A stretch of 64,000 nucleotides of DNA from Gemmatimonadota bacterium (lineage in GTDB: Bacteria; Gemmatimonadota; Gemmatimonadetes; Longimicrobiales; Gaopeijiaceae): assembly GCA_022823365.1 (NCBI GenBank), contig JAJDXG010000041.1, positions 1 through 64,000 on the forward strand. The letters are read 5' to 3'. The position numbers and the translations under genes are program-made. A model generated the notes under the pieces. The model had not been told where the DNA came from. It was given only the letters and a program-made list of their open reading frames with translations, and ran no database searches. This document shows, one piece after another, positions 1 to 64,000 of this stretch; the stretch's first letter is position 1, and every line of letters begins with the position of its first letter.

Positions 1-195
1 GAAGTGGAAGTAGAGGACGAGTCCATCGCCGAATTCGAACAGGACACCCCCGGGGAGTTCGGGGGACACCTGCACGGAGGGGCCGAGGGCGACACCGACA
101 TCGTCTTCCGCCTGATGCACGGAAGCGTCGGATCCGGACACCCCGACTTCGTGACCGAGCCGCTCCACGTCCACGTGCACGAGGAGGATCACTAG
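1..195 (+). CDS. C-terminal end of a His/acidic-rich hypothetical protein (5' truncated)
   Basis: The reading frame is open from the first base of the window and stops at TAG 193-195, so only the last ~64 residues are seen. They are rich in Asp/Glu and His (GGHLHGG near the middle and a tail ending HVHVHEEDH), which suggests a metal-binding or surface-exposed end, but that is inference. The start lies outside the window. A strong hairpin with a T-rich follow-up lies 39 bp downstream, which supports this being a genuine gene end. I do not recognise the family. Confidence 0.6.
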   Translation, partial: EVEVEDESIAEFEQDTPGEFGGHLHGGAEGDTDIVFRLMHGSVGSGHPDFVTEPLHVHVHEEDH

Positions 196-233
196 GAGCG
201 CACAACAGCTGCGGTTCGAGGATTGAATCGTGC

Positions 234-274
234 AGCCCTCCCCGGGACGGTTCCGGGGAGGGCTCGCCGTTGTT
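234..274 (+). terminator. Rho-independent-like terminator
   Basis: A 12-bp perfect stem, AGCCCTCCCCGG (234-245) with CCGGGGAGGGCT (253-264), has a 7-nt loop and is followed by a moderately T-rich stretch (CGCCGTTGTT). It ends the truncated first gene. Confidence 0.7.
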
Positions 275-430
275 CGCCACGCGGGATCGGCCGGCCCGCT
301 GCCGGGTCACTTCCCGTCACTTCCCGGGATGGTCGTCGCGGGCGCATCCTGCGGGCGTTGGGCGGAAGGCCCCTCCGCGCGCTACAATGACGGGGCATCC
401 CCCATCCCGTCCTGAACCCCGGAACGACCC

Positions 431-2329
431 ATGCGCGCATCCAGACCCGACCCCTCAGCCCGGCGCCCGGAACCCTGCCTTCCGCGTAAGCGACCCGACC
501 CGACCGCCGCATTCTTCGCGGGCGTGCTGCTGCTCGGCGCGGCGGCCTGCGGCGAGGGCACGTCCACGGGCGCAGTCAGCCCCGACCGCATCCTGCACAA
601 CGGCCAGGTCGTCACCGTCGACGACGACTTCTCGATTGCGCAGGCCATCGCCTGGCGCCAGGGCCCGAACGGCTCGGAGATCATGCGGGTGGGCGACGAG
701 GAGGAGGTTCTCGCCCTCGCCGGGCCGGACACCCGCGTGACCGACCTGGAGGGGCGTGTCGTCCTGCCCGGCCTGATCGACTCGCATCTCCATTTCTCCC
801 AGTTGGGGATCGAGGCGGAGTTCGAGAACGACCTGCGCTACGCGATGAGCACCGGCGAGATCGTGCAACTGGTCGCCGACCTCATGGAGCGACTCGACCC
901 CGAGCCCGGCGAGTGGGTCACGAGCCGCGGCTGGGACGAGCACAAGTACGAGCGGCCCTTCACCCGCTGGCAGATCGACGAGCATACGCCGGACAACCCG
1001 GTCCGCCTTGGCCGGGTGTACCGCGGTGTCGCGGTCAACACCGCCGCCTTCCGCCTGATGGGCATCGACGACTCCGACTCCTCCACCTGGCCCGACTGGT
1101 GGCTCCAGGACCTGGACTGGTTCAACTACGAGGACAAGGTCTTCCGCGAGATGCGCACGCTGACGGTGGACGGGCAGACGCGCGAGGTGGAGGTCCCCAC
1201 AGGGATGTTCCTCGGCAACGCGGTGCGGCTGGTCACGGTGAACCCGTCCCAGCGCGACTACGAGGCCCGGATACGCGCCATCGACTACGGCAGCCGCGAG
1301 ATGACCCGCCTGGGCGTGACCGCCATCGTGGACCCCGGCGGCGGCGGACAGGTGATGCGCGCCTATCAGGAAGCCCGCGACCGCGGCATGCTCCACTTCC
1401 GCATCCTGCAGGTGTACGAAGGCATGTTCAACACCCAGTCACCCGAGGAAATCGACGCCCATTTCGCCTCCCTCCCCTTCAACAACCTCGGCGACCGCTT
1501 CCTGCGCTGGCGGGGCACCAAGTGGCAGATCGACGGCGGAGCGGGGACGCGCAGTTCGTGGGTCTCGCAGCCCTTCGTGAACTGGGAGACCATCGAAGGC
1601 GAGCCCAACTACGGGTACCACTGGGTGGAGGACGACCTGCGCGAGGCCCAGTTGCGCCCGACCGTCGACCGTGGCTGGGAGCCCCACATCCACTCGACCG
1701 GCGACCTGGGCATGAAGCAGACGGTAGACGTCTTCGCGAAGCTCATGGACTCCATCCGGGCGGAGGACCCCGACGCCGACCTGCGCTGGAGCGTCATCCA
1801 CGCCTACCTGCCCATGGAGGCGGAGACCAACATGCTCGACAAGATGGCCGAATACGGCATTATCGCGGCCGTCAACCCGTCGTTCATCTACCACCAGGGC
1901 CGCTCGTTTTCCGCCAACCTGAGCCCCGGGCGCATGGCCCGCCTGAAGCCGCTGCGCAGCTACCTCGACGCCGGCGTGCGCATCGCGGTGGGCTCCGACT
2001 ACGGCACCTCCCCATACAGCCCCTGGATCGGGCTCTTCGCCATGCTCACGCGCACGGATCTCTGGGGAGGCGAGCATGGAGCGGAGCAGACCATCACGCT
2101 CGAGGAGGCGCTGCGCGGCATGACCATCGACAACGCCTACCTCACCTACTCGGACGACTGGACGGGCAGCCTGGAGCCCGGCAAGGTGGCCGACCTGGTG
2201 GTGCTCGACCTCGGGGACGTGTGGGAGCTGGAGCGCGAGCCGGACGGGATCCTGGGAATGGCCGACCGCGTCCTGCTCACGCTGGTGGACGGCAACCCGG
2301 CCTTCCGGAGGGCAGGGTTCGAGTTCTGA
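431..2329 (+). CDS. YtcJ-like amidohydrolase lipoprotein (amidohydrolase 3 family)
   Basis: A 632-residue metal-dependent amidohydrolase. A long N-terminal region ends in a lipobox (LLLGAAAC, Cys40), so the mature protein should be lipidated and extracytoplasmic. The metal-binding HxH lies in GLIDSHLHF (His119, His121), with further barrel histidines in the middle (HIHSTGD, VIHAYL) and a late Asp in GSDYGTSPY; it ends with the family's composite beta-sandwich returning (GKVADLVVLD). YtcJ-type enzymes hydrolyse amide or N-acyl bonds; the substrate cannot be told. It stands alone and converges on the creatininase-like gene. The first 25 residues are unusually Arg/Pro-rich, so the true start could lie a little downstream. 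Confidence 0.88.
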   Translation: MRASRPDPSARRPEPCLPRKRPDPTAAFFAGVLLLGAAACGEGTSTGAVSPDRILHNGQVVTVDDDFSIAQAIAWRQGPNGSEIMRVGDEEEVLALAGPDTRVTDLEGRVVLPGLIDSHLHFSQLGIEAEFENDLRYAMSTGEIVQLVADLMERLDPEPGEWVTSRGWDEHKYERPFTRWQIDEHTPDNPVRLGRVYRGVAVNTAAFRLMGIDDSDSSTWPDWWLQDLDWFNYEDKVFREMRTLTVDGQTREVEVPTGMFLGNAVRLVTVNPSQRDYEARIRAIDYGSREMTRLGVTAIVDPGGGGQVMRAYQEARDRGMLHFRILQVYEGMFNTQSPEEIDAHFASLPFNNLGDRFLRWRGTKWQIDGGAGTRSSWVSQPFVNWETIEGEPNYGYHWVEDDLREAQLRPTVDRGWEPHIHSTGDLGMKQTVDVFAKLMDSIRAEDPDADLRWSVIHAYLPMEAETNMLDKMAEYGIIAAVNPSFIYHQGRSFSANLSPGRMARLKPLRSYLDAGVRIAVGSDYGTSPYSPWIGLFAMLTRTDLWGGEHGAEQTITLEEALRGMTIDNAYLTYSDDWTGSLEPGKVADLVVLDLGDVWELEREPDGILGMADRVLLTLVDGNPAFRRAGFEF

Positions 2330-2341
2330 CCTGCGCCCGCT

Positions 2342-2369
2342 TTAGACTTAGTCCGATAAACTAAGCTAA
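2342..2369. terminator. Bidirectional terminator between convergent genes
   Basis: An AT-rich imperfect inverted repeat (TTAGACTTAGT against ACTAAGCTAA) fills the 36-bp gap between the converging amidohydrolase and creatininase genes and overlaps the latter's TAG. It stands out from the GC-rich surroundings. Confidence 0.6.
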
Positions 2370-3265
2370 TTCCCGGCGATGGCCTCGCGGATCAGCTCCA
2401 CGGTCTTGTTGTTGCGCCACTCCATCAACTGCTCGCCCAGGGCGATGGTCTCTTCCTTGGGAGCGATCGAGACGCCGTTGATCGTTGCCTTCCCGGCCGC
2501 GACCCGCTCGTCGTAGCGCACGGTCGAAGGATCGACCGTCATCTGCATGGAGGTCAGCCAGTAGGTGTCGTGATAGCCGTCGCTCGGGCCTTCCTCCACC
2601 CCCAGCTCGTTCATGCGCGCCACCACGCCGGCGTTGTCGTAGTAGCCCGCGATGTGGTGCGCCTTGGTCTCACCCCAGCGCTCGTTGAGGGCGGCGGCCG
2701 CGGCGGCCATTCCGGACTGGTTCCCGCCGCTGTCGCCGATGTAGATGATGTGCTCGAAGCCGTGCACGTGAAGGCTGTGCCCCACGTCCTCGAGCATCAT
2801 CTGGAAGGTCTCGTCACGCACGGTAAGCGTCCCGGGATAGCGCATGTGCCCGGTCTTTGGCTCGAATCCGCCCTCCGGCACCAGCTTGATGATCGGCGTG
2901 CAGAGCGCGTTGCCGAGTTCGCGCGCGATGGCATCGCACGCCCCTTCGAGCACGTAGTTGTGCTTGCCCAGCGCGACGAAGGGGCCGTTCTGCTCGATGC
3001 CCCCGGTGGGAATGATGGCGGTGGTCCTGCCGGCGGCCATCGCGTCGCGCACCTCGATCCAGGTCAGCTCCTCGATCCATACGGAGTTGAGGGGAGCAAT
3101 GGGGTTTTCCATGCGGATCTCGGCCTGGAAGGCGGCCTCCCGTTCTTCCGGCGTCGGCGCCTGCATGGCGGTGGGCGCCTGCGAGTCCGGGGCCTGGCCG
3201 GGACGCATGACGAGAAACGCGACCGCCGCCAGAATGAGAACGGAAATGGCGGACCATGCTTTCAT
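2366..3265 (-). CDS. Creatininase-family protein with N-terminal membrane anchor
   Basis: A 299-residue protein. The start is ATG at 3265, preceded by AAGGAG at a good distance. An N-terminal hydrophobic segment (residues 5-20) makes it an exported or membrane-anchored form. The creatininase signature region is visible at 86-102 (PTGGIEQNGPFVALGKH). Established knowledge: creatininases use Glu, His and Asp metal ligands in an EQHG motif. Here the first His is Asn93 and the Asp position is His102, so the metal site is atypical. Later Gly-rich loops (GDSGGNQSG) are kept. The gene is divergent from the DUF1592 gene. Substrate unknown; hydrolysis of a cyclic amide is only the family expectation. 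Confidence 0.85.
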   Translation of the reverse strand: MKAWSAISVLILAAVAFLVMRPGQAPDSQAPTAMQAPTPEEREAAFQAEIRMENPIAPLNSVWIEELTWIEVRDAMAAGRTTAIIPTGGIEQNGPFVALGKHNYVLEGACDAIARELGNALCTPIIKLVPEGGFEPKTGHMRYPGTLTVRDETFQMMLEDVGHSLHVHGFEHIIYIGDSGGNQSGMAAAAAALNERWGETKAHHIAGYYDNAGVVARMNELGVEEGPSDGYHDTYWLTSMQMTVDPSTVRYDERVAAGKATINGVSIAPKEETIALGEQLMEWRNNKTVELIREAIAGN

Positions 3266-3574
3266 CTTGATGCTCCTTGTGGGCGGAAGGCATGCCGGGC
3301 CACGTCCTGTCGGACCCGGCCGCCCCTGGGGCCGAGGGGCGTACCGGCACGTTAGCACACGGCGTTCATCCAGGCGAGAAAATCCGGCTTCGCGTGCGTA
3401 CACGCGCGGTTGCAAGGAGAGCGAATGTTGCGGAACCGCGCCTCGTGACGGTACTGTGTATGCTGGTTAGTCGTCTCCTGCACCCTCGCCCTGCTCTCAG
3501 GCAGAACGACGGGAGGCCGGCGGCGGACGGAACCGGTCCGAGCAACCGGGTCTCGCATCTGGAAGGCAGTTGTC
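3266..3574. other. Divergent intergenic region
   Basis: About 309 bp between the creatininase-like gene (minus) and the DUF1592 gene (plus). It must carry both promoters, but I find no convincing -35/-10 pair: the best plus-strand candidate is TTGCGG near 3428 with TACTGT 18 bp on, which is weak. No small gene or repeat is evident. Confidence 0.4.
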
Positions 3575-6025
3575 ATGAGGCTACCCATCGCCAGTCTGAT
3601 GGCGCTCGCCGGCTTCGCCGCGGCAGCCGGACAGCAGTTCGGAGCCGTCCCCGGCGAGACCAGCGAAACGATCGCTCTCGCCACGCCTTCGAACGCGTCC
3701 CGCGACATCTCCCCGGAAGACCTGACGGGCGTCGTGCGCATGTACTGTCAGGTGTGCCACAACGACGCCCTCCTGACCGGCAACCTCACCCTGGCCGCGT
3801 TCCACGTCGAGAACGCCCCGGAGTCCGCGGAGACGGCTGAGAAGATGATTCGCAAGCTGCGCGCGGGCATGATGCCCCCGCCCGGCATGCCACGACCCGC
3901 GGGAGACACCCTGGTCATGCTGGTCGAAACCCTCGAGCAGCTCATCGACGATGCCGCCGCAGGCAACCCGATGCCGGGCAACCGGTCGTTCCAGCGCCTG
4001 AACCGGGCGGAGTACGCGGCATCCATCCGCGACCTGCTCGACCTCGAAATCGATGGCGGCGACTATCTGCCGCTCGACACCAAGAGCGCGAACTTCGACA
4101 ACATCGCCGATGTCCAGATGCTCTCCCCGACCAACCTGGACGCGTACCTTCGGGCCGCAGACGAGATCAGCCGCCTGGCGGTCGGGATCCCCGACGCCCC
4201 CAGCAATTCGGTGACCTATACGAATTCGGGCTATGCCTCGCAGTGGGATCGCGTGCCCGGCGCGCCCCGCGGCACCCGGGGAGGCGTCAGCGTCGTGCAC
4301 AACTTCCCGGCGGACGGCGACTACACCTTCCAGCTCTGGTTCGAGCACACCACGACGGGCGAGATCACCGGGGGCGTGACTCCCGGCGAGCAGATCGAGA
4401 TCTCCATCGACGGCGAACCTCTTGCCCTGCTCGAGGTGGATCGCTGGATGCACGTCGCCGATCCCAACGGGATGAGCTTCACCACCGAGCCGTTCCATGT
4501 GACCGCGGGACCGCACCGGGTGAGCGCCGTCTTCCTTCGCCAGACGGACGGGCCGGTCGAGGATATCCTCTCGCCCCACGACTGGTCGCTCAGCGACCGC
4601 AAGATCGGGAGCGGGTCGGGATACGGCATCACCGTGCTGGCCCATCTGAAGGACCTCGTCATTCTGGGTCCCGACAATCCGACCGGGATCTCGGACACGC
4701 CCAGCCGCCGCGCCATCTTCAGCTGTGTGCCCTCATCCGCTACCGAGGCGCGCCCCTGCGCACGCGATATCGTGGACAGGCTCGGCAGCAAGGCGTTCCG
4801 GCGCCCGCTGGACTCCTCCGAAGTCGAAGCGCTGATGGCCTTCTACGACCTGAAGGCCGACGAGGGCTTCGAGGACGGCGTTCGCACCGCGCTGCAGGCG
4901 ATTCTGGCCAGCCCCGACTTCGTGTTCCGGGTTGAGGAAACGCCGGTGGGGGCACGGGCGGGCGATCTGTACCCCATCTCCGACCTCGATCTGGCTTCCC
5001 GCCTGTCCTACTTCCTGTGGGGTACCCTGCCCGACGAAACTCTGGTCAACCTCGCCGACCGGGGCGAACTCTCCGATCCGGCCACGTTGCGCGCACAACT
5101 CGGGCGCATGCTCGCGGATCCGCGCGCGGAGGCGCTAGGCTCGCGCTTCGCGGCCCAGTGGCTGCGGCTCGAGGACCTGGAGAAGGTCAATCCCGACCGC
5201 CTGCTCTTCCCGGACTACCATGAACAGCTCGGCAACGCCATGCTCGCCGAGACCGAACTCTTCTTCAACAACATCGTCCAGGAGGACCGCAGCGCCCTGG
5301 AGCTCTTCATGGCGGACTACACGTTCGTGAACGAACGGCTGGCCAGGCACTACGGCATTCCCGGAGTCGCGGGCGAGGCCTTCCAGCGGGTCCAGTACCC
5401 CGACGACAAGCGCCGCGGCCTCTTCGGACACGGAAGCATCCTCACCCTCACCTCCCATGCCAACCGCACCTCACCGGTGCTGCGCGGCAAGTGGGTGATG
5501 GAGGTGATGCTCGGTACGCCGCCGCCGCCGCCGCCGCCCGGCGTCCCGGATCTCGATCAGACCGAGAGCAGCGACGGCGGCCGCATGCTGACCACCCGCG
5601 AGCGCATGGAGCGTCATCGTGCGAGCCCGGTGTGCGCCGCGTGTCATCAGTTCATGGACCCGATCGGCCTGGCGCTGGACAACTACGACGTGACCGGCCG
5701 GTGGCGCATTCGGGAAAACAGCATGCCGCTCGACACGCGCGGGACCCTCTGGGACGGCACGCCCGTTGAAAGCCCGTCGCAACTGCAGGAAGCGCTCCTG
5801 CAGCGGCCCATCCCCCTGATTCGCAACTTCACCGTGAACCTGATGGCATATGCCCTTGGCCGGCGGGTCGAGTACTACGACATGCCCGAGGTCCGGGCGA
5901 TCGTCGCGGCCGCCGAAGCCAACGATTACAGGATGTCTTCGTTCCTCACGGGCGTGATCGAGAGCGATGCCTTCCGCTACAGTCAGGTACCCGACATCGT
6001 CGTCGAGGAGGCGTCGAGCAGATAA
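3575..6025 (+). CDS. DUF1592/DUF1588/DUF1585 protein with planctomycete-type cytochrome c domain
   Basis: An 816-residue secreted protein with a short signal sequence (residues 1-20). A haem-binding CQVCH motif (Cys58-His62) opens a planctomycete-type cytochrome C region. Then come the DUF1587 start (FQRLNRAEYAASIRDLL), a carbohydrate-binding-like insert, the DUF1592 block (LASRLSYFLWGTLPDE), DUF1588 with a run of prolines, a second CAACH (687-691) and the DUF1585 end (FTVNLMAYALGRRVEYYD). The family always travels with DUF1552 proteins, as here, and is thought to be an extracellular oxidative or hydrolytic system on polymers; that role is not proven. The start at ATG 3575 gives a complete signal peptide. 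Confidence 0.9.
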   Translation: MRLPIASLMALAGFAAAAGQQFGAVPGETSETIALATPSNASRDISPEDLTGVVRMYCQVCHNDALLTGNLTLAAFHVENAPESAETAEKMIRKLRAGMMPPPGMPRPAGDTLVMLVETLEQLIDDAAAGNPMPGNRSFQRLNRAEYAASIRDLLDLEIDGGDYLPLDTKSANFDNIADVQMLSPTNLDAYLRAADEISRLAVGIPDAPSNSVTYTNSGYASQWDRVPGAPRGTRGGVSVVHNFPADGDYTFQLWFEHTTTGEITGGVTPGEQIEISIDGEPLALLEVDRWMHVADPNGMSFTTEPFHVTAGPHRVSAVFLRQTDGPVEDILSPHDWSLSDRKIGSGSGYGITVLAHLKDLVILGPDNPTGISDTPSRRAIFSCVPSSATEARPCARDIVDRLGSKAFRRPLDSSEVEALMAFYDLKADEGFEDGVRTALQAILASPDFVFRVEETPVGARAGDLYPISDLDLASRLSYFLWGTLPDETLVNLADRGELSDPATLRAQLGRMLADPRAEALGSRFAAQWLRLEDLEKVNPDRLLFPDYHEQLGNAMLAETELFFNNIVQEDRSALELFMADYTFVNERLARHYGIPGVAGEAFQRVQYPDDKRRGLFGHGSILTLTSHANRTSPVLRGKWVMEVMLGTPPPPPPPGVPDLDQTESSDGGRMLTTRERMERHRASPVCAACHQFMDPIGLALDNYDVTGRWRIRENSMPLDTRGTLWDGTPVESPSQLQEALLQRPIPLIRNFTVNLMAYALGRRVEYYDMPEVRAIVAAAEANDYRMSSFLTGVIESDAFRYSQVPDIVVEEASSR

Positions 6026-6146
6026 CCCGATCGCGGCCCGATGCAATGTACCGCAGATGGTGCAACCCGGGTCGCGCAAGACGGATACAGGAGAGAGTCG
6101 CTTCGCCTACCGCGGAGCCTACATCGCAGGACCGAGGGAGAAAACG

Positions 6147-7571
6147 ATGAGACTGATCACCGGCAAGCACATTCCGCGCCGCATCTTCCTGAAGGGCATG
6201 GGGGCCACCGTGGCCCTGCCTCTGCTCGACTCCATGATTCCGGCCGGTCTGGGCGGACGGGAGGCCGTCCGGGCCATGGATGCCACGCGCCTGATCGCGA
6301 TGGAGATGTCGCACGGGGCGGCCGGCTGCACCACCTGGGGCGCGAAGCAGAACTTCTGGAGCCCTTCCACGACCGGTCGCGACTTCGACCTGTCGCCCAC
6401 CTCGCTGCGCAGCCTGGAGCCGTGGCGCCGGTATCTCACCATCGTGAGCAACACCGACGTGAAGATGGCCGAGGCCTTCATCCCCGAGGAGATCGGCGGC
6501 GACCACTTCCGCTCCACGGCGACCTTCCTGACGCAGGCGCACGTCAAGCAGACCGAGGGATCGGATGTCTACGTGGGCGCTTCGCTGGACCAGATCTACG
6601 CGGACCGCTTCGGTCAGGACACGCCCATCCCCTCGATGCAGCTGTGCATCGAGAACATCAACCAGGCCGGGGGCTGTGCGTACGGCTACACCTGCGTGTA
6701 CACCGACTCGCTGAGCTGGGCCTCTCCCACGGAGCCCCTCCCCGTGATCCGCGATCCGCGCGTCGCCTTCGAGCAGCTGTTCGGGGCAGGATCGACGGCG
6801 GAAGAGCGGCTCGCACGACGCTCCACCAACCGCAGCATCCTGGACTGGATCGCGGAGCGGGTGGCGCAGATGCAGCAGACCCTCGGACCCGGCGACCGGC
6901 GGCGCATGGACCAGTACCTGGAGAACGTGCGCGAGATTGAGCGGCGCATCCAGATGGTCGAGGAGCGCAACACCAGCGGCGATCCGCGCGACATGCCGGA
7001 GGCGCCCGCCGGGGTGCCGGATTCCTTCAGCGAACACATGCAGATGATGTTCGACCTGCAGGTGCTGGCGTTCCAGACCGATATGACGCGGGTGTTCTCC
7101 TTCAAGCTGTCCCGAGACTCCTCCGCGCGCACCTTCCCGGAGAGCGGCGTCGACACGCCGTTCCATCCGGCTTCCCACCATGGGGACAGCGAAGAGGCGA
7201 TCGCGGATTTCGCGGTGATCAACAACTACCACGTCAGCATGCTCCCGTATTTGATGGAGAAGCTGCACAAGGTCGAGGAAGTCGACGGCACGCTGCTCGA
7301 CAAGAGCATGATCATCTATGGCTCGCCCATGGGCGACCCGAACGTGCACAACCACCTGAGGGTGCCGTTCATCGTCCTGGGCGGCGCCAACGGCCAACTC
7401 GACGGCAACGTCCACATGCACGCACCCGAGGGAACGCCGCTTGCGAACGTCATGCTGACCCTGCTGCACAAGCTGGGACACACGGACCTCACCAGCTTCG
7501 GCGACAGCACGGGAGCCTTCAGCCTGGGCTACTCCGGCGGGTTGGCCGCCGACGCCGCCTCGTCGGGCTGA
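6147..7571 (+). CDS. DUF1552 domain protein, Tat-exported
   Basis: A 474-residue protein. ATG 6147 is chosen because GAGGGAG lies 6 bp upstream and the N-terminus then carries a twin-arginine signal (RRIFLKG, Arg11-Arg12, followed by a hydrophobic stretch). The body shows the DUF1552 hallmarks: an early EMSHGAAG segment, a mid-protein LDWIAERVAQMQ helix and a late YGSPMGDPNVHNH metal-site-like segment. Tat export suggests it folds with a cofactor in the cytoplasm. It lies 121 bp downstream of the DUF1592 gene and 11 bp upstream of the ankyrin gene; the three probably form one transcription unit and one extracellular system. The biochemical role of DUF1552 is not known. Confidence 0.9.
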   Translation: MRLITGKHIPRRIFLKGMGATVALPLLDSMIPAGLGGREAVRAMDATRLIAMEMSHGAAGCTTWGAKQNFWSPSTTGRDFDLSPTSLRSLEPWRRYLTIVSNTDVKMAEAFIPEEIGGDHFRSTATFLTQAHVKQTEGSDVYVGASLDQIYADRFGQDTPIPSMQLCIENINQAGGCAYGYTCVYTDSLSWASPTEPLPVIRDPRVAFEQLFGAGSTAEERLARRSTNRSILDWIAERVAQMQQTLGPGDRRRMDQYLENVREIERRIQMVEERNTSGDPRDMPEAPAGVPDSFSEHMQMMFDLQVLAFQTDMTRVFSFKLSRDSSARTFPESGVDTPFHPASHHGDSEEAIADFAVINNYHVSMLPYLMEKLHKVEEVDGTLLDKSMIIYGSPMGDPNVHNHLRVPFIVLGGANGQLDGNVHMHAPEGTPLANVMLTLLHKLGHTDLTSFGDSTGAFSLGYSGGLAADAASSG

Positions 7572-7582
7572 GGCGTAGTAGC

Positions 7583-9385
7583 ATGAAGGGCAAGATCCAT
7601 GTGAACGTGTGGGCTCCGGCGGTGATGCTCGCCCTCCTGTGGGCAGCGCCACCGCCGGAGTCGCCGGTCGCCGATGCCGCCATGCGCGACGACATCGAGT
7701 CGGTGCGTTCGCTGCTCGAGGAAGGAGCCGAGGTCAACCTGGCGCAGAGCGACGGCATGACCGCGCTTCACTGGGCCGCCGAACTGGGCAACGTGGAGCT
7801 GGTCCGCCTGCTCGTCGACGCGGGTGCCGACCTCGAAGCCCCTACCCGGCTCGGCGACCTCACGCCGCTGCACATTGGCGCTGAACTGGGACGGAGCGGC
7901 ACCGTGCGCGCCCTGCTGGAAGCCGGTGCCAACCCGGAGTCGCGCAACGCCAACGGTACCACCCCCCTCCACTTCGCGGCCCTGTCCGGGAACGTGGCAA
8001 CCGTCGACGCGCTGGCCGGTCACGGGGCCGACATCAACGCCCGCGAGGCCAGGTGGGGCCAGACCCCGCTGATGTTCGCGGCGTCCCGCAACCGCGTGAC
8101 CGTGATCGACGCGTTGATCGACCGCGGAGCGGATGTCGGTATCACCAGCAAGGTGGTCCTGTTCCAGGATCTCGCGGACCGGGAGAAGCTCACGGCCACG
8201 GTGCGCGACTCCGTGCTCGAGATCTACCGGGCCAGATCGCCGGATCCGGAGACCTGGGCGCCGACCCTGGCCCAGACCCAGGAGGCATTGCGGGCCGCAC
8301 GCGCCCATGAAGCGGTGGCGACGGTCGACGCGTCGGAGGTGGTGCGCATCGACTGGGATTCGGCGCAGACCGCCGGAAGGGCCCCGACTTCACAGGAGAG
8401 GGCAGGCTACCACGGCGGCCTCACCGCTCTCCTGCATGCGGTGCGCGAAGGTCACCGGGAGGCAGCGTTTGCGCTTCTGGAAGGCGGCGCGAACATCAAC
8501 CAGCCCAGCGGCGGCGATCTGAACACGCCCATCAACAGCGCCATGATCAACGGGCACTACGACCTTGGCCTGGAGTTGCTGAAGCGCGGAGCCGACCCGA
8601 ACACCGCCAACTATCCGTCGGGCATCACGCCGCTCTACGCGGTCATCAACACCCGCTGGGCGTCCAAGTCGCGCTACCCGCAGCAGCGGGCGTTCGAACA
8701 GCAGGAGTCGAGTCACGTCGAGACGATGAGGGCCTTGCTGGAGGCGGGGGCCGATGTCAACGCCCGGCTCACCATGGATTACTGGTTCCTGGCGTACAAC
8801 TTCGGCGGGATCGGCGTCAACACCTGGGGCGCCACGCCCTTCTGGCGGGCGGCACACGGCCTCGACGTTCCCGCGATGAAACTGCTGGTGGAATACGGGG
8901 CCGATCCCCACATGCCCACCAAGGCACCGGCCGGGAATCTCTACGTCGGCCTTGAAATCCCGGAACCGGAGGCAGACCAGTCCGGTGTTCCGCCCATTCC
9001 TCCGGGCGGCCCCGGCACCTATCCCATTCATGCAGCGTCCGGAAACTCCGGCGAGGGCGCAGGGCGCGCCGGCAACTTCCACCGGCACGTTCCGGACGGA
9101 TGGCTGCCTGCGCTGAAATACCTGGTCGAGGAACTGGGCGCCGACGTCACCCTTCGCGACCACCTCGGCTACGGAACCATCCACGGCGCGGCGGGGCGGG
9201 GCATGAACGACGTGATCCTCTATCTCGTCGAGCATGGCGCCGATCCCCTCATCGTGGGGCGGTCGGGGCGCACGACCATCGACCTGGCCAACGGTCCCGC
9301 GAACGGCCTGACGCCCTTCTACGACACGATCGACCTGCTCGACAGCATGGGCGTGATCAACAACCACCTCTGCGTTTTCTGCTAG
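7583..9385 (+). CDS. Secreted ankyrin-repeat protein
   Basis: A 600-residue protein with an N-terminal hydrophobic segment (residues 8-23, ending near AAPPPESP) consistent with export. About ten ankyrin repeats follow, recognisable by TALHWAAELGN, TPLHIGAELG, TPLHFAALSGN and repeated GADxN ends. There are two blocks: residues ~30-190 and ~270-600, separated by an acidic, non-repeat linker. Ankyrin repeats are protein-binding scaffolds. The 11-bp gap after the DUF1552 gene suggests cotranscription and a partner role for the DUF1592/DUF1552 pair. A strong terminator follows the stop codon. Confidence 0.88.
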   Translation: MKGKIHVNVWAPAVMLALLWAAPPPESPVADAAMRDDIESVRSLLEEGAEVNLAQSDGMTALHWAAELGNVELVRLLVDAGADLEAPTRLGDLTPLHIGAELGRSGTVRALLEAGANPESRNANGTTPLHFAALSGNVATVDALAGHGADINAREARWGQTPLMFAASRNRVTVIDALIDRGADVGITSKVVLFQDLADREKLTATVRDSVLEIYRARSPDPETWAPTLAQTQEALRAARAHEAVATVDASEVVRIDWDSAQTAGRAPTSQERAGYHGGLTALLHAVREGHREAAFALLEGGANINQPSGGDLNTPINSAMINGHYDLGLELLKRGADPNTANYPSGITPLYAVINTRWASKSRYPQQRAFEQQESSHVETMRALLEAGADVNARLTMDYWFLAYNFGGIGVNTWGATPFWRAAHGLDVPAMKLLVEYGADPHMPTKAPAGNLYVGLEIPEPEADQSGVPPIPPGGPGTYPIHAASGNSGEGAGRAGNFHRHVPDGWLPALKYLVEELGADVTLRDHLGYGTIHGAAGRGMNDVILYLVEHGADPLIVGRSGRTTIDLANGPANGLTPFYDTIDLLDSMGVINNHLCVFC

Positions 9386-9421
9386 TTTCCGCGCGCGCGT
9401 GCTCGCGCGTCAGGATATGGA

Positions 9422-9464
9422 CGGGCCCGTTCGTGAAGCCATCCGCGAACGGGCCCGCTTTCGT
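9422..9464 (+). terminator. Rho-independent terminator
   Basis: A perfect 12-bp stem CGGGCCCGTTCG (9422-9433) / CGAACGGGCCCG (9446-9457) with a 12-nt loop, followed by CTTTCGT. It closes the DUF1592-DUF1552-ankyrin unit. Confidence 0.8.
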
Positions 9465-9496
9465 ATGAAGTCCCGGATCCTCCAATAGGCGCGCGC

Positions 9497-10774
9497 ATGG
9501 CTGCTTCCCCTCCCGCCCCGACCCCCTCCCGCCGCCGGGCCATCGTGGCCGCGAGCGTGGGGAACGCGCTCGAGTGGTTCGACTGGACCGTATACGCGAC
9601 GTTCGCGATCTTCTTCAGCAGCCAGTTCTTCCCCCCCGGGAACGAGACGACCGCACTGCTGGCCGCCTACGGCATTTTCGCGGTGGGCTTCATCATGCGT
9701 CCGCTCGGCGGCTGGATCATCGGGGTGTTCGCGGATCGCCGCGGACGCAAGGCCGCGCTCGTTCTGAGCATCCTGATGATGTCGGGCGGTTCGCTGGTCA
9801 TCGGCCTTTCTCCGACGTTCGCCGCAGTGGGGATCGCCGCCCCCGTCATCCTGACGCTGGCGCGCCTGGTGCAGGGACTGTCGCTGGGCGGACTCTACGC
9901 CTCGGCCACCACCCTGCTCGCCGAAATCGCGCCCGCCAGCCGCCGCGGCTTCTACTCGAGCTTCGTGTTCTTCAGCCTGGCCGCCGGCATCCTGGTGGCC
10001 TCGGCACTTGGCTGGGGGCTCACCACGACCCTTGCCGAAGAAGCGATGCGCACGTGGGGCTGGCGCGTTCCCTTCATTCTGGGCGGGGTCGGCGGGCTGG
10101 TCAGCCTCTGGATTCGCGCCGCGGTCCCCGAGCCCGAGGCGTCGCCGGCCGCGTCCGGCAAGGAGATCGTGAAGCGCCCGCTGCATGTGCTCCTGCGCGA
10201 GCATCCGGTCGCCCTGCTGCGGATCGTGGGGTTCGCCACCCTGACCACCTTCGCCTTCTACATCTTCGTTCCCTACCTGCCGACATACGCGATCCGCGCG
10301 GTCGGCGCGGATGCCTCGGTGGCCTTCGCGGCCAATACCGTGGGGCTCATCGTGTTCATGCTGGTGCAGCCGGTGTTCGGGGCACTCTCCGACCGCATCG
10401 GGCGCAGGCCCCAGTTGATCTTCTTCGCCCTGGGCTATCTCGTCCTCTTCTATCCGTTGATGTCGGCGATCCAGCCGACCTTCGTCCCGCTGCTCCTGCT
10501 GCAGCTGTTCGGGCTCGTCCTCTATGCGATGTACTCCTCCATCGCTCCCGCGATCATGTCGGAACAGTTCCCGGCCAACGTGCGCGCCGTCGGCATCGGC
10601 ATCCCCTACAACCTGACGGTGGCGCTGCTGGGCGGCCTTACGCCGTACCTGCTGACCTGGCTGCAGAGCATCGGGAGGGAGGAGTCGTTCTTCCTCGTGG
10701 TGCTCGCAGGCGCTGTTGTCTCGCTCGTGACCTTCGTGCAGATGCCCGAGAAGGTCGGTCAGCCACTGGACTGA
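9497..10774 (+). CDS. MFS transporter, metabolite:H+ symporter (MHS) type
   Basis: A 425-residue integral membrane protein with about twelve hydrophobic segments. The N-terminus shows the MHS-family motif GNALEWFDWTVYATFA followed by GRPLGG-like and GVFADRRGRKAALV (the MFS loop 2-3 signature), and the second half repeats it as GALSDRIGRRPQLIF. Such proteins import carboxylates, osmolytes or amino-acid-like compounds with protons. The next gene, an amidase, begins 14 bp downstream, so the transporter may bring in an amide or a product of it; that coupling is inferred. The start is ATG 9497; no strong ribosome site is seen. Confidence 0.88.
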   Translation: MAASPPAPTPSRRRAIVAASVGNALEWFDWTVYATFAIFFSSQFFPPGNETTALLAAYGIFAVGFIMRPLGGWIIGVFADRRGRKAALVLSILMMSGGSLVIGLSPTFAAVGIAAPVILTLARLVQGLSLGGLYASATTLLAEIAPASRRGFYSSFVFFSLAAGILVASALGWGLTTTLAEEAMRTWGWRVPFILGGVGGLVSLWIRAAVPEPEASPAASGKEIVKRPLHVLLREHPVALLRIVGFATLTTFAFYIFVPYLPTYAIRAVGADASVAFAANTVGLIVFMLVQPVFGALSDRIGRRPQLIFFALGYLVLFYPLMSAIQPTFVPLLLLQLFGLVLYAMYSSIAPAIMSEQFPANVRAVGIGIPYNLTVALLGGLTPYLLTWLQSIGREESFFLVVLAGAVVSLVTFVQMPEKVGQPLD

Positions 10775-10788
10775 CGATCCGGTCGCTC

Positions 10789-12234
10789 ATGCCGGCAGCA
10801 CAGCAGCCAGCCCGGTCCGCCCCACCGCCGGAGCAGGACATCCCCCTGCATTTTCGCGGCGCCCTGGAGCTCGCCGATGCCATCCGGACAGGCGACACGG
10901 ACTCGCGCGCGCTCACCCGGCTGTTTCTCGACCGGATCCAGCGTGGCTCCGGGCTGAGGGCGTTCACGCACGTAGCGGAGGAACGGGCCGAGGCTCTGGC
11001 GGAAGCAGCCGACCGCCTTCTTGCCGCGGGCATCCTGCTGGGACCGCTCCACGGCGTGCCGGTGGCGGTCAAGGACAGTATCGCGTGGGAGGGGACGCCG
11101 CTCTCCGGAGGGTCACTGGCCCGTGCCGATTGCATCAGCGACAATACAAGCGCCGTGGTTCGCCGGCTGATTGCGAGCGGCATGGTGGTCCTGGGGAAGA
11201 CGGCCATGACCGAGTTCGCCTTCGGTCTTTCCGGTCAGAACCCGACCTGCGGGACCACCCGCAATCCCTGGGACGCACTGCAGGACCGGGCACCCGGCGG
11301 GTCGTCGAGCGGTTCCGGCGTGGCCGTGGCCGCGGGGCTGGCGCCGATCGCCATAGGGGGAGACACGGGGGGCTCGGTGCGCGCGCCGGCGCTCATGAAC
11401 CACCTTGTCGGCTACAAGCCTTCCTCCGGCCTCGTCAGCCGGGCCGGCTGCCTGCCGCTGAGTCCCACGCTGGATGTCCTGGGTCCCATCGCGCGCACGG
11501 TGGAGGATGCGCGCATCCTGACCGCCGTGCTCACGGGTCCGGACTCGGGCGACCCCGTCACGCTGACCCCGCAGCCGACGTCGACGCCCCCGGGCACGCG
11601 CGCGCTGGCGGTGCTGGCTGAAGAGGCCTGGCCCGTCTCGATGCACCCGGACGCGGCGGAGCACTGGCGCCGGGCACTGGAGCGCATTGCCGGCTCCGGC
11701 TGGACTCTGGAGACCTGGTCTCCGCCGGCCATCCTCGATTTCGACCGTCTGGGACGAGACAACTCCGCCATACTCGCCCATGAGGCCTACCAGCGCTACG
11801 GCGCCCTGGCCCGGGACGAGGCGGCGCCGCTCTGGAGCGTCATTCGATCGCGCATTCGGGCCGGCGCCGAAGTGGGCACCAGGGCCCATGCTGCCGCGCT
11901 CGAGCGCAGGCAGGCGGTCCAGGAACGTTTCGCCCGCGAGATGGCTTCGGTGGCCGGCCTTCTCATGCCCGGCTCGGATCAGAGCGCCCGCACCCTCGAT
12001 CCCGAGGACGAGCGCCACGCGGGGCTGGGCGCCTTTCTCCGCCCGGCCAACTTCCTCGGGGCGGCAGCCGTCGCTCTACCCTCCGGCCGCGACTCGGACG
12101 GGATGCCACTCGGCCTCCAACTGCTCACCCCCGACGGCACGGACGCCTCACTCCTCAGGGTCGCTTCCGCGCTGGAGGGCGCGCTCGGCGCGGGACGGCC
12201 GGTTCCGGATCTCGGGCCCTGGCGGCTGACGTAG
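10789..12234 (+). CDS. Amidase-signature family hydrolase (cytoplasmic)
   Basis: A 481-residue enzyme of the amidase signature family. The Ser-cisSer-Lys triad can be placed: Lys95 (VAVKDSI), Ser172 in PGGSSSGSG, and Ser196 in GDTGGSVR, with the usual 24-residue spacing between the serines. There is no signal peptide, so it should act in the cytoplasm on whatever the MFS gene 14 bp upstream imports. ATG 10789 follows the transporter stop closely. Family members cleave primary or aryl amides, or serve in Glu-tRNA amidation; the lack of GatB or GatC nearby argues against GatA. Confidence 0.88.
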   Translation: MPAAQQPARSAPPPEQDIPLHFRGALELADAIRTGDTDSRALTRLFLDRIQRGSGLRAFTHVAEERAEALAEAADRLLAAGILLGPLHGVPVAVKDSIAWEGTPLSGGSLARADCISDNTSAVVRRLIASGMVVLGKTAMTEFAFGLSGQNPTCGTTRNPWDALQDRAPGGSSSGSGVAVAAGLAPIAIGGDTGGSVRAPALMNHLVGYKPSSGLVSRAGCLPLSPTLDVLGPIARTVEDARILTAVLTGPDSGDPVTLTPQPTSTPPGTRALAVLAEEAWPVSMHPDAAEHWRRALERIAGSGWTLETWSPPAILDFDRLGRDNSAILAHEAYQRYGALARDEAAPLWSVIRSRIRAGAEVGTRAHAAALERRQAVQERFAREMASVAGLLMPGSDQSARTLDPEDERHAGLGAFLRPANFLGAAAVALPSGRDSDGMPLGLQLLTPDGTDASLLRVASALEGALGAGRPVPDLGPWRLT

Positions 12235-12305
12235 CTTGCCAGCCGGACGGCGCGCCACCTACCTGTAGCAGCCCGCGGACACTTCATGATTGGAGGGATC
12301 ACACC

Positions 12306-13961
12306 ATGCTTGCCATGATGCTCACCGTTGCGCGCCTCGCGCACAGGCGCCTTGACCGACGGGCTCTCTTGCCCCTTCTCATCACGGTTGGTGCGATGCC
12401 TGCCGAGGCCCAGATGCCCGCACAGCCGTCCGGAATCGGATGGGCCACCATCGAGGACCTGAACGCGGCGTTCGATTCCGGGGAACTGACCGCGGAACGA
12501 CTCATCGAGATGAGTCTGGCGCGCATCGAGGCCTACGACCAGGCCGGCCCCGAGCTCCACGCCATGCTGTGGCTGAACGAGAACGCCCTCGAGCGGGCCC
12601 GGGAGCTCGATGAGGAGCGCAGGCGGAGCGGGCCGCGGTCGCCGCTGCACGGCATCCCCGTGGTGCTCAAGGACAACGTCGACACGGGGGACATGCCCAC
12701 CACGGGCGGATCGGCCCTGCTGGCCGGCGCGGTCCCCCCCGACGACGCGTTCATCGTGAAGAAGCTGCGCGACGCCGGGGCGATCATCCTCGCCAAGACC
12801 GCTCTGAGCGAGCTCGCGTCCGGCGGCATCCTCAGCTCGGTCGGCAACTATTTTCCCAAGAACCCCCACGACCCCGCGCGAACGCCTTCCGGATCATCGA
12901 CCGGGGCCGGCATCGCCGTCGCCGCGTCGTTCGCCCAGCTGGGCGTCGGAACCGACACGGGCGGCTCCATCCGCGGACCCGCGACGGACAATGGCATCGT
13001 CGCGCTCCGGCCCTCGCACGGCCTGTTGAGCCACGACGGGGTCATTCCGCTCTCGATCACGCTCGACATGGCGGGCCCGATGGGCCGTCACGTGTACGAT
13101 GTCGCGGCGATGCTCGGGGTAATGACCGGCATCGATCCGGCCGACCCGACAACGCGCAAAAGCGAGGGCCGGTTCGAGACCGACTACACGCAGTTCCTCG
13201 ACGCCGGCGCGCTCGAGGGTGCCCGCATCGGGATCGCGCGTGACTTCCTGGGCAACGACGACGGGGTCAACTGGGTCGTCGAGGCGGCGCTCGGGACCAT
13301 GCGCGCCCAGGGGGCGACGGTCGTCGACGTGCGCTTTCCGCCGTGGCTTCTGGCCGTCAAGGGCGACTGGTACTTTACGGTTCGCTACCCGGAGTTCCGG
13401 TCGCAGATCGAGGATTACCTCGCGACCCTCGGGCCCGAGTACCCGAAGACGCTGCGGGAGATGATCGAGCGGTCGGACCGGATCGTCGCGCTGATGCCGG
13501 ACGGATCCCGCCCGAACCCGGTCCGCTGGAACATCTTCAGGGAGGAGGAGGCCGGCGGCGAACTCACCGGCTACGAGTACGTGGCGATGCGCGAGCACGG
13601 CTTCCCGATGGTTCAGGCGATCGTGCACGGGATGCTGGACGCCCAGGACCTGGACGCCATCGTCTACCCCCCCTCGAACACGCCCCCTGCCCTGCGTTCC
13701 GCCATCAACCACTTCGAGGGCATGGTGGGCACCAACATCGCGAGCCTCGCCGGCTTGCCGGACCTCATCGTGCCGGCGGGATTCACCCGAAGGGGTCTGC
13801 CCGTGGGGATTTCCTTCCTCGCCCGCGCCTTCAGCGAGCCCCGGCTGTTCGCCCTGGGCTACGCCTTCGAGCAGGCGACGCGCGCCCGGCGGGATCCGAT
13901 CCACACGCCGCCCCTGCCCAGGGAGCATGTGCCGCGCCCCGCCGGACCCGGAGGACGCTGA
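12306..13961 (+). CDS. Secreted amidase-signature family enzyme
   Basis: A 551-residue second amidase. ATG 12306 is preceded by GGAGGG eight bases upstream. A basic N-terminus, a hydrophobic stretch and AEAQ near residue 36 form a signal peptide, so unlike its neighbour this one is exported. The triad is Lys122 (VVLKDNV), Ser197 (TPSGSSTGAG) and Ser221 (TDTGGSIR), spaced as expected. It may work outside the cytoplasm on the same class of amides whose products enter through the MFS transporter; this is inference from adjacency. A hairpin directly after the stop codon suggests the transcript ends here. Confidence 0.88.
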   Translation: MLAMMLTVARLAHRRLDRRALLPLLITVGAMPAEAQMPAQPSGIGWATIEDLNAAFDSGELTAERLIEMSLARIEAYDQAGPELHAMLWLNENALERARELDEERRRSGPRSPLHGIPVVLKDNVDTGDMPTTGGSALLAGAVPPDDAFIVKKLRDAGAIILAKTALSELASGGILSSVGNYFPKNPHDPARTPSGSSTGAGIAVAASFAQLGVGTDTGGSIRGPATDNGIVALRPSHGLLSHDGVIPLSITLDMAGPMGRHVYDVAAMLGVMTGIDPADPTTRKSEGRFETDYTQFLDAGALEGARIGIARDFLGNDDGVNWVVEAALGTMRAQGATVVDVRFPPWLLAVKGDWYFTVRYPEFRSQIEDYLATLGPEYPKTLREMIERSDRIVALMPDGSRPNPVRWNIFREEEAGGELTGYEYVAMREHGFPMVQAIVHGMLDAQDLDAIVYPPSNTPPALRSAINHFEGMVGTNIASLAGLPDLIVPAGFTRRGLPVGISFLARAFSEPRLFALGYAFEQATRARRDPIHTPPLPREHVPRPAGPGGR

Positions 13962-13962
13962 A

Positions 13963-13986
13963 GCAGCCTCCGGCCCGGGAGGCTGC
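13963..13986 (+). terminator. Hairpin terminator without a clear T tract
   Basis: A 9-bp stem GCAGCCTCC / GGAGGCTGC with a 6-nt loop begins one base after the amidase stop codon. No T run follows, so it could be a transcript-stabilising hairpin instead. Confidence 0.5.
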
Positions 13987-14023
13987 CGGACGGTTCTGCC
14001 ACTGACAGCCTCAAGGAGATGGC

Positions 14024-14061
14024 TTGTGTCGTATCTCCAAATCCGCTAGAATGTTGGATTT
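14024..14061 (+). promoter_or_regulatory. Candidate sigma-70-type promoter and operator of the SusC/D operon
   Basis: TTGTGT (14024-14029), 17 bp, then TAGAAT (14047-14052) resembles a sigma-70 promoter with a good -10. An inverted repeat AAATCC (14039-14044) / GGATTT (14056-14061) straddles the -10 box and could be an operator. The predicted leader to the receptor ATG is about 90 nt. Confidence 0.5.
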
Positions 14062-14149
14062 AAGTCTGTACGTGGTCCCGCGCTCTTAGGTCACTCCTGT
14101 CGACATCCTGTCGATGCCCCCGGGGCCACTCGTTGTGAGGAGGTGCAGT

Positions 14150-17100
14150 ATGAGTCGTCGCGGGTTCTTCGTTGGTCTCGGTCTGTTTGCGTTCCTCCTC
14201 CTCACAGCGACTCCCGCGCTGGCGCAGGGCGGCACCATCACCGGCACCGTCGTCCACGGCGAAACGCTTCGCCCGCTGGCCGGCGCACAGGTCTCGATCC
14301 CCGAAACCGGAATCGGCGCCGTGGCGAACAGCCAGGGACGCTACCTCTTCCTCAACGTGCCGGTTGGCACGCACCCGCTTCAGGTCCAGATGATCGGGTA
14401 CGGCACGCAGCAGACCACGGTTACCGTGGCTTCGGGGGAAACCGCGACCGTGGACTTCCAACTCGACATCGAAGCCCTCGGCCTGGACGAGATCGTCGTC
14501 ACCGGGACGGTCGGGACCATTCAACGCCGAGCAGTCGCCAACGTGGTCGGGACCATGAACGCGGCCGAGGCGCTCGAGACCAGCGCGCCAGCGAACATCC
14601 AGCAGATGCTGACCGGACAGATCCCCGGGGTGTCCGTCCAGGTCGGCAGCGGCTCGGTCGGTTCCGGCAGCGGCATCATCATCCGCGGACGCAGCACGGT
14701 GGCGCTTGGCACACAACCCCTGCTGTACATCGATGGGGTCCGCGCCAACGGTGGCGTTGTCGGCTTCGGTCCCTGGACGAGCGACGGCACTTCCCGTCTC
14801 AATGATCTCAACCCGGAGGAAATAGAGCGGATCGAGATCATCAAGGGCCCGGCGGCCGCCACCCTCTACGGCACGGAAGCCTCGGCCGGCGTGATCCAGG
14901 TCATCACCAAGAAGGGCGTTCCGGGTCGCGCGACGGTCGAGGTCGTCGCCCGGCAGGGCGCCAACTGGTTCCACAATCCGGGCGGACGGCTCCCGACCAA
15001 CTACGGGATCGCCTCGGACGGACGGACCATCATCTCCCAGCATCCCTACCAGGACGAGGCGGCGGCGGGTCGCGACGTCTTCCGCACCGGAATGGTCCAG
15101 GGGTATGTGGTGAACGTCAGGGGCGGACGGGACAATCTCACGTACTATTTCTCGGGAGCCTTCGACGACGAGGAAGGCTACCTGCCCAACAACGACAAGA
15201 CCCGGACCAACGTACGGGCGAATGTTCAGGCGGCCGTGACGGACGAGCTCGACATGGCCGTCGATCTCGGCGTCGTTCGGAGTCTGAGGCACACGGCGAG
15301 GGACATCGATTTCGGCCTGATCGCCACCCACCAGTTCGGTTCTCCCGTCACCCGGGACACGCCGTTGCGGGGGTTCTCCAATGCTCCTCCTGAAATCACC
15401 GCGCTGCGCGACTGGCAGGACCGGCTGAACCGGGGCACGGTTTCGACCACGATCAACCACCGACCGACCGACTGGTTGAGCCAGAGAGTCGTCTGGGGAC
15501 TGGACTTCACCGACTCCAGGCTTTCGACCTTCGTGCCCCGCATGCCGGACACCGAGGAGGCTTCATACTTCGGCTTCCACGGTTCGGAGGGCGGGGGCCA
15601 GGGTGCGAAGGGTGTTGAGGAGAAACGCGACGTGAACCAGACGTTCGACTACAACCTCACCGCGTCGTTCGAGCCGTTCTCCGAGGTCACCGCGGCATCG
15701 TCGTTCGGGATACAGTATTTCACGCGCGAGTTCCGGGTGACTTCCGCGAGCGCCATCCAGATGCCGACCCCGGCTGTGTCCACGGTCTCTTCCGGATCGG
15801 TGGCAACAGGCGGAGAGTCCTACGTCGCGAACAAGACCTTTGGCGTCTTCGGCCAGCAGACGGTCGGATGGCGGGAACAGCTGTTCCTTACCGCCGCGCT
15901 GCGCGCCGACGCCAACAGCGCCTTTGGCGAATCCTTCAACGCCGCCTACTACCCCAAGCTGAGTGGAAGCTGGGTGATCAGCGACGCCGACTTCTTCAAC
16001 CTTCCAACCGTCGAGACCCTTCGCCTGCGGGCCGCGTGGGGAAGGTCGGGGATGCAGCCGGACGCGTTCGCGGCGGTCCGGACCTATGTCCCCTCCGTGG
16101 GCCCCGGCAACGTGCCCACCGTGAGGCCCGGGGAAGTGGGCAATCCGGACCTCAAGCCCGAGGTCGGGTCGGAGCTGGAGGTGGGGTTTGATGCCAGCCT
16201 TCTCGGGGACCACGTCAACCTTGAGGTGACCCACTACCGGCAGACAACGAACGACGCGATCCTGATCGCCGCGTCGGCGCCGTCGGGCGGCTTCTCCAGC
16301 AGCCGCTTCGTCAACGCCGGCAGGGTGGAGAACAACGGCTGGGAGCTGTCGCTCACCGCGCGCCCCATCCAGACGCGGGCGTTGGGCTTCAGCCTGACCG
16401 GCACCGTCTCTCACAACACGAACCTGCTCGCAGACAACGGCGGGCTCCCGCCGCTCCAGATCGACCGGCGGGGCCGCTTCCAGCACATCGAGGGCTGGCC
16501 CCTCGGCGCAAACTGGAGTCGGCATGTGGCTTCCGCGCAGTGGGGTGGGCCTCAGGGCCGGAACCTGGTCAACATCATGTGCCATGGAGGGCCGCCGGGC
16601 GTCTTCAACATGGACGAGTCCGAGATCGGCCAGCATCCGCCGGTCCCCTGCGGAAACGCGCCCTACTTCTTCACCGCCCAGGCTGGACCCGGATGGCTGG
16701 GCAGCCTCTCCTCGCAGCTGACGCTCGGCGACAACCTGTCGCTCAATGCACTGTTCACGTGGTACGCGGACCGTACCAGGTTCAGCACCACGCAGTGGAA
16801 GCGGGACAACTCGTTCGGGAACTCGCTCCAGGGGGCCCAGGCCCGCATCGGCGAACTCGATCCGATCCTGGCGGCCTCATTCCTGACGGCTGGAGTGGAG
16901 TGGCCGCACCACCAGCGGGAAGACCACATCCGCCTGCGCGACGTATCTCTCAGCTACAGCCTGCCGACCAGCCTGGTAGAGGGCTTCGGGATGTCGCGGG
17001 CAACCCTGACGGTGACCGGGCGAAACCTGTGGACCCCATATGTTCACGAGAGCTTCACCGATCTCGATCCGGAAGCGAAACACGCGCGGGACCGGGAGTA

Positions 17101-17167
17101 TGGCTGGCAGCTCAATCCCCCACCCCTGCCACACTCCGTCATCACCACGCTGAGGGTGAGGTTCTGA
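14150..17167 (+). CDS. SusC/RagA-type TonB-dependent outer-membrane receptor
   Basis: A 1005-residue outer-membrane transporter. ATG 14150 has GAGGAGGTG just upstream and gives a clean signal peptide ending ALAQ near residue 25. Residues ~27-110 form a carboxypeptidase-regulatory-like beta-sandwich (GTITGTVVHGETLRPLAG), typical of SusC proteins. The plug follows (EIVVTG, IQQMLTGQIPGVSV, IIIRGRST, LYIDGVRAN, LYGTEASAGVIQV), then the 22-strand barrel, ending in a Phe (TLRVRF). SusC imports large ligands with energy from TonB. The next gene encodes its SusD lid, overlapping or directly abutting. The ligand is unknown; the operon contains no glycoside hydrolase. Confidence 0.93.
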   Translation: MSRRGFFVGLGLFAFLLLTATPALAQGGTITGTVVHGETLRPLAGAQVSIPETGIGAVANSQGRYLFLNVPVGTHPLQVQMIGYGTQQTTVTVASGETATVDFQLDIEALGLDEIVVTGTVGTIQRRAVANVVGTMNAAEALETSAPANIQQMLTGQIPGVSVQVGSGSVGSGSGIIIRGRSTVALGTQPLLYIDGVRANGGVVGFGPWTSDGTSRLNDLNPEEIERIEIIKGPAAATLYGTEASAGVIQVITKKGVPGRATVEVVARQGANWFHNPGGRLPTNYGIASDGRTIISQHPYQDEAAAGRDVFRTGMVQGYVVNVRGGRDNLTYYFSGAFDDEEGYLPNNDKTRTNVRANVQAAVTDELDMAVDLGVVRSLRHTARDIDFGLIATHQFGSPVTRDTPLRGFSNAPPEITALRDWQDRLNRGTVSTTINHRPTDWLSQRVVWGLDFTDSRLSTFVPRMPDTEEASYFGFHGSEGGGQGAKGVEEKRDVNQTFDYNLTASFEPFSEVTAASSFGIQYFTREFRVTSASAIQMPTPAVSTVSSGSVATGGESYVANKTFGVFGQQTVGWREQLFLTAALRADANSAFGESFNAAYYPKLSGSWVISDADFFNLPTVETLRLRAAWGRSGMQPDAFAAVRTYVPSVGPGNVPTVRPGEVGNPDLKPEVGSELEVGFDASLLGDHVNLEVTHYRQTTNDAILIAASAPSGGFSSSRFVNAGRVENNGWELSLTARPIQTRALGFSLTGTVSHNTNLLADNGGLPPLQIDRRGRFQHIEGWPLGANWSRHVASAQWGGPQGRNLVNIMCHGGPPGVFNMDESEIGQHPPVPCGNAPYFFTAQAGPGWLGSLSSQLTLGDNLSLNALFTWYADRTRFSTTQWKRDNSFGNSLQGAQARIGELDPILAASFLTAGVEWPHHQREDHIRLRDVSLSYSLPTSLVEGFGMSRATLTVTGRNLWTPYVHESFTDLDPEAKHARDREYGWQLNPPPLPHSVITTLRVRF

Positions 17168-17244
17168 TGATCCGCCGTCAGCCGAGTGACCGAGCACGAA
17201 ACAGTTTCCTGCCCGCGCTGCCGGCAGGAGGAAGAGGGGGTCGC

Positions 17245-18498
17245 ATGCGCAATCGATTTCAATACCATCGCGGTTATCACCTGAGCGTTGGCGGGCTGAC
17301 GCTGATTCTGACGCTGTCGCTCCTCGGGTGTGACAACCTTCTGGAAGTGGAACTCCCCGGTGCCACGACTGCCGAAGCACTGGACGATCCGGGGTTCGCC
17401 ACGTTGCTGACCACCAGCGTCCAGGGTGAGTTCGAGTGTGCGTACTCCAGCTTCATCTGGGGCACATCTCACCTGGGCGGCGAGATCATCGGCGGATTCG
17501 TCGAGGCGGGGGGCGCCGAGTGGCTCCAGCGCAACGTCACGCCGGCGAGCAGTGACTATGTCGGGAGCGGCTGCGGCGGCACCGGCGTGTACGCGCCGAT
17601 GGCGACGGCTCGCGCACTTGCGGACGACGTCATCGGGAGGCTCCGGGCCTGGACGGACCAGGAGGTGGCGGGCCGAGGCGAGCTGCTCGCGAAGGCCAAC
17701 CTGTACGCGGGGTTCAACTACGTCATCTTCGGCGACGCAATGTGCACCGCGGCCTTCGACAACGGCCCTGAGCTGCAGCCGGCGGCCATGTTCGAACTGG
17801 CGAGGGACCGCTTCAGCGAGGCCACCTCGGCGAGCGATGCCCAGATCAGGAATGCCGCCTATGTCGGACTCGCCCGGGCCAATCTCTCGCTGGGAGACAA
17901 TCAGGCGGCGCTCTCCGCAGCCGAGCAGGTCTCGCGCGGCTTCAGCTACGACGTGACCCGCTCGTCCGCCAACAACGCCCGCCGGAATATCATCTACCTG
18001 AACAACAACCAGAATCGCAGGATTTCCGTCGACCCGCACTACTGGGACGTGACCTGGATGGGCGTTCCCGATCCCAGGGTGGACGTCACGAACACGGGCG
18101 GCAAGACAACCGACGGCGTGACGGACCTGTGGCTCCAGACCAAATACGGTTCGGATTCCTCGCCTTACCGGCTCGCGAGCCATGTGGAGGCCCAGTTGAT
18201 CATCGCCGAGGTCGCGGGAGGCCCGAGGGCCGTCGACATCATCAACGAGCTGCACGACGCCGCGGGAATCCCACCCTTTGAGGGCGGTTCCGAGGCCGAG
18301 ATCCGGGCTCAGGTCATCGAGGAACGGCGGCGCGAGTTCTTCCTGGAGGGGAGGAGGTTCGGCGACCTGCGCCGCTACGGCGGGTTTGACGAGTGGACCA
18401 AGGGCACGCATCCGTTCACCCCCATCACATATGGGGGCAACGAGTGCATGCCCCTGCCCAATGTGGAGCGATTCAACAATCCCAGCCTCTCGGGCTGA
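17245..18498 (+). CDS. SusD/RagB-family lipoprotein
   Basis: A 417-residue surface lipoprotein that forms the lid of the SusC channel. ATG 17245 is preferred over an upstream ATG at 17167 because a long purine-rich ribosome site (AGGAGGAAGAGGGGG) ends four bases before it and the lipobox (LLGC, Cys29) then falls at the proper distance. Helical SusD/RagB TPR-like regions are seen in the middle (LAKANLYAGFNYVIFGD). The C-terminus carries the classic segment HVEAQLIIAEV followed by EERRREFFLEGRRFGDLRR. It is shorter than many SusD proteins (~500), as in other non-Bacteroidota versions. It lies directly after the receptor gene and is certainly its partner. Confidence 0.92.
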   Translation: MRNRFQYHRGYHLSVGGLTLILTLSLLGCDNLLEVELPGATTAEALDDPGFATLLTTSVQGEFECAYSSFIWGTSHLGGEIIGGFVEAGGAEWLQRNVTPASSDYVGSGCGGTGVYAPMATARALADDVIGRLRAWTDQEVAGRGELLAKANLYAGFNYVIFGDAMCTAAFDNGPELQPAAMFELARDRFSEATSASDAQIRNAAYVGLARANLSLGDNQAALSAAEQVSRGFSYDVTRSSANNARRNIIYLNNNQNRRISVDPHYWDVTWMGVPDPRVDVTNTGGKTTDGVTDLWLQTKYGSDSSPYRLASHVEAQLIIAEVAGGPRAVDIINELHDAAGIPPFEGGSEAEIRAQVIEERRREFFLEGRRFGDLRRYGGFDEWTKGTHPFTPITYGGNECMPLPNVERFNNPSLSG

Positions 18499-18575
18499 AG
18501 GGTGAATTGAGACGCGCTTCGCGGGTCCGAAACCGGGTGCCGGCGGGCGCGCGCGTTTCCCGAGCGATCTGCAGA

Positions 18576-19085
18576 ATGCTGCTCGCAAGAGACTTCCCGA
18601 TCCGAAAGTACGTCTGCGTGGCTGCCGTCCAGTTCCTCTGTTCGGGATGCTTCGGCTATGTCACGGCGGAGCGCGGGACCGTGCCGCCCGGCGAGAGGGT
18701 GCGTGTACACTTGACGCAGGAAGGGCTTGACGACCTGGTGGAGTTCGCTCCTGGCCTCACGATGGACGGCACGCTCGTTCGGGCCGACAGCGACCAGCTC
18801 ATCCTGCGCGTCTCGGTCGTGGACCAGACGGTCGGGATCATGACGAGATCCCTGGGGCAGGACCTGACGATCCCGGCCAGCCGTATCGCTCGACTGGAGC
18901 AGCGCGAGCTCGACCGCAGGCGAACCTGGCTGACCGCCGGGGTCGGCGCCGCCGCCGTGGCCGCGATTCTGACGAGCTTCGGCGAAGGGGTCCCGAACCC
19001 CGAGCTTCCACCTGTGGAGGAGGATCCCGCCGGATTCACAGCTTTGAGAGCGGCGATCTCGCTGTTTATGATTCGGGCCCGTTAG
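18576..19085 (+). CDS. Small lipoprotein of unknown function in the SusC/D operon
   Basis: A 169-residue protein I do not recognise. The start at ATG 18576 gives a hydrophobic segment ending in a lipobox-like CSGC (Cys25), so it is probably lipidated. The middle (GTVPPGERVRVHL to LRVSVVDQTVG) looks like a small beta-rich domain, and a C-terminal hydrophobic segment (TWLTAGVGAAAVAAILTSF, ~residues 129-147) could be a membrane anchor. No clear ribosome site precedes this ATG, and an alternative GTG upstream is possible. It lies 77 bp after susD and 11 bp before the beta-propeller gene, so it belongs to the same operon. Confidence 0.7.
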   Translation: MLLARDFPIRKYVCVAAVQFLCSGCFGYVTAERGTVPPGERVRVHLTQEGLDDLVEFAPGLTMDGTLVRADSDQLILRVSVVDQTVGIMTRSLGQDLTIPASRIARLEQRELDRRRTWLTAGVGAAAVAAILTSFGEGVPNPELPPVEEDPAGFTALRAAISLFMIRAR

Positions 19086-19096
19086 CGCGGAAACCC

Positions 19097-20950
19097 ATGA
19101 TGAACCTGGAAGCACGTCCGGCAGCGCGCGGCTCCTCGCCCTCCTTGCGTTCGAGTTGGGCACCAGCGGTTCTCACGACGCTGATCTGCGCGACGGCGGC
19201 CAGCGCCCAGGAGCCTCCGTCCGGTTGGGAGGAGATGGTCGCCTCCGAGGAAGCCATCGTCCAGGTCTCACCGCACATCAAGCGCCTCGGCCACTCGACC
19301 CTGAACCTCCGCCTCCCGGACGAGTCCACCCGGCCGGTGTTCGGAGACCTCGTCAAGGTTGTGGATCTCCTGTCGGTCGAGCCCGGAGACGGGAAAGCGC
19401 CCGGCGTGGTCGGGGGGGCTTCCCATCAGCCTGCGGCGAATGACGTTGCCCACCGGGATCTGGCCCTGTGGCGGCCGCTCCTGGATCACGTCGAGTACTT
19501 CGAGCATGCAAGGTTCGAGGTGATCCGCGGTCATTTGCTCGCGGACAACCCTGGACGCCTCGAGACCGACCTGGGCTTCGAAGCCCTGGCACGCGTCCCG
19601 GACGGCCGGCTCTGGTTGCGCGGCGACCTGACCGTCACATGGGCGGCCGGGGCTCCGTTGGAAAAGGACGGGCCGCCCACCTGGAGCATCGTGGAGTGGC
19701 GAACGGGAGAGCTGCGGACCATGGCGGCTGACCGCCTCCTCTTCGCCGAGATCCTGGATCAGGTTCTGAAGCCCGAAGCGCTCGGTCCGGCCCGTCGCTC
19801 GATACACGAGGAGTTCGTCCTCGAGTACCTGCTCGATCCGGACGGCTTCCAGCGTCCCACGCCCTATTTCGATGTACAGTCGGCGGATCGGCATCCGGGG
19901 GTTGCGGTCACGGATGTGAACGGCGACGGCTTTGATGACGTGTACGTCATGGCACGCTGGGGTCCGAACCAGTTCTTCCAGAACCAGGGTGACGGAACGT
20001 TCGAGGAAGTGGCCGCGGGAATCGGCCTTGACGTGCCCCATTTCACTTCGTCGGCGCTGTTCGCCGACTTCGACAACGACGGCGACCAGGACGTCTTTAT
20101 CGGCCGGACGCTGCGGCCGAGCGTCTACCTGGTGAACGAAGGAGGTCGCTTCGTCGATCGTTCGCTCGACCTGTCCGACGACCCGCTGCCGGCACTCGTC
20201 TCGTCGGTCTCGGCCGCCGACTACGATGGCGACGGCCTGCTCGACCTCTACGTCTCCACCTTCGCCGCCGCCCTGCATCCGATCGAGACGATGGCGTTCC
20301 TCGACCAGCTCGACGGACAGCGTCTGTGGGCGCTCGCGACCGGCGGCGAGAGTCACGTCATCAAGAACAAGTTCGGGCCGCCCAACGTCCTCCTGCGCAA
20401 CCGGGGCGGCGGCCGGTTCGCACGCGTGGAGGACACAGCACTCAACCTCTTCAGGAACACATACCAGTCCACCTGGGCCGACTACGACAATGACGGCGAC
20501 ATGGACGTGTACGTCGTGAACGACTTCGCGCCCAACAACCTCTACCGGAACGACGGCAGCGGTGCCTTCACGGACGTCACGGCGGCGACCGGGACGGCCG
20601 ACCTCGGCTTCGGCATGGGGGCATCGTGGGGAGACTATGACGCCGATGGCCTGCAGGACCTCTATGTGACGAACATGCACAGCAAGGCAGGCCTGCGGAT
20701 CGCCGCCCGGCTGAACGACGTCGACGGAACCTTCGGGCGAATGGCCCGTGGCAATACGTTGTTCCGGAACCGGATCAACGGGTTTGAGCAGGTTTCCGGC
20801 CTCGAGCGACCCGGATTGCCGGTCGAGGCGGCGGGATGGGGATGGGGAAGCCAGTTTCTCGACCTGGACAACGACTCGGATCTCGACATCCATGCGTTGA
20901 GCGGGTTCTATACCGCTCCATCGGCGGTCGAGCTACCCGTGGACATATGA
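19097..20950 (+). CDS. CRTAC1-like FG-GAP/VCBS beta-propeller protein, N-terminal part (ends at in-frame TGA)
   Basis: A 617-residue secreted protein: the signal peptide ends ASAQ near residue 38, then ~200 residues of unassigned sequence, then FG-GAP/VCBS propeller repeats with calcium-binding loops at about residues 273 (DVNGDGFDD), 324 (DFDNDGDQD), 375 (DYDGDGLLD), 462 (DYDNDGDMD), 513 (DYDADGLQD) and 589 (DLDNDSDLD). The frame stops at TGA 20948-20950 (codon 618), yet the same frame continues after it with the rest of a normal CRTAC1/ASPIC protein. This is therefore a nonsense-interrupted gene, a recoded one, or a sequencing error. The propeller is likely extracellular and binds protein or glycan; it lies in the SusC/D operon. 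Confidence 0.85.
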   Translation: MMNLEARPAARGSSPSLRSSWAPAVLTTLICATAASAQEPPSGWEEMVASEEAIVQVSPHIKRLGHSTLNLRLPDESTRPVFGDLVKVVDLLSVEPGDGKAPGVVGGASHQPAANDVAHRDLALWRPLLDHVEYFEHARFEVIRGHLLADNPGRLETDLGFEALARVPDGRLWLRGDLTVTWAAGAPLEKDGPPTWSIVEWRTGELRTMAADRLLFAEILDQVLKPEALGPARRSIHEEFVLEYLLDPDGFQRPTPYFDVQSADRHPGVAVTDVNGDGFDDVYVMARWGPNQFFQNQGDGTFEEVAAGIGLDVPHFTSSALFADFDNDGDQDVFIGRTLRPSVYLVNEGGRFVDRSLDLSDDPLPALVSSVSAADYDGDGLLDLYVSTFAAALHPIETMAFLDQLDGQRLWALATGGESHVIKNKFGPPNVLLRNRGGGRFARVEDTALNLFRNTYQSTWADYDNDGDMDVYVVNDFAPNNLYRNDGSGAFTDVTAATGTADLGFGMGASWGDYDADGLQDLYVTNMHSKAGLRIAARLNDVDGTFGRMARGNTLFRNRINGFEQVSGLERPGLPVEAAGWGWGSQFLDLDNDSDLDIHALSGFYTAPSAVELPVDI

Positions 20951-20971
20951 ACGGACTACTGGCGCGCAGTT

Positions 20972-22099
20972 GTGCGCTCGGACGAACATCCAGGGGCGCT
21001 TCAGCTCGAAACCGACCTCTATTCGAGAGCGACGGAACGGCTCCAGTCGGGAGCATCGTTCAGCGGACACGAGCGCAATCACGTCTTTCTCAACCAGAAT
21101 GGAGACGACTACGTCGAGGTCTCCGGAATCTCCGGCCTGGATCACCCCGGAGACAGCAGGGCTTTCGGCGTTCTCGACTACGACCGGGACGGGTGGCAGG
21201 ACATCGCGGTGGTCAACGCGAACGCGCCGCTGTTCCAGTTGTTCCGGAACCAGATGGGCGAGCGAAGTGATGCCGGCCGGATGGTGGCGATTCGCTTCGA
21301 GGGGGGAAACCGGTTTGCGTTCCCGAGCAGCGAGTGGAGTAGCCGCGATGCGTACGGAGCGCGCGCAGTCCTGGACGTCCAGGGCCGCGAACTGCTGCGC
21401 GAGCATCGCGCGGGTGAAGGTCTTGCCGCTCAGAACTCGGCGACTTTGCACGTCGGCCTCGGCACCGCGGAAGAGGTGACCAGGCTCGAAATCGACTGGC
21501 CGTCGGGGCGGCGTTCCGACACCACGGCCGTCCCCGCGGGGACGCTGGTCACCGCCTACGAGGATCCTTCGGCTTCGCCCACGGGGGCTCCGTTCATCCT
21601 GACGCCATACCGGGCATCCGGCGAGCCCCTCGCGGTCACCGCGTCCGTGAAGGCCAGGGCAACCGCCAATGCCGCAGACGGGCCCATCCGGGCCGCGCAG
21701 GAAGTCCTTCCCGGCGACCGCGCCCGTCTCATCCTCTATACGACCGTGGCAACATGGTGCGCCCCGTGCCTCGATGAGCTTCCGAGCCTCAACCTCCTCA
21801 GAGCCTCCTTCACAAGCGCGGAGCTGGAGATCTTCGGGGTGCCCTACGACTCGGAGGAGACACCGGAGATCCTGGCCGCCTGGTCGGAGCGATACGAGCC
21901 ACCCTATCGCATCCTCTCCGAGTTGAAACCCAGGGAGCGCAATGCTGTGATTCAGGGTGCGCTCGACGCTCTGCGCATCGACGGGCTTCCCGCAGCCGTA
22001 GTCACCGATTCGGACGGTGACGTGCTGCTCGTGCGCTGGGGACCGCCGTCGGTCTCGGAGCTCCGCGTGCTTCTCCAGAATCAGGAGAACAGGGAATGA
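20972..22099 (+). CDS. C-terminal part of the same gene: propeller end, ASPIC/UnbV domain and thioredoxin-like domain
   Basis: Same reading frame as the preceding feature, resuming after the TGA; a GTG at 20972 could restart translation. Counting through the TGA, another calcium loop lies at ~694 (DYDRDGWQD). An ASPIC/UnbV domain follows (SSRDAYGARAVLDVQGREL to RLEIDWPSGRR). The last ~170 residues are a TlpA/thioredoxin-like domain with WCAPC at 887-891 and a cis-Pro segment (GLPAAVV). An ASPIC propeller joined to a redoxin is unusual. The final TGA overlaps the ATG of the DsbD-alpha-like gene by four bases, so both are translated together. If read alone, the fragment has no signal peptide and its thioredoxin would stay in the cytoplasm. 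Confidence 0.8.
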   Translation: MRSDEHPGALQLETDLYSRATERLQSGASFSGHERNHVFLNQNGDDYVEVSGISGLDHPGDSRAFGVLDYDRDGWQDIAVVNANAPLFQLFRNQMGERSDAGRMVAIRFEGGNRFAFPSSEWSSRDAYGARAVLDVQGRELLREHRAGEGLAAQNSATLHVGLGTAEEVTRLEIDWPSGRRSDTTAVPAGTLVTAYEDPSASPTGAPFILTPYRASGEPLAVTASVKARATANAADGPIRAAQEVLPGDRARLILYTTVATWCAPCLDELPSLNLLRASFTSAELEIFGVPYDSEETPEILAAWSERYEPPYRILSELKPRERNAVIQGALDALRIDGLPAAVVTDSDGDVLLVRWGPPSVSELRVLLQNQENRE

Positions 22100-22623
22100 T
22101 CGGAGGCGCGATATCCCTGTGGTTCGGGCAGATTCGGAAGGCTGCTCCGGCGTTCGCCGCTCTCGTCCCGATCCTGACGGCAATGCCTGTTCAGGCGCAG
22201 GTGCGCCTGGTCGGACCGGGACCGGGTCGTCCTTCCGTCTCCGCCGAGGTAGTGCCGGGAAGCATCGTGCGGCGCGCGGATGCCCTGTCGCTCCGAATCT
22301 CGGTGGAGGTCCCACGCGAGCATCATGGGTACATCGACAAGGGGGACGACGGATTCTTCATTCCGCTGTCGTTCTCGTTCCCCGACTTCGAGCGGACCGA
22401 CATCGTGGTCGAGATGACCGGCGCCCCTGCCGGCATGAGAGATGACGGCGTCAGGGCACGGGTGCTGAGGGGCCGGGGCGAGTTCGGGTTTCTGCTCGTA
22501 CCGCCACCGAGGTCCGACACGGATGCAACTGCCATCCTTCGATATCAGATTTGCAATGATGTGACGGAGCGGTGTTATCCGCCCGCGAGGCTGACGATCC
22601 CCATTGGGTTGAGCCGGCCATAG
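22096..22623 (+). CDS. Stand-alone DsbD N-terminal (alpha) domain-like secreted protein
   Basis: A 175-residue protein with a signal peptide ending PVQAQ near residue 35. Its C-terminal half resembles the immunoglobulin-like periplasmic alpha domain of DsbD: two cysteines in RYQICNDVTERCYPP (Cys153, Cys160) match the redox pair of that domain (C-x5-C in E. coli DsbD, C-x6-C here), and the CYPP ending is characteristic. In DsbD this domain passes electrons to periplasmic partners. Here no membrane or gamma domain is attached, and the gene overlaps (ATGA) the propeller-ASPIC-thioredoxin gene, so the two may exchange electrons outside the cytoplasm. Partner identity is inference. Confidence 0.75.
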   Translation: MIGGAISLWFGQIRKAAPAFAALVPILTAMPVQAQVRLVGPGPGRPSVSAEVVPGSIVRRADALSLRISVEVPREHHGYIDKGDDGFFIPLSFSFPDFERTDIVVEMTGAPAGMRDDGVRARVLRGRGEFGFLLVPPPRSDTDATAILRYQICNDVTERCYPPARLTIPIGLSRP

Positions 22624-22696
22624 CCGCCAAGCCGCACGAAAGGATGGTCCGGGACGGAGGCTGGCCGGCTGGCGTAGCGCCCGGATACGACGACGC

Positions 22697-22727
22697 GGCC
22701 CGCTCGCACGACCCCGGCGAGCGGGCC
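22697..22727. terminator. Hairpin between convergent genes
   Basis: A 10-bp perfect stem GGCCCGCTCG (22697-22706) / CGAGCGGGCC (22718-22727), 11-nt loop, lies in the 141-bp gap between the converging DsbD-alpha-like and beta-propeller genes. No T tract on either side. Confidence 0.5.
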
Positions 22728-22764
22728 GGCACCAGGTCCAGCGGACGCTGAAGCAGCCTCTCGC

Positions 22765-23907
22765 TCAGGGAGACCGCACGTACTTCGTAAGCCCTCCGCC
22801 CGCGAACGGACGAGAGATCGGGCCCTCGGCGGCGTAGACGTTGCCGTCCGCGTCGACTGCTACGCCCTCTCCGGCAGCGCCGTGGGGCCGGTCTTCCACC
22901 GGGTGGGGCGGAATGAACGCCGTGACCCGGTCTTCGCTGGCGTGGCCGACGCGGATCCCGGTCATCCAGTCCGGATGGTTGTTCGGGTTCGACTCCGAGT
23001 CGATGGCGTACAACATGTCGTTGTCGTCGATGAAGAGCCCGCTGATGCGGCTGAACTGGTAGTAGGTGTCGAGGAGATTGCCTTCCTGGTCGAAGATCTG
23101 GATGCGGTGGTTGCCGCGGTCCGCCACGAAGAGGCGTCCCTGGGAGTCCAGCTCCAACGCGTGCGGCGTCCGGAATTCCCCGGGTCCCGTACCGATCTGG
23201 CCCCACTCCATCATGTACTCGCCCTCGGGGCTGAACTTGATGATGCGCCCGGTCGCGCCGGGAGGAACGTTCGCGTTCTGGCCGCTGTGGCCGTCGGAGA
23301 CGAAGATGTAGCCCTCGGGGGTGGTGATGACGTCGCAGGGCTGGTTGAAGTGATCCGGGCCGCTCCCGGCTACACCGGCCGTCCCGAGCGTCATGAGGAT
23401 CTCGCCCTCGGGGCTGAACTTGAAGACCTGATGGCCCTTGGTCTGCTCCGCGTCGCCCGACGAGTCGGTGACCCAGACGTTCCCGTCCTGATCCACGTGC
23501 AGCCCGTGCGGGAGGATGAACAGCCCCGCCCCGAAGCTGGTGAGCACCTCTCCGGTTTCGCGGTCGAACTTGAGGATGGGATCGACGTCGGAGGTGCCGC
23601 AGCCGTCGGTGAGCGCGTTGCCGCCACAGCGGTCGTAGGCCCACAACTGGCCGTCGGGCCCTATGTCCACACCCGCCGTGGACCCCCATTCCCGCTCATC
23701 CGGCAGCGGCCCGAAGCCGATGACGACCTCGGACGTGGGGTTGGGCAGATCGCCGGCCATGGCGGGATCGGGCACATCGGTCGGATCGGCCATCTCGGCC
23801 CCAGCGGATTCGTCCCCTCCGCTGTCGGCCGGCGCGCACGCCCCGGCGGCCAGCGCGAGGACCATGGCGAGGCTGATGGCGAGCTTGGAGTCGTCGGTCG
23901 CGAACAT
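22765..23907 (-). CDS. NHL-type beta-propeller lipoprotein (peptidyl-glycine alpha-amidating lyase-like)
   Basis: A 380-residue exported protein. ATG 23907 has GGGAGG seven bases upstream. A hydrophobic signal ends in a lipobox (LAAGAC, Cys24), followed by an acidic linker. The body is a beta-propeller with NHL blades: LPHGLHVDQDGNVWVTD, QPCDVITTPEGYIFVSDG, TPHALELDSQGRLFVADR and a closing GVAVDADGNVYAAE. The overall pattern resembles bacterial homologues of peptidyl-alpha-hydroxyglycine amidating lyase, where His residues at the blade starts bind zinc, but enzymatic activity cannot be judged here; a ligand-binding propeller is the safer reading. Monocistronic between two hairpin-containing gaps. 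Confidence 0.85.
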   Translation of the reverse strand: MFATDDSKLAISLAMVLALAAGACAPADSGGDESAGAEMADPTDVPDPAMAGDLPNPTSEVVIGFGPLPDEREWGSTAGVDIGPDGQLWAYDRCGGNALTDGCGTSDVDPILKFDRETGEVLTSFGAGLFILPHGLHVDQDGNVWVTDSSGDAEQTKGHQVFKFSPEGEILMTLGTAGVAGSGPDHFNQPCDVITTPEGYIFVSDGHSGQNANVPPGATGRIIKFSPEGEYMMEWGQIGTGPGEFRTPHALELDSQGRLFVADRGNHRIQIFDQEGNLLDTYYQFSRISGLFIDDNDMLYAIDSESNPNNHPDWMTGIRVGHASEDRVTAFIPPHPVEDRPHGAAGEGVAVDADGNVYAAEGPISRPFAGGGLTKYVRSP

Positions 23908-24079
23908 GAGGCACCTCCCGGTAACGAATTGACCCGAACACGCAACTTATGCCACGGGCAGGGGCGGGGCGAACGAAGGCGTGCCGGGCGATTGGGGGAC
24001 GCGAGGCAGGCCGACGACGGGGTCAGGGGGTCGGTTTTCCGCTTACGCTGATCGGCGGGCAGCGGCCGGCGCCTTGAAG

Positions 24080-24937
24080 TCAATCCGCGGTCTTTGCCCC
24101 GTCCTGCCGGGGGAACGGGATCAGCGCGGGCACGGCTGCCTGGTACTCGCGGTAGCCGGGATACTTCGCGGCGGATATCTCCTCGGTCAGTCGCAGGGAC
24201 GGCACGAACAGAAGCGTGAGCCCGATGCAGCCAAGACCGGTCCAGTGGACCCATTCGCCGGACGCCGCGACCGCGAACAGGTAGAACACCCACCACATGG
24301 CGATCTCGCAGAAGTAGTTGGGATGCCGGCTGTAGCGATAGAGCCCGCGGGTCATGAACGGCTGCCGGATCTCCTCGCCGTTGGCGATACGCCGCTTCTT
24401 GTCCTGCTGGAAGTGCCACATCTGCCGATCGGCGATGGTCTCGCCGGCCAGCAGGGTGAGGAACACGGCGGCGGCCAGGAAGTCGAGCCAGCCGAGAGGC
24501 GCGGCGGGGAATTGCCACGCCCGGTGGATCGGGGAGGTGAACAGCCAGATGAGCAACATCTGGCCGGGGTGGACGAAGGTGATGTTGAGCACCTGGAAGC
24601 CCACCGGGCCGTACTGCCTGCGGACGTGGGCCCAGCGATAGTCCTCGCCGCCCGGCCGGTACCCGCCCTTGCGGGCGAAGTTGTACGTCAGGCGGCTGCC
24701 CCATGCAACCACGAGCGCCGTCATGAGCATCACGCGCGGGGCGGCGAAGCCCACCGAGGCGGCGACGATCAGGCAATAGACCGGCGGGCAGATGGACCAG
24801 AGCCGGTCGATCCAGGAGACCTCGCGGGTGATCACGGACAGGAGCCAGGCCACCAGCGCGAGCACCAGGCACAACTCGAGCGCGGTCCCGAACGGCGTGC
24901 CCGCCAGAGGGAGGTTGACGAAATCGAGCCCGGGCAT
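24080..24937 (-). CDS. DUF1295 / steroid 5-alpha-reductase-like membrane protein
   Basis: A 285-residue integral membrane protein with about six hydrophobic segments. The C-terminal third carries the isoprenylcysteine-methyltransferase/steroid-reductase fold signature: GLYRYSRHPNYFCEIAMWW, then an Arg/Lys-rich KYPGYREYQ end. DUF1295 proteins are related to 3-oxo-5-alpha-steroid dehydrogenases and use NADPH to reduce lipid-like enones; the substrate in bacteria is not known. The start at ATG 24937 fits the first membrane segment. It lies alone, between the propeller gene and the tRNA cluster. Confidence 0.85.
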   Translation of the reverse strand: MPGLDFVNLPLAGTPFGTALELCLVLALVAWLLSVITREVSWIDRLWSICPPVYCLIVAASVGFAAPRVMLMTALVVAWGSRLTYNFARKGGYRPGGEDYRWAHVRRQYGPVGFQVLNITFVHPGQMLLIWLFTSPIHRAWQFPAAPLGWLDFLAAAVFLTLLAGETIADRQMWHFQQDKKRRIANGEEIRQPFMTRGLYRYSRHPNYFCEIAMWWVFYLFAVAASGEWVHWTGLGCIGLTLLFVPSLRLTEEISAAKYPGYREYQAAVPALIPFPRQDGAKTAD

Positions 24938-25071
24938 GGCGAGTCTCCCGTCGATCAGATTCCCGGTAACGAACAGCGACCGATATCGGCGCCATCCAGG
25001 AACACGAGATCAACGATAATGCCGGATCCGGCTCGGCGCGGGCTCGGGGAGTGGGGACACCGGAATGGGAG

Positions 25072-25154
25072 CGGAGGCGGGGGGACTCGAACCCCCAAGG
25101 GCTTTCGCCCGCCGCATTTCGAGTGCGGTGCCTTACCAATTAGACTACGCCTCC
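25072..25154 (-). tRNA. tRNA-Ser(CGA)
   Basis: Acceptor GGAGGCG/CGCCTCC, anticodon loop CTCGAAA giving CGA, long variable arm typical of Ser, T-arm GGGGG-TTCGAGT-CCCCC. Discriminator G; 3' CCA not encoded. Confidence 0.95.
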
Positions 25155-25210
25155 GGACGAAACCGGGCCGATCGGCTTAAGGACGGACCCCTCTCAACCT
25201 GCTGTCAAAA

Positions 25211-25284
25211 TCGGGGCGCCCGGATTTGAACCGGGGACCTCTGCGACCCGAACGCAGCGCTCTACCGGACTGAGCCACGCCCCG
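25211..25284 (-). tRNA. tRNA-Pro(CGG)
   Basis: Acceptor CGGGGCG/CGCCCCG, anticodon loop TTCGGGT giving CGG, discriminator A. CCA not encoded. Confidence 0.95.
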
Positions 25285-25365
25285 AAAAGTCGGTTGCCGC
25301 AAAGCAGGCGGCGATGAAGTCAATTGGCGGCCGCTTTCGCTATTCAGCGAGCTGATCCCGCCCAG

Positions 25366-25472
25366 CGGACGGGGTGGGATTCGCAACCGAGGCCCCGCGA
25401 AGCGGGCCGAAGGTGAGCCGAGGATGCAAAGCACCGGAGGCTCAACCCTGGGTTCGAACGCCCACGCCGTCC
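25366..25472 (-). repeat. tRNA-Ser-associated structured repeat, copy R1
   Basis: About 107 bp, directly 3' of tRNA-Ser(GGA) in transcript sense. The ends form an imperfect inverted repeat of ~25 bp: a CGGACGG arm, GTGGG/CCCAC and a GTTCGAACC-like arm. One end (CGGACGGCGTGGG) mimics the complement of the 3' strand of tRNA-Ser(GGA) with one mismatch in 13. Inside are two hairpins, GGCCCGC..GCGGGGCC-like and GAGCC..GGCTC. Predicted as a Y-shaped RNA or a MITE-like element. Nearly identical in sequence to R3 and partly to R2. Confidence 0.75.
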
Positions 25473-25495
25473 GATGGCGGGCTGCGCCCCGCAAG

Positions 25496-25579
25496 CGGAC
25501 GGGGTGGGATTCGAACCCACGTGGGCGTTAGCCCACACGATTTCCAATCGTGCGCCTTAAGCCACTCGGCCACCCGTCC
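25496..25579 (-). tRNA. tRNA-Ser(GGA)
   Basis: Acceptor GGACGGG/CCCGTCC, anticodon loop TTGGAAA giving GGA, long variable arm, discriminator G. Its 3' strand (CCCACCCCGTCCG) is nearly complementary to the start of repeat R1 downstream. Confidence 0.95.
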
Positions 25580-25695
25580 AAACATACATCGCCGCGATCC
25601 GTCGACCGTTTGCGAAACCACCGAGGAGAAAAGCGCGCCGCCGGAAGCGTGCGTGCCAGCGCGACGGAGCGATCCCGCAAGCCCACCCATCCAAT

Positions 25696-25796
25696 GGGGT
25701 GAGACTCGCAGCCGAGGCCCCGCGAAGCGGGCCGAAGGCGAGACGAGGAGACAAACCCCGCAGCCTCAATCCCGGGCTGGACCAGCGGCCGTCCAC
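25696..25796 (-). repeat. tRNA-Ser-associated structured repeat, copy R2 (degenerate)
   Basis: Keeps the internal hairpin (CCCGC-GAA-GCGGG on the plus strand) and the CCGAAGG joining segment of R1 exactly, but the second hairpin and the tRNA-like ends have drifted. It lies tandem to R3, on the side away from tRNA-Ser(GCT). Confidence 0.6.
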
Positions 25797-25815
25797 CGCG
25801 CCCGTTATGCCACCA

Positions 25816-25922
25816 CGGGGGTGGGATTCGCAACCGAGGCGCCGCGACAGCGGCACCGAAGGTGAGCCGAGGATGCAAAGCGCCGGAGGCTCAACCCTGG
25901 GTTCGAACGCCCACCCCCTCCG
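25816..25922 (-). repeat. tRNA-Ser-associated structured repeat, copy R3
   Basis: About 107 bp, 3' of tRNA-Ser(GCT) in transcript sense. Its tRNA-proximal end (CGGAGGGGGTGGG) is the exact complement of that tRNA's 3' strand (CCCACCCCCTCCG), whereas R1's end matches tRNA-Ser(GGA) instead. Internal hairpin changed to GCCGC-GACA-GCGGC, a compensatory C/G swap relative to R1. Confidence 0.75.
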
Positions 25923-25942
25923 GCGCGAGCGCCGCTCGCGAG

Positions 25943-26028
25943 CGGAGGGGGTGGGATTCGAACCCACGAGACCCTCTCGGGTCAACGCCTTAGCAGGGCG
26001 CCGCCTTAAGCCACTCGGCCACCCCTCC
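25943..26028 (-). tRNA. tRNA-Ser(GCT)
   Basis: Acceptor GGAGGGG/CCCCTCC, anticodon loop CTGCTAA giving GCT, long variable arm, discriminator G. Followed by repeats R3 and R2. Confidence 0.95.
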
Positions 26029-26033
26029 GAAAA

Positions 26034-26106
26034 TTGCCCCGCCTGGGATCGAACCAGGACTCTTCTGATCCAGAGTCAGACGTGTTGCCAGTTACACCAC
26101 GGGGCA
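26034..26106 (-). tRNA. tRNA-Gln(CTG)
   Basis: Acceptor TGCCCCG/CGGGGCA, anticodon loop CTCTGGA giving CTG, discriminator A. Separated by only five bases from tRNA-Ser(GCT). Confidence 0.95.
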
Positions 26107-26152
26107 TTCAACCACCAATTTGCGCACTCACCGCCCAGGCTGGCAAGCCGCA

Positions 26153-26225
26153 AGCCACCAGTCGGATTCGAACCGACGACCCCGTCATTACGAGTGACGT
26201 GCTCTACCAGCTGAGCTATGGTGGC
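26153..26225 (-). tRNA. tRNA-Thr(CGT)
   Basis: Acceptor GCCACCA/TGGTGGC, anticodon loop CTCGTAA giving CGT, discriminator T. Confidence 0.95.
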
Positions 26226-26257
26226 GGCCATGCCGACCGTCGCCGGCCAGGCAGGAG

Positions 26258-26330
26258 TGGAGCCGAGGGGAATCGAACCCCTGACCTCAGCATTGCGAAC
26301 GCTGCGCTCTCCCAACTGAGCTACGGCCCC
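26258..26330 (-). tRNA. tRNA-Ala(CGC)
   Basis: Acceptor GGGGCCG/CGGCTCC with the G3-U70 wobble pair that marks alanine tRNAs; anticodon loop TTCGCAA giving CGC; discriminator A. Confidence 0.95.
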
Positions 26331-26364
26331 TGCTTGCCCGCTTCCGCGGAACCGTGTTGACGCA

Positions 26365-26438
26365 TGGGCGCGAGAGGATTCGAACCTCTGACCTCTACGA
26401 TGTCAACGTAGCGCTCTAACCAGCTGAGCTACGCGCCC
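26365..26438 (-). tRNA. tRNA-Val(GAC)
   Basis: Acceptor GGGCGCG/CGCGCCC, anticodon loop TTGACAT giving GAC, discriminator A. Confidence 0.95.
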
Positions 26439-26482
26439 TCGGCCGGAAACCGGTCCTGGCCTTAACCTCCCCCGGAGGGGAA

Positions 26483-26556
26483 TACGCCCGGGAGGACTCG
26501 AACCCCCAACCTCTTGATCCGTAGTCAAGCGCTCTGTCCAATTGAGCTACGGGCGC
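26483..26556 (-). tRNA. tRNA-Arg(ACG)
   Basis: Acceptor GCGCCCG/CGGGCGT, anticodon loop CTACGGA giving ACG, which is read after conversion of A34 to inosine by TadA. Discriminator A. Confidence 0.95.
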
Positions 26557-26608
26557 TGATGTGCCGTCCGCCTTCACCAGGGAAGGCCAACCGTTGATGG
26601 CCTGCAAG

Positions 26609-26692
26609 TGCCCACGACAGGACTCGAACCTGTACGCCGTTTCCGACACTGGTCCCTCAAACCAGCCTGTCTACCAATTCCAGCACGTGGGC
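26609..26692 (-). tRNA. tRNA-Leu(GAG)
   Basis: Acceptor GCCCACG/CGTGGGC, anticodon loop TTGAGGG giving GAG, long variable arm, discriminator A. Confidence 0.95.
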
Positions 26693-26741
26693 AAATGTCC
26701 TCCATCGAAACGCTGCCGCCGCTTGCCGCCGCGGCCTGCCA

Positions 26742-26826
26742 TGCTCGGAGAGGGACTCGAACCCTCACGGGGTTAACCCCCACAGGATCCTGAATCCTGC
26801 GCGTCTACCAATTCCGCCATCCGAGC
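26742..26826 (-). tRNA. tRNA-Leu(CAG)
   Basis: Acceptor GCTCGGA/TCCGAGC, anticodon loop TTCAGGA giving CAG, long variable arm, discriminator A. Confidence 0.95.
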
Positions 26827-26855
26827 GTGCTCGCCTTCACGGACAAGGCGGCCCA

Positions 26856-26928
26856 TGGAGCCGAGGGGAATCGAACCCCTGACCTCCTGAATGCCATTCA
26901 GGCGCTCTCCCAACTGAGCTACGGCCCC
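26856..26928 (-). tRNA. tRNA-Ala(GGC)
   Basis: Same acceptor and T-arm as tRNA-Ala(CGC), including G3-U70; anticodon loop ATGGCAT giving GGC. Confidence 0.95.
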
Positions 26929-26968
26929 GATCCTTCGCCGATGACCCGATTTGTCAAGAAACAAGCAG

Positions 26969-27042
26969 CGGGGCTGACGGGACTCGAACCCGCGGCCTCC
27001 GGTGTGACAGACCGGCACTCTAACCAACTGAGCTACAGCCCC
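26969..27042 (-). tRNA. tRNA-Asp(GTC)
   Basis: Acceptor GGGGCTG/CAGCCCC, anticodon loop CTGTCAC giving GTC, discriminator G as expected for Asp. Confidence 0.95.
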
Positions 27043-27072
27043 TGCTCCGCGCTCTTCGCGCGTCCTTTCAAA

Positions 27073-27144
27073 CGCCCTCACGGGGAATCGAACCCCGACC
27101 GCCACCTTGAAAGAGTGGTGTCCTAGCCGTTAGACGATGAGGGC
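27073..27144 (-). tRNA. tRNA-Glu(TTC)
   Basis: Acceptor GCCCTCA/TGAGGGC, anticodon loop CTTTCAA giving TTC, discriminator G. Confidence 0.95.
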
Positions 27145-27160
27145 TCTCCCCCCAGTTGTA

Positions 27161-27233
27161 CAGGCCCGGAGGGACTCGAACCCCCAACCCCCGGTTTTGG
27201 AGACCGGTGCTCTACCAGTTGAGCTACGGACCC
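27161..27233 (-). tRNA. tRNA-Trp(CCA)
   Basis: Acceptor GGGTCCG/CGGGCCT, anticodon loop CTCCAAA giving CCA, discriminator G. The first pair is a G1-U72 wobble instead of the usual A-U. Confidence 0.93.
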
Positions 27234-27276
27234 CCGCGCACACGACCGGCCATCCTCCGGCCGGTGAGCCGGTAGA

Positions 27277-27349
27277 TGGCCAGGGGCGGAATCGAACCGC
27301 CGACACCGCGATTTTCAGTCGCGTGCTCTACCAACTGAGCTACCTGGCC
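27277..27349 (-). tRNA. tRNA-Phe(GAA)
   Basis: Acceptor GGCCAGG/CCTGGCC, anticodon loop CTGAAAA giving GAA, discriminator A. A terminator-like T7 tract ends at the base just before its 5' end. Confidence 0.95.
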
Positions 27350-27381
27350 AAAAAAACGCCCGAACCTTTTCGGTGCGGGCG
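27350..27381 (-). terminator. Rho-independent terminator abutting tRNA-Phe
   Basis: On the minus strand CGCCCGCACC-GAAAA-GGTTCGGGCG forms a 10-bp stem with one mismatch, followed by seven T. The T tract touches the 5' base of tRNA-Phe, so it either leaks or acts as an attenuator for the tRNAs beyond it. Confidence 0.75.
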
Positions 27382-27405
27382 GCTGGGTCGGGAGCTTGCC
27401 GGGGG

Positions 27406-27564
27406 CTACCGGCGAGTCCCGCTTCCCCGCCCGCGAGGGCTCGACCACGTATCGGACGCAAACCAGCGAAGCGCCCGCACGCGGACCGACCTCCGGAAAG
27501 GCCACGGTCGACGGGTTTCGGTCGCTTCCGGCATGATTTCCGCCTCGGTTTCCTGTGTTGTCAT
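27406..27564 (-). CDS. Possible 52-residue small protein or leader peptide
   Basis: A short minus-strand frame, ATG 27564 to TAG 27406, lies between two terminator hairpins (27592-27614 upstream, 27350-27381 downstream). The peptide has an acidic first third and an Arg-rich remainder, with Trp at 21, 34 and 40 and Phe at 23 and 35. The ribosome site (GACGAGAG) is weak. The two tRNAs beyond the downstream terminator are Phe and Trp, so a leader-peptide role is conceivable; it could equally be chance. No family recognised. Confidence 0.3.
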   Translation of the reverse strand: MTTQETEAEIMPEATETRRPWPFRRSVRVRALRWFASDTWSSPRGRGSGTRR

Positions 27565-27591
27565 CTCTCGTCAAACTGTCCTGCTACGTGG

Positions 27592-27614
27592 AAAACGCCG
27601 CCATTTCGGCGGCG
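27592..27614 (-). terminator. Rho-independent terminator after tRNA-fMet
   Basis: On the minus strand CGCCGCC-GAAAT-GGCGGCG (7-bp perfect stem) is followed by TTTTC; it begins nine bases after the tRNA-fMet 3' end. Confidence 0.8.
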
Positions 27615-27622
27615 CTTCCAAG

Positions 27623-27696
<74 letters not shown>

Positions 27697-27707
27697 ACAA
27701 GAAGCGA

Positions 27708-27737
27708 AAGGTAAAGCGATCCCGCGAAGCGTGTCAA
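27708..27737 (-). promoter_or_regulatory. Promoter of tRNA-fMet
   Basis: On the minus strand TTGACA (27737-27732), 18 bp, TACCTT (27713-27708), ending 12 bp before the tRNA. Shares the TTGACACG form with the tRNA-Asn promoter at 57.5 kb. Confidence 0.7.
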
Positions 27738-27747
27738 GCGCAGATCC

Positions 27748-29148
27748 TCACCTCCGTGGCAGCGCCGCCAGGGCGCCCGGATCGCCCTCGATTCCCTCGG
27801 CAGGCTCCAGCCCCAACACGCGCGCCATGAAGGGATAGATGTCCACCCCTTCGAGTCGGGGCAGGCGGGTGCCGGGGTCGATGCCCGGCCCTTTTACAAG
27901 GAAGATGCCGTGCATGGACCGGAAGCGGGGGTCCCATCCGTGCATCCCCCGGCTGCTGCCCCGGCGCGGTCCGATGCCGACCGTGTACCCCTCTTCCGGC
28001 ACCACGACGAGATCGCCGAAGCGCGGATGGCCGTTCAGATGAAGTCGCGCCGGGGCCTCATGGCTGCGGTAGACCTCTGCGTTCGGCATCCCCGCGTCGA
28101 GTTGCGCGCGCAGCTCCTCGATCCGCTCCTCGCCTTCCTCCACGAAGAGGATTCCCACGTTTCCCCCGGACGTCAGCCGGGCACCGGACAGGTCCGCGAT
28201 TTCGTCAAGTGCGTAGTGCCCGTCGGGCCGAACGTTGCCCATCCCGTGATCGGAGACCAGAAGGACGAAGACCCGGTCGCCGTGCGGCAGTTCATCCAGG
28301 CCGTCAAGGAGCCGTCCGAGCGCCTGGTCCACCTGCTCGACTGCACCGGCCAGCTCCGGGCCATCGCCGGGACCGAACCGGTGTCCGGCGTAGTCGGCCT
28401 CGGCGAAATACAGGGAAACGAGGTGGGGTCGCTGCTCGTCGGGGAGACTCAGCCAGGTCAGGACGGTGTCGACGCGCACTTCATTGGGAATGATGGGATC
28501 GAACCGCTTCCAGCGGCTGGGCCGGATGCCCTGGACATCCGCCTCGGTGCCCACGAAGTAGAACGCGGCGCTCACCATCCCCTGTTTCTCGGCGGTCACC
28601 CAGATGGGCTCGCCCCCGTACCACCGGCCGTCCTCCACGGTCTCGCGGTCGGAGAGGGAGTAGAAGCGATCGAACTCGCGGTCGTAGAACGTGTTCGCCA
28701 CCAGCCCGTGGCTCCCGGGGTACATTCCGGTTGCGATCGAGTAATGAGCGGGGAAGGTCAGCGAGGGGAAGACCGGAATGAGCCCATCGGCGCGGGCGCC
28801 CTCGGCGGCCACGCGGTCGAAGTTGGGAGTGTCGAACATCTCCATGTAGTCGTGCCGAAACCCGTCGAACGAAACCACGACCACGTAGGGTTTGCCGAGA
28901 TGGCGGGGATCGTTCCGGCCGGCGGCCGGCCCGGAATCGGCCGTGGTGGCCGCTGCAGAGGACTCGGCGTCTTCGGGGGCTTGTTGCACGCTGGCGCAGC
29001 CGGCCAGCCAGATCGACAGAACGACGATCCGCGCCGTGGTCAGGCTCGACGCGCGCAGTCCCCTTCGGCCGATCCGCGAGGGTCCCCGTCGACGAATCCC
29101 CTTGTAGCGCTGACGCTCTGCGGTCATCTTCACGGCTTCCGGCAGCAC
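27748..29148 (-). CDS. Alkaline phosphatase-superfamily lipoprotein (nucleotide pyrophosphatase/phosphodiesterase type)
   Basis: A 466-residue exported enzyme. GTG 29148 is chosen because AGGAGAGG lies six bases upstream; an ATG seven codons later is possible. A lipobox (WLAGC, Cys51) follows a basic start. The catalytic domain opens with VVVSFDGFRHDY (metal Asp95) and has the nucleophile Thr131 in FPSLTFPAHYS. Later come the metal residues in FAEADYAGHRFGP and VSDHGMGNV, and a final LHGW-like His segment (RGMHGWD). This is the NPP layout, hydrolysing phosphodiesters or pyrophosphates of nucleotides or lipid head groups outside the cytoplasm. It diverges from msrA. Confidence 0.88.
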   Translation of the reverse strand: MLPEAVKMTAERQRYKGIRRRGPSRIGRRGLRASSLTTARIVVLSIWLAGCASVQQAPEDAESSAAATTADSGPAAGRNDPRHLGKPYVVVVSFDGFRHDYMEMFDTPNFDRVAAEGARADGLIPVFPSLTFPAHYSIATGMYPGSHGLVANTFYDREFDRFYSLSDRETVEDGRWYGGEPIWVTAEKQGMVSAAFYFVGTEADVQGIRPSRWKRFDPIIPNEVRVDTVLTWLSLPDEQRPHLVSLYFAEADYAGHRFGPGDGPELAGAVEQVDQALGRLLDGLDELPHGDRVFVLLVSDHGMGNVRPDGHYALDEIADLSGARLTSGGNVGILFVEEGEERIEELRAQLDAGMPNAEVYRSHEAPARLHLNGHPRFGDLVVVPEEGYTVGIGPRRGSSRGMHGWDPRFRSMHGIFLVKGPGIDPGTRLPRLEGVDIYPFMARVLGLEPAEGIEGDPGALAALPRR

Positions 29149-29258
29149 GGCAACCTCTCCTGGAGGGGTCCGTCCGCGATCACGCGGGTGGGGAGGGGAA
29201 CGAGTGCCGCGAATAATAGCTGCATGCGGGCGGCTCTTGAAGGAGGAGACGGGTCGAG

Positions 29259-29819
29259 ATGAGCGAGAAAGGCCTTGAGACCGCCACCCTGGGCGGGGGA
29301 TGTTTCTGGTGCCTGGAGGCGGTGTACCTGGAGTTGCGCGGCGTGCAGCGGGTGGACTCGGGATACGCCGGCGGTCATGTGCGGGACCCGACCTACCACC
29401 AGGTCTGCACCGGCGCCACCGGGCATGCCGAAGTGGTCCGCATCGTGTTTTCCCCGGATGAGATCTCGTTCCGGGAGCTGCTCGAAGTCTTCTTTACGAT
29501 TCACGATCCCACCACCCTGAACCGCCAGGGAGCCGACGTGGGCACCCAGTACCGCTCGGCCATCTTCCATCACTCGCCGAAGCAGGAGGCCGTGGCGCAG
29601 GAGGTGATCGCAGAACTCACGGATCAGGGATTGTGGCGTTCTCCGATCGTGACCGAACTGGTTCCGGCGGGCCGCTTCTTCCCCGCCGAGGCCTATCACC
29701 ACAACTACTTCGCGCGCAATCCGGGCCAGGGCTACTGTCGCGCCGTGGTGGCGCCCAAGGTCGCAAGGGCGCGGGCGAAGTTCTTCGACAGGCTGAAGAA
29801 GGCGCCCGCGCGCAACTGA
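29259..29819 (+). CDS. msrA: Peptide-methionine (S)-S-oxide reductase
   Basis: A 186-residue MsrA. ATG 29259 has GAAGGAGGAG upstream. The catalytic GCFWC motif is at residues 14-18 (Cys15 nucleophile), followed by GVQRVDSGYAGG, TGHAEVVRIVF and the conserved HDPTTLNRQGADVGTQYRS segment. It reduces the S-epimer of methionine sulfoxide in proteins using thioredoxin. No signal peptide, so cytoplasmic. No msrB is fused or adjacent. The C-terminal resolving cysteine may be Cys158-like in GQGYCRAV, which fits the common arrangement. Confidence 0.95.
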   Translation: MSEKGLETATLGGGCFWCLEAVYLELRGVQRVDSGYAGGHVRDPTYHQVCTGATGHAEVVRIVFSPDEISFRELLEVFFTIHDPTTLNRQGADVGTQYRSAIFHHSPKQEAVAQEVIAELTDQGLWRSPIVTELVPAGRFFPAEAYHHNYFARNPGQGYCRAVVAPKVARARAKFFDRLKKAPARN

Positions 29820-29884
29820 GGGAATCCCCACCGCCCGTGGACGAATCCGCGTGGAGTGAGGGGAAGAAGCGCGCCCGCAGACTG

Positions 29885-31213
29885 TTAGAGCAGTACGCTC
29901 AGCGGCTTCTCCAGGATGTCCTTCAGCGTCGCCAGGAAGCGAGCGCCCTGGGCCCCGTCGATGACGCGGTGGTCGCAGCTCATGGTCATGCGCATGCGGG
30001 GCCGGACCACGATCCGGCCATCGAGCGCCACCGGCCGCTCCTCCACCGCGCCCACCGCCAGGATTCCGGCCTCGGGCGGGTTGATGACCCCGGTGAACTG
30101 TTCGATGCCGAACATCCCCAGGTTCGAGATGGAGAACGTGGATCCCGTGTACTGATCGGGGGTCAGGCGCTTCGCCCGGGCCAGCCCCGCCAGCTCCTTG
30201 ACCTCGTTGGATATCTCCGCGACCGGGCGCGCGTGCGCATCGCGCACAACCGGCGTAATGAGCCCGTCGTCGATGGCCACCGCGACGCCGATGTGGACGC
30301 GGTTGTGTCTGCGCACGTGATCGCCACCCCACCACGCGTTGCACTCGGGATGGCGGGCAAGCGCGAGCGCCGTCGCCTTGATGACGATGTCGTTGAAGGA
30401 GATGCGCGCGCCCAGTTCAAGCTCGTTGAACTGCTGGCGCAGCTCGGTCGCCCGGGCCATGTCGACATCGGCCGTGAGGAAGAAGTGCGGTACCGGCCCC
30501 AGGGACTCGACCAGCCGGCGCGCGATCGTCTTGCGGATCTGGGTGAGCGGGACGTCCACGAAGTCCTCGCCCGGGACGTCCGGCATGGGCGCGGGAACCG
30601 CCGCCGTTCCGGCGGCCAGGGCGGCCTCGATGTCGCGCTTGACGATTCTGCCTCGCGGCCCGGATCCCACGACTGTTTCCAGACGGAGGCCTGCCTCGCG
30701 CGCCAGGCGGCGGGCGACGGGTGACGCCCTCAGCCGCCCGCCGTCCCTGCGGGCCCCGGCGGCTGGTGCGGACTGAGCGGTCGTCTGGACCACCGGCGCG
30801 GCGGGCCGCGGGCTGACCGGCGGAGGGGTGGGAGGCGGCGTTGTGGCGGGCACCGCAGGGGAGGGAGGCGTTGCCGTTGGAGCGGCCGTCCGAGCCGGCT
30901 CTTCCTCCGCCTCGGTGGCCGGCGATGCGGCCGGGGCCGGCGCAGCAGCCGCCACCAGATCCGACACATCTTCGTCCGCGGCCGCGATCACGGCGATCAC
31001 GTTTCCCACGGGCGCCGTCTGTCCTTCGCCCAGCAGAACGGCCCGCAACACGCCGCTGCCGCGCGCGACGAGCTCCATGGTCGCCTTGTCGGTCTCGATT
31101 TCGGCCAGCAGGTCGCCGGCCTCGACCTGGTCGCCCTCCGCCTTGAGCCACTTGACGACCTGCCCTTCCTCCATCGTGGGCGAGAGGGCTTCCATGTGCA
31201 CTTTGGTGGCCAT
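29885..31213 (-). CDS. pdhC: Dihydrolipoamide acyltransferase, E2 of the pyruvate dehydrogenase complex
   Basis: A 442-residue E2. ATG 31213 gives the normal lipoyl-domain start. One lipoyl domain carries the modified Lys43 in EIETDKATME. An Ala/Pro/Thr-rich linker follows (~residues 80-165). A peripheral-subunit-binding domain is visible (RASPVARRLAREAGL to GPRGRIVKRDIE). The catalytic domain ends with CDHRVIDGAQGARFL, containing the active-site His and Asp. It is the last gene of a lipA-pdhA-pdhB-pdhC run on the minus strand. The E3 gene is not in the window. The substrate is most likely pyruvate, judged by the E1 type; a branched-chain role cannot be fully excluded. Confidence 0.93.
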   Translation of the reverse strand: MATKVHMEALSPTMEEGQVVKWLKAEGDQVEAGDLLAEIETDKATMELVARGSGVLRAVLLGEGQTAPVGNVIAVIAAADEDVSDLVAAAAPAPAASPATEAEEEPARTAAPTATPPSPAVPATTPPPTPPPVSPRPAAPVVQTTAQSAPAAGARRDGGRLRASPVARRLAREAGLRLETVVGSGPRGRIVKRDIEAALAAGTAAVPAPMPDVPGEDFVDVPLTQIRKTIARRLVESLGPVPHFFLTADVDMARATELRQQFNELELGARISFNDIVIKATALALARHPECNAWWGGDHVRRHNRVHIGVAVAIDDGLITPVVRDAHARPVAEISNEVKELAGLARAKRLTPDQYTGSTFSISNLGMFGIEQFTGVINPPEAGILAVGAVEERPVALDGRIVVRPRMRMTMSCDHRVIDGAQGARFLATLKDILEKPLSVLL

Positions 31214-31271
31214 CGACAAGCCTCGGGTGGTCGGATCGGCGGTTACGGCGCGTCGGATGGCGCGGCCAGGG

Positions 31272-32252
31272 TCAGTTGCGGTAGAGAACCTTCCTGCACG
31301 CATCCACGACCCGGGCCGCGTCGGGTTTCGACTGCTTCTCCAGATTCCTGGCGTAGGGCATGGGCACGTCCGCCTGGGTGATGCGCTGCACCGGCGCGTC
31401 CAGATCGTCGAAACCCTCGTCCTGGATCAGCGCGACGATCTGCGCGCCGATGCCCGTGAACGGCCAGCACTCCTCCACGTAGACGGCGCGATTGGTCTTA
31501 TGCACGGAGCCGAGAATCGCCTCCATGTCGAGGGGACGGAGGGAGCGCAGGTCGAGCACCTCGGCCGAGATGTCCTCCTTCTCCAGCGTGCGCGCCGCCT
31601 GAAGCGCCACATGGACCATCTGTCCGTGCGAGATGATGGTGACGTCCGTACCCTCCGCCTTCACATCGGCTACGCCCAACGGCACGACGTGCTCGCCTTC
31701 GGGAACGTCGCCGCGCGCGTTGTAGAGCAGCTCGGATTCCATCACCACCACCGGATCGTCGTCGCGAATCGCGGCCTTGAGCAGCCCCTTCGCATCGGCC
31801 GGCGTAGCCGGATTCACCAGCTTGACCCCGGGCGCGTGGACATAGTAGGTCTCGCACGCCTGCGAGTGCTGTGCCGCGAGCTGCAGGGCCGACCCGTTCG
31901 GTCCGCGAAAGACGATGGGCACGTGCAGTTGCCCGTTCGTCATGTAGTGGGTCTTGGCGGCGTTGTTGATGACCTGGTCGAGAGCGAGGAACGCGAAGTT
32001 GAAGGTCATGAACTCGATGACCGGCCGGAGCCCGGCCATCGCCGCGCCCACGCCCAGCCCGGCGAAGCCGAGTTCGCTGATCGGCGTGTCCACTACCCGT
32101 GCGTCGCCGAAGCGATCGAGCAGGCCCCGGGACACCTTGTAGGCGCCATCGTACTCCGCCACTTCCTCACCCATGAGAAAAACCGAGTCGTCGCGCTCCA
32201 TCTCTTCCGCGAGCGCCTCGTTGAGGGCGTCCCGGTAGGTCATGACCGCCAT
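31272..32252 (-). CDS. pdhB: Pyruvate dehydrogenase E1 component, beta subunit
   Basis: A 326-residue E1-beta. ATG 32252 lies one base after the E1-alpha stop codon and gives the usual start (MAVMTYRDALNEAL); an upstream ATG at 32270 is less likely. Signature segments are GEEVAEYDGAYKVSRGL, DTPISELGFAGLGVGAA and the transketolase C-terminal half (RAVYVEECWPFTGIGAQI). It joins E1-alpha in an alpha2-beta2 tetramer that decarboxylates pyruvate with thiamine diphosphate and passes acetyl to E2. The next gene, pdhC, starts 58 bp downstream. Confidence 0.94.
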   Translation of the reverse strand: MAVMTYRDALNEALAEEMERDDSVFLMGEEVAEYDGAYKVSRGLLDRFGDARVVDTPISELGFAGLGVGAAMAGLRPVIEFMTFNFAFLALDQVINNAAKTHYMTNGQLHVPIVFRGPNGSALQLAAQHSQACETYYVHAPGVKLVNPATPADAKGLLKAAIRDDDPVVVMESELLYNARGDVPEGEHVVPLGVADVKAEGTDVTIISHGQMVHVALQAARTLEKEDISAEVLDLRSLRPLDMEAILGSVHKTNRAVYVEECWPFTGIGAQIVALIQDEGFDDLDAPVQRITQADVPMPYARNLEKQSKPDAARVVDACRKVLYRN

Positions 32253-32253
32253 C

Positions 32254-33318
32254 TCAGCCCCCCCGTCCATCGAAGAACAGCCTTCCGTGCACGTCCATGT
32301 CGCTGTAGACGAATTCGTGGAGGCTGTCCTCGGGGGGGAGCGGCGAGCGGTCGGCGAAGTCCGCGGCGTCCTCGACCAGCTCGCGCACCTCCTCGTCCAT
32401 CCGCTCCAGGCTCTCCCGGGTGAGATGCCCGCTCTGGATCAGGAGGTCGCGCACATGGGCGATGGGGTCGTCCTCGCGAACCCGCGACTCGACCTCTTCC
32501 TTGCTGCGGTAGGTTCCCGAGACCGGATCGGACATCGAATGGCCCTTGAAGCGATACGTTTCGGCATCCACGAACTGGGGTCCGGCGCCTTTGCGGACGC
32601 GGTCCAGCAAGTCTTCCATCAGTCGCCAGACCGCGAGCACGTCCTGACCGTCCACATAGTGCGCGGGAATCCCGTGCGCCCGCGATTTCTCGACCATGGG
32701 GGTCGTGGTCACGCGGTTGAAGGCCGTCCCCATGCCGTACCCGTTGTTCTCGACGACGTAGATGACCGGCAGCTTCCAGATGGCCGCCATGTTGAGCGAC
32801 TCGTGGAATGAGCCCTGGTTGACGGCCGCGTCCCCCAGGAAGCAGACGCAGACGCGGTCTTCGCCGCGGTAGCGGGCCGCCCAGCCCAGACCGGTCGCCA
32901 GGGGGATCTGGCCGCCTACGATGCCCCATCCACCCATGAAGTTGTGCTTCGCGGAGAAGAGGTGCATCGAGCCGCCCTTGCCGCCGGAGCACCCGCCGAC
33001 CCGCCCATAGAGCTCGGCCATGGCCGCGCGCGCGGAGATCCCCTTGGCGAGCGCCAGGGTGTGCTCGCGGTAGGCGGAGAGGGCGTAGTCGTCGGGGCGA
33101 AGCGGTCCGACGAAGCCCAGGGCAACCCCTTCCTGCCCGGTATGCAGGTGGCAGAAGCCGCCGATCTTGCCGATCGCGTAGGCCTCTTCCGCCTTCTGCT
33201 CGAATCGCCGGTATACAAGCATCTCGCGCAGGAAGCCCAGCACCTGCTCGGCCGGAAAGCCCTCAATGGCCGCTGGAGCAGCGGAGGTGGATGCGTCCCG
33301 CACGGCGCTGTCAGGCAT
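32254..33318 (-). CDS. pdhA: Pyruvate dehydrogenase E1 component, alpha subunit
   Basis: A 354-residue E1-alpha. ATG 33318 follows GAAGGGGGG and overlaps the end of lipA by eight bases, so translation is coupled. The thiamine diphosphate/Mg site is seen at ~162-192 (GDAAVNQGSFHESLN to VVENN). The phosphorylation-loop region of pyruvate-type E1 is present (RFKGHSMSDPVSGTYRSKEE), which supports pyruvate over branched-chain substrates. It acts in the cytoplasm with PdhB. A long run of sequence upstream of this ATG in the same frame belongs to lipA in another frame and was not included. Confidence 0.94.
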   Translation of the reverse strand: MPDSAVRDASTSAAPAAIEGFPAEQVLGFLREMLVYRRFEQKAEEAYAIGKIGGFCHLHTGQEGVALGFVGPLRPDDYALSAYREHTLALAKGISARAAMAELYGRVGGCSGGKGGSMHLFSAKHNFMGGWGIVGGQIPLATGLGWAARYRGEDRVCVCFLGDAAVNQGSFHESLNMAAIWKLPVIYVVENNGYGMGTAFNRVTTTPMVEKSRAHGIPAHYVDGQDVLAVWRLMEDLLDRVRKGAGPQFVDAETYRFKGHSMSDPVSGTYRSKEEVESRVREDDPIAHVRDLLIQSGHLTRESLERMDEEVRELVEDAADFADRSPLPPEDSLHEFVYSDMDVHGRLFFDGRGG

Positions 33319-34429
33319 GTGCCACCCCCCTTCCATCCGCTTCCGCTGTCGAAGTACGGCGCGCCTCGATCTGGACCAGGCGGAGCCCGGGCACCTCCGC
33401 AGGCGCGGGCAGATCGGCCTCCAGCACGTGCCGAATCGAACCCGCCGAGCCGGCGGATACCTGGCGTGCCTGGTCCCTGGCATGATAGCTGGAGCGGACC
33501 AGGGGACCCGACTCCACATGCCGGAAGCCGAATTGCTCCTCACCGATCCGCTTCCAGTCACCGAATTCCGCGGGCGTCACCCACCGTGCCACGGGAATGT
33601 GCTGCAGCGACGGACGGAGATACTGGCCCAGGGTGAGAATGTCGACGCCGGCCTCGCGAAGGTCGCTCATCGCCTGTCGGATCTCGGGTGCGCGCTCTCC
33701 CATCCCCAGGATGATGCCCGTCTTGGTCAGGATGTGCGGTGCCAGGCGCTTGGAGGCTCCCAGGAAGGAAATCGACCGCCAGTAGCGGCCGCCCGGCCGA
33801 ACCTCGGGGTGGAGCCGCTCGACCGTCTCCAGGTTGTGCCCGAGAATCGCCGGTCGAGCGGCCAGCACCATCGCCAGGGCGTCTTCGTCGCCCTTGAAGT
33901 CCGGGATCAGCACCTCGACCGAGCACATGGGCAGCCGGTCGTTGATGCGGCGTATGGTCTCCGCGTAGATCGCGGCGCCGCCGTCCGGCAGCTCGTCGCG
34001 ATTCACGCTGGTGATCACGGCGTGCTCGAGGTCCATTGCGGCCACGGTATCCGCGACGCGCCGGGGTTCGTCCCGGTCCAGCACGGTTGGCAGTCCGTGG
34101 GCGACCGCGCAGTACTTGCACGCGCGCGTGCAGACATCGCCGAGGATCATGAAAGTGGCCGTGCCGGCCTCCCAGCACTCGCCGATGTTGGGGCAGCCCG
34201 CCTCTTCGCACACGGTGTGAAGCCCCCGGCTGCGCATGAGGCGCTTCAGCCGCAGATAGTTCGGGCCCCCGGGAGAACGCACCTTGAGCCAGGACGGCTT
34301 GCGCTCGTTCGGGGATATGGTGGCGAGGCCCTCGTGGGCGCGTATGCGGGAAGTGCCCTTGGGCCTGACGGTGCCCGTGTCCTTCCGCGCCGGCGCGTAT
34401 CCCTTCCAGGCTTTGAGGGGCTGGGTCAA
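33311..34429 (-). CDS. lipA: Lipoyl synthase
   Basis: A radical-SAM enzyme that inserts two sulfurs into octanoyl groups on E2 proteins. Both iron-sulfur clusters are seen: the auxiliary cluster in CEEAGCPNIGEC and the SAM cluster in CTRACKYC. The core then follows through TSVNRDELPDGGA, GHNLETV and SGPLVRSSYHA. No ATG or GTG suits the start. TTG 34429 is the nearest initiator codon in frame and would add a ~50-residue N-terminal extension, so the true start is uncertain. A candidate promoter lies at 34590-34619. Leading the pdh operon, it supplies the cofactor for PdhC. Confidence 0.88.
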   Translation of the reverse strand: MTQPLKAWKGYAPARKDTGTVRPKGTSRIRAHEGLATISPNERKPSWLKVRSPGGPNYLRLKRLMRSRGLHTVCEEAGCPNIGECWEAGTATFMILGDVCTRACKYCAVAHGLPTVLDRDEPRRVADTVAAMDLEHAVITSVNRDELPDGGAAIYAETIRRINDRLPMCSVEVLIPDFKGDEDALAMVLAARPAILGHNLETVERLHPEVRPGGRYWRSISFLGASKRLAPHILTKTGIILGMGERAPEIRQAMSDLREAGVDILTLGQYLRPSLQHIPVARWVTPAEFGDWKRIGEEQFGFRHVESGPLVRSSYHARDQARQVSAGSAGSIRHVLEADLPAPAEVPGLRLVQIEARRTSTAEADGRGVAHA

Positions 34430-34589
34430 CCTCGAGTTCTCCGTCGCTCGTTCCCTTGAGCCGGACCCGGATCGGCCCCCCGGGGATCGCAAATTCTGGC
34501 TGGTCAGGGTCCGCCGGCAAATGCGGGCCCGCGAAGGGTCTCCATCCCGGGTTCCGGCACGATCTGCGCGTCCCGGTGCGTAGCTTGCA

Positions 34590-34619
34590 ATGATAAAACC
34601 CCGACGCTTTCTACGGCAA
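34590..34619 (-). promoter_or_regulatory. Candidate promoter of the lipA-pdhABC operon
   Basis: On the minus strand TTGCCG (34619-34614), 18 bp, TATCAT (34595-34590): a good -10 in an otherwise GC-rich gap. Predicted transcription start near 34583, which caps how far upstream lipA can begin. Confidence 0.55.
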
Positions 34620-34690
34620 CGGAGCACGCCGGTGCGGCGCACTGCTCCGGCACCCCGTCGACCAACTCCTCCCCGGCATGCGATCGGCTG

Positions 34691-35899
34691 TCAGAAGCCG
34701 AATCCCCGCAGCGCCCCCGCGATGCCCATCCCTGCGTACGTACCCAGCGCGTAGCCCAGCAGACCCACCAGAATGCCCGGCAGAATGAGGGATCGCCATC
34801 CCCCCGCCACCGCTACCGCGAGTGCGCTCCCGGGTCCTCCCACGGATGCCTGGGAAGCTACGCACAGCGTGCCGATGTCCACGCGCAGGAAGCGGCCCGC
34901 CACGAAGAGCAGCACTCCGTGGACGGCGACGACGAAGAGGGCGTAGAAGAGCACCTGGACGCCCACCGCGAGCACTTCCGCGATGCGCGAGTAGATGCCG
35001 ATCACCACAAAGAAGAACAGCAACGCCAGGTTGCCGAGCTGGAGCGCGCCCAGTTTCGCCCTGGACGGCATGACGTGGCCCGCAACAAGGGCCAGGGTCG
35101 TGAGCCAGAGCACCGGATTGATTCCGGGAGTGATGGCCGCGACGGTCCGGGACGCGATCACGATCGCGAATCCTGCCGCGACCAGAATGGCCACCTGATG
35201 TGTGGAAACCGATGCGCCGGCGAAGAGCGGATGCGCGGATTCGTCGTCGTCAGGGCTCGAGTCCTGCGAGGAATGGTCTGTCGCCGAACCCGGCGGGACC
35301 GCTTCCGATGAAGCCGGTGCCGGGTAGTAGCGCCCGATCCATCGGGGCAGCACCACGCATGCCGCCAGCCAGAGACCGGTGACGACGTTGTCCGCGGCGG
35401 TGGCGCCCACGAAGAGGGCGTCGGACATGTCGACCGCCCGGCTGACCGCGGTGAAGTTCAGCGATCCTCCGGAATACGTCCCCGTGAGGGCTCCCGCCAG
35501 CTTCCAGGTCTCGTCGCCGACCGCACCTCCGAACAGGAACGCCCCCGCGAACGCCCCGAGGGCCGTGCCCGCCACCGCGATGCCGAACGCGACCAGCATG
35601 GCCCCGCCGGCCTTCCGCAGGTCGGCCAGGTTGACCGCCAGCAGCAGCCACACGATGGCCAGATCCGTTACGGCGCCGGTGATGGCCTGGTAGATGGGCG
35701 AAGCCGGAGGCACGAGCCCCGTGTTGGAGAGAACCCCGCCGATGGCGATGGCAAGCAAGGTGGCTCCCAGCTTCCAGAGCCCGGGCACCCGGCAACGCTC
35801 CAGCCAGAGCGCCAGCACCACGACGCCCGCAATGACGGCGACGAGCGCGAGAGGGGACTCGATCACGAGCGGCTGACGGCCCTGGCCGGCTTCGGCCAC
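34691..35899 (-). CDS. DUF819 family membrane protein
   Basis: A 402-residue polytopic membrane protein with ~11 hydrophobic segments in two inverted halves. DUF819 (YjcL) features are visible: GALTGTYSGGSLNFTAVSRA and ATAADNVVTGLWL in the middle, and QASVGGPGSALAVAVAGGW near the end. The family belongs to the broad bile-acid/sodium-symporter-like superfamily, but no substrate has been assigned. A charged loop of ~25 residues (rich in Ser, Asp, Glu) separates the halves. The gene follows the zinc-ribbon gene with 18 bp spacing. Confidence 0.85.
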   Translation of the reverse strand: MAEAGQGRQPLVIESPLALVAVIAGVVVLALWLERCRVPGLWKLGATLLAIAIGGVLSNTGLVPPASPIYQAITGAVTDLAIVWLLLAVNLADLRKAGGAMLVAFGIAVAGTALGAFAGAFLFGGAVGDETWKLAGALTGTYSGGSLNFTAVSRAVDMSDALFVGATAADNVVTGLWLAACVVLPRWIGRYYPAPASSEAVPPGSATDHSSQDSSPDDDESAHPLFAGASVSTHQVAILVAAGFAIVIASRTVAAITPGINPVLWLTTLALVAGHVMPSRAKLGALQLGNLALLFFFVVIGIYSRIAEVLAVGVQVLFYALFVVAVHGVLLFVAGRFLRVDIGTLCVASQASVGGPGSALAVAVAGGWRSLILPGILVGLLGYALGTYAGMGIAGALRGFGF

Positions 35900-35917
35900 G
35901 GCCGACGTCTTCCGGCA

Positions 35918-36676
35918 CTATCCACCGGCCCGAGCCTCTGCCGCCTCCCTCATCTCCGCGAGTGGGATGGCGTGCATGGAGTACTCCTCGAGCCCGCGCG
36001 CCCGTTCGCTCTCCCACGCCTCCATGAATCGCGCGTAATAGGCGTTGGCTCCATCACTATCGCCGAGTTCGGAGGCCGCCCGCGCCGCCGCGCCCAGGAG
36101 GAGCAGGTGGCTGGGTGCGTCGGCCAGCGCCCTTTCGGCCACGTCCCGGGACATCTGGTAGTCCCCGTCCAGAGCGTGCAGCAGCGACACGTGGTAGTGG
36201 CCGTCCTCATCCAGGGGAACTACCAGGCCGTAGGCGTCAAGCGCCATCGGCAGAAACGCCAGCGCCTCGGCGGTGTCCCCGGCTGACGCGGCCCGCATGA
36301 TTCGATCGTACAGCCGATCGGCCGCCTCTCGCGGCGTCATGGAGCTCAGATCCGGAGGCGTCCCGGCAGCGGGCATCAAGCCCGCCGCGGGGCCGGGGCG
36401 CGGCGCCTCCTCCGGCTCATCCGGTGCCAGCGCCCAGTACCCGGCGCCGATGATCAGCACGCCGGCGAACACGCCGCTGGCCCAAAGCACCCTCCTGCCG
36501 CCCGCTGCCGCGGCCTTTGGCCGCCGGCGCCGGAGGGGTGTGCCGCAAAAGATGCAAAACGATGCTCCGGCCTGGGCCGCCTCACCGCAGGAAGGGCATT
36601 CCGGCGGTCGGATCGCCGCGCCGCACTCCGCACAGAACCTGCCGGCGGCATCCGAGCCGCACTGCGGGCATTTCAT
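35918..36676 (-). CDS. Double zinc-ribbon, single-pass membrane protein with TPR-like tail
   Basis: A 252-residue protein. Two zinc ribbons open it: CPQCG..CAECG (residues 3-18) and CPSCG..CIFCG (27-45). A single membrane segment follows (~62-82, VLWASGVFAGVLIIGAGYW), then a Pro-rich linker and a helical TPR-like region (~110-250, HVSLLHALDGDYQMSRDVAERAL and similar). The arrangement puts the zinc ribbons in the cytoplasm and the TPR part outside, or the reverse. Function unknown; such zinc_ribbon proteins are widespread and unassigned. Sits between nif3-like and DUF819 genes in one minus-strand run. Confidence 0.8.
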   Translation of the reverse strand: MKCPQCGSDAAGRFCAECGAAIRPPECPSCGEAAQAGASFCIFCGTPLRRRRPKAAAAGGRRVLWASGVFAGVLIIGAGYWALAPDEPEEAPRPGPAAGLMPAAGTPPDLSSMTPREAADRLYDRIMRAASAGDTAEALAFLPMALDAYGLVVPLDEDGHYHVSLLHALDGDYQMSRDVAERALADAPSHLLLLGAAARAASELGDSDGANAYYARFMEAWESERARGLEEYSMHAIPLAEMREAAEARAGG

Positions 36677-36772
36677 GATGCTCCCCGCTTCTCCGCCATC
36701 GGTTTTTCGGCTCCTGGTCCAGGGTGACTCGCCGGCTCGGCTCGGCCGGCGCAGAACGGCTCGGACGGTTGT

Positions 36773-37525
36773 CTACAAACCTGTGGGAAAGTCGAGAAAC
36801 TCCCAGGGAATGCCGAAGCGCGCCTCCAGATGGGCGGCGAGGGCGCGCACCCCGAGCGTCTCGGTGGCGTAGTGGCCCGCATAGTACACGTTGATCCCGC
36901 ATTCCATCGCATCGAAGTACGTATGATGCGCGCCTTCACCCGTGACGAGGGCATCGGCGCCCGACGCCGCCGCTTCGGCGATCATGGATCCGCCCGCTCC
37001 TGTCACTACCGCGACGCGGTGGATGTGATCAGATCCTCCATCTATCAGTCGGACTGGGACTTGCAGAGATTCTGCCACCCGATCCCGCAGGGTTTGACGG
37101 GTCTCCGAGGTCGTCCCGATCCAGCCCACGTCAACGCCCTGGTAAGAGCCGAATCCCTTCTCGACTTCGATGCTCAGCGCGCGTGCGAGCAAGGCACAGT
37201 TGCCGACCTCGGGATGTGCATCCAGGGGCAGATGAGCCGAGTAGAGACCCACCTCGTTGCGCAGCAGGGCGGACAGCTTCCGGAAGCGCCTGCCGGTAAC
37301 GGGAGCCGCCCCATCCCAGAAGAGCCCGTGGTGCACGAGCAGGAGGTCGCTTCCACGCACGGCAGCGGCGTTTATGGCGGCTTCACTGGCATCCACCGCG
37401 GCACAGATGCGGCGTACTTCCGCCGTCCCTTCGACCTGAAGGCCGTTGTAGGCGTTGGGATAGTCGGGGAAACCCGGCACCTGCAGGTAGCCGTCGACAT
37501 ACTCGACGAGCGAATCCAGCCTCAT
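36773..37525 (-). CDS. Nif3-like dinuclear metal centre protein (GTP cyclohydrolase 1 type 2 family)
   Basis: A 250-residue protein. ATG 37525 follows AAGGGGG. Metal-binding residues are clear: LLVHHGLFW near residue 65, SAHLPLDAHPEVGNCALL around 98, and near the end GEGAHHTYFDA and GHYATETLG. Nif3-like proteins form hexameric toroids with two metals per subunit; a FolE-like activity has been reported for some, but most are unassigned. The length (~250) is the short, uninterrupted form without the extra PII-like insert. First gene of a three-gene minus-strand run. Confidence 0.9.
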   Translation of the reverse strand: MRLDSLVEYVDGYLQVPGFPDYPNAYNGLQVEGTAEVRRICAAVDASEAAINAAAVRGSDLLLVHHGLFWDGAAPVTGRRFRKLSALLRNEVGLYSAHLPLDAHPEVGNCALLARALSIEVEKGFGSYQGVDVGWIGTTSETRQTLRDRVAESLQVPVRLIDGGSDHIHRVAVVTGAGGSMIAEAAASGADALVTGEGAHHTYFDAMECGINVYYAGHYATETLGVRALAAHLEARFGIPWEFLDFPTGL

Positions 37526-37869
37526 GTCCCGGCCCCCTTCCTGATGGGGTCATGCGCGCGAACGCCCGAGACGAGACGGTGCGGTTTCAACGGGTTCCCG
37601 CCGGATCGTGGAAAAACAGCAGTGTCGTGGACAACACGCTCGGAGGGGAGGCAGGACTGGGCGCCAAGACTATGGAATGGAAGGACTTGAGAGATTGTCC
37701 ACGTCTTGGGGAAAAATGTGGAAACATAGGCGTTGCGCGGGGGAACCCTTGTCCGGAATACGCCTGGACCGTGATGGAACGGATGGCATCCCTTGGCCAG
37801 GCCGGAGCGTCTCCCCCGAACACCCTCCGCGACGGATACCGAAGCCATCGGCATCCCGGCGCCCAATTG
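37526..37869. other. Intergenic region with a cluster of DnaA-box-like 9-mers
   Basis: A 344-bp gap. Between 37607 and 37725 lie four 7-of-9 matches to the DnaA box TTATCCACA: 37607-37615 and 37626-37634 on the minus strand (TTTTCCACG, TTGTCCACG), 37695-37703 on the plus strand (TTGTCCACG), and 37717-37725 on the minus strand (GTTTCCACA). No gene is seen. The clustering so near parAB and dnaA suggests DnaA binding, but each site is imperfect. Confidence 0.4.
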
Positions 37870-38256
37870 CTACTTCCGGGGAGAGGGTGGTTTGGCTCCT
37901 CGGCTCCCCATCTTGACGGTTCCGTTGACGGTGGCGCCCTCCTCGAGCACGATCCGGCGGGTGTCGATATCGCCGTCGACGTCACAGGACGATTGGAGCT
38001 CGAGCCGCGAAGCAATCTTCAGGCTCCCCTTGAGTCGCCCCGAGATCACCGCGTCCTGGGTGGAGATGTCGCCGACGACCGTTCCGTTCCTACCGACGAC
38101 AACGGCTTTTCCGGCCTCCACTCCCCCCTCGATCCTGCCTTCGATGCGAATGGTCCCTTCGGTCTTGCAGTTCCCGACTACGGTCATCCCGGGTCCGATG
38201 ATCGAAATCGTGTTGTCTGGAGACGCGGGGGGTGACGTCGGGCGCTGTTTGCTCAT
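37870..38256 (-). CDS. Bactofilin
   Basis: A 128-residue bactofilin. The start is ATG 38256. The short N-terminal tail (MSKQRPTSPPASPDNT) leads into the DUF583 beta-helix, seen as a regular ~17-residue periodicity: IIGPGMTVVG, GTIRIEGRIEGGV, AVVVGRNGTVVGDI, AVISGRLKGSL, GDIDTRRIVLEEG. Bactofilins polymerise into membrane-associated filaments without nucleotide and position cell-wall enzymes or, in Myxococcus, the ParAB machinery. It lies directly after an M23 peptidase gene and parB, matching both known roles. The C-terminus is Lys/Arg/Pro-rich. Confidence 0.9.
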   Translation of the reverse strand: MSKQRPTSPPASPDNTISIIGPGMTVVGNCKTEGTIRIEGRIEGGVEAGKAVVVGRNGTVVGDISTQDAVISGRLKGSLKIASRLELQSSCDVDGDIDTRRIVLEEGATVNGTVKMGSRGAKPPSPRK

Positions 38257-38318
38257 CCTGGTGTTTCCCTTGCTGAAAGTTTGAGTAGAGTCATGAAAGC
38301 GAGGTGTTCGGGCTACGA

Positions 38319-39071
38319 TCAAGGCTGCACAAGGATGGTCAGCGGATCGACGGGTTCGTTGTTTCGAAGGACTTCGAAGTGAAGGTGCGGAGCCGTCGAC
38401 CGGCCCGTTGATCCACTCAATGCAATGACCTCGTTCTGGCGCACCAGGTCTCCGCTTGCCACAAACGTCATGGAAGCATGGGCATATAAGCTGGTGTATC
38501 CGTCGCCGTGGTCAAGGCGCACAAACCGCCCGTAGAGCGGATCTTCTCCCGCTTCGGCTACGACGGCTGCGCCCGCCGCGCGGATGTAGGAGCCAGTTGG
38601 AACAGCGATGTCCAAGCCTGGATGTTCCCCTACCATGCCTTCCATCAAGGTCTGGGTCACAAAGCCTCTCTCGGTGAGTGGCCAACTGGTGGGCCTGGTT
38701 TCGTCAACGAGGGACCGACCGGCGTTTGCTCCGCTCCCTGTCGGCGGAAGCCACAGGTCCGAGAGCGCGGTCGGGCGGGCTCCAAAGAGTTCCGCAATCC
38801 GCCGGTAGCGTGCTTCCACCGTGTCGATGTGCGCGCCCAGCGCCCGAATCCCTTCTGCCTGGACCGCAAGCGAGTCAGACAGGATGTCCACGCGATGCGT
38901 GGTCATCGCAACGCCGGCCACGTAGCCCGCGGAAAGCAGTCCAATCAGCGCGAGCGAAACCAGTGCAGCGTGGGTCGCGGTCAATTCATAGCTCTGGGCG
39001 TCCGCCGAGCCATCGGCGAGCAGCACGACAGTCAAAGCCCGACGACTTCGAGACTTCCTATTCCAGAACAT
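38319..39071 (-). CDS. M23 (LytM/peptidase) family endopeptidase, membrane-anchored
   Basis: A 250-residue protein. ATG 39071 lies inside the end of parB (14-bp overlap) with GGGAGG six bases upstream. One membrane segment (~residues 35-55, LVSLALIGLLSAGYVAGVAM) anchors it. A short coiled-coil-like stretch (VQAEGIRALGAHIDTVEARYRR, abbreviated here) leads to the C-terminal LytM domain with HPGLDI (His, Asp zinc ligands) and HLHFEVL (catalytic and zinc His). All ligands are kept, so it should be an active cell-wall endopeptidase. The neighbouring bactofilin probably guides it, as for CcmA/Csd proteins in Helicobacter; that is inference. Confidence 0.88.
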   Translation of the reverse strand: MFWNRKSRSRRALTVVLLADGSADAQSYELTATHAALVSLALIGLLSAGYVAGVAMTTHRVDILSDSLAVQAEGIRALGAHIDTVEARYRRIAELFGARPTALSDLWLPPTGSGANAGRSLVDETRPTSWPLTERGFVTQTLMEGMVGEHPGLDIAVPTGSYIRAAGAAVVAEAGEDPLYGRFVRLDHGDGYTSLYAHASMTFVASGDLVRQNEVIALSGSTGRSTAPHLHFEVLRNNEPVDPLTILVQP

Positions 39072-39975
39072 CCGCGGCCTCCCGACCCGACACCAACGCA
39101 AAAACGCGTTCAAGATCCCGATCATCGTGAAAGGGGATCTCAATGCGCCCCTTGCTCCCTCGCTGCCGTCGAACTACGACTCGAGTGCCGAGCGCGGCGC
39201 GCAACTCTTCCTGCAACGCGTGCAGCACCGGATCCAGTGCTCCCGACGGCCGAGTCCGGCGTTTTCGGTGGTCCAGCGCGTCCTCATTGCCAGGCGGACG
39301 CGTCGGGTTCGCGCGCACGGTCTCCTCCAGCCTGCGGACGGACCAACCGCCTTCGACCACCATTCGAGCCAACTCGGCGGCCCATTCCTGGTCGTCGACG
39401 GCGAGGAGCGCTCGCCCGTGTCCCGGCGTGAGCTTCTCTTCCCCCAGCAACTGCCGGACCTCGGCGGGGAGCTTCAGAAGGCGGAGGATGTTGGTTACCG
39501 TGGCGCGGCTCTTCCCGACAGCCAGCGCAATATCCTCCTGTGTGCGCTTGAATTTCTCCACAAGCACCTTGTAGCCCTCGGCTTCCTCCAGCGCGCCGAG
39601 ATTGCGGCGCTGGAGGTTCTCTACAAGCGCCAGCACAAGCATGGTTTCATCATCCACCTCGCGGACGATTGCCGGCACATCGCTCCAGCCGAGCCTCGTG
39701 ACGGCTCGCAGTCGCCGCTCTCCCGCCACCAGTTCCCAATGCTCCGGCTCCGGCGCGGATCTGACGAGAACGGGCTGAAGCAGTCCGTTTGCGCTGATGG
39801 ACGCCGCGAGTTCCCGGATTTCCTGCTCCTTGAACTCACGACGAGGCTGGAAGGGATTGGGATCCACGGAATCCAGGGGCAGGCGTGCGACTTCGCCTTC
39901 CACGGGCCGATCGAGATGATCGCCAAGCAGGGCGCCCAGGCCGCGGCCGAGTCGAGTGTTCGGAGCAACGCTCAT
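39058..39975 (-). CDS. parB: Chromosome-partitioning protein ParB
   Basis: A 305-residue ParB. ATG 39975 overlaps the parA stop as ATGA. The N-terminus has the ParA-stimulating motif (LGRGLGALLG, residues 9-18), then the CTP-binding region (NPFQPRREF and GERRLRAVTRLG, 85-96), the helix-turn-helix that reads parS (EDIALAVGKSRATVTNILRLLKLP) and a C-terminal dimerisation segment. ParB clamps onto DNA at parS and slides with CTP. Two parS-like sites lie ~1.4 kb away at 41.37-41.43 kb. The last bases overlap the M23 peptidase start. Confidence 0.95.
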   Translation of the reverse strand: MSVAPNTRLGRGLGALLGDHLDRPVEGEVARLPLDSVDPNPFQPRREFKEQEIRELAASISANGLLQPVLVRSAPEPEHWELVAGERRLRAVTRLGWSDVPAIVREVDDETMLVLALVENLQRRNLGALEEAEGYKVLVEKFKRTQEDIALAVGKSRATVTNILRLLKLPAEVRQLLGEEKLTPGHGRALLAVDDQEWAAELARMVVEGGWSVRRLEETVRANPTRPPGNEDALDHRKRRTRPSGALDPVLHALQEELRAALGTRVVVRRQRGSKGRIEIPFHDDRDLERVFALVSGREAADVLE

Positions 39976-40775
39976 GAAGCTGCCCGGGCCCTCGACCTGG
40001 TAATCCTGTGCTGCGTTCGCTGAATGACTTCCCTCGCAAGACGGAGGTAGTAGCGAGCCCCTGCCGAGAGGACGTCGTATACGATGATGGGCTTGCCGAA
40101 GCTCGGCGCCTCGGCTAGCCGAACGTTCCTGGGAATCGCGTTGGTGAAGACCTTGTCCCCAAAGTACTCGCGGGCCTCCCGCGCGACCTGTTTCGAGAGG
40201 TTGAGCCGCTTGTCGAACATCGTCAGGAGCACGCCCTCGATCTCGAGGCCCGTGTTCAGCCCCCGCTGTACAATCCGCACCGTGTTGAGAAGCTGGCTGA
40301 GGCCTTCCAGCGCGTAGAACTCGCACTGAATCGGGATGAGTACGGAGTCGGCCGCCGTGAGCGTGTTGAGCGTCAGGAGCCCCAGCGAAGGGGGGCAGTC
40401 CACGAGAATGTAGTCGTAGTCCTCGCGAATGGGCTCAAGTGCCGCACGCAGAACGGATTCGCGGGCCTCTACACCTACCAGTTCGATCTCCGCGCCGGCG
40501 AGGTCGCGCGTGGTGCCTACCATGTCCAGGTAGGGGAAATGAAGCTGCCGAACCCTTGATTCCTCGATGGAGCGCCCCCCGATCATGACGTCGTACATGC
40601 CGGAGACCTGATCATGGCCCCAGAGGCCCAATCCGCTGCTCGCATTGGCCTGTGGATCCATGTCGATGACCAGCGTCCGCTGTTCAGCCACTGCCAACGC
40701 AGCTCCCAGGTTGATCGCGGTTGTGGTCTTGCCTACGCCCCCCTTCTGGTTGGCGATGGTAATGACTCTGGACAT
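39972..40775 (-). CDS. parA: Chromosome-partitioning ATPase ParA (Soj)
   Basis: A 267-residue ParA/MinD-type ATPase. The deviant Walker A KGGVGKTT is at residues 11-18, with the second signature VIDMDPQANAS just after and VDCPPSLGLLTLNTL as Walker B. There is no DNA-binding N-terminal extension, so it is the short chromosomal (Soj) form. It binds DNA non-specifically with ATP and pulls ParB-parS complexes. parB follows with a 4-base overlap. A DnaA-box-like 9-mer lies 35 bp upstream of the start. Confidence 0.95.
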   Translation of the reverse strand: MSRVITIANQKGGVGKTTTAINLGAALAVAEQRTLVIDMDPQANASSGLGLWGHDQVSGMYDVMIGGRSIEESRVRQLHFPYLDMVGTTRDLAGAEIELVGVEARESVLRAALEPIREDYDYILVDCPPSLGLLTLNTLTAADSVLIPIQCEFYALEGLSQLLNTVRIVQRGLNTGLEIEGVLLTMFDKRLNLSKQVAREAREYFGDKVFTNAIPRNVRLAEAPSFGKPIIVYDVLSAGARYYLRLAREVIQRTQHRITRSRARAAS

Positions 40776-40809
40776 GGCTAGCCGTGGTCAGCTCTTTCCG
40801 GGGCGAGGT

Positions 40810-40818
40810 TTTTCCACA
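40810..40818 (+). promoter_or_regulatory. DnaA-box-like site upstream of parA
   Basis: TTTTCCACA, an 8-of-9 match to the DnaA box, in the 229-bp gap between parA and the LAGLIDADG-like gene. It could couple parAB expression to initiation. Apart from this the gap shows no gene; in particular no rsmG remnant is seen. Confidence 0.45.
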
Positions 40819-41004
40819 ACAAGGGCAGGATTCCTGGGTCGGGCTCGGGATTCGGGGGAAGAGGTCGCACTCGAAAGCTACCTGACCCCCGGTTTGCGGA
40901 AAAGGTGGATGCGCGTCGCCGGCATGGGAGTTTTGCGCCCGATTGCGGGTCATCCCGACATGGGCTTAGTGCCCGCTGTCCCCGGTCCGTGCCGGGCAGT
41001 GCTC

Positions 41005-41367
41005 CTAGCCCGCGGCGGCGTCCGAATCAGGGAAGTACCGCGCCTTCATCGCCTGGAAGCGGTGCGCGGCCTTTGCGTCCAGCTTCTCGTCCAGATACCG
41101 GTCCAGCAAGGGAACGAGGTGTTCCCTCAGGAAGGATCCGCGCGCCATCCACTGGTAGTACTGCCGTCCGCCGTGCCGGTAGGGGCCGTACAGCTTCCCA
41201 CCGGGGAAATGCTCCATGATCCAGTCGAAGAGCGCCTTGTGGTCGGTGTGCATGCGGAGCGTGACGTGCGGCTGCCGCCCATCTCCGCCGAAATGTCCCT
41301 CTCCAACGAGGACCCCCACCAGGAAGCCGATGTCGAACTCCCGAGATGCGCCTTGTTTCACCGTCAT
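41005..41367 (-). CDS. LAGLIDADG-like (homing-endonuclease-fold) small protein
   Basis: A 120-residue protein. ATG 41367 overlaps the mnmG stop as ATGA, so translation is coupled; the ATG itself lies at the edge of a parS-like site. Residues 14-26 (GFLVGVLVGEGHF) align with the LAGLIDADG helix, with Glu23 at the catalytic acidic position; the rest (VTLRMHTDHKALFDWI, LYGPYRHGGRQYYQWM) fits the beta-sheet of one LAGLIDADG repeat. A single repeat would act as a dimer. It is coded in the ordinary style of the region and sits where rsmG usually is, so a domesticated DNA- or RNA-binding role seems more likely than a mobile endonuclease. That is inference. Confidence 0.7.
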   Translation of the reverse strand: MTVKQGASREFDIGFLVGVLVGEGHFGGDGRQPHVTLRMHTDHKALFDWIMEHFPGGKLYGPYRHGGRQYYQWMARGSFLREHLVPLLDRYLDEKLDAKAAHRFQAMKARYFPDSDAAAG

Positions 41368-43304
41368 GTTTCCCGTGAAACACGGTCCGTTCCACGATGT
41401 TGTTTCACCGTCATGTTTCCCGTGAAACGTTCTGGAGCGACGCCCCCTGCTTTCCGGATCTCCATGACGAGGTTCTGAAGATCTGCCGGCGAGACACCCG
41501 AGACTCTCGACGCCTGCGCCAGTGTGGCCGGTCGCACCTGATCGAGCTTTTCGCGGGCTTCGTGCGACAGCGTCACCAATCCTTCGTACACGATGTCCGG
41601 CGGGATGCGGAATGCCGCACGCGCCCGAAGGGCGGCCGCTCGATCCCGCTCGCGCTGCACATATCCCGTGTACTTCAGGTCGACCTCCACAGCCAGCAGC
41701 GCCTCCTCCCAACCCTCGTCAACAAACGACGCATTTGCCGCCCGAATGAGCGCGTCCGAACTCACCTCCGGTCTTCTCAACAACTCCACCGCTCGGGCGG
41801 GAGTGCGCAATGGGCTCGATCCCGCTTCCGCCAAAGCGTCGTTCACCTGCTCGGGCTTCAGGCGCGTCGATCGAAACCACTCGATCAGACGTCCTTCCGT
41901 TTCCAGGCGTTCTTCAAGCACCCGGGTCTGGCCGGGCGACAACAGACCCCTTTCGCACGCGACCGGTCCCAGGCGCGAGAGCGCGTTGTCCTGGCGGAGC
42001 AGCAGCCGAAACTCCGCACGCGACGTGAAGAGTCGATAGGGTTCATCCACCCCCTTGGTGACCAGGTCGTCGATCAGCACGCCAATGTACGCCTGGTCGC
42101 GCTCCAGAATGAACGGCGCTTCTCCCAGGGCGGTCAGGCCGGCATTTGCACCGGCCACCAACCCCTGCCCGGCGGCTTCTTCGTAGCCGGTCGTGCCGTT
42201 GATCTGCCCGGCGAAGAACAGCCCCTCAATCGACTTCACCTCCAGCGTGTGCCTCAGCTGATGAGGAAGGAAGTAGTCGTACTCGATCGCGTACCCACTT
42301 CGGGTCATGCGCACCTGCTGCAACCCCGGCACGCTCCGCAGGAACCGGAGTTGCACTTCCGGAGGCAAGGAGGTCGACAACCCGTTCACATAGAGTTCGG
42401 TCGTGTCCAGCCCCTCGGGCTCCAGAAACACCTGGTGCCCGCGTGCGTCTGGAAACCGGACGACCTTGTCTTCTATGGACGGACAGTACCGCGGCCCCCG
42501 GCCCGCGATGGACCCCCCAAACCGCGCGCTCCGCTCGAGGTTTTCCTGCACGATGTCCCTGAGTTCCTTCCCCGTCCACGTAATCCAGCAGGGACGCTCG
42601 CCCGGAAACTCCTCGCGCACAAACGCGGAGAAGCGAACCCCGGGCTCCGACGGTTGCTCTTCCAGCTTGCCGTAGTCCACGGACCGGCCATCGATGCGGG
42701 GCGGCGTACCCGTTTTGAAACGCGCCACCTCCAACTCGCGACCCTCGAGCGCACAGGCCAGCTCGACCGAGGCCTCTTCTCCGGCGCGCCCTCCCTCCAC
42801 CCCGGTTCCCAGGCCGACATGAATGCGGCCCCGAAGAAACGTCCCTGTCGTGATGACCACGGCCGGGGCCCTGAACTCGAGTCCGGTGCGCGTGCGTACG
42901 CCGGCAATCCGATCGCCCCGAAGCACGAGATCGGAAACCATGTCCTGAAAGAGGTCCAGCGTCGACAGCTCTTCCAGCACTCGCCGCACCGCCAGCGAAT
43001 ACAGGGTCCGATCGCACTGCGCGCGCGGACCCCACACGGCCGGCCCCTTGGAGCGGTTGAGCATGCGAAAGTGAATGCGCGCCGCGTCCGTGGCCCGCCC
43101 CATGACGCCCCCGAGCGCGTCGACCTCGCGCGCAACGACGCCCTTCGCAATGCCTCCGATTGCAGGATTGCAGCTCATCTGTCCGATGCGCGCCAGGTCC
43201 GGGGTGATCAGCAAGACCCGGGTTCCGAGGCGGGCGGCTGCCGCCGCTGCCTCCGCCCCCGCGTGGCCTCCGCCAACCACAATCACGTCGTACGTTCTAT
43301 CCAC
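41364..43304 (-). CDS. mnmG: tRNA uridine-5-carboxymethylaminomethyl modification enzyme MnmG (GidA)
   Basis: A 646-residue FAD enzyme that works with MnmE on wobble uridine of certain tRNAs. GTG 43304 is taken as start because it puts the FAD motif (VIVVGGGHAGAEAA) at the usual distance; an ATG at 43349 would add 15 residues. GidA signatures are seen: CNPAIGGIAKG, then GYAIEYDYF and FAGQINGTTGYEEAAGQG. The normal protein would end near LVMEIRKAGG; here ~25 more residues (VAPERFTGNMTVKQ and on) are encoded by the parS direct repeat, up to a stop that overlaps the next gene's ATG. Downstream in the same direction lie the LAGLIDADG-like gene and parAB. Confidence 0.93.
   Translation of the reverse strand: MDRTYDVIVVGGGHAGAEAAAAAARLGTRVLLITPDLARIGQMSCNPAIGGIAKGVVAREVDALGGVMGRATDAARIHFRMLNRSKGPAVWGPRAQCDRTLYSLAVRRVLEELSTLDLFQDMVSDLVLRGDRIAGVRTRTGLEFRAPAVVITTGTFLRGRIHVGLGTGVEGGRAGEEASVELACALEGRELEVARFKTGTPPRIDGRSVDYGKLEEQPSEPGVRFSAFVREEFPGERPCWITWTGKELRDIVQENLERSARFGGSIAGRGPRYCPSIEDKVVRFPDARGHQVFLEPEGLDTTELYVNGLSTSLPPEVQLRFLRSVPGLQQVRMTRSGYAIEYDYFLPHQLRHTLEVKSIEGLFFAGQINGTTGYEEAAGQGLVAGANAGLTALGEAPFILERDQAYIGVLIDDLVTKGVDEPYRLFTSRAEFRLLLRQDNALSRLGPVACERGLLSPGQTRVLEERLETEGRLIEWFRSTRLKPEQVNDALAEAGSSPLRTPARAVELLRRPEVSSDALIRAANASFVDEGWEEALLAVEVDLKYTGYVQRERDRAAALRARAAFRIPPDIVYEGLVTLSHEAREKLDQVRPATLAQASRVSGVSPADLQNLVMEIRKAGGVAPERFTGNMTVKQHRGTDRVSRET
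41367..41382 (+). promoter_or_regulatory. parS-like ParB-binding site 1
   Basis: TGTTTCCCGTGAAACA matches the parS consensus TGTTTCACGTGAAACA at 15 of 16. It is part of a ~29-bp unit repeated directly 47 bp away, which also includes an outer TTGTTTCAC half-site. The LAGLIDADG-like start codon overlaps its first bases. Confidence 0.88.
41414..41429 (+). promoter_or_regulatory. parS-like ParB-binding site 2
   Basis: TGTTTCCCGTGAAACG, 14 of 16 to the parS consensus, in the second copy of the direct repeat and inside the 3' end of mnmG, which it encodes as an extra tail (RFTGNMTVKQ). Confidence 0.85.
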
Positions 43305-43439
43305 GATCCGTAATCCGCGCTTTCGGCAGCATCCGCCGGAACAGCCCATAACTTATCATAACATCAACGATCACAATCATTTACTTCGTTCATACCAAGC
43401 CCGTACAGCCCCTCTCGCGGTGCCTTGTGCCACACAAAC

Positions 43440-44882
43440 CTACTTGCCGATGCAGAAGTCGCGGAACACCCGGTCGAGCACCTCATCCAGGGTAACGATC
43501 CCAAGGATATCCTCCAGGGCCGTCTCCGCCGGCTTCAGATGGGTTGCGGCCACCTCAGCCGGAATCCCGTTCGCCAGGGCGCGTTCAAACGCACTCAGTT
43601 CCTCTACCGCTCGTTCGAGGGCACGTCGGTGCCGCCTGCGGGTCACGACCGGCGTGTCTGCGTTCGCCTGGACCAGTCCTCCGAAGACCATCACCGGCAG
43701 GACCCTGCCCAGCTCCTCCAGTCCCTCCCCCGTGACCACGGAAGTGGCGATCCGCCGAGGCAGGGCTTCGCTTCCACCGCTGGCGGCGGCGAGGGGGCGA
43801 CCCCCCTGCCCGGCTTCCGATCTGGAATACCCGTTCTCGCCGGCGCCGACGTACTTGCGCGTGGCACCGTTGCCGCGCCGGGCCAGATCGGCCTTGGTTT
43901 CCAGAACCAGCAACGGGCAACGACATGCGCCCAGAAACTCCAGATCCGCCTCGGACAACCCTTCGCCTCCCTCCGCGCAATACAGCACCAGGTCCGCCCG
44001 CGCCAGGTAGCGGCGGGCAACCTCGATCCCCAGTGCTTCGACGCGCTCCCCGGTTTCCCGGAGCCCGGCGGTATCCACAAGCCGGAATGGATACCCACTC
44101 AACGACACGGTTGCCTCAAGCGCGTCTCGCGTCGTCCCCGGCACTTCGGTGACGATGGCACGTTCGTATCCAACTAACGCGTTGAAAATACTAGACTTAC
44201 CGGAGTTGGGGCGCCCGGCCAGGACGGTCAGCGCGCCTGCTCTTAGCAGCTCCCCCTCCGGTGCCGTGGCCAGCACGCCTTCCAGCCGGACACGCACCTC
44301 CCGCGCCTCGCGGGCTACTGACTCGAGGCTCGTCGGGGGCTCGTCCTCGTCCGGAAAGTCCAGATGGTGGACGAGCAGTGCCTCCAGCGTGACCAGGGAC
44401 TCGCGCGCCGCGGTCATCCTGGCCGACAGCCCACGCTCCATCTGATGCACGGCCACCCGGTGCAGCGCCCGGCTGCGCCCGCCCACCAGATCGCACACGG
44501 CTTCCGCCTGAAGCAGATCCATCTTCCCGTTCAGGTAGGCCCGGCGGGTGAATTCTCCAGGTTCGGCCATGCGGGCGCCTGCTTCGAGCGCGTGTTCCAC
44601 GAGGAGGCCCGGGATGAGATATCCGCCGTGGCAGGAGATCTCCACCATGTCCTCTCCGGTGTAGCTGGCAGGCGCCGGATAGCTGGTGACGATTCCCCGG
44701 TCCAGAAGCTCTCCCGACTCCGGGTCGTGCAGTCCCGCCAGCATCGCTCGCCGGTGCGCGGGAGCACGAAGATCCGGCGCAAGCGCGCGTCTGACGGAAA
44801 AGGCGCACGGCCCGGAGATGCGCACCACTGCGAGGGCGCCGGGCCCCGGCGGGGTGGCCGCTGCAACGATGGTGTCCGTCAA
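43440..44882 (-). CDS. mnmE: tRNA modification GTPase MnmE (TrmE)
   Basis: A 480-residue MnmE. TTG 44882 is chosen as start: GGGAG lies five bases upstream and the protein then begins at the expected place (TDTIVAAATPPGPGA). The tetrahydrofolate-binding N-terminal domain is followed by the GTPase core: Walker A GRPNSGKSS (223-231), DTAGLRET as G3 region, and a Glu/Gly/Ser-rich insert where G4 is LETKADL. The C-terminus ends FCIGK with the catalytic Cys477. It forms a complex with MnmG, coded 135 bp downstream on the same strand. In many genomes jag/khpB lies between yidC and mnmE; it is absent here. Confidence 0.94.
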   Translation of the reverse strand: MTDTIVAAATPPGPGALAVVRISGPCAFSVRRALAPDLRAPAHRRAMLAGLHDPESGELLDRGIVTSYPAPASYTGEDMVEISCHGGYLIPGLLVEHALEAGARMAEPGEFTRRAYLNGKMDLLQAEAVCDLVGGRSRALHRVAVHQMERGLSARMTAARESLVTLEALLVHHLDFPDEDEPPTSLESVAREAREVRVRLEGVLATAPEGELLRAGALTVLAGRPNSGKSSIFNALVGYERAIVTEVPGTTRDALEATVSLSGYPFRLVDTAGLRETGERVEALGIEVARRYLARADLVLYCAEGGEGLSEADLEFLGACRCPLLVLETKADLARRGNGATRKYVGAGENGYSRSEAGQGGRPLAAASGGSEALPRRIATSVVTGEGLEELGRVLPVMVFGGLVQANADTPVVTRRRHRRALERAVEELSAFERALANGIPAEVAATHLKPAETALEDILGIVTLDEVLDRVFRDFCIGK

Positions 44883-44919
44883 TCCTGCTCCCTGTACCAC
44901 GCCGGCCAGTGCTTCCGGC

Positions 44920-46587
44920 CTAGGATGCCTTGTTCTTCGCCTTCTGTCGCTCCCTTGCGATCCAGTACTGCTGGGGCAACGTGGCGATGTTGGCCGTCGC
45001 ATAGTAGAGGTTCAGCCCCGATGCCAACTGGAAGAAGATGAAAACCATGAAGATCGGCATGAACCACAGCATCATCTTCATCTGGGGGTTCACCTGATCC
45101 ATTGTACGCATGCTCACCCACTGCAGCAGGAACATGGATACGCCCAGGAAGACGGGAAGCAGGTAGAGGGGATCCGGGGCGGAGAGATCGGGGAGCCAGA
45201 GGAAGGAGACACCGCGAAGCTCAATGGTGTTCTGGAAGACGAAGAAGAGCGTGATGAGCACCGGGAAGGGGATGAGCATGGGAACGCATCCGGCCAGGGG
45301 ATTGAATCCGTGTTCCCTGTACAGCTTCATCATCTCCTTTTGCTGCCGTTCCGGGTCGTTCTTGTACTTGGCCTGGATTTCCTTGACCATGGGCGCGACC
45401 GCGGTGTTCCTCAACTGCGCGCGCATGGCCTTCTGGTTCAGCGGAAAAAGCACCACGCGCATCATGACCCCGAACAGGATCAACACCCATCCATAGCCCC
45501 AGCCCAACTGGTTGTGCAGGTAGATGAGGATGGTGGTGATGATCGCTGCGAACGGCTGGATGACGGGCCGCAGCCACCTCCAGCCGACCGGGTTTACATC
45601 CTCCAGGTCGCCACCGATCGCCCTCAGCCGGGTGAAGTCCTGCGGCCCCAGGTAGACCCGGTAGGCGAATGAATCGTCGGGCAGAAGGCTCTGCGCCGCA
45701 GTTACCGATACCCGCGGCTCCTCTCCGCCGTACAGGTCGACCGGGCGCCGCGCGAACACCCCGCCCAGGAAGCGCTCCGTCTCCCGGTCCTCCCCGGCCA
45801 GAAGGGCAGCCAGAAAGTACTTGCTCTTGAGCGCCACCCACAGGAGCGGACCGTCCTCGACCCGATCCTCCTCGAAATTCCTGAGCGGCCGCTGCCGGAT
45901 CCCGTCCTGGGTATGGTTGACCACGTAGGCCAGCGCCTGTTCATCATCCGCGGGGCGCGCTTCGTTGAACGCCAGTCCCTGGCCCAGGTCGGTGAGGAGA
46001 AGACCCCGATCGACCCCGAGAACGCGCCCGCGGACATCGATCAGGTACGAGTCGGGATCGAAACGGTACTGAATCTCGAAGCCGGTCCGCCCGTCGCGAC
46101 TGCGGAAGGTGAAGCTCAACTCCTGCGGGTCGTCTCCCTCGACCAGCGCAAGTCCTTCCGCGGGAGACACTTCGAACGGCACCACGGAGAAGTCGAGGGT
46201 GTCTCCGGCGACCGCGACCCGGCTGCCCAGCGCGCCCGGCCCGTTGCGCAGGAGAAGCTGTACGGGACCGTCGTCCACGAACGATCTGAATCCCGGCAGC
46301 ATCGCGGAATGGAGCTGTGCCCCGTAGTTGCTGAATTCGAATTCGTAGAGCGGTCCCCGGACGTGGATCCGGCGCTCGGGCACTACCGGCGGATCCGGCG
46401 CCGCGACCGCGGTCCCGCTGCTCGGCGAGACCGCAGGCTCGGTCGGCTCCGCCGGTTCGGGCTCGGCTTCCACGGCTGCGGGTACCGGCGCCTCCGGGGC
46501 GGGGGGAGGCGGAAAAAGCAGGTTGGTTCCGAACAGGACACCGACCATCAGAAAGATGGCGAGGACGAAGCGCAGTTCCGGCCTCAT
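44920..46587 (-). CDS. yidC: Membrane protein insertase YidC
   Basis: A 555-residue insertase. ATG 46587 overlaps the yidD end by four bases (ATGA). An N-terminal membrane anchor ([21 protein letters not shown], abbreviated) is followed by a Pro/Glu-rich linker, the large periplasmic beta-sandwich (residues ~85-340) and the conserved insertase core ([22 protein letters not shown], abbreviated, then QKAMRAQ and ENNPLAGC-like [17 protein letters not shown]). The C-terminus is Lys-rich. It inserts and folds inner-membrane proteins, with or without Sec. The long periplasmic domain is the Gram-negative form, which agrees with the outer-membrane genes elsewhere in the window. Confidence 0.95.
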
Positions 46588-46796
46588 CGCAGGTGTCCCC
46601 CAGGCACCGGATCGAACCCCTTCCCGCCAAGGGGATGGCACCGGCAGAGCCGCCGCAGCGTCAGCCAGCAGCCGCGCAGGGTTCCGTGCCGCTCGAGCGC
46701 TTCCATTGCGTAGGCCGAACAACTGGGCACGAACCGACAGGCAGGCGGCGTCAACGGAGAGATGGCCGCGCGATAGAATCGAATGCCGCTCAGCAA
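46584..46796 (-). CDS. yidD: Membrane protein insertion efficiency factor YidD
   Basis: A 70-residue YidD with the standard signature [18 protein letters not shown], then [15 protein letters not shown], a [14 protein letters not shown] segment and the end GGKGFDPVP. Its three conserved cysteines are present. It assists YidC in membrane insertion. It lies five bases downstream of rnpA and overlaps yidC by four, within the classical rpmH-rnpA-yidD-yidC string. Confidence 0.95.
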
Positions 46797-46801
46797 GAAC
46801 T

Positions 46802-47146
46802 TCAGAGTAGCTCCTCGGTCAGCTTTACCAGTTGATTCCTGAGCTGCTGGAACGACACGAGGTACGCCTCTGGTCCGGCCCTGACCAGGAAGTCCAGATC
46901 CCGAGGGTGGGTGTCCAGCCGCGGCAGCACTTCGAGTCGCCCGATCTCACGCAGTCGGCGCCTCAGCCGGTTGCGATCGACGATGGTGTGGCCGTGCTTG
47001 GGCACGATCGCCCCGAAGCGTGCACGAGATGCGGGGGAAGCCGCGACGAAGACATCGAGTTCGGACGTCCTCCTTCGCTTCCCCCGCCTCAACAGGCCCC
47101 GGATCTCGCCAGAGCGCCGAATCCGTCTCACGGGAGGGAAGCACAC
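46802..47146 (-). CDS. rnpA: Ribonuclease P protein component
   Basis: About 114 residues. The RNase P protein signature [13 protein letters not shown] is seen, preceded by [18 protein letters not shown] and followed by the conserved [20 protein letters not shown] helix. It binds the catalytic RNA and helps mature tRNA 5' ends. No ATG lies in the usable range after the rpmH stop. GTG 47146 or GTG 47131 are the candidates; neither has a clear ribosome site, so the start is uncertain by five codons. The frame stays open far upstream, over rpmH, but that part is a shadow. Confidence 0.88.
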
Positions 47147-47184
47147 TTCGGTTGGAGGCCCCGGCTCGGCGGCGGCTGCGCCGT

Positions 47185-47334
47185 CTACTTCGAGCCGACC
47201 TCCACGACCAGCCGGCGGCGCCCCTTCCTCCGCCGCCTCGACAGCGTCTTGCGGCCTGCCCGAGTACTCATTCGGGCGCGGAATCCGTGGGTGTTCTTTC
47301 TCTTGCGGTTCCGTGGTCTGTATGTCGGTTTCAT
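47185..47334 (-). CDS. rpmH: Ribosomal protein bL34
   Basis: 49 residues, ATG 47334 to TAG 47185. The sequence [19 protein letters not shown] and the following [11 protein letters not shown] and [10 protein letters not shown] are unmistakable bL34; Lys/Arg make up nearly half. It is a late-assembling large-subunit protein. It heads the minus-strand string rpmH-rnpA-yidD-yidC-mnmE-mnmG and lies divergently from dnaA, the classic origin-region order. A TTGACG/TAGGTT promoter lies about 80 bp upstream. Confidence 0.96.
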
Positions 47335-47415
47335 GAGGAACGGTCGTGAAGGGAACCACCCGCATCCTGTCGACCCCTGTGTACCGGCCGGCAGACGAAC
47401 GCGGGACGGGCGAGG

Positions 47416-47445
47416 AACCTACCGGAGATCCGCGCGGGCCGTCAA
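47416..47445 (-). promoter_or_regulatory. Candidate promoter of the rpmH operon
   Basis: On the minus strand TTGACG (47445-47440), 18 bp, TAGGTT (47421-47416). The leader to the rpmH ATG would be about 75 nt. Confidence 0.55.
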
Positions 47446-47511
47446 CCCCGCCGCGCCGTGCCGTACGCGCGCGAACACCGTCGCCCGGGGGCACAGGCCC
47501 GCCATCGGCGA

Positions 47512-47540
47512 TTGACTTTTCCACACTCCCGGGATACCGT
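47512..47540 (+). promoter_or_regulatory. Candidate dnaA promoter with overlapping DnaA box
   Basis: TTGACT (47512-47517), 17 bp, TACCGT (47535-47540). The spacer holds TTTTCCACA (47517-47525), 8 of 9 to the DnaA box, which would let DnaA repress its own gene. The rest of the 276-bp rpmH-dnaA gap shows nothing else. Confidence 0.5.
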
Positions 47541-47610
47541 TGCATCCTTCGATGCCCCGGGGGCTCTCCGCGCAAGCCCCGGCCCTTTGTCCTCCCCCAG
47601 TCCTTCCTCG

Positions 47611-48999
47611 ATGGAACTCTCCGCTTCCGAGATCTGGGCTCACGCCCTGGCGGCCGCGCGGACCTACCTTCCGGAGCAGAGCTTCCAGACCTGGCTCTCC
47701 GGCACCGAGGCGGTCGGCTTCTCGGACGACGAGTTGCTGGTCGAGGCCCCCAGCCAGTTCCACGTGGAGTGGATCGAGGACAAGTACGGCGCGCTTCTCC
47801 GCAGGAGCATCGAGCAGAGGCTGGGACGCCCCCTGTCGGTCTCCTACCGTTCGTCGGCTTCACACCCCTCGCCCGCGGCCTTCGCCCTGCCCGCGGATGG
47901 CCCCACCTATTCCCCGCCCCCATATCGGTCCAGGATCTCCGAGTCAAAGCCGACGGTCCCCTCCGACAAACTGAACGAACGGTACACCTTCGACCGCTTC
48001 GTCGTGGGCAACAACAACCAGCTTGCGGTCGCTGCCTGCCGCGCCGTCGCCGAGAAACCGGCCCGCATGTACAACCCCCTCTTCGTCTACGGAGGGGTGG
48101 GACTGGGCAAGACCCATCTCATGCACGCGATCGGCAACTACCTGCAACAGCACGCTCCGCAGACGCACATCGCGTACGTTCCCACCGAGCAATTCACCAA
48201 CGAGCTGGTCACATCCATCCAGGAAGGCGCCACCCCCGGTTTCCGCCGGCGCTACCGGCATATCGATCTCCTGCTCGTCGACGACATCCACTTCCTCGAG
48301 GGCAAGGAACGCACGCAGGAAGAGTTTTTTCACACCTTCAACGCCCTGTACGACGCGCAGAAGCAGATTGTTCTCACCAGCGACCGCGCGCCCAGCAGTC
48401 TGTCCGGGCTCGAGGAACGCCTGGTGTCCAGGTTCGCGTGGGGTCTGGTGGCAGACATCAAACCCCCCGACTACGAAACCCGGATCGCCATCGTCCGCAA
48501 GAAGTCCGCCGCCGACGGGCTCTTCCTGGAAGATGACGTGATCGACCTTGTAGCCCGTTCGTGCACCTCTTCGGTCCGCGAGATGGAAGGCGCGATCATC
48601 AAGTTGCTCGCCTTCTCGTCCCTGACGAATCAGGAGATCACGATCGCGCTCGCGCACGAGGCCCTGCAGGAATCGCGAATCCCGACCCTCGTCCCGTCCC
48701 CGTCCACATCGGCAACCGACATCCTGAATGCCTCCGCGGCGGCATGGGGGGTGGAACCCCGAGGCCTCGTCTCGAAGCGGCGTACTCGCGACGTGACCGT
48801 GCCCCGCCAGGTCGCCATGTTCCTCATCAAGGAGATCCTCGACCTGCCCCTTACCAGGATTGGCGCGGCCTTCGGGGGACGGGATCACTCCACGGTGATC
48901 CACTCGATCAGAAAAGTGGATCGGGATCTGCAGACGGACGAGGAGTTCGCCAGCCGCGTCTCCCGTCTGCGGGAGCAGATTCTCGCGGGAGGAGTCTGA
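47611..48999 (+). CDS. dnaA: Chromosomal replication initiator protein DnaA
   Basis: A 462-residue DnaA with all four domains: domain I (ASEIWAHALAAARTYLPEQSFQTWL, abbreviated), a short Pro/Ser-rich domain II (~85-115), the AAA+ domain with Walker A GGVGLGKTH at 161-169, Walker B LLVDDIHF and sensor segments (VSRFAWGL), and domain IV with the DnaA-box-reading signature GGRDHSTVIHSI. ATG 47611 starts at the natural beginning of domain I, though no strong ribosome site is visible. It binds DnaA boxes and opens the origin. dnaN follows 295 bp downstream, with the probable oriC between them. Confidence 0.96.
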   Translation: MELSASEIWAHALAAARTYLPEQSFQTWLSGTEAVGFSDDELLVEAPSQFHVEWIEDKYGALLRRSIEQRLGRPLSVSYRSSASHPSPAAFALPADGPTYSPPPYRSRISESKPTVPSDKLNERYTFDRFVVGNNNQLAVAACRAVAEKPARMYNPLFVYGGVGLGKTHLMHAIGNYLQQHAPQTHIAYVPTEQFTNELVTSIQEGATPGFRRRYRHIDLLLVDDIHFLEGKERTQEEFFHTFNALYDAQKQIVLTSDRAPSSLSGLEERLVSRFAWGLVADIKPPDYETRIAIVRKKSAADGLFLEDDVIDLVARSCTSSVREMEGAIIKLLAFSSLTNQEITIALAHEALQESRIPTLVPSPSTSATDILNASAAAWGVEPRGLVSKRRTRDVTVPRQVAMFLIKEILDLPLTRIGAAFGGRDHSTVIHSIRKVDRDLQTDEEFASRVSRLREQILAGGV

Positions 49000-49294
49000 G
49001 AATCATGTTCAAACCGCTGGGGAGAACCGGGGAAACTGCGTGGCTTGCTCCCCTCCCGAAGCCCCCGTTGTGGATTCATGGAAAGCCGGATGATCTTTTG
49101 CATCCGCAATCCACGGCATCCCTCCATTCCCGAGACCGTTGGGAAAAACCAGGTTACCCGGGCGGAGGCGAGGCGTTGTCTACAACTCCACAGCCTCTAC
49201 TACTACTACTTTCTTGCAATACAAGGGTAGAACTCGAACTTCCTCTCGTGGATTCCCTCAAGATCGCAACTCCATCTCCCAGGATCCGAACCAG
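49000..49294 (+). other. Probable oriC (dnaA-dnaN intergenic) with DnaA-trio-like run
   Basis: Non-coding, 295 bp. DnaA-box-like 9-mers (6-7 of 9) are at 49069-49077 (minus), 49106-49114 (plus), 49176-49184 (TTGTCTACA, plus), 49184-49192 (plus) and 49247-49255 (minus). Right after the 49176 cluster comes a run of CTA triplets at 49197-49208 followed by CTT, the pattern of DnaA-trio elements read from the box towards the unwinding site. A T/A-richer stretch (TTTCTTGCAATACAA) follows. The arrangement box, short spacer, trios, AT-rich matches the basal unwinding system known from Bacillus. Confidence 0.65.
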
Positions 49295-50410
49295 ATGAAA
49301 CTTGCCCTGACTCGGCAGAACCTGTACCAGGGACTCACGGCAGTCTCCCAATCCGTTCCAGCCCGCACCACGCTGCCGGTTCTCTCCAACATCCTCTTCG
49401 ATGCGACCGAAGACGGTCTCTGGATCACGGCCACGGATCTGGACGTCACCGTTCGGACCCGCGTAGCCGCGGAGGTTCAGGAGACAGGTTCGTTGACGGT
49501 TCCGGGCAAGAAGATCCAGGAAATCGTGCGGGCGCTGCCCGACCGCCCGGTGCTGGCCGGCACTCTGGGGAGCCAGATGGAGTTGGTCTGCGGCAAGAGC
49601 CGCTTCAAGCTCAACGGTCTGCCCGCGGATGATTTCCCGTCGTCGCCCCACCTCGACTTCGATCAGGCATGGACTACCTCCGGGGCCGATCTCCTGTCGC
49701 TCATCCGCAACACGTCCTTCGCGGTATCGAGCGAAGAGAGCAGACCGATTCTGAGCGGAGTGCTCTGGGAGTTGCGCGGCAACGAGATGCGAATGGTGGC
49801 GACGAACGGGCACAGGCTTGCGAGGATGTCGGTGAAGACCGAGACATCCGGGCCGGCGGCCTCGAACCTCATCGTTCCCCCCTCGGCACTGAGGCTGGTT
49901 CAGCGGCTCTTCGGCGAAGGGGATGACCTCGAGTTGGGCCGCGACGGCAACTTTCTCGGGTTCCGCTCGGGACCAACCGAGGTCTATACCCGGCTGATCG
50001 ACGGCACCTACCCGAACTACAAGCAGGTAATCCCCCGGGACAACGACAAGTTCGCGGTAGTCGACAAGAACAGCCTGCTTGCCGCCGTAAAGCGGATGGA
50101 TGTCGTCGCCAGTGACCAGACGCACCGAATCAAGCTCAGTTTTTCCGGTAGCCGGATGAACCTGAGCGTGAGTACTCCCGATCTGGGCGAGGGCTACGAT
50201 GAGGTGGATCTCGGATATGATGGCGACGACCTCGATATCGGGTTCAACGCCAGCTATCTGATCGAGGTGCTCCAGCACATGCCCACGGATGACGTTCGGC
50301 TGGCGTTCAAGGCCCCGGAGCGTGCGGCAACCGTCGAGCCGGTGCCCGCGGAGGACGGCGACGCGATCGACTACCTCTGCCTGGTGATGCCCCTCCGACT
50401 GCTCGACTGA
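49295..50410 (+). CDS. dnaN: DNA polymerase III beta subunit (sliding clamp)
   Basis: A 371-residue clamp. ATG 49295 gives the standard start (MKLALTRQNLYQGLTAV). The three similar domains are evident from the recurring pattern (VLSNILFDATEDGLWITATDLDV, abbreviated; ESRPILSGVLWEL; LLAAVKRMDVVASDQ). The C-terminus ends VMPLRLLD, the usual surface that binds clamp loader and polymerases. It encircles DNA as a dimer. A hairpin pair at 50414-50457 separates it from the converging pyrE. Confidence 0.96.
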   Translation: MKLALTRQNLYQGLTAVSQSVPARTTLPVLSNILFDATEDGLWITATDLDVTVRTRVAAEVQETGSLTVPGKKIQEIVRALPDRPVLAGTLGSQMELVCGKSRFKLNGLPADDFPSSPHLDFDQAWTTSGADLLSLIRNTSFAVSSEESRPILSGVLWELRGNEMRMVATNGHRLARMSVKTETSGPAASNLIVPPSALRLVQRLFGEGDDLELGRDGNFLGFRSGPTEVYTRLIDGTYPNYKQVIPRDNDKFAVVDKNSLLAAVKRMDVVASDQTHRIKLSFSGSRMNLSVSTPDLGEGYDEVDLGYDGDDLDIGFNASYLIEVLQHMPTDDVRLAFKAPERAATVEPVPAEDGDAIDYLCLVMPLRLLD

Positions 50411-50413
50411 CCG

Positions 50414-50457
50414 GTCGGCGATGGGCCGACGCCGGGTTGGGTGGGGCTAGCCCGGCG
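50414..50457. terminator. Hairpins between convergent dnaN and pyrE
   Basis: GTCGGC/GCCGAC (50414-50430) and CGCCGGG/CCCGGCG (50430-50457) stems in tandem; the second overlaps the pyrE stop codon. No T tract, so bidirectional termination is only likely. Confidence 0.45.
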
Positions 50458-51037
50458 CCCCCGGAATCTCTGCGCCGGCCTGCTCCTCGCGCGCGGCGAG
50501 GAGTTCGCTCGCGGGAAACACGGTTGTGGCGGCGTACCCTTCGCGCGCGATGCGCTCGCCGGCTCCTTCCTCACGGTCGACGAGTGCGAGGACGGCGAGA
50601 ACCCGGGCGCCGTGGTCCTCGACCGCCCGGATGGCCTTGAGGGTGCTCCGGCCGGTCGTCATGGCGTCCTCGATGACCACCACGCTCGCATCCGCCGGGA
50701 GCCCGCCCTCGACCCTGCGCCGGGTGCCGTACTCCTTCGCGTCCTTGCGGACGGAAAACGCGTCGATGGGCCGGCCGTCCTCCCAGCTCTGGCGCGCGAT
50801 GGCGTACGCGATCGGATCGGCGCCCATCGTAAGGCCGCCGACGTGTGTGGGATCCAGACCGGCGCGCCGGAGGTAACTCAGGCATACCCGGCCGACGAGC
50901 GCCTGTCCCTCGGCGGTCATCGTCGTCGCTCGCGCGTCTACGTAGTACGTCGAGCGGGCGCCGCTGGCGAGCGTGAAGCGGCCAACCCGGAGGGACCGCT
51001 CGATCAACAGGGCAAGCAGGCGGTCGCGGGTGTCCAT
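50447..51037 (-). CDS. pyrE: Orotate phosphoribosyltransferase
   Basis: A 196-residue type-I phosphoribosyltransferase. The PRPP-binding motif VVVIEDAMTTGRS is at 119-131, and orotate-type features precede it: FTLASGARSTYYVDAR near 21-36 and SVRKDAKEYGTRR around 95-107. It joins orotate and PRPP to make OMP in pyrimidine synthesis, in the cytoplasm. ATG 51037 fits the family's start. It stands alone, converging on dnaN and diverging from the lipoprotein gene at 51.2 kb; other pyr genes are not in the window. Confidence 0.93.
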   Translation of the reverse strand: MDTRDRLLALLIERSLRVGRFTLASGARSTYYVDARATTMTAEGQALVGRVCLSYLRRAGLDPTHVGGLTMGADPIAYAIARQSWEDGRPIDAFSVRKDAKEYGTRRRVEGGLPADASVVVIEDAMTTGRSTLKAIRAVEDHGARVLAVLALVDREEGAGERIAREGYAATTVFPASELLAAREEQAGAEIPGAPG

Positions 51038-51185
51038 GTGACTCCTTTGCGCGAAGGCCCGGGGAACGATTGTGTGCGTCCGCCCGCAGCGGCGGGGCGG
51101 CAGGACGGCCGGCCGGAAGCGCCGTATATTGGTGCTGCCGGTTCGGCGTCGTCAAACCAGCGAAGGGGCTGACGAAGGTACCGAC

Positions 51186-52187
51186 GTGACGAGCAAGTTC
51201 GGGGTTCCGTGGATCCGGGTGGCCATGTTGGCGGCCGTCGCGTCCGCGTGCGAGGAAAACGGCGTGGAGCCACCCATGCTGCGCTTTGGGCAGTCCGGTC
51301 AGCTGGTCGTGGAGGTCGTGACCCCGAGACAGTCTCCTCCGTCACCCGGCCAGGGAGAGCTGCGTCAGACCCTCACCTGGCGGTCGACCGGCGCCTGGCA
51401 GTTGTTCGAGTCGATCGCCTATCGAGGTGTGGTGGGAAGCGAGACCACCACGCGGAGCCCCGGGCTTGCGGCCGCGTTCACCGCATCCTACGCCACCCTG
51501 GTCACTCAGATCCATGGGGCGGCCGGCCTCGATCTCTTCATCGACGACCTCGATCCGAATCTGAACCCGCAATGTGACGGCGAGGCCCGCGTTACTCTCC
51601 GAATCCAGGATGAGATCAGGAGCGAAGAGAAGAGCTGGATCCGCTGTGCCAAGGGCCCCCTCGGATCGCTGAACCCCGCCGGGTCCGGGCCCGACATACA
51701 CGCCAGTCGGGTGATCCAGGTGTCCAGGCTCGTGCACGACCGCACCCTTGGAGATTCCACCACCAGCGTCTACCACCTGAGCGTACCGTTCGCGACCCTC
51801 GACCAGGGCGCGCAGCCCGGTGAACAGGACCTCGCATCCCGGGTGTTCTTCGGAGGGCCCCAGGCGGGCGACGCACCGGCCGGATGGGGGGACTTCTGGG
51901 GGCGGCACGGCGGTAGCGCTTCCCTTCCCGACATCGACTGGGAGGCGGATATGGTAGTGGTCGCGTCAGACGGCGCCCGACAGGAGGCGGGGAGCATTCT
52001 GGAGATCAGGGAAATCCAGGCCATACGCGACGGTGCGATCATAAGGCTCGTGGAACTCGCCCCGGGCGATTTCTGTTCGCCCGCGGCGGTGGTGGAGACC
52101 CCCTTCCATCTGGTCATCGCGCCACGGACGGGATCGGCGATTCAATTCAGCGAAGTTGCCCTGGAGCGGGTGCCCTGTGGTTTGTGA
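51186..52187 (+). CDS. Lipoprotein with PrcB-like C-terminal domain
   Basis: A 333-residue exported protein. GTG 51186 has GAAGG seven bases upstream and gives a short signal with lipobox (ASAC, Cys22). Residues ~30-210 contain an unassigned beta-rich region with Cys pairs near NPQCDG and WIRCAKG. The last ~100 residues (DWEADMVVVASDGARQEAG to ETPFHLVIAPRTG) resemble PrcB C-terminal domains, which in Treponema belong to a protease complex; that likeness is by eye only. Two Cys near the end (FCSP, PCGL) may pair. It lies 76 bp before the histidine-kinase gene on the same strand. Confidence 0.65.
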   Translation: MTSKFGVPWIRVAMLAAVASACEENGVEPPMLRFGQSGQLVVEVVTPRQSPPSPGQGELRQTLTWRSTGAWQLFESIAYRGVVGSETTTRSPGLAAAFTASYATLVTQIHGAAGLDLFIDDLDPNLNPQCDGEARVTLRIQDEIRSEEKSWIRCAKGPLGSLNPAGSGPDIHASRVIQVSRLVHDRTLGDSTTSVYHLSVPFATLDQGAQPGEQDLASRVFFGGPQAGDAPAGWGDFWGRHGGSASLPDIDWEADMVVVASDGARQEAGSILEIREIQAIRDGAIIRLVELAPGDFCSPAAVVETPFHLVIAPRTGSAIQFSEVALERVPCGL

Positions 52188-52263
52188 TCCAGGGCCGCGG
52201 GCCGGGCGAAATCTGGGAGCGTGCTCCTGAGCAGGAGCCAAAGCGGAAACGGAGATCGCGAGA

Positions 52264-53778
52264 GTGCCTCTTCGACGCCTGTACGTGCTGGTCCTGGTCG
52301 CCTTCGCGGTCATCTTCACGGCGGCGAGCAGCTGGATGGCGTTCTCGGTCACCGATCGGGCGCTCGAGGACGAGCTGGACGACAAGCTCCAGGTCACTGC
52401 GGGCGTGGCGGCGGAGACCGGGCTGGACGCGGAAAACCTGCTCCTGCTCCGCCCGGGCGACGAAGGAAATCTGTTCTGGACGGAGGCCCACGAGCGCCTG
52501 CGCAGCCTGGTCGACCGTGGATACGTGGACGCGGCCTGGATCATCCGCCGCCAAAGTCCGGCCTCTCCCGGGGAAGGCTCGGTGCCTGGGGGAGAGGGAA
52601 CCGTCGATCGGCTGCCCTCCTATACGGCCATCGTTTCGACCGAGTCGGCGGCCTCCCTTCCGATCATCGGGACCGACGTCTTCATCTTCTCCGGCTACGA
52701 CCTGAGCGGACTCTGGGAGAACGGATCGGCGACCTCGACGTTCTTCGAGGGAACGGACGGCCGCTCGTACAAGTACGGCTTCGCGCGGCTGGAGGAATCC
52801 GACGAGGAATCCGACCTCGCCCTGGCCGTGCTCATGCGGGCGGATTACCTCGATCCGCTGGCCAGGCTGCGGAGGTCGGTCCTCCTCGCTTCTGCGATCA
52901 CGGTTGTGCTCTCGGCTCTCGTCGCCATCGGCCTGGCCGCCCGCATCGCCAAGCCTCTGGAGCGGCTCAGCAGGGTGGCGCTTCGCATCCAGCGGGGCCG
53001 CATCACGCGGTCGGTCGAAGTGGAGGCGGGTGTCGAAATCGGCCGTCTCTCGCGGGCGATGGAGCGCATGCGGCTCGGAATCATCCAGCGGGACGAGCAG
53101 CTCCGGCTCATGCTCGCGCAGGTGGCTCACGAGATCCGGAATCCTCTGGGCGGGCTGAAACTCTTCTCGGCCATTGCGGCAGACAGCGCCGATCCGCAGG
53201 AACGGGCCCAGCTCTTCCGCAAGATCCAGGCGGAAGTGGATGCCCTCAACGGCATCATCACCGACTTTCTGGTGTACGCCCGTCCCCGGGCGCCGCAGCC
53301 GACGCTGCACGACGTCCGGGCTCCGCTCAGGGAGGCGGCCGAGCTGGTTGCGACGGAACTCGAGTCGCGGGGAGGCAGCCTCGAGGTCGATCTGCCGCAC
53401 GCGCAGCTGGAGGTGGTGGCGGATTCGGGGCAGGTCAAGCGCATGGTGCTGAACCTGTTGCGCAACGCCGCCGAAGCCGGTGACCGGGTCTGGCTCAAGG
53501 GTACGTTCAGCAACGGCGAGGTGATCGTGTCCGTGCGCGACAACGGGCCGGGCGTGCCGGAATCGTTGCGGGGACGAATCTTCCAGCCCTTCGTCACCAG
53601 CAAGGAACGGGGCGCGGGCCTGGGGCTCGCGATCGTGGCGGGCGTGGCACGGGCCCACGATGGCAGGGTCGAACTGGTCTCCGGTGACGGCGCTGCTGGG
53701 AATGGCGCGGAGTTCCGTCTATATTTGCCCGGCTCGGAGGTGTTCCCGGTCGCGCGAAGCGATGCGAATGGCCGCTAG
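52264..53778 (+). CDS. NtrB/AtoS-type sensor histidine kinase
   Basis: A 504-residue membrane kinase. GTG 52264 lies nine bases after GGAG. Membrane segment 1 (~8-28), an extracytoplasmic sensing region (~30-195, no PAS signature), membrane segment 2 (~198-222), a HAMP linker (IAKPLERLSRVALRI), then HisKA with the H-box VAHEIRNPLGG (His289) and the ATPase domain (N box LLRNAAEAG, G1 VRDNGPGVP, G2 GAGLGLAIV). The phosphoacceptor context is that of kinases pairing with sigma-54 regulators, and such a regulator is the next gene, 147 bp downstream. The signal is unknown. Confidence 0.92.
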   Translation: MPLRRLYVLVLVAFAVIFTAASSWMAFSVTDRALEDELDDKLQVTAGVAAETGLDAENLLLLRPGDEGNLFWTEAHERLRSLVDRGYVDAAWIIRRQSPASPGEGSVPGGEGTVDRLPSYTAIVSTESAASLPIIGTDVFIFSGYDLSGLWENGSATSTFFEGTDGRSYKYGFARLEESDEESDLALAVLMRADYLDPLARLRRSVLLASAITVVLSALVAIGLAARIAKPLERLSRVALRIQRGRITRSVEVEAGVEIGRLSRAMERMRLGIIQRDEQLRLMLAQVAHEIRNPLGGLKLFSAIAADSADPQERAQLFRKIQAEVDALNGIITDFLVYARPRAPQPTLHDVRAPLREAAELVATELESRGGSLEVDLPHAQLEVVADSGQVKRMVLNLLRNAAEAGDRVWLKGTFSNGEVIVSVRDNGPGVPESLRGRIFQPFVTSKERGAGLGLAIVAGVARAHDGRVELVSGDGAAGNGAEFRLYLPGSEVFPVARSDANGR

Positions 53779-53925
53779 CGCCGGCGTCTGTCAAGGGCCT
53801 GCCGCCCGGTCTCCCAGGGATCGCGCGGCGGGCGCGCCCCGGGCTACAGGCCATGCGTGCCTCCGGGCTCCGGCCCTTGTTCGCCTCCCTTTCACCGCCC
53901 CCAGCGGGCTCGTCCATCCGGTGCC

Positions 53926-55314
53926 ATGGCCCGAGTGCTGATAATCGACGATCACGATGCCATCCGTGAAGGCCTCGAGCTGTTGCTGCGCAAGCACGGC
54001 CACCGCACCTTTTCGGCCGAGAACGGCAGGCAGGGCCTGGATCTGCTCAGCGAGCATGGCGCCGAGCTGGTCGTCACCGACCTCAGAATGGCGGGCATGG
54101 ACGGCATCGAGGTGCTCCGCCAGGTGCGGGCGCAGGCCCCGGAGACCGACGTGTTGATGATCACGGCGTTCGGCACCGTCGACAGGGCCGTGGAGGCGAT
54201 GAAGCTGGGGGCGGTCGACTTCATCACGAAGCCATTTTCTCCGGAGGAGTTCGCGGTCAAGGTGGGCCGCCTGCTGCGCGAGCGGGAAGAGCGCGACGAA
54301 CTGCGGCGGGAGAACGTGGCGCTGCGGATCGAGAACACTTCGCTCAAGGAGCAGACCGAGGCCCGCTACGGGCAGATCATCGGCGAAGCGCCCGCGATGA
54401 AGCGGGTGTACGACTGGATCAGCCGGGTGGCTCCCAGCGAGTCGACGGTCATGATCTACGGAGAGTCCGGCACGGGCAAGGAGCTCGTAGCCCGCGCCAT
54501 TCACGCCAGCTCAACGCGCAGGGACGGCCCCTTTGTGCGCGTCAACTGCGGAGCCCTCGCCGAGAGCCTGCTCGACTCCGAGCTGTTCGGGCACGAGAAG
54601 GGTGCCTTTACGGGTGCGGACCGGAGGCGGCGGGGGCGCTTCGAGCTCGCCCACGGCGGGACCATCTTTCTCGACGAGATCTCAACCATCTCCACCATGA
54701 CGCAGGTCAGGCTCCTGCGGGTGATCCAGGAACGCGAACTCGAGCGCGTGGGGGGAGAGAAGACGATTCCCGTGGATGTGCGCATCATCGCGGCAACCAA
54801 CACTCCCGCGGACGAACTCCTGGCCAGCGAGGACTTTCGCAAGGACCTCTTCTACCGCCTGCATGTGGTCCCGATCGTGCTGCCGCCCCTGAGGAGCCGC
54901 GTCGAGGACATCCCTCTCCTGGTGGACCACTTCATCGCAAAGTTGCGCAAGCGCACCAACTCGCGGGTCGGCGGCGTCGAGGCGGAGACCATGGACAAGC
55001 TGACCGGCTACGCATGGCCGGGAAACGTTCGCGAGCTCGAGAACGTGATCGAGCGGGCGCTCCTGCTTGCAGACGGTCCCACAATCGACGCCGGGGATCT
55101 GCCAGCGATGAACGCCGGGGACCTCGTGCCCCGGACGGATGACCTGCCCGAGGGCGGAAAGAACCTGAACGAGGTGCTCGAGGGTATTGAGGAGAGGCTC
55201 CTGAGGCAGGCTCTCGAGGCTGCGGGAGGCGTCAAGGCGGAGGCGGCCAGACAGCTGGGACTCAAGTCGAGCGCCTTCTACTACAAGCTCGAGAAATACG
55301 GTATCGAAGCGTAA
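53926..55314 (+). CDS. Sigma-54-dependent response regulator (NtrC/AtoC type)
   Basis: A 462-residue regulator. The receiver domain carries the acidic pocket DD (8-9), phospho-Asp52 (VVTDLRMAG) and KPF at ~106. The AAA+ core has Walker A GESGTGKE at 179-186, the sigma-54-contacting GAFTGA at 226-231 and an intact Walker B (GGTIFLDEIS). The Fis-type helix-turn-helix closes the protein (KAEAARQLGLKSSAFYYKL). GAFTGA intact means it can activate sigma-54 promoters. ATG 53926 starts the receiver (MARVLIIDDHD). Paired with the upstream kinase; the two envelope genes downstream (13 bp gap) are likely targets or co-transcribed partners. Confidence 0.93.
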   Translation: MARVLIIDDHDAIREGLELLLRKHGHRTFSAENGRQGLDLLSEHGAELVVTDLRMAGMDGIEVLRQVRAQAPETDVLMITAFGTVDRAVEAMKLGAVDFITKPFSPEEFAVKVGRLLREREERDELRRENVALRIENTSLKEQTEARYGQIIGEAPAMKRVYDWISRVAPSESTVMIYGESGTGKELVARAIHASSTRRDGPFVRVNCGALAESLLDSELFGHEKGAFTGADRRRRGRFELAHGGTIFLDEISTISTMTQVRLLRVIQERELERVGGEKTIPVDVRIIAATNTPADELLASEDFRKDLFYRLHVVPIVLPPLRSRVEDIPLLVDHFIAKLRKRTNSRVGGVEAETMDKLTGYAWPGNVRELENVIERALLLADGPTIDAGDLPAMNAGDLVPRTDDLPEGGKNLNEVLEGIEERLLRQALEAAGGVKAEAARQLGLKSSAFYYKLEKYGIEA

Positions 55315-55327
55315 CCAGAGGCGGGTC

Positions 55328-56221
55328 ATGGCCCCATCGGCCGCACAGGGCAACGGACGGAAGCCGGCGGGCCTGCTCCGCCTGGTGGCCCTGGCCGCGG
55401 GTCTGTGCGCAGTCCTTCCCTCCGCCGCGACATCACAGGATGTGGAGCAATCCGAGTATCGCGCGGCCGAGAGTGCCTACAACGCCGCCCTCAGCGCCCG
55501 CGATCTCGAGCGCGACCTGCTCGATGACGCTCTCGACGAAGTGACCGAGGCCCGGCAGTCCGGCGATCAGGCCCGGTACGAGCGTGCCCTGGCAATCTAT
55601 CAGGATCAGGCGCGGGAGCTGGAGCAGAGCGACAGGGAGCTGGTCGACGCCGCGGGCCGGCTGGACCAGGTTCGGCGGTCCTACCTGTTGAGCGTGCTCG
55701 ACGAGCTGGACGAGTTGTACGAGGAACTACCCCAGGCCCCGGATGCGCGCGGCCGAGACCTCATCGGTCGCCGCATCAACATCCTGCTTGCCGACGCCAA
55801 CCAGCTTGAACGTCCCATCGAGATCGACGACGATCCGTTCCCGGCAATCAACATCGAGCCCGGAGACACCCCGGACGAAATCCGGGCCAAGGCGGACCTG
55901 CTGGAGCGGTATGCGGCGGGTTACGACCTGCTGGTGCTCGACATCGACGCCCAGATCGAATTGGTCGAGCAGCGGCAGCGTCATGCGCGCATGGTGCGGG
56001 ATTTCGGAGCGGATCTCTCACGCTTCGGCGACCTGCGTGTGCCGATGGGGCGTCCGGACGCGACATCCGACAATGCGGAGGACCTGATCGGCGGCGAGGA
56101 GTTGTCGCAGCGCCTCGAGGAACTGCAACAGTCCAGGGAGTTCGTGATCGAGAGACGCGACGTCGCCAGGGCGCGGGCGGAAGAGTTTCGCCAGCGCATC
56201 GGGGGCGAGCACACCGCATGA
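55328..56221 (+). CDS. Secreted coiled-coil protein of unknown function
   Basis: A 297-residue protein I do not recognise. A signal peptide ends ATSQD near residue 37. Nearly all the rest is predicted helical and highly charged, with long heptad-like stretches (residues ~45-140 and ~190-290), e.g. YRAAESAYNAALSARDLERD and LEELQQSREFVIERRD. A short Pro/Asp-rich break (DDDPFPAINIEPGDTPDE) lies in the middle. No cysteines after the signal. It follows the response-regulator gene by 13 bp and overlaps the next gene by four bases (ATGA), so the pair forms one envelope unit. Perhaps a periplasmic linker; inference only. Confidence 0.75.
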   Translation: MAPSAAQGNGRKPAGLLRLVALAAGLCAVLPSAATSQDVEQSEYRAAESAYNAALSARDLERDLLDDALDEVTEARQSGDQARYERALAIYQDQARELEQSDRELVDAAGRLDQVRRSYLLSVLDELDELYEELPQAPDARGRDLIGRRINILLADANQLERPIEIDDDPFPAINIEPGDTPDEIRAKADLLERYAAGYDLLVLDIDAQIELVEQRQRHARMVRDFGADLSRFGDLRVPMGRPDATSDNAEDLIGGEELSQRLEELQQSREFVIERRDVARARAEEFRQRIGGEHTA

Positions 56222-57372
56222 GCCGTTCCACCCGGGTCGCGACGCTCGTCGTCCTCATGGGTACCGGATGGGGTACGACGCTCTCCGCCCAGGCCCGCGT
56301 GACGGACCTGGTCTTTACCGGCGGGACGCATGTGGAACGGTATGGCGGCGGAATTCCTTCCGTGACGCTTGCCGTGGTCGACAGCGTGGATCGGGCCTGG
56401 GCGACGAGCGCCGAACTGGGGGTCCGAGCCGTTCTGAGCTCGAACGCCAACGGGTTCGACGGCCTCACCGTCACGGTGGATGGCGGCGTCCGGCAGTTCG
56501 ACGCGTACGGCTTCAAGCTGCGCGACTATGCCCCCCGGGTTTCGAGCGGGGTCCTCGACGCCGTGTTCCGCACAACGACGAACCGCGGCGTCCTTCAATT
56601 CAGCGGGCGGGCAGGAGGCCGCGATGTGGCTGACCGGACGCCCACGCCGCTGTTCCTCGAGCCGGGTTACACGAACTACGAAGGCTCGGCCCTCTTCCAG
56701 ACGCGGGAAATAGGCGGGACCTACTGGGATGTGAGCGTCGAGGGCGGCCGGGCCGACTACAATGCCCAGGAAATCGTGCCGCAACTCGATCTGCTCGACC
56801 GCAACAAGATCGGGTTCGAACTGGGTGCCGCGCAGGCACGGATGTGGAACGCGGCGAGGATGACGATGCGTTTCTACGGATCGTTCACCGAATTCCGGTA
56901 TCCGAGACAGGGCACTCGCTATGAACCCGATCCCTTCCGCCGGGACCAGGCCTACCAGCTGGGCGCGCTGTGGCGGTATGACGGGATCGAGTCTTCGGAT
57001 GGGTTCGAGTTGCCGGGGGTCACCGCGGAGGTGGGCATACAGGGCACGATCAACAAGTCGAACGCGAGCCGGACCGAATACAACGCCGTCTCGGTGAACA
57101 CCGCGGTGACGATCCCCATGCCTGCGGACATGAGGTTCCATTTCACGGCGGTGCTTACCGCGAAGGACTACCTCACCGAAACGGAGTTCATCCGCCTGAT
57201 TCCGGGCGAAGAGGCGGACAATGCGTCGCGGGTGTACGTAGGCGTCAGCCGGCAACTCACCGACGCCGTCGACGGCCGCTTCCGAATCGGCTGGACACGC
57301 GCGGAGACCGAGATCGGCGACGCCTATTTCGAGCGCTACAGCGGATCGCTGCTCTTCAGCTACCGGCCCTGA
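56218..57372 (+). CDS. Probable outer-membrane beta-barrel protein
   Basis: A 384-residue secreted protein with a signal peptide ending LSAQA near residue 26. The rest is rich in alternating aromatic/polar strands (YTNYEGSALFQT, AYQLGALWRYDGI, SLLFSYRP), has no cysteine in the mature part, and ends with a strand containing aromatic residues, the usual signal for the barrel-assembly machine, though the last residue is Pro rather than Phe/Tyr. No TonB plug is present. Function unknown; it overlaps the coiled-coil gene by four bases. tRNA-Asn follows on the opposite strand 36 bp later. Confidence 0.7.
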   Translation: MSRSTRVATLVVLMGTGWGTTLSAQARVTDLVFTGGTHVERYGGGIPSVTLAVVDSVDRAWATSAELGVRAVLSSNANGFDGLTVTVDGGVRQFDAYGFKLRDYAPRVSSGVLDAVFRTTTNRGVLQFSGRAGGRDVADRTPTPLFLEPGYTNYEGSALFQTREIGGTYWDVSVEGGRADYNAQEIVPQLDLLDRNKIGFELGAAQARMWNAARMTMRFYGSFTEFRYPRQGTRYEPDPFRRDQAYQLGALWRYDGIESSDGFELPGVTAEVGIQGTINKSNASRTEYNAVSVNTAVTIPMPADMRFHFTAVLTAKDYLTETEFIRLIPGEEADNASRVYVGVSRQLTDAVDGRFRIGWTRAETEIGDAYFERYSGSLLFSYRP

Positions 57373-57408
57373 AGGACGCGCAGGCCCGGGTCGCTCTGGA
57401 GACTCCAA

Positions 57409-57481
<73 letters not shown>

Positions 57482-57504
57482 AAGACCACCTACAGTAGAA
57501 AAAA

Positions 57505-57533
57505 ACCGTACCCGAAGCCCGGCAACGTGTCAA
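57505..57533 (-). promoter_or_regulatory. Promoter of tRNA-Asn
   Basis: On the minus strand TTGACA (57533-57528), 17 bp, TACGGT (57510-57505), 24 bp upstream of the tRNA. The -35 box overlaps the stop codon of the gene at 57530-58078. Confidence 0.75.
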
Positions 57534-58078
57534 GTTGCGCGCTCGGCGGCCTCGAAGACGCCGCGCAGTGCCGGACCGATGTCGTGCGCCAGGTCCCACA
57601 TCTCCTGAAATCGCGCCCGCACCCCGTCGGCCTGCCCGCCCCTGTACACCACGGCGAGTGCCGGACCGCGCGAGGGATAGGGAATCTGGAACCAGTGTAC
57701 GCCCAGCAACAGATCGCAGCGGCCCTGCCCGTCGACGAAGACGGAAAAATTGGGCGCCCAGTCGAGGAGGGGCGCGCAGCGAACCCGGAGGCGTTCTTCG
57801 GCGAGCAGGCGCATGACGACGCGCAGGTTCTGGCTGCGCTCGGGATCGGCCAGCATCGCCTCGGCTTCGAACTTGAGCGTCGCCGCATTGATCTCGGTGA
57901 TGAGCACGCGCAACTCTTGCACGGAGGCCAGCTCTTCGTAGGCGAGATCGATGCCGGAGAGCCGGATCCGATCTACCGCTGCGTCGATGTGCCGGGCCTC
58001 GCGCGCGAGGTCGCTGTAGACCGACCGGAAGCTCCCGCGGGACCGGTCGTGGATCAGTTGGCTGTGCGTCGGCGGCAT
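57530..58078 (-). CDS. Hypothetical cytoplasmic protein
   Basis: A 182-residue protein I do not recognise. ATG 58078 is the likely start; the frame is open further upstream but reads as shadow there. The N-terminal half is helical and charged (DLAREARHIDAAVDRIRL, VLITEINAATLKFEAEAM), the C-terminal half beta-rich (WAPNFSVFVDGQGRCDLLLG, VHWFQIPYPSRGPALAVVY, abbreviated), with two Cys (101, 121). No signal peptide or membrane segment. A weak ribosome site. Its TGA overlaps the tRNA-Asn promoter. It diverges from the phosphatase gene across 195 bp that show no other feature. Confidence 0.65.
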   Translation of the reverse strand: MPPTHSQLIHDRSRGSFRSVYSDLAREARHIDAAVDRIRLSGIDLAYEELASVQELRVLITEINAATLKFEAEAMLADPERSQNLRVVMRLLAEERLRVRCAPLLDWAPNFSVFVDGQGRCDLLLGVHWFQIPYPSRGPALAVVYRGGQADGVRARFQEMWDLAHDIGPALRGVFEAAERAT

Positions 58079-58273
58079 GGTACAAGCAAGCGGAAGACGT
58101 CGGGCGACGGAATGGCGGGATGGGACGTCGCGGGATCCTCGCCGGCGACGGTTGCCTCCGGGCGCGGAATGGGCGATCTCACTAGCAGTCCGAGGAGGAA
58201 TCCGGGCGTGCCCGGGACGGCCTATTCGGCGGACTGCCAGATCACCACAACACGCTGATGGAGGCCGGTTCCG

Positions 58274-59869
58274 ATGTTGCGTTCCACCCAGCACCCGCTC
58301 GTGGCGCCACTCCTTCTCCTCCTGGCGGCCGGTTGCACCAATCCCGAGCCGCAGGACGGCCCGCGCCTGATGGTGATGCTGGTGGTGGATCAGCTCATCC
58401 CGGAACAGCTCGAGCGCTACGGCGAGCACTACTCCGGCGGGCTTCGCATGCTGCTGGACGAAGGCTTCCGCTTCGACAACGCGGCGCACGACCACGGCGT
58501 GACCGAGACGGCTGCGGGACATGCGACGCTCTCGACGGGCGTCTACCCGAAGACGCACGGGATCGTCGCCAACGACTGGTACGAGTTCGACGCAGCCGGA
58601 GAAGCGAGATTCGTCTACGCGGTCGCGGACAGCCTTTCCTCCATCGTCGGCATCCCCGAACGGTCGGGTCGCTCGCCCCGCAACCTGGTGCGCGGCGGCA
58701 TGGCCGACTGGGCCCTGGACGCCGATTCCGGAGCCCAGGTGGTCTCGGTCTCCAAGAAGGACCGGGCGGCGATCACGATGGCGGGAAGGGCGCCGGGGCA
58801 CGTCTACTGGCTCGATGCCGAACAGGGGCGCTACGTGACCTCGGCGTGGTACCGGCAGTCAACGCCCGCCTGGCTCGATGACTTCAACCGGGATGCCCGC
58901 GCGCGCCTGCTGTCTGATTCGGTCTGGCAGAGCACAATCCCTCCGGGCCTGGAGCGGGTCGTGCCGCGCGGGGATGAGGCCCCCTACGAGGGCGACGGAA
59001 TCCACACGACCTTTCCACATCGATTCGACCAGGAGGGTGACGCATCGTCTCCTGCCGGCTTCAACGAGTGGATCGCGGAGCGGCCCATGGTGGACGCGGC
59101 GACCGTGGCGCTGGCGATGGCCGCGGTGGGCGAACTGGGCATGGGAGAGGACGACATCGTGGACTATCTGGGCGTGTCGCTCTCCCAGGTGGACTACGTG
59201 GGCCACCGCTACGGACCGCTCAGCGTGGAGCAGTTTGACACGCTGCTGCGCCTCGACCGGCTGCTCGGCGAGTTCTTCGCCTTCCTGGACGACGCGGTCG
59301 GTTCAGGTGGATGGGTGCTGGGGTTCAGTTCGGACCATGGAGTGCAGCCGGTGCCCGAATACCTGCAGGAACTGGGGCAACCGGGGGGCCGCGTCGGAGG
59401 CAGGGACTTCCGGGCCGCCGCCCGGCTCGTGCGGGAAGCGCTCCCGGATCTGGCCGGAGCCGTGTCGGGCCCGGAGCAGGAGCGCATCGCGGAGGTGCTG
59501 GAAGAACTGGACTTCGTCGCCGACGCCGTCACCCAGGCGGAACTTGCCGGCCCACCCTCCGCGGATTCGCTGATCCGGCTGCAACAGAACTCCTACTTCG
59601 CCGGGCGCATGCCCGGGCCCCTGCACCGCTACGGCGTCCACCTGGAAATCCGCCTCACCCACGGCACGGTGGAGTACACCGGGGGCGGGACCAACCACGG
59701 ATCGCCGTACTGGCACGACCGACACGTGCCGCTGATCTTCCTGGGGGCAGGCGTTCAGCCGGGCCGTTCGGACCTGCGCGTGCGCACCGTCGACGTGGCG
59801 CCCACCCTCGCCGCGCTGGCGGGCATCCCGGCGCCGGAGGACCTCGCGGGGCGGGATCTTTTTCGCTAG
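58274..59869 (+). CDS. PafA-type alkaline phosphatase lipoprotein
   Basis: A 531-residue exported phosphatase. The signal has a lipobox (LLAAGC, Cys21). The catalytic domain begins with MVMLVVDQL (metal Asp39) and has the motif TETAAGH at 77-83, where the second Thr is the expected nucleophile of the PafA/NPP group. Further metal residues are in SLSQVDYVGHRYGP and GFSSDHGVQPVPEYL, and a C-terminal GTNHGSPYWHD-like segment (GGTNHGSPYWHDRHVP) completes the site. Such enzymes hydrolyse phosphate monoesters outside the cytoplasm and are calcium-tolerant and phosphate-insensitive. Monocistronic; it converges on the large regulator gene. Confidence 0.9.
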   Translation: MLRSTQHPLVAPLLLLLAAGCTNPEPQDGPRLMVMLVVDQLIPEQLERYGEHYSGGLRMLLDEGFRFDNAAHDHGVTETAAGHATLSTGVYPKTHGIVANDWYEFDAAGEARFVYAVADSLSSIVGIPERSGRSPRNLVRGGMADWALDADSGAQVVSVSKKDRAAITMAGRAPGHVYWLDAEQGRYVTSAWYRQSTPAWLDDFNRDARARLLSDSVWQSTIPPGLERVVPRGDEAPYEGDGIHTTFPHRFDQEGDASSPAGFNEWIAERPMVDAATVALAMAAVGELGMGEDDIVDYLGVSLSQVDYVGHRYGPLSVEQFDTLLRLDRLLGEFFAFLDDAVGSGGWVLGFSSDHGVQPVPEYLQELGQPGGRVGGRDFRAAARLVREALPDLAGAVSGPEQERIAEVLEELDFVADAVTQAELAGPPSADSLIRLQQNSYFAGRMPGPLHRYGVHLEIRLTHGTVEYTGGGTNHGSPYWHDRHVPLIFLGAGVQPGRSDLRVRTVDVAPTLAALAGIPAPEDLAGRDLFR

Positions 59870-59950
59870 CACGGGGGCGCGCGACCCGTCGCGACGGCTT
59901 CGCCGGCGCACGCCGGTAACGGGGACGCCGGCTCAACCCGCCATCCCCGG

Positions 59951-62900
59951 CTAGCGCGCTCGTCGTAGCGCCGCCTTCAGGAGCCTGACCCGGCGATCGA
60001 TCCCCAGGCTGACCGCCGCTTCCGCAGCCGTCTCGGCAACCTCGTATCGTTGCGGGAGCGAATGCCGCAACCGCAGGAGCGCTTCCTCGAACTTGAGCCG
60101 AGCCCAATGGGCCGGCTGAGTTGTCTCGATGTGCATCGCGAGGTCGCTGATGGCATCCGCACCCTCGCTGATGGCGCCCTTCCACTCGCAAAGGCGCGCC
60201 GTGAACAGAGCGAAGACCCATGGATCTTCGAACCAGCTTGCCGGCGGCTCGGGGGTGTCGCCCGCCATCTCGCGGGCAACCGACATTTCCCCCATTCGCA
60301 GCGCGGTCAGGCTGACGCCCGAATGGCTGATAATCCCCAGATGCTGCCCCATACCGGGCGTCCAGAGTTGCCGGGCTCGGGCAAAATGCGCGGCGGCCAG
60401 GTCCAAATCCCTCGCCTCCAGCGCCAGCTCTCCCATCTTGCATTCCAGGGCAACATGGGCTTCGCAGGCATTCACTCCGGCAAGCAGCGGGCCGGTCTTG
60501 GAGAACCAGTTCCTTGCCTCGTCGAGGCGTCCGATCGCGCGGTATCCTGTACCGACACTGATCAACAGGTTGTAGTGATCGACGAAATCGTCGCGGTTCC
60601 TGCCCAGCGTCTCCCCCTCCTCCACCGCCGACGTGACCTCCGGGTCGGTAATGAGTCCCTTGGCGGCCTGAATCGCAACGAGGCGCGCCAGTGCCCGCAG
60701 CAGTTCGTCCGGGGCGCGCTTGCGGCGCGCGATGGCGATGGCTTCGCGGGCATGCCCGAGCCCGGCATCCAGGTCACCCTGATGATGGAGTGCGAGGATG
60801 GCATGCAGGGGGCCCCGCGACGTTGGCGCAACGCGATCGAGCAGCGCTCCGGCGCGAGCGGCGACCTGGTCCGCCTCGGGACCGTGTCCTTCCCTTCTGT
60901 GGATGTGGAGCTCGAGCTCGATAGCCGTGGCGCCCGCCTTCCAGTACCCCTGCTCCCCGGCGGCCCGTCCGAGTTCACGGATGCCGGCTGCCGCCTCCCG
61001 CGGAGAACGGGAGCCCTTGCTGGCGAGCAGATCGACGCGCAGGATGTCGGCAACCAGGGCGCTCTCCAGGCGTTGGACGTTTCGAAGCTGAGTGGCCGCC
61101 TCGGTCAAACACGCCGGCCCCTCCACGATGTCTCTGCACACGTAGTGAAGACGAGCAACGCGGGCGGTGATCCGGGCGAGGATCCGCGGATCGTCGGTGT
61201 CATTCCTGGCGACGGCGAACAGCTTGACGGCTTCCGCGAACCCACCCGCCTTCTCGGCGATCCTGGCTCCGGCGAGGGCGTGCCGGAGCGCGTGAGCCCG
61301 CATTCGGGCATGGTGATAGTGCGTCGCCAGTTCCCCCAATTTCGCCGGGATGTTCAAACCCTCCAGATGCGCGGCAACGCGACCGTGGGTCCATGCCCTG
61401 CGCGCGTCGTTCATTCGATCGTAGACCGTATGGAGGATGAGATCGTAGCGGGCCACAAACCCGCGCGAGTCCCATTCGATGAGCCGGGACTCCTGCAGCT
61501 GGTCGAGCGCCTGCAGGCACGAGTCGTGCGAGCTGCCAGTCAATTCGGACAACGTGTCGACGCCCATGGGACGCCCAAGGACGGTGAGGAACTGCAATGC
61601 ACGCTCGGCGTCGTCATCCAACTCTGTCAGGCGGCCCGCAAAGACACTGGCGATGGACTGCGGGACCGGCGCGAAGTCGCCGGGATCGAGGTTCGGCAGA
61701 CGCCGGCCCGAGCTTGCGTGCTTGGTGAGTTGCACAACGAAGAACGGGTTCCGGGCGCTCAGTTCAATGATCCGGTCCCGCACCTCCGCTTCGATCCGGC
61801 CATCCGAAAAGGTGTCCACCAATTCCGAGGCAGCTTTCCTGCTGAGTTCGCCGAGAAAGAACTCGCTCGGCTCGTATCGCATCAGGGAACCGCCAAGCAG
61901 CCGGCTGACGGCGTCCTTCTCAAGCAGGCTATCCGTCCGGGTCGCCAGCACGACGGCCAATGGGAGGGAGGGCCATCGCTCCAGAACGTATTGCAGACCT
62001 GCTATTGAATCCGAATCGACCCACTGGAAGTCGTCGATGAAGAGAACGGTGGGCTTGTTGCGGGCAACCTCCATGAGCAACCGCCAGACTGCTTCAAGGC
62101 ATCGCCGGTTGGATCGACCGGCAGCCGCAGCCGGTTCGGCGGATGACTCCGTACCGCCGGTGGCCTTTGGCAACAGTCTCAGGATGATGCCCCGCCACGG
62201 TTCCGCGAGCTGGGTGGTTTCCGCGTCGAGATTGGAGGACCTGAGCGCATCCAGCAGGGTGTCCAGGAAGGACACCTGCGCAGGGCTCGTCACGTGACTG
62301 CGAATGACCCGGATACCGGTCAGCAGGCCCCGGGCCAGGACTTCTTCTGCGAGCCGCGTCTTCCCGATGCCGCGCTCGCCGCGCAATACGACCACGCGCA
62401 ACCCGTCGCCCGGCCGAGGGAGCATCGCGCCCAGCAGTGCGGCCAGTTCCTCGGAGCGCCCGATCAGGGGGTGCCCGACGATCGGTCGGGCAGCGCTTTT
62501 GCTGCCGGCCTGCGCGGGCATGGCATGGAGATGGCCGACCAGCGACAGCGTTTGCGCATGTGGAGACCAGTCGGGGTTACCCATCTCGGACCTTTCAACG
62601 AAACTGTTGAAGGCCGCCTCCGCCTCGCCCACCCTTCCGGACATGGCCTCGGCTCGAATCAGCATCCGAAGCGCTCGCTCGTCATACGGATTGAACGAAA
62701 TCAGGACTCGAGCCGGTTCTGTGGCGTGATGCCAGCGGCCCTGGCCGGTCAGGAGGGTCCACTGTTCCACGGCAGCCTTTCGGATTCGGGATCGGAGCTG
62801 GAGGCTCATTTCGTCCAGCCATTCCGAAAACGCATCCGAGGGGGACTTGGTCAGCTCCGAGAGAAACCCTCGTTTGCACAGTTCCGCGGCTTCAACCAGG

Positions 62901-63274
62901 CGTTGGTCCGAGATCGCCGCCAGCAGGACACTGTAGTCCGTGGCAATCGCCTCACTCAGCCATTGGCGGTCATGTTTCCTCACGACCAGCGGCTCGGGAA
63001 ACTCGCGGTTCAGCGAATAGATGAGCTGACTGATCCGGTGTCTGAGACGCCTGGAAGGCGCAGGCTGCCAGAGCAGTTTGATGGCGCGCGCGGTAGACAC
63101 GCCGTCCGGCGCGCCCGCGAGCATACCGAGTAGTGCCGCTTTGAGAGGAGACAACGCAAGATGCCTGGTGCCGGCGTACAACATGGGGCCGCCGAAGGTC
63201 ACCAAACGAAACGTGGGGCGGGGATTGCCTTGATGGGCTTCTGTGTGTCCCGGCCCTAAAGGCCTTTCTGACAT
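59951..63274 (-). CDS. Large BTAD-like/AAA ATPase/TPR regulator
   Basis: An 1107-residue cytoplasmic protein. Residues ~22-110 form a SARP-type winged helix (FRLVTFGGPMLYAG to RRLRHRISQLIYSLNREF, abbreviated), followed by a bacterial transcriptional-activation (BTAD)-like helical region to ~240. A STAND/AAA_16 ATPase follows with Walker A GERGIGKT (299-306) and Walker B TVLFIDDFQWVD. The last ~550 residues are TPR-like helices (e.g. GYRAIGRLDEARNWF). This resembles the AfsR/large-SARP layout, but no C-terminal LuxR domain is present. It probably senses a ligand through the TPRs. It lies 19 bp downstream of an AraC-type gene and is likely co-transcribed. Confidence 0.85.
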   Translation of the reverse strand: MSERPLGPGHTEAHQGNPRPTFRLVTFGGPMLYAGTRHLALSPLKAALLGMLAGAPDGVSTARAIKLLWQPAPSRRLRHRISQLIYSLNREFPEPLVVRKHDRQWLSEAIATDYSVLLAAISDQRLVEAAELCKRGFLSELTKSPSDAFSEWLDEMSLQLRSRIRKAAVEQWTLLTGQGRWHHATEPARVLISFNPYDERALRMLIRAEAMSGRVGEAEAAFNSFVERSEMGNPDWSPHAQTLSLVGHLHAMPAQAGSKSAARPIVGHPLIGRSEELAALLGAMLPRPGDGLRVVVLRGERGIGKTRLAEEVLARGLLTGIRVIRSHVTSPAQVSFLDTLLDALRSSNLDAETTQLAEPWRGIILRLLPKATGGTESSAEPAAAAGRSNRRCLEAVWRLLMEVARNKPTVLFIDDFQWVDSDSIAGLQYVLERWPSLPLAVVLATRTDSLLEKDAVSRLLGGSLMRYEPSEFFLGELSRKAASELVDTFSDGRIEAEVRDRIIELSARNPFFVVQLTKHASSGRRLPNLDPGDFAPVPQSIASVFAGRLTELDDDAERALQFLTVLGRPMGVDTLSELTGSSHDSCLQALDQLQESRLIEWDSRGFVARYDLILHTVYDRMNDARRAWTHGRVAAHLEGLNIPAKLGELATHYHHARMRAHALRHALAGARIAEKAGGFAEAVKLFAVARNDTDDPRILARITARVARLHYVCRDIVEGPACLTEAATQLRNVQRLESALVADILRVDLLASKGSRSPREAAAGIRELGRAAGEQGYWKAGATAIELELHIHRREGHGPEADQVAARAGALLDRVAPTSRGPLHAILALHHQGDLDAGLGHAREAIAIARRKRAPDELLRALARLVAIQAAKGLITDPEVTSAVEEGETLGRNRDDFVDHYNLLISVGTGYRAIGRLDEARNWFSKTGPLLAGVNACEAHVALECKMGELALEARDLDLAAAHFARARQLWTPGMGQHLGIISHSGVSLTALRMGEMSVAREMAGDTPEPPASWFEDPWVFALFTARLCEWKGAISEGADAISDLAMHIETTQPAHWARLKFEEALLRLRHSLPQRYEVAETAAEAAVSLGIDRRVRLLKAALRRAR

Positions 63275-63293
63275 TGTTTCGATGCGGCTGGAG

Positions 63294-64000
63294 TCACTTC
63301 GAGACCGAGCTTCGAACGGCCAGCTTCCTGGCTCTTCGGGCCGGACCTCGATGGGCTTGGAACACGCGGGACGATCGGGTCACGGAGCCGCCCCCGCGCA
63401 AGTCGTGGGCCAACGCTCCGGTCGCCCGCTCCTTCTGCAACCAGCACTCGATCAACCACTCCCATCCCAGACAACGTCGGGCTGTCGAGGGCCGAACTCC
63501 GATGAGCCGGTTCATCTGATTGCTCAGCGCGAAGCCGTCGGGATAACCCAGGCCGCACGCGACGGAGTGCAGGCTCTGCGACGAGTTCTGCAGCCGGAGG
63601 ACAGCGTGCAGAATCCGGCAGAACTGCAACCAGTGCGAAGGCACCGGCAGCCCTCTCGACACGAAGCGGCGTCCCAGTGCGCGGCGCGACAGGTAGATCG
63701 TCCGGGACAGGCTGGCGATCGTGGTGAGGTGTCTCGCCAGCCTCACGGTGCGGCGAATGATGTCGCATGTGCCGCGGTCGACCCGCAATCCTCTCCACGC
63801 GAGATACTCGGTGAACTCAACCGGGAGGTCCGTGGGAGGTCGGCGGATGAGCGACTTCATATCGCCCGGATCGATGTCGTCATGATGAGGGACGATGGCT
63901 GTCGGCCTACATCGCCCGATGACGTGGAGGAGATCCGTCTCTGCCGTCAGCGACGAAGCTGGCGGAAGAATGAGGATCAGCACGACGCCCGCCGGTCGCC
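63294..64000 (-). CDS. AraC-type HTH regulator (5' end outside the window)
   Basis: At least 235 residues. The frame is open to the end of the window, so the N-terminus is missing; a GTG at 63983 is possible but unproved. The C-terminal half contains the AraC double helix-turn-helix: RTIYLSRRALGRRFVSRGLP as the first and SLHSVACGLGYPDGFALSNQ then MNRLIGVRPSTARR as the second, both with the usual spacing. A ~60-residue Arg-rich tail follows the HTH, which is unusual, since AraC proteins normally end right after it. The N-terminal part (HVIGRCRPTAIVPHHDD) may be a ligand or receiver-like domain. Upstream of, and probably in one operon with, the giant regulator. Confidence 0.75.
   Translation of the reverse strand, partial: RPAGVVLILILPPASSLTAETDLLHVIGRCRPTAIVPHHDDIDPGDMKSLIRRPPTDLPVEFTEYLAWRGLRVDRGTCDIIRRTVRLARHLTTIASLSRTIYLSRRALGRRFVSRGLPVPSHWLQFCRILHAVLRLQNSSQSLHSVACGLGYPDGFALSNQMNRLIGVRPSTARRCLGWEWLIECWLQKERATGALAHDLRGGGSVTRSSRVFQAHRGPARRARKLAVRSSVSK

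Follow-up and report, generated by a model that had tools for sequence, protein, structure and literature searches.

The window, a 64,000-nucleotide stretch of a draft Gemmatimonadota genome (G000; 63 contigs, 3.8 Mb), contains a tRNA cluster (25071–27696) that is encoded on its minus strand, and the minus strand therefore serves as the sense strand in all descriptions of the repeats. Two serine tRNA genes of this cluster, tRNA-Ser(GGA) (25495–25579, minus strand) and tRNA-Ser(GCT) (25942–26028, minus strand), are the hosts of three repeat units on the same strand. R1 (25364–25473) lies 3′ of tRNA-Ser(GGA), and R3 (25816–25922) lies 3′ of tRNA-Ser(GCT), where it is followed in tandem by a second, degenerate unit, R2 (25694–25798), which the R1 model recovers at 60 bits. 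The three repeats, all on the minus strand, lie where the original prediction, made from the letters of the window, placed them; repeat comparison located them at 25366–25472 (R1), 25696–25776 (R2) and 25818–25921 (R3). A short GC hairpin separates each host gene from its first unit, spanning 25474–25493 (−10 kcal/mol) ahead of R1 and 25923–25941 (−11 kcal/mol) ahead of R3, and no terminator-like or promoter-like site was found between the genes. Read 5′ to 3′ from the tRNA, the order is the small hairpin, the tRNA 3′ end in inverted copy, a hairpin core and the tRNA 3′ end in direct copy.

In R1, the sense strand starts with CGGACGGCGTGGGCGTTCGAACCC, an inverted copy of the tRNA-Ser(GGA) end (arm A, 25450–25473). 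Hairpin I (25410–25448) begins with GGGTTGAGCC (D1), a segment resembling the 5′ side of the tRNA T arm, and is followed by hairpin II (25391–25409); both hairpins show compensatory changes. The unit closes with arm D2 (25364–25388), a direct copy of the tRNA-Ser(GGA) 3′ end that finishes with GGTTGCGAATCCCACCCCGTCCGCT. This distal copy, CGAATCCCACCCCGTCCGCT, comprises 20 contiguous nucleotides identical to the tRNA end and the first trailer bases, up to GTCCGCT, so that both ends of R1 are tRNA-derived, where only one had been described before. R3 has a corresponding arm A (25899–25922) and arm D2 (25816–25835), the latter identical over 14 nt and then eroded, and R2 retains fewer identical nucleotides. 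As had been claimed, the tRNA-proximal arm is complementary to the host tRNA at 13 of 13 positions in R3, with tRNA-Ser(GCT), and at 12 of 13 in R1, with tRNA-Ser(GGA). The further claim, that the repeats are matched to their own tRNA, is thinly supported within the window because the 3′ strands of the two tRNAs differ there at one base, leaving one informative base per repeat; it gains its strength from other genera. Across the genus, the discriminating base is C in the GGA copies and G in the GCT and TGA copies, these copies being largely orthologous. In one relative (G004, L009, 1395–1479), the T arm of tRNA-Ser(GGA) is itself altered, with GTGGGTTAGAATACCAC in place of GTGGGTTCGAATCCCAC, possibly a sequencing error.

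Two further copies occur in the same genome, on a different contig, behind the unlinked tRNA-Ser(TGA). With 18 copies as its basis, a covariance model returned 29 matches, spread over all 11 genomes of the genus; the search covered 154 genomes of the order, and none from outside the genus had a match. All 29 lie 3′ of a tRNA-Ser gene of the GGA, GCT or TGA type, which bears out the proposed link to tRNA-Ser and leaves no hit at a random site away from tRNA genes, the outcome that had been named as contradicting it. tRNA-Ser(CGA) is without the element throughout the genus, and two pattern matches in Verrucomicrobia were discarded as chance, lying inside coding DNA. The element is also present in MAG records filed as BD2-11 clade bacterium, as Gemmatimonadetes or, by their depositors, as Gammaproteobacteria; we take the host genus to belong to the BD2-11 clade of Gemmatimonadota. 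By their bin names, these MAGs come from sponges. The Gemmatimonadota data are draft or MAG assemblies, except for a few single-contig genomes (including G014, G060 and G061). In G002 (L061), an N run and unrelated sequence split tRNA-Ser(TGA), parting the anticodon region from the T arm, probably through a scaffolding error.

Sense-strand folds of R1 and R3 are far more stable than those of shuffled sequences (z −4.6 and −4.9), but that of R2 is not (z −0.6). In the consensus structure, the inverted arm pairs with the direct copy in a long stem that closes the two hairpins. Both hairpin stems are paired in 98–99% of cells, with double changes; hairpin I holds seven of the C-G/G-C type and three of the C-G/U-A type, which confirms the compensatory C/G swap noticed earlier in an internal hairpin. 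Overall, 25 double-change cells were observed, compared with 9.1 in shuffles and at most 4 when the partners were slid, and covariation is therefore present in the many-copy alignment, whose failure to show it would have counted against the prediction. Compensatory change of this kind supports a maintained structure, which RNA selection or template-switch correction of DNA hairpins alike could yield; template switching makes reverse-complement copies and compensatory changes (PMC8794818). As for G-U pair strand asymmetry, a possible sign of RNA rather than DNA selection, both strands fold equally well and variable cells are too few. GC-rich hairpins 3′ of tRNA genes could also be plain intrinsic terminators, or the resemblance to tRNA could be chance. 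Yet the repeats contain no terminator-like site, the combination of GC hairpin and T run being missing, the identities are far above those of shuffles, and there is conservation across 11 species. With the genus-wide model matches, the family survey described below and the covariation, we consider this explanation ruled out for practical purposes.

The same sequences allow a different kind of fold within the precursor. In 13 of 13 genus precursors, the predicted minimum-energy structure pairs 20–24 of the last 25 tRNA nucleotides with the trailer and destroys the cloverleaf, and the pairing of the inverted arm with the tRNA is predicted to be more stable than that with the direct copy, again in 13 of 13; these are equilibrium calculations, made without cotranscriptional folding or cleavage. 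The unit might accordingly be read as a cis-acting regulator of tRNA-Ser maturation, in which the inverted arm would capture the tRNA 3′ half and the direct copy would compete for it, producing a switch between trapped and free pre-tRNA. Predicted capture in every precursor, hairpin covariation and the fit of the inverted arms to their own tRNA are consistent with such a switch. However, equilibrium folding takes no account of the order of events in transcription, where the cloverleaf is the first to form, or of a possible early cleavage of the trailer, and inverted-arm tracking is not specific to regulation, since template-switch correction can also produce it. The distribution argues in the same direction: the unit occurs irregularly, being absent behind many tRNA-Ser genes in genera that have it (among them tRNA-Ser(GGA) of G005), the tRNA-Ser(TGA) loci of G004 and G010 retain only a reduced unit without hairpins, and many units of other genera have no strong inverted copy. 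A trailer RNA that pairs with the tRNA 3′ half and controls its maturation, the first reading of the original prediction, is structurally possible, judging from the modelled folds; the switch as formulated here we regard as unlikely.

The tRNA-Ser(GGA) locus of G005, a sister species, provides an empty site. There, GTCCGCT is joined directly to the flanking sequence that comes after the direct copy in the window, and the alignment of the two sequences contains one clean gap of ~131 bp, corresponding to R1 as an insertion, with the tRNA end duplicated on both sides (duplication ~23 bp). In G005 the unit was either lost via recombination between the duplicates or never present. Units occur once at the GGA locus and twice at the GCT locus of the window, and twice at the TGA locus of the same genome; perfect or near-perfect tandem pairs are found in G014 and G060. 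Pairwise comparisons within the genus revealed similar core identity for units at the same locus (85.8%), in the same genome (87.3%) and in unrelated pairs (85.3%), whereas the outer 5′ arm is 74.8% identical at the same locus and 49.8–57.8% otherwise. Because core identity is equal across pair classes and the outer arm is locus-specific, cores have been exchanged between tRNA-Ser loci while the outer arms stayed. Genus g27 illustrates this directly: in G045, the GCT core is 96% identical to the GGA core of the same genome, and the related G051 shares the GGA unit (100%) but has a quite dissimilar GCT unit (76%). The ends nonetheless differ as the tRNAs do, with AATCCCACCCCGTCCG at the GGA locus and AATCCCACTCCCTCCG at the GCT locus.

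A MITE-like or cassette-like mobile element that uses the tRNA-Ser 3′ end as attachment site and is moved by a recombinase in trans could likewise account for the clean insertion flanked by duplicates of the tRNA end, for the tandem arrays, for the exchange from locus to locus and for the two copies away from tRNA genes. Ordinary integrated elements with 55-bp tRNA-Ser duplications do exist in the family, but their duplications start at the anticodon stem and not at A(A)TCC. A cognate enzyme was not found, though none was sought systematically, nearly all copies lie at tRNA-Ser or tRNA-Pro, and a search of viral contigs and plasmids gave no match, with phage matches of 31 nt at a non-significant E of 0.08; phage or plasmid origin was rejected on this basis. 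Like MITEs and tRNA-targeting integrative elements, the units insert at a tRNA 3′ end and duplicate it; unlike them, they have almost no dispersed copies, and their ends vary with the adjacent tRNA. Where a MITE would carry terminal inverted repeats and a target-site duplication, the units have mutually inverted arms A and D2 and a duplicated flank, but both arms are copies of the target tRNA rather than ends belonging to the element, and the genus copies all lie at tRNA-Ser, the two off-site copies being those of genus g27. Of the proposal of a MITE-like element that duplicates Ser-tRNA ends, the empty site, the ~23-bp duplication, the linkage in 29 of 29 matches and the local ends have held; the label MITE has not, given that copies off tRNA genes are nearly absent. 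Overall, we judge a mobile element moved by a recombinase in trans an unlikely source of the units.

Several individual loci touch on this subject. Copies without a neighbouring tRNA gene were found just twice, one in G041 (L292, G041:C347:2600-5839) and a partial one in G051 (L291, G051:C51), both in draft genomes; the G041 copy adjoins a gene resembling DUF262/HNH endonucleases, which may mark mobility or an assembly join. Elsewhere, an ORF that reads like a tyrosine recombinase starts ~147 bp behind a tRNA-Ser(TGA) (L141, G019:C100:49500-51200). In G015 (L136, G015:C10:3000-9500) and G021 (L137, G021:C410), tRNA-Ser(TGA) 3′ halves are duplicated over ~55 bp, 3.2–3.3 kb apart; these were considered as autonomous versions of the unit and rejected, as the duplications start in the anticodon stem and are typical of ordinary integrated elements. 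Integron sites of the attC type, which a bulged G and a GTTRRRY-like GTTGAGC might have suggested, were dropped, since other copies do not retain the motif.

We extended the comparison to 734 Gemmatimonadota tRNA trailers, scoring each for a copy of its own tRNA end (direct score of at least 13 or inverted score of at least 12, empirical thresholds; in a similar run, no shuffled trailer scored above 12). This search, which started from the tRNA instead of the repeat, showed that the phenomenon extends further than the core sequence. Within the family of the window, such copies were present in 61 of 147 Ser trailers, 6 of 39 Pro trailers, none of 66 Leu trailers and 1 of 331 others, that is, in 1 of 397 trailers of tRNAs other than Ser and Pro. 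A second family of the class had them in 8 of 24 Ser trailers, and seven other families in none of 81. Some tRNA-Pro(CGG) trailers carry units of the same kind that copy the tRNA-Pro end (L099 and L115 in G021, L164 in G101, L181 in G106), so the phenomenon is not confined to tRNA-Ser. Across genera, the layout is broadly constant, with a spacer, a strong or weak inverted copy, a T-arm-like GGTTCGAG, hairpins and a direct copy starting from A(A)TCC, while the cores differ. Many units of other genera combine a direct copy with an inverted copy that is not strong; in the sister genera, most units have full 16-nt acceptor-side copies. Two loci (L098 in G011 and L164 in G101) hold minimal units, an inverted and a direct copy forming a hairpin of ~35 nt with no core, possibly an early or a reduced stage.

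The survey also addressed how far the ends follow the adjacent tRNA, as had been proposed. When direct copies were compared with the other Ser and Pro tRNAs of the same genome, the own tRNA fitted better in 206 of 211 comparisons and worse in 5; by copy, 51 of the 56 informative ones were strictly best with their own tRNA, the five exceptions being eroded copies in the window's genus. Inverted copies fitted their own tRNA better in 73 comparisons and worse in none, with 3 ties. The copies behind these counts are not fully independent, as species share ancestry. Since the genus copies are largely orthologous and differ by one discriminating base, the own-tRNA claim is strong only with the other genera included.

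Such local copies could also arise repeatedly de novo, as a neutral by-product of template switching and slippage at a highly transcribed, quasi-palindromic tRNA end; the units would then not behave as elements, and their compensatory changes would stem from hairpin correction. Template switching yields both reverse-complement copies and compensatory changes (PMC8794818), the minimal units of G101 and G011 consist of just an inverted and a direct copy, and the inverted arm is a better match to the tRNA, which lies nearer, than to the more distant direct copy. On the other hand, only Ser and Pro are affected although tRNAs of the same operon have similar T arms, the core sequence is conserved over 11 species, and genus-wide cores common to three loci call for spread rather than repeated invention. 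We see this by-product as a conceivable origin of the whole unit but a doubtful one.

The closest known counterparts are the tRNA-linked repeats (TLRs) of Escherichia coli, known since 1978 (Egan and Landy 1978; Rudd 1999; described in PMC8144298), whose hallmark is that the 18–19 bp at the 3′ end of the unit exactly repeat the 3′ end of the tRNA or rRNA ahead of it (PMC8144298). In MG1655, we found exact 18–19-nt copies behind both tyrosine tRNAs (tyrT-tyrV), two arginine tRNAs of the argQ cluster and five lysine tRNAs, and no such match at the other E. coli tRNA loci examined. These direct copies likewise begin at A(A)TCC, and at tyrT and lysQ there is also an inverted arm with a T-arm-like segment after it, an order shared with the window. 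The two groups share a position directly 3′ of a tRNA gene, a copy of the host's end at the 3′ end of the unit, tandem units (one to five per locus, often in tandem, in TLRs) and a structured core. The hallmark is present in R1 (20 nt), and R3 (14 nt) and R2 fall short of it; with the R3 direct copy eroded and R2 degenerate, not every unit keeps it. The units described here differ from TLRs in belonging to another phylum, in being linked to Ser and Pro rather than to Tyr, Arg, Lys or 5S, in the more prominent long inverted arm, in the lack of an encoded CCA in the copy and in the erosion of several units.

Core similarity to the E. coli TLRs was at chance except for isolated pairs, at the sensitivity tested, and core homology beyond these pairs was rejected. 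RtT RNA (Rfam RF00391, rttR of tyrT) is the transcript of the tyrT TLR and has an anatomy like that of the window units, and RtT-family RNAs have been reported for Pasteurellaceae (PMC4986893). The RF00391 model matched its E. coli positive control but nothing in the window and none of 121 genomes of the family, and an Rfam search gave no family besides tRNA above the cut-off. In the rrA, rrB and rrF units, which are TLRs behind 5S rRNA, a copy of the upstream RNA's 3′ end also stands at the 3′ end of the unit; this copy has been suggested to guide RNase E cleavage, and the small RNAs bind Hfq and CsrA (PMC8144298). As the RtT model is unmatched and E. coli core homology is not shown, we file the window units by architecture only, as TLR-like, a Ser/Pro-linked variant in another phylum outside the RtT sequence family.

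We consider it probable that the elements are TLR-like units that spread among tRNA-Ser genes by recombination and are transcribed in the pre-tRNA. A unit would move between tRNA-Ser genes, and expand or contract in tandem, via recombination through the shared tRNA-derived ends. Crossovers would lie within these ends and so keep them local, and template switching may additionally adjust the inverted arm to the tRNA next to it. Within the pre-tRNA, the direct copy would pair with the inverted arm to form a stem similar to an acceptor stem stacked on a T stem, and processing of the tRNA 3′ end would release a structured by-product RNA of ~100 nt. By analogy with the suggestion for rrB (PMC8144298), the direct copy may be cut like a tRNA end. 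A bolder proposal is that of a tRNA-trailer class common to distant phyla, in which the inverted and direct copies would act as a built-in antisense/decoy pair regulating the maturation of their own tRNA, with the ends kept matched to it by selection; this we think quite improbable.

Finding this layout in a distant phylum and next to different tRNAs gives a cross-phylum counterpart to the E. coli TLRs, on whose function and origin there has been no agreement since 1978. With numerous species, empty sites, exchanged cores and ends that fit the local tRNA, both questions become approachable by comparative genomics and simple RNA experiments. In the single-contig genome G060, two perfect tandem units of 131 bp and the start of a third lie behind tRNA-Ser(TGA) (L293), a good locus for watching expansion and contraction.
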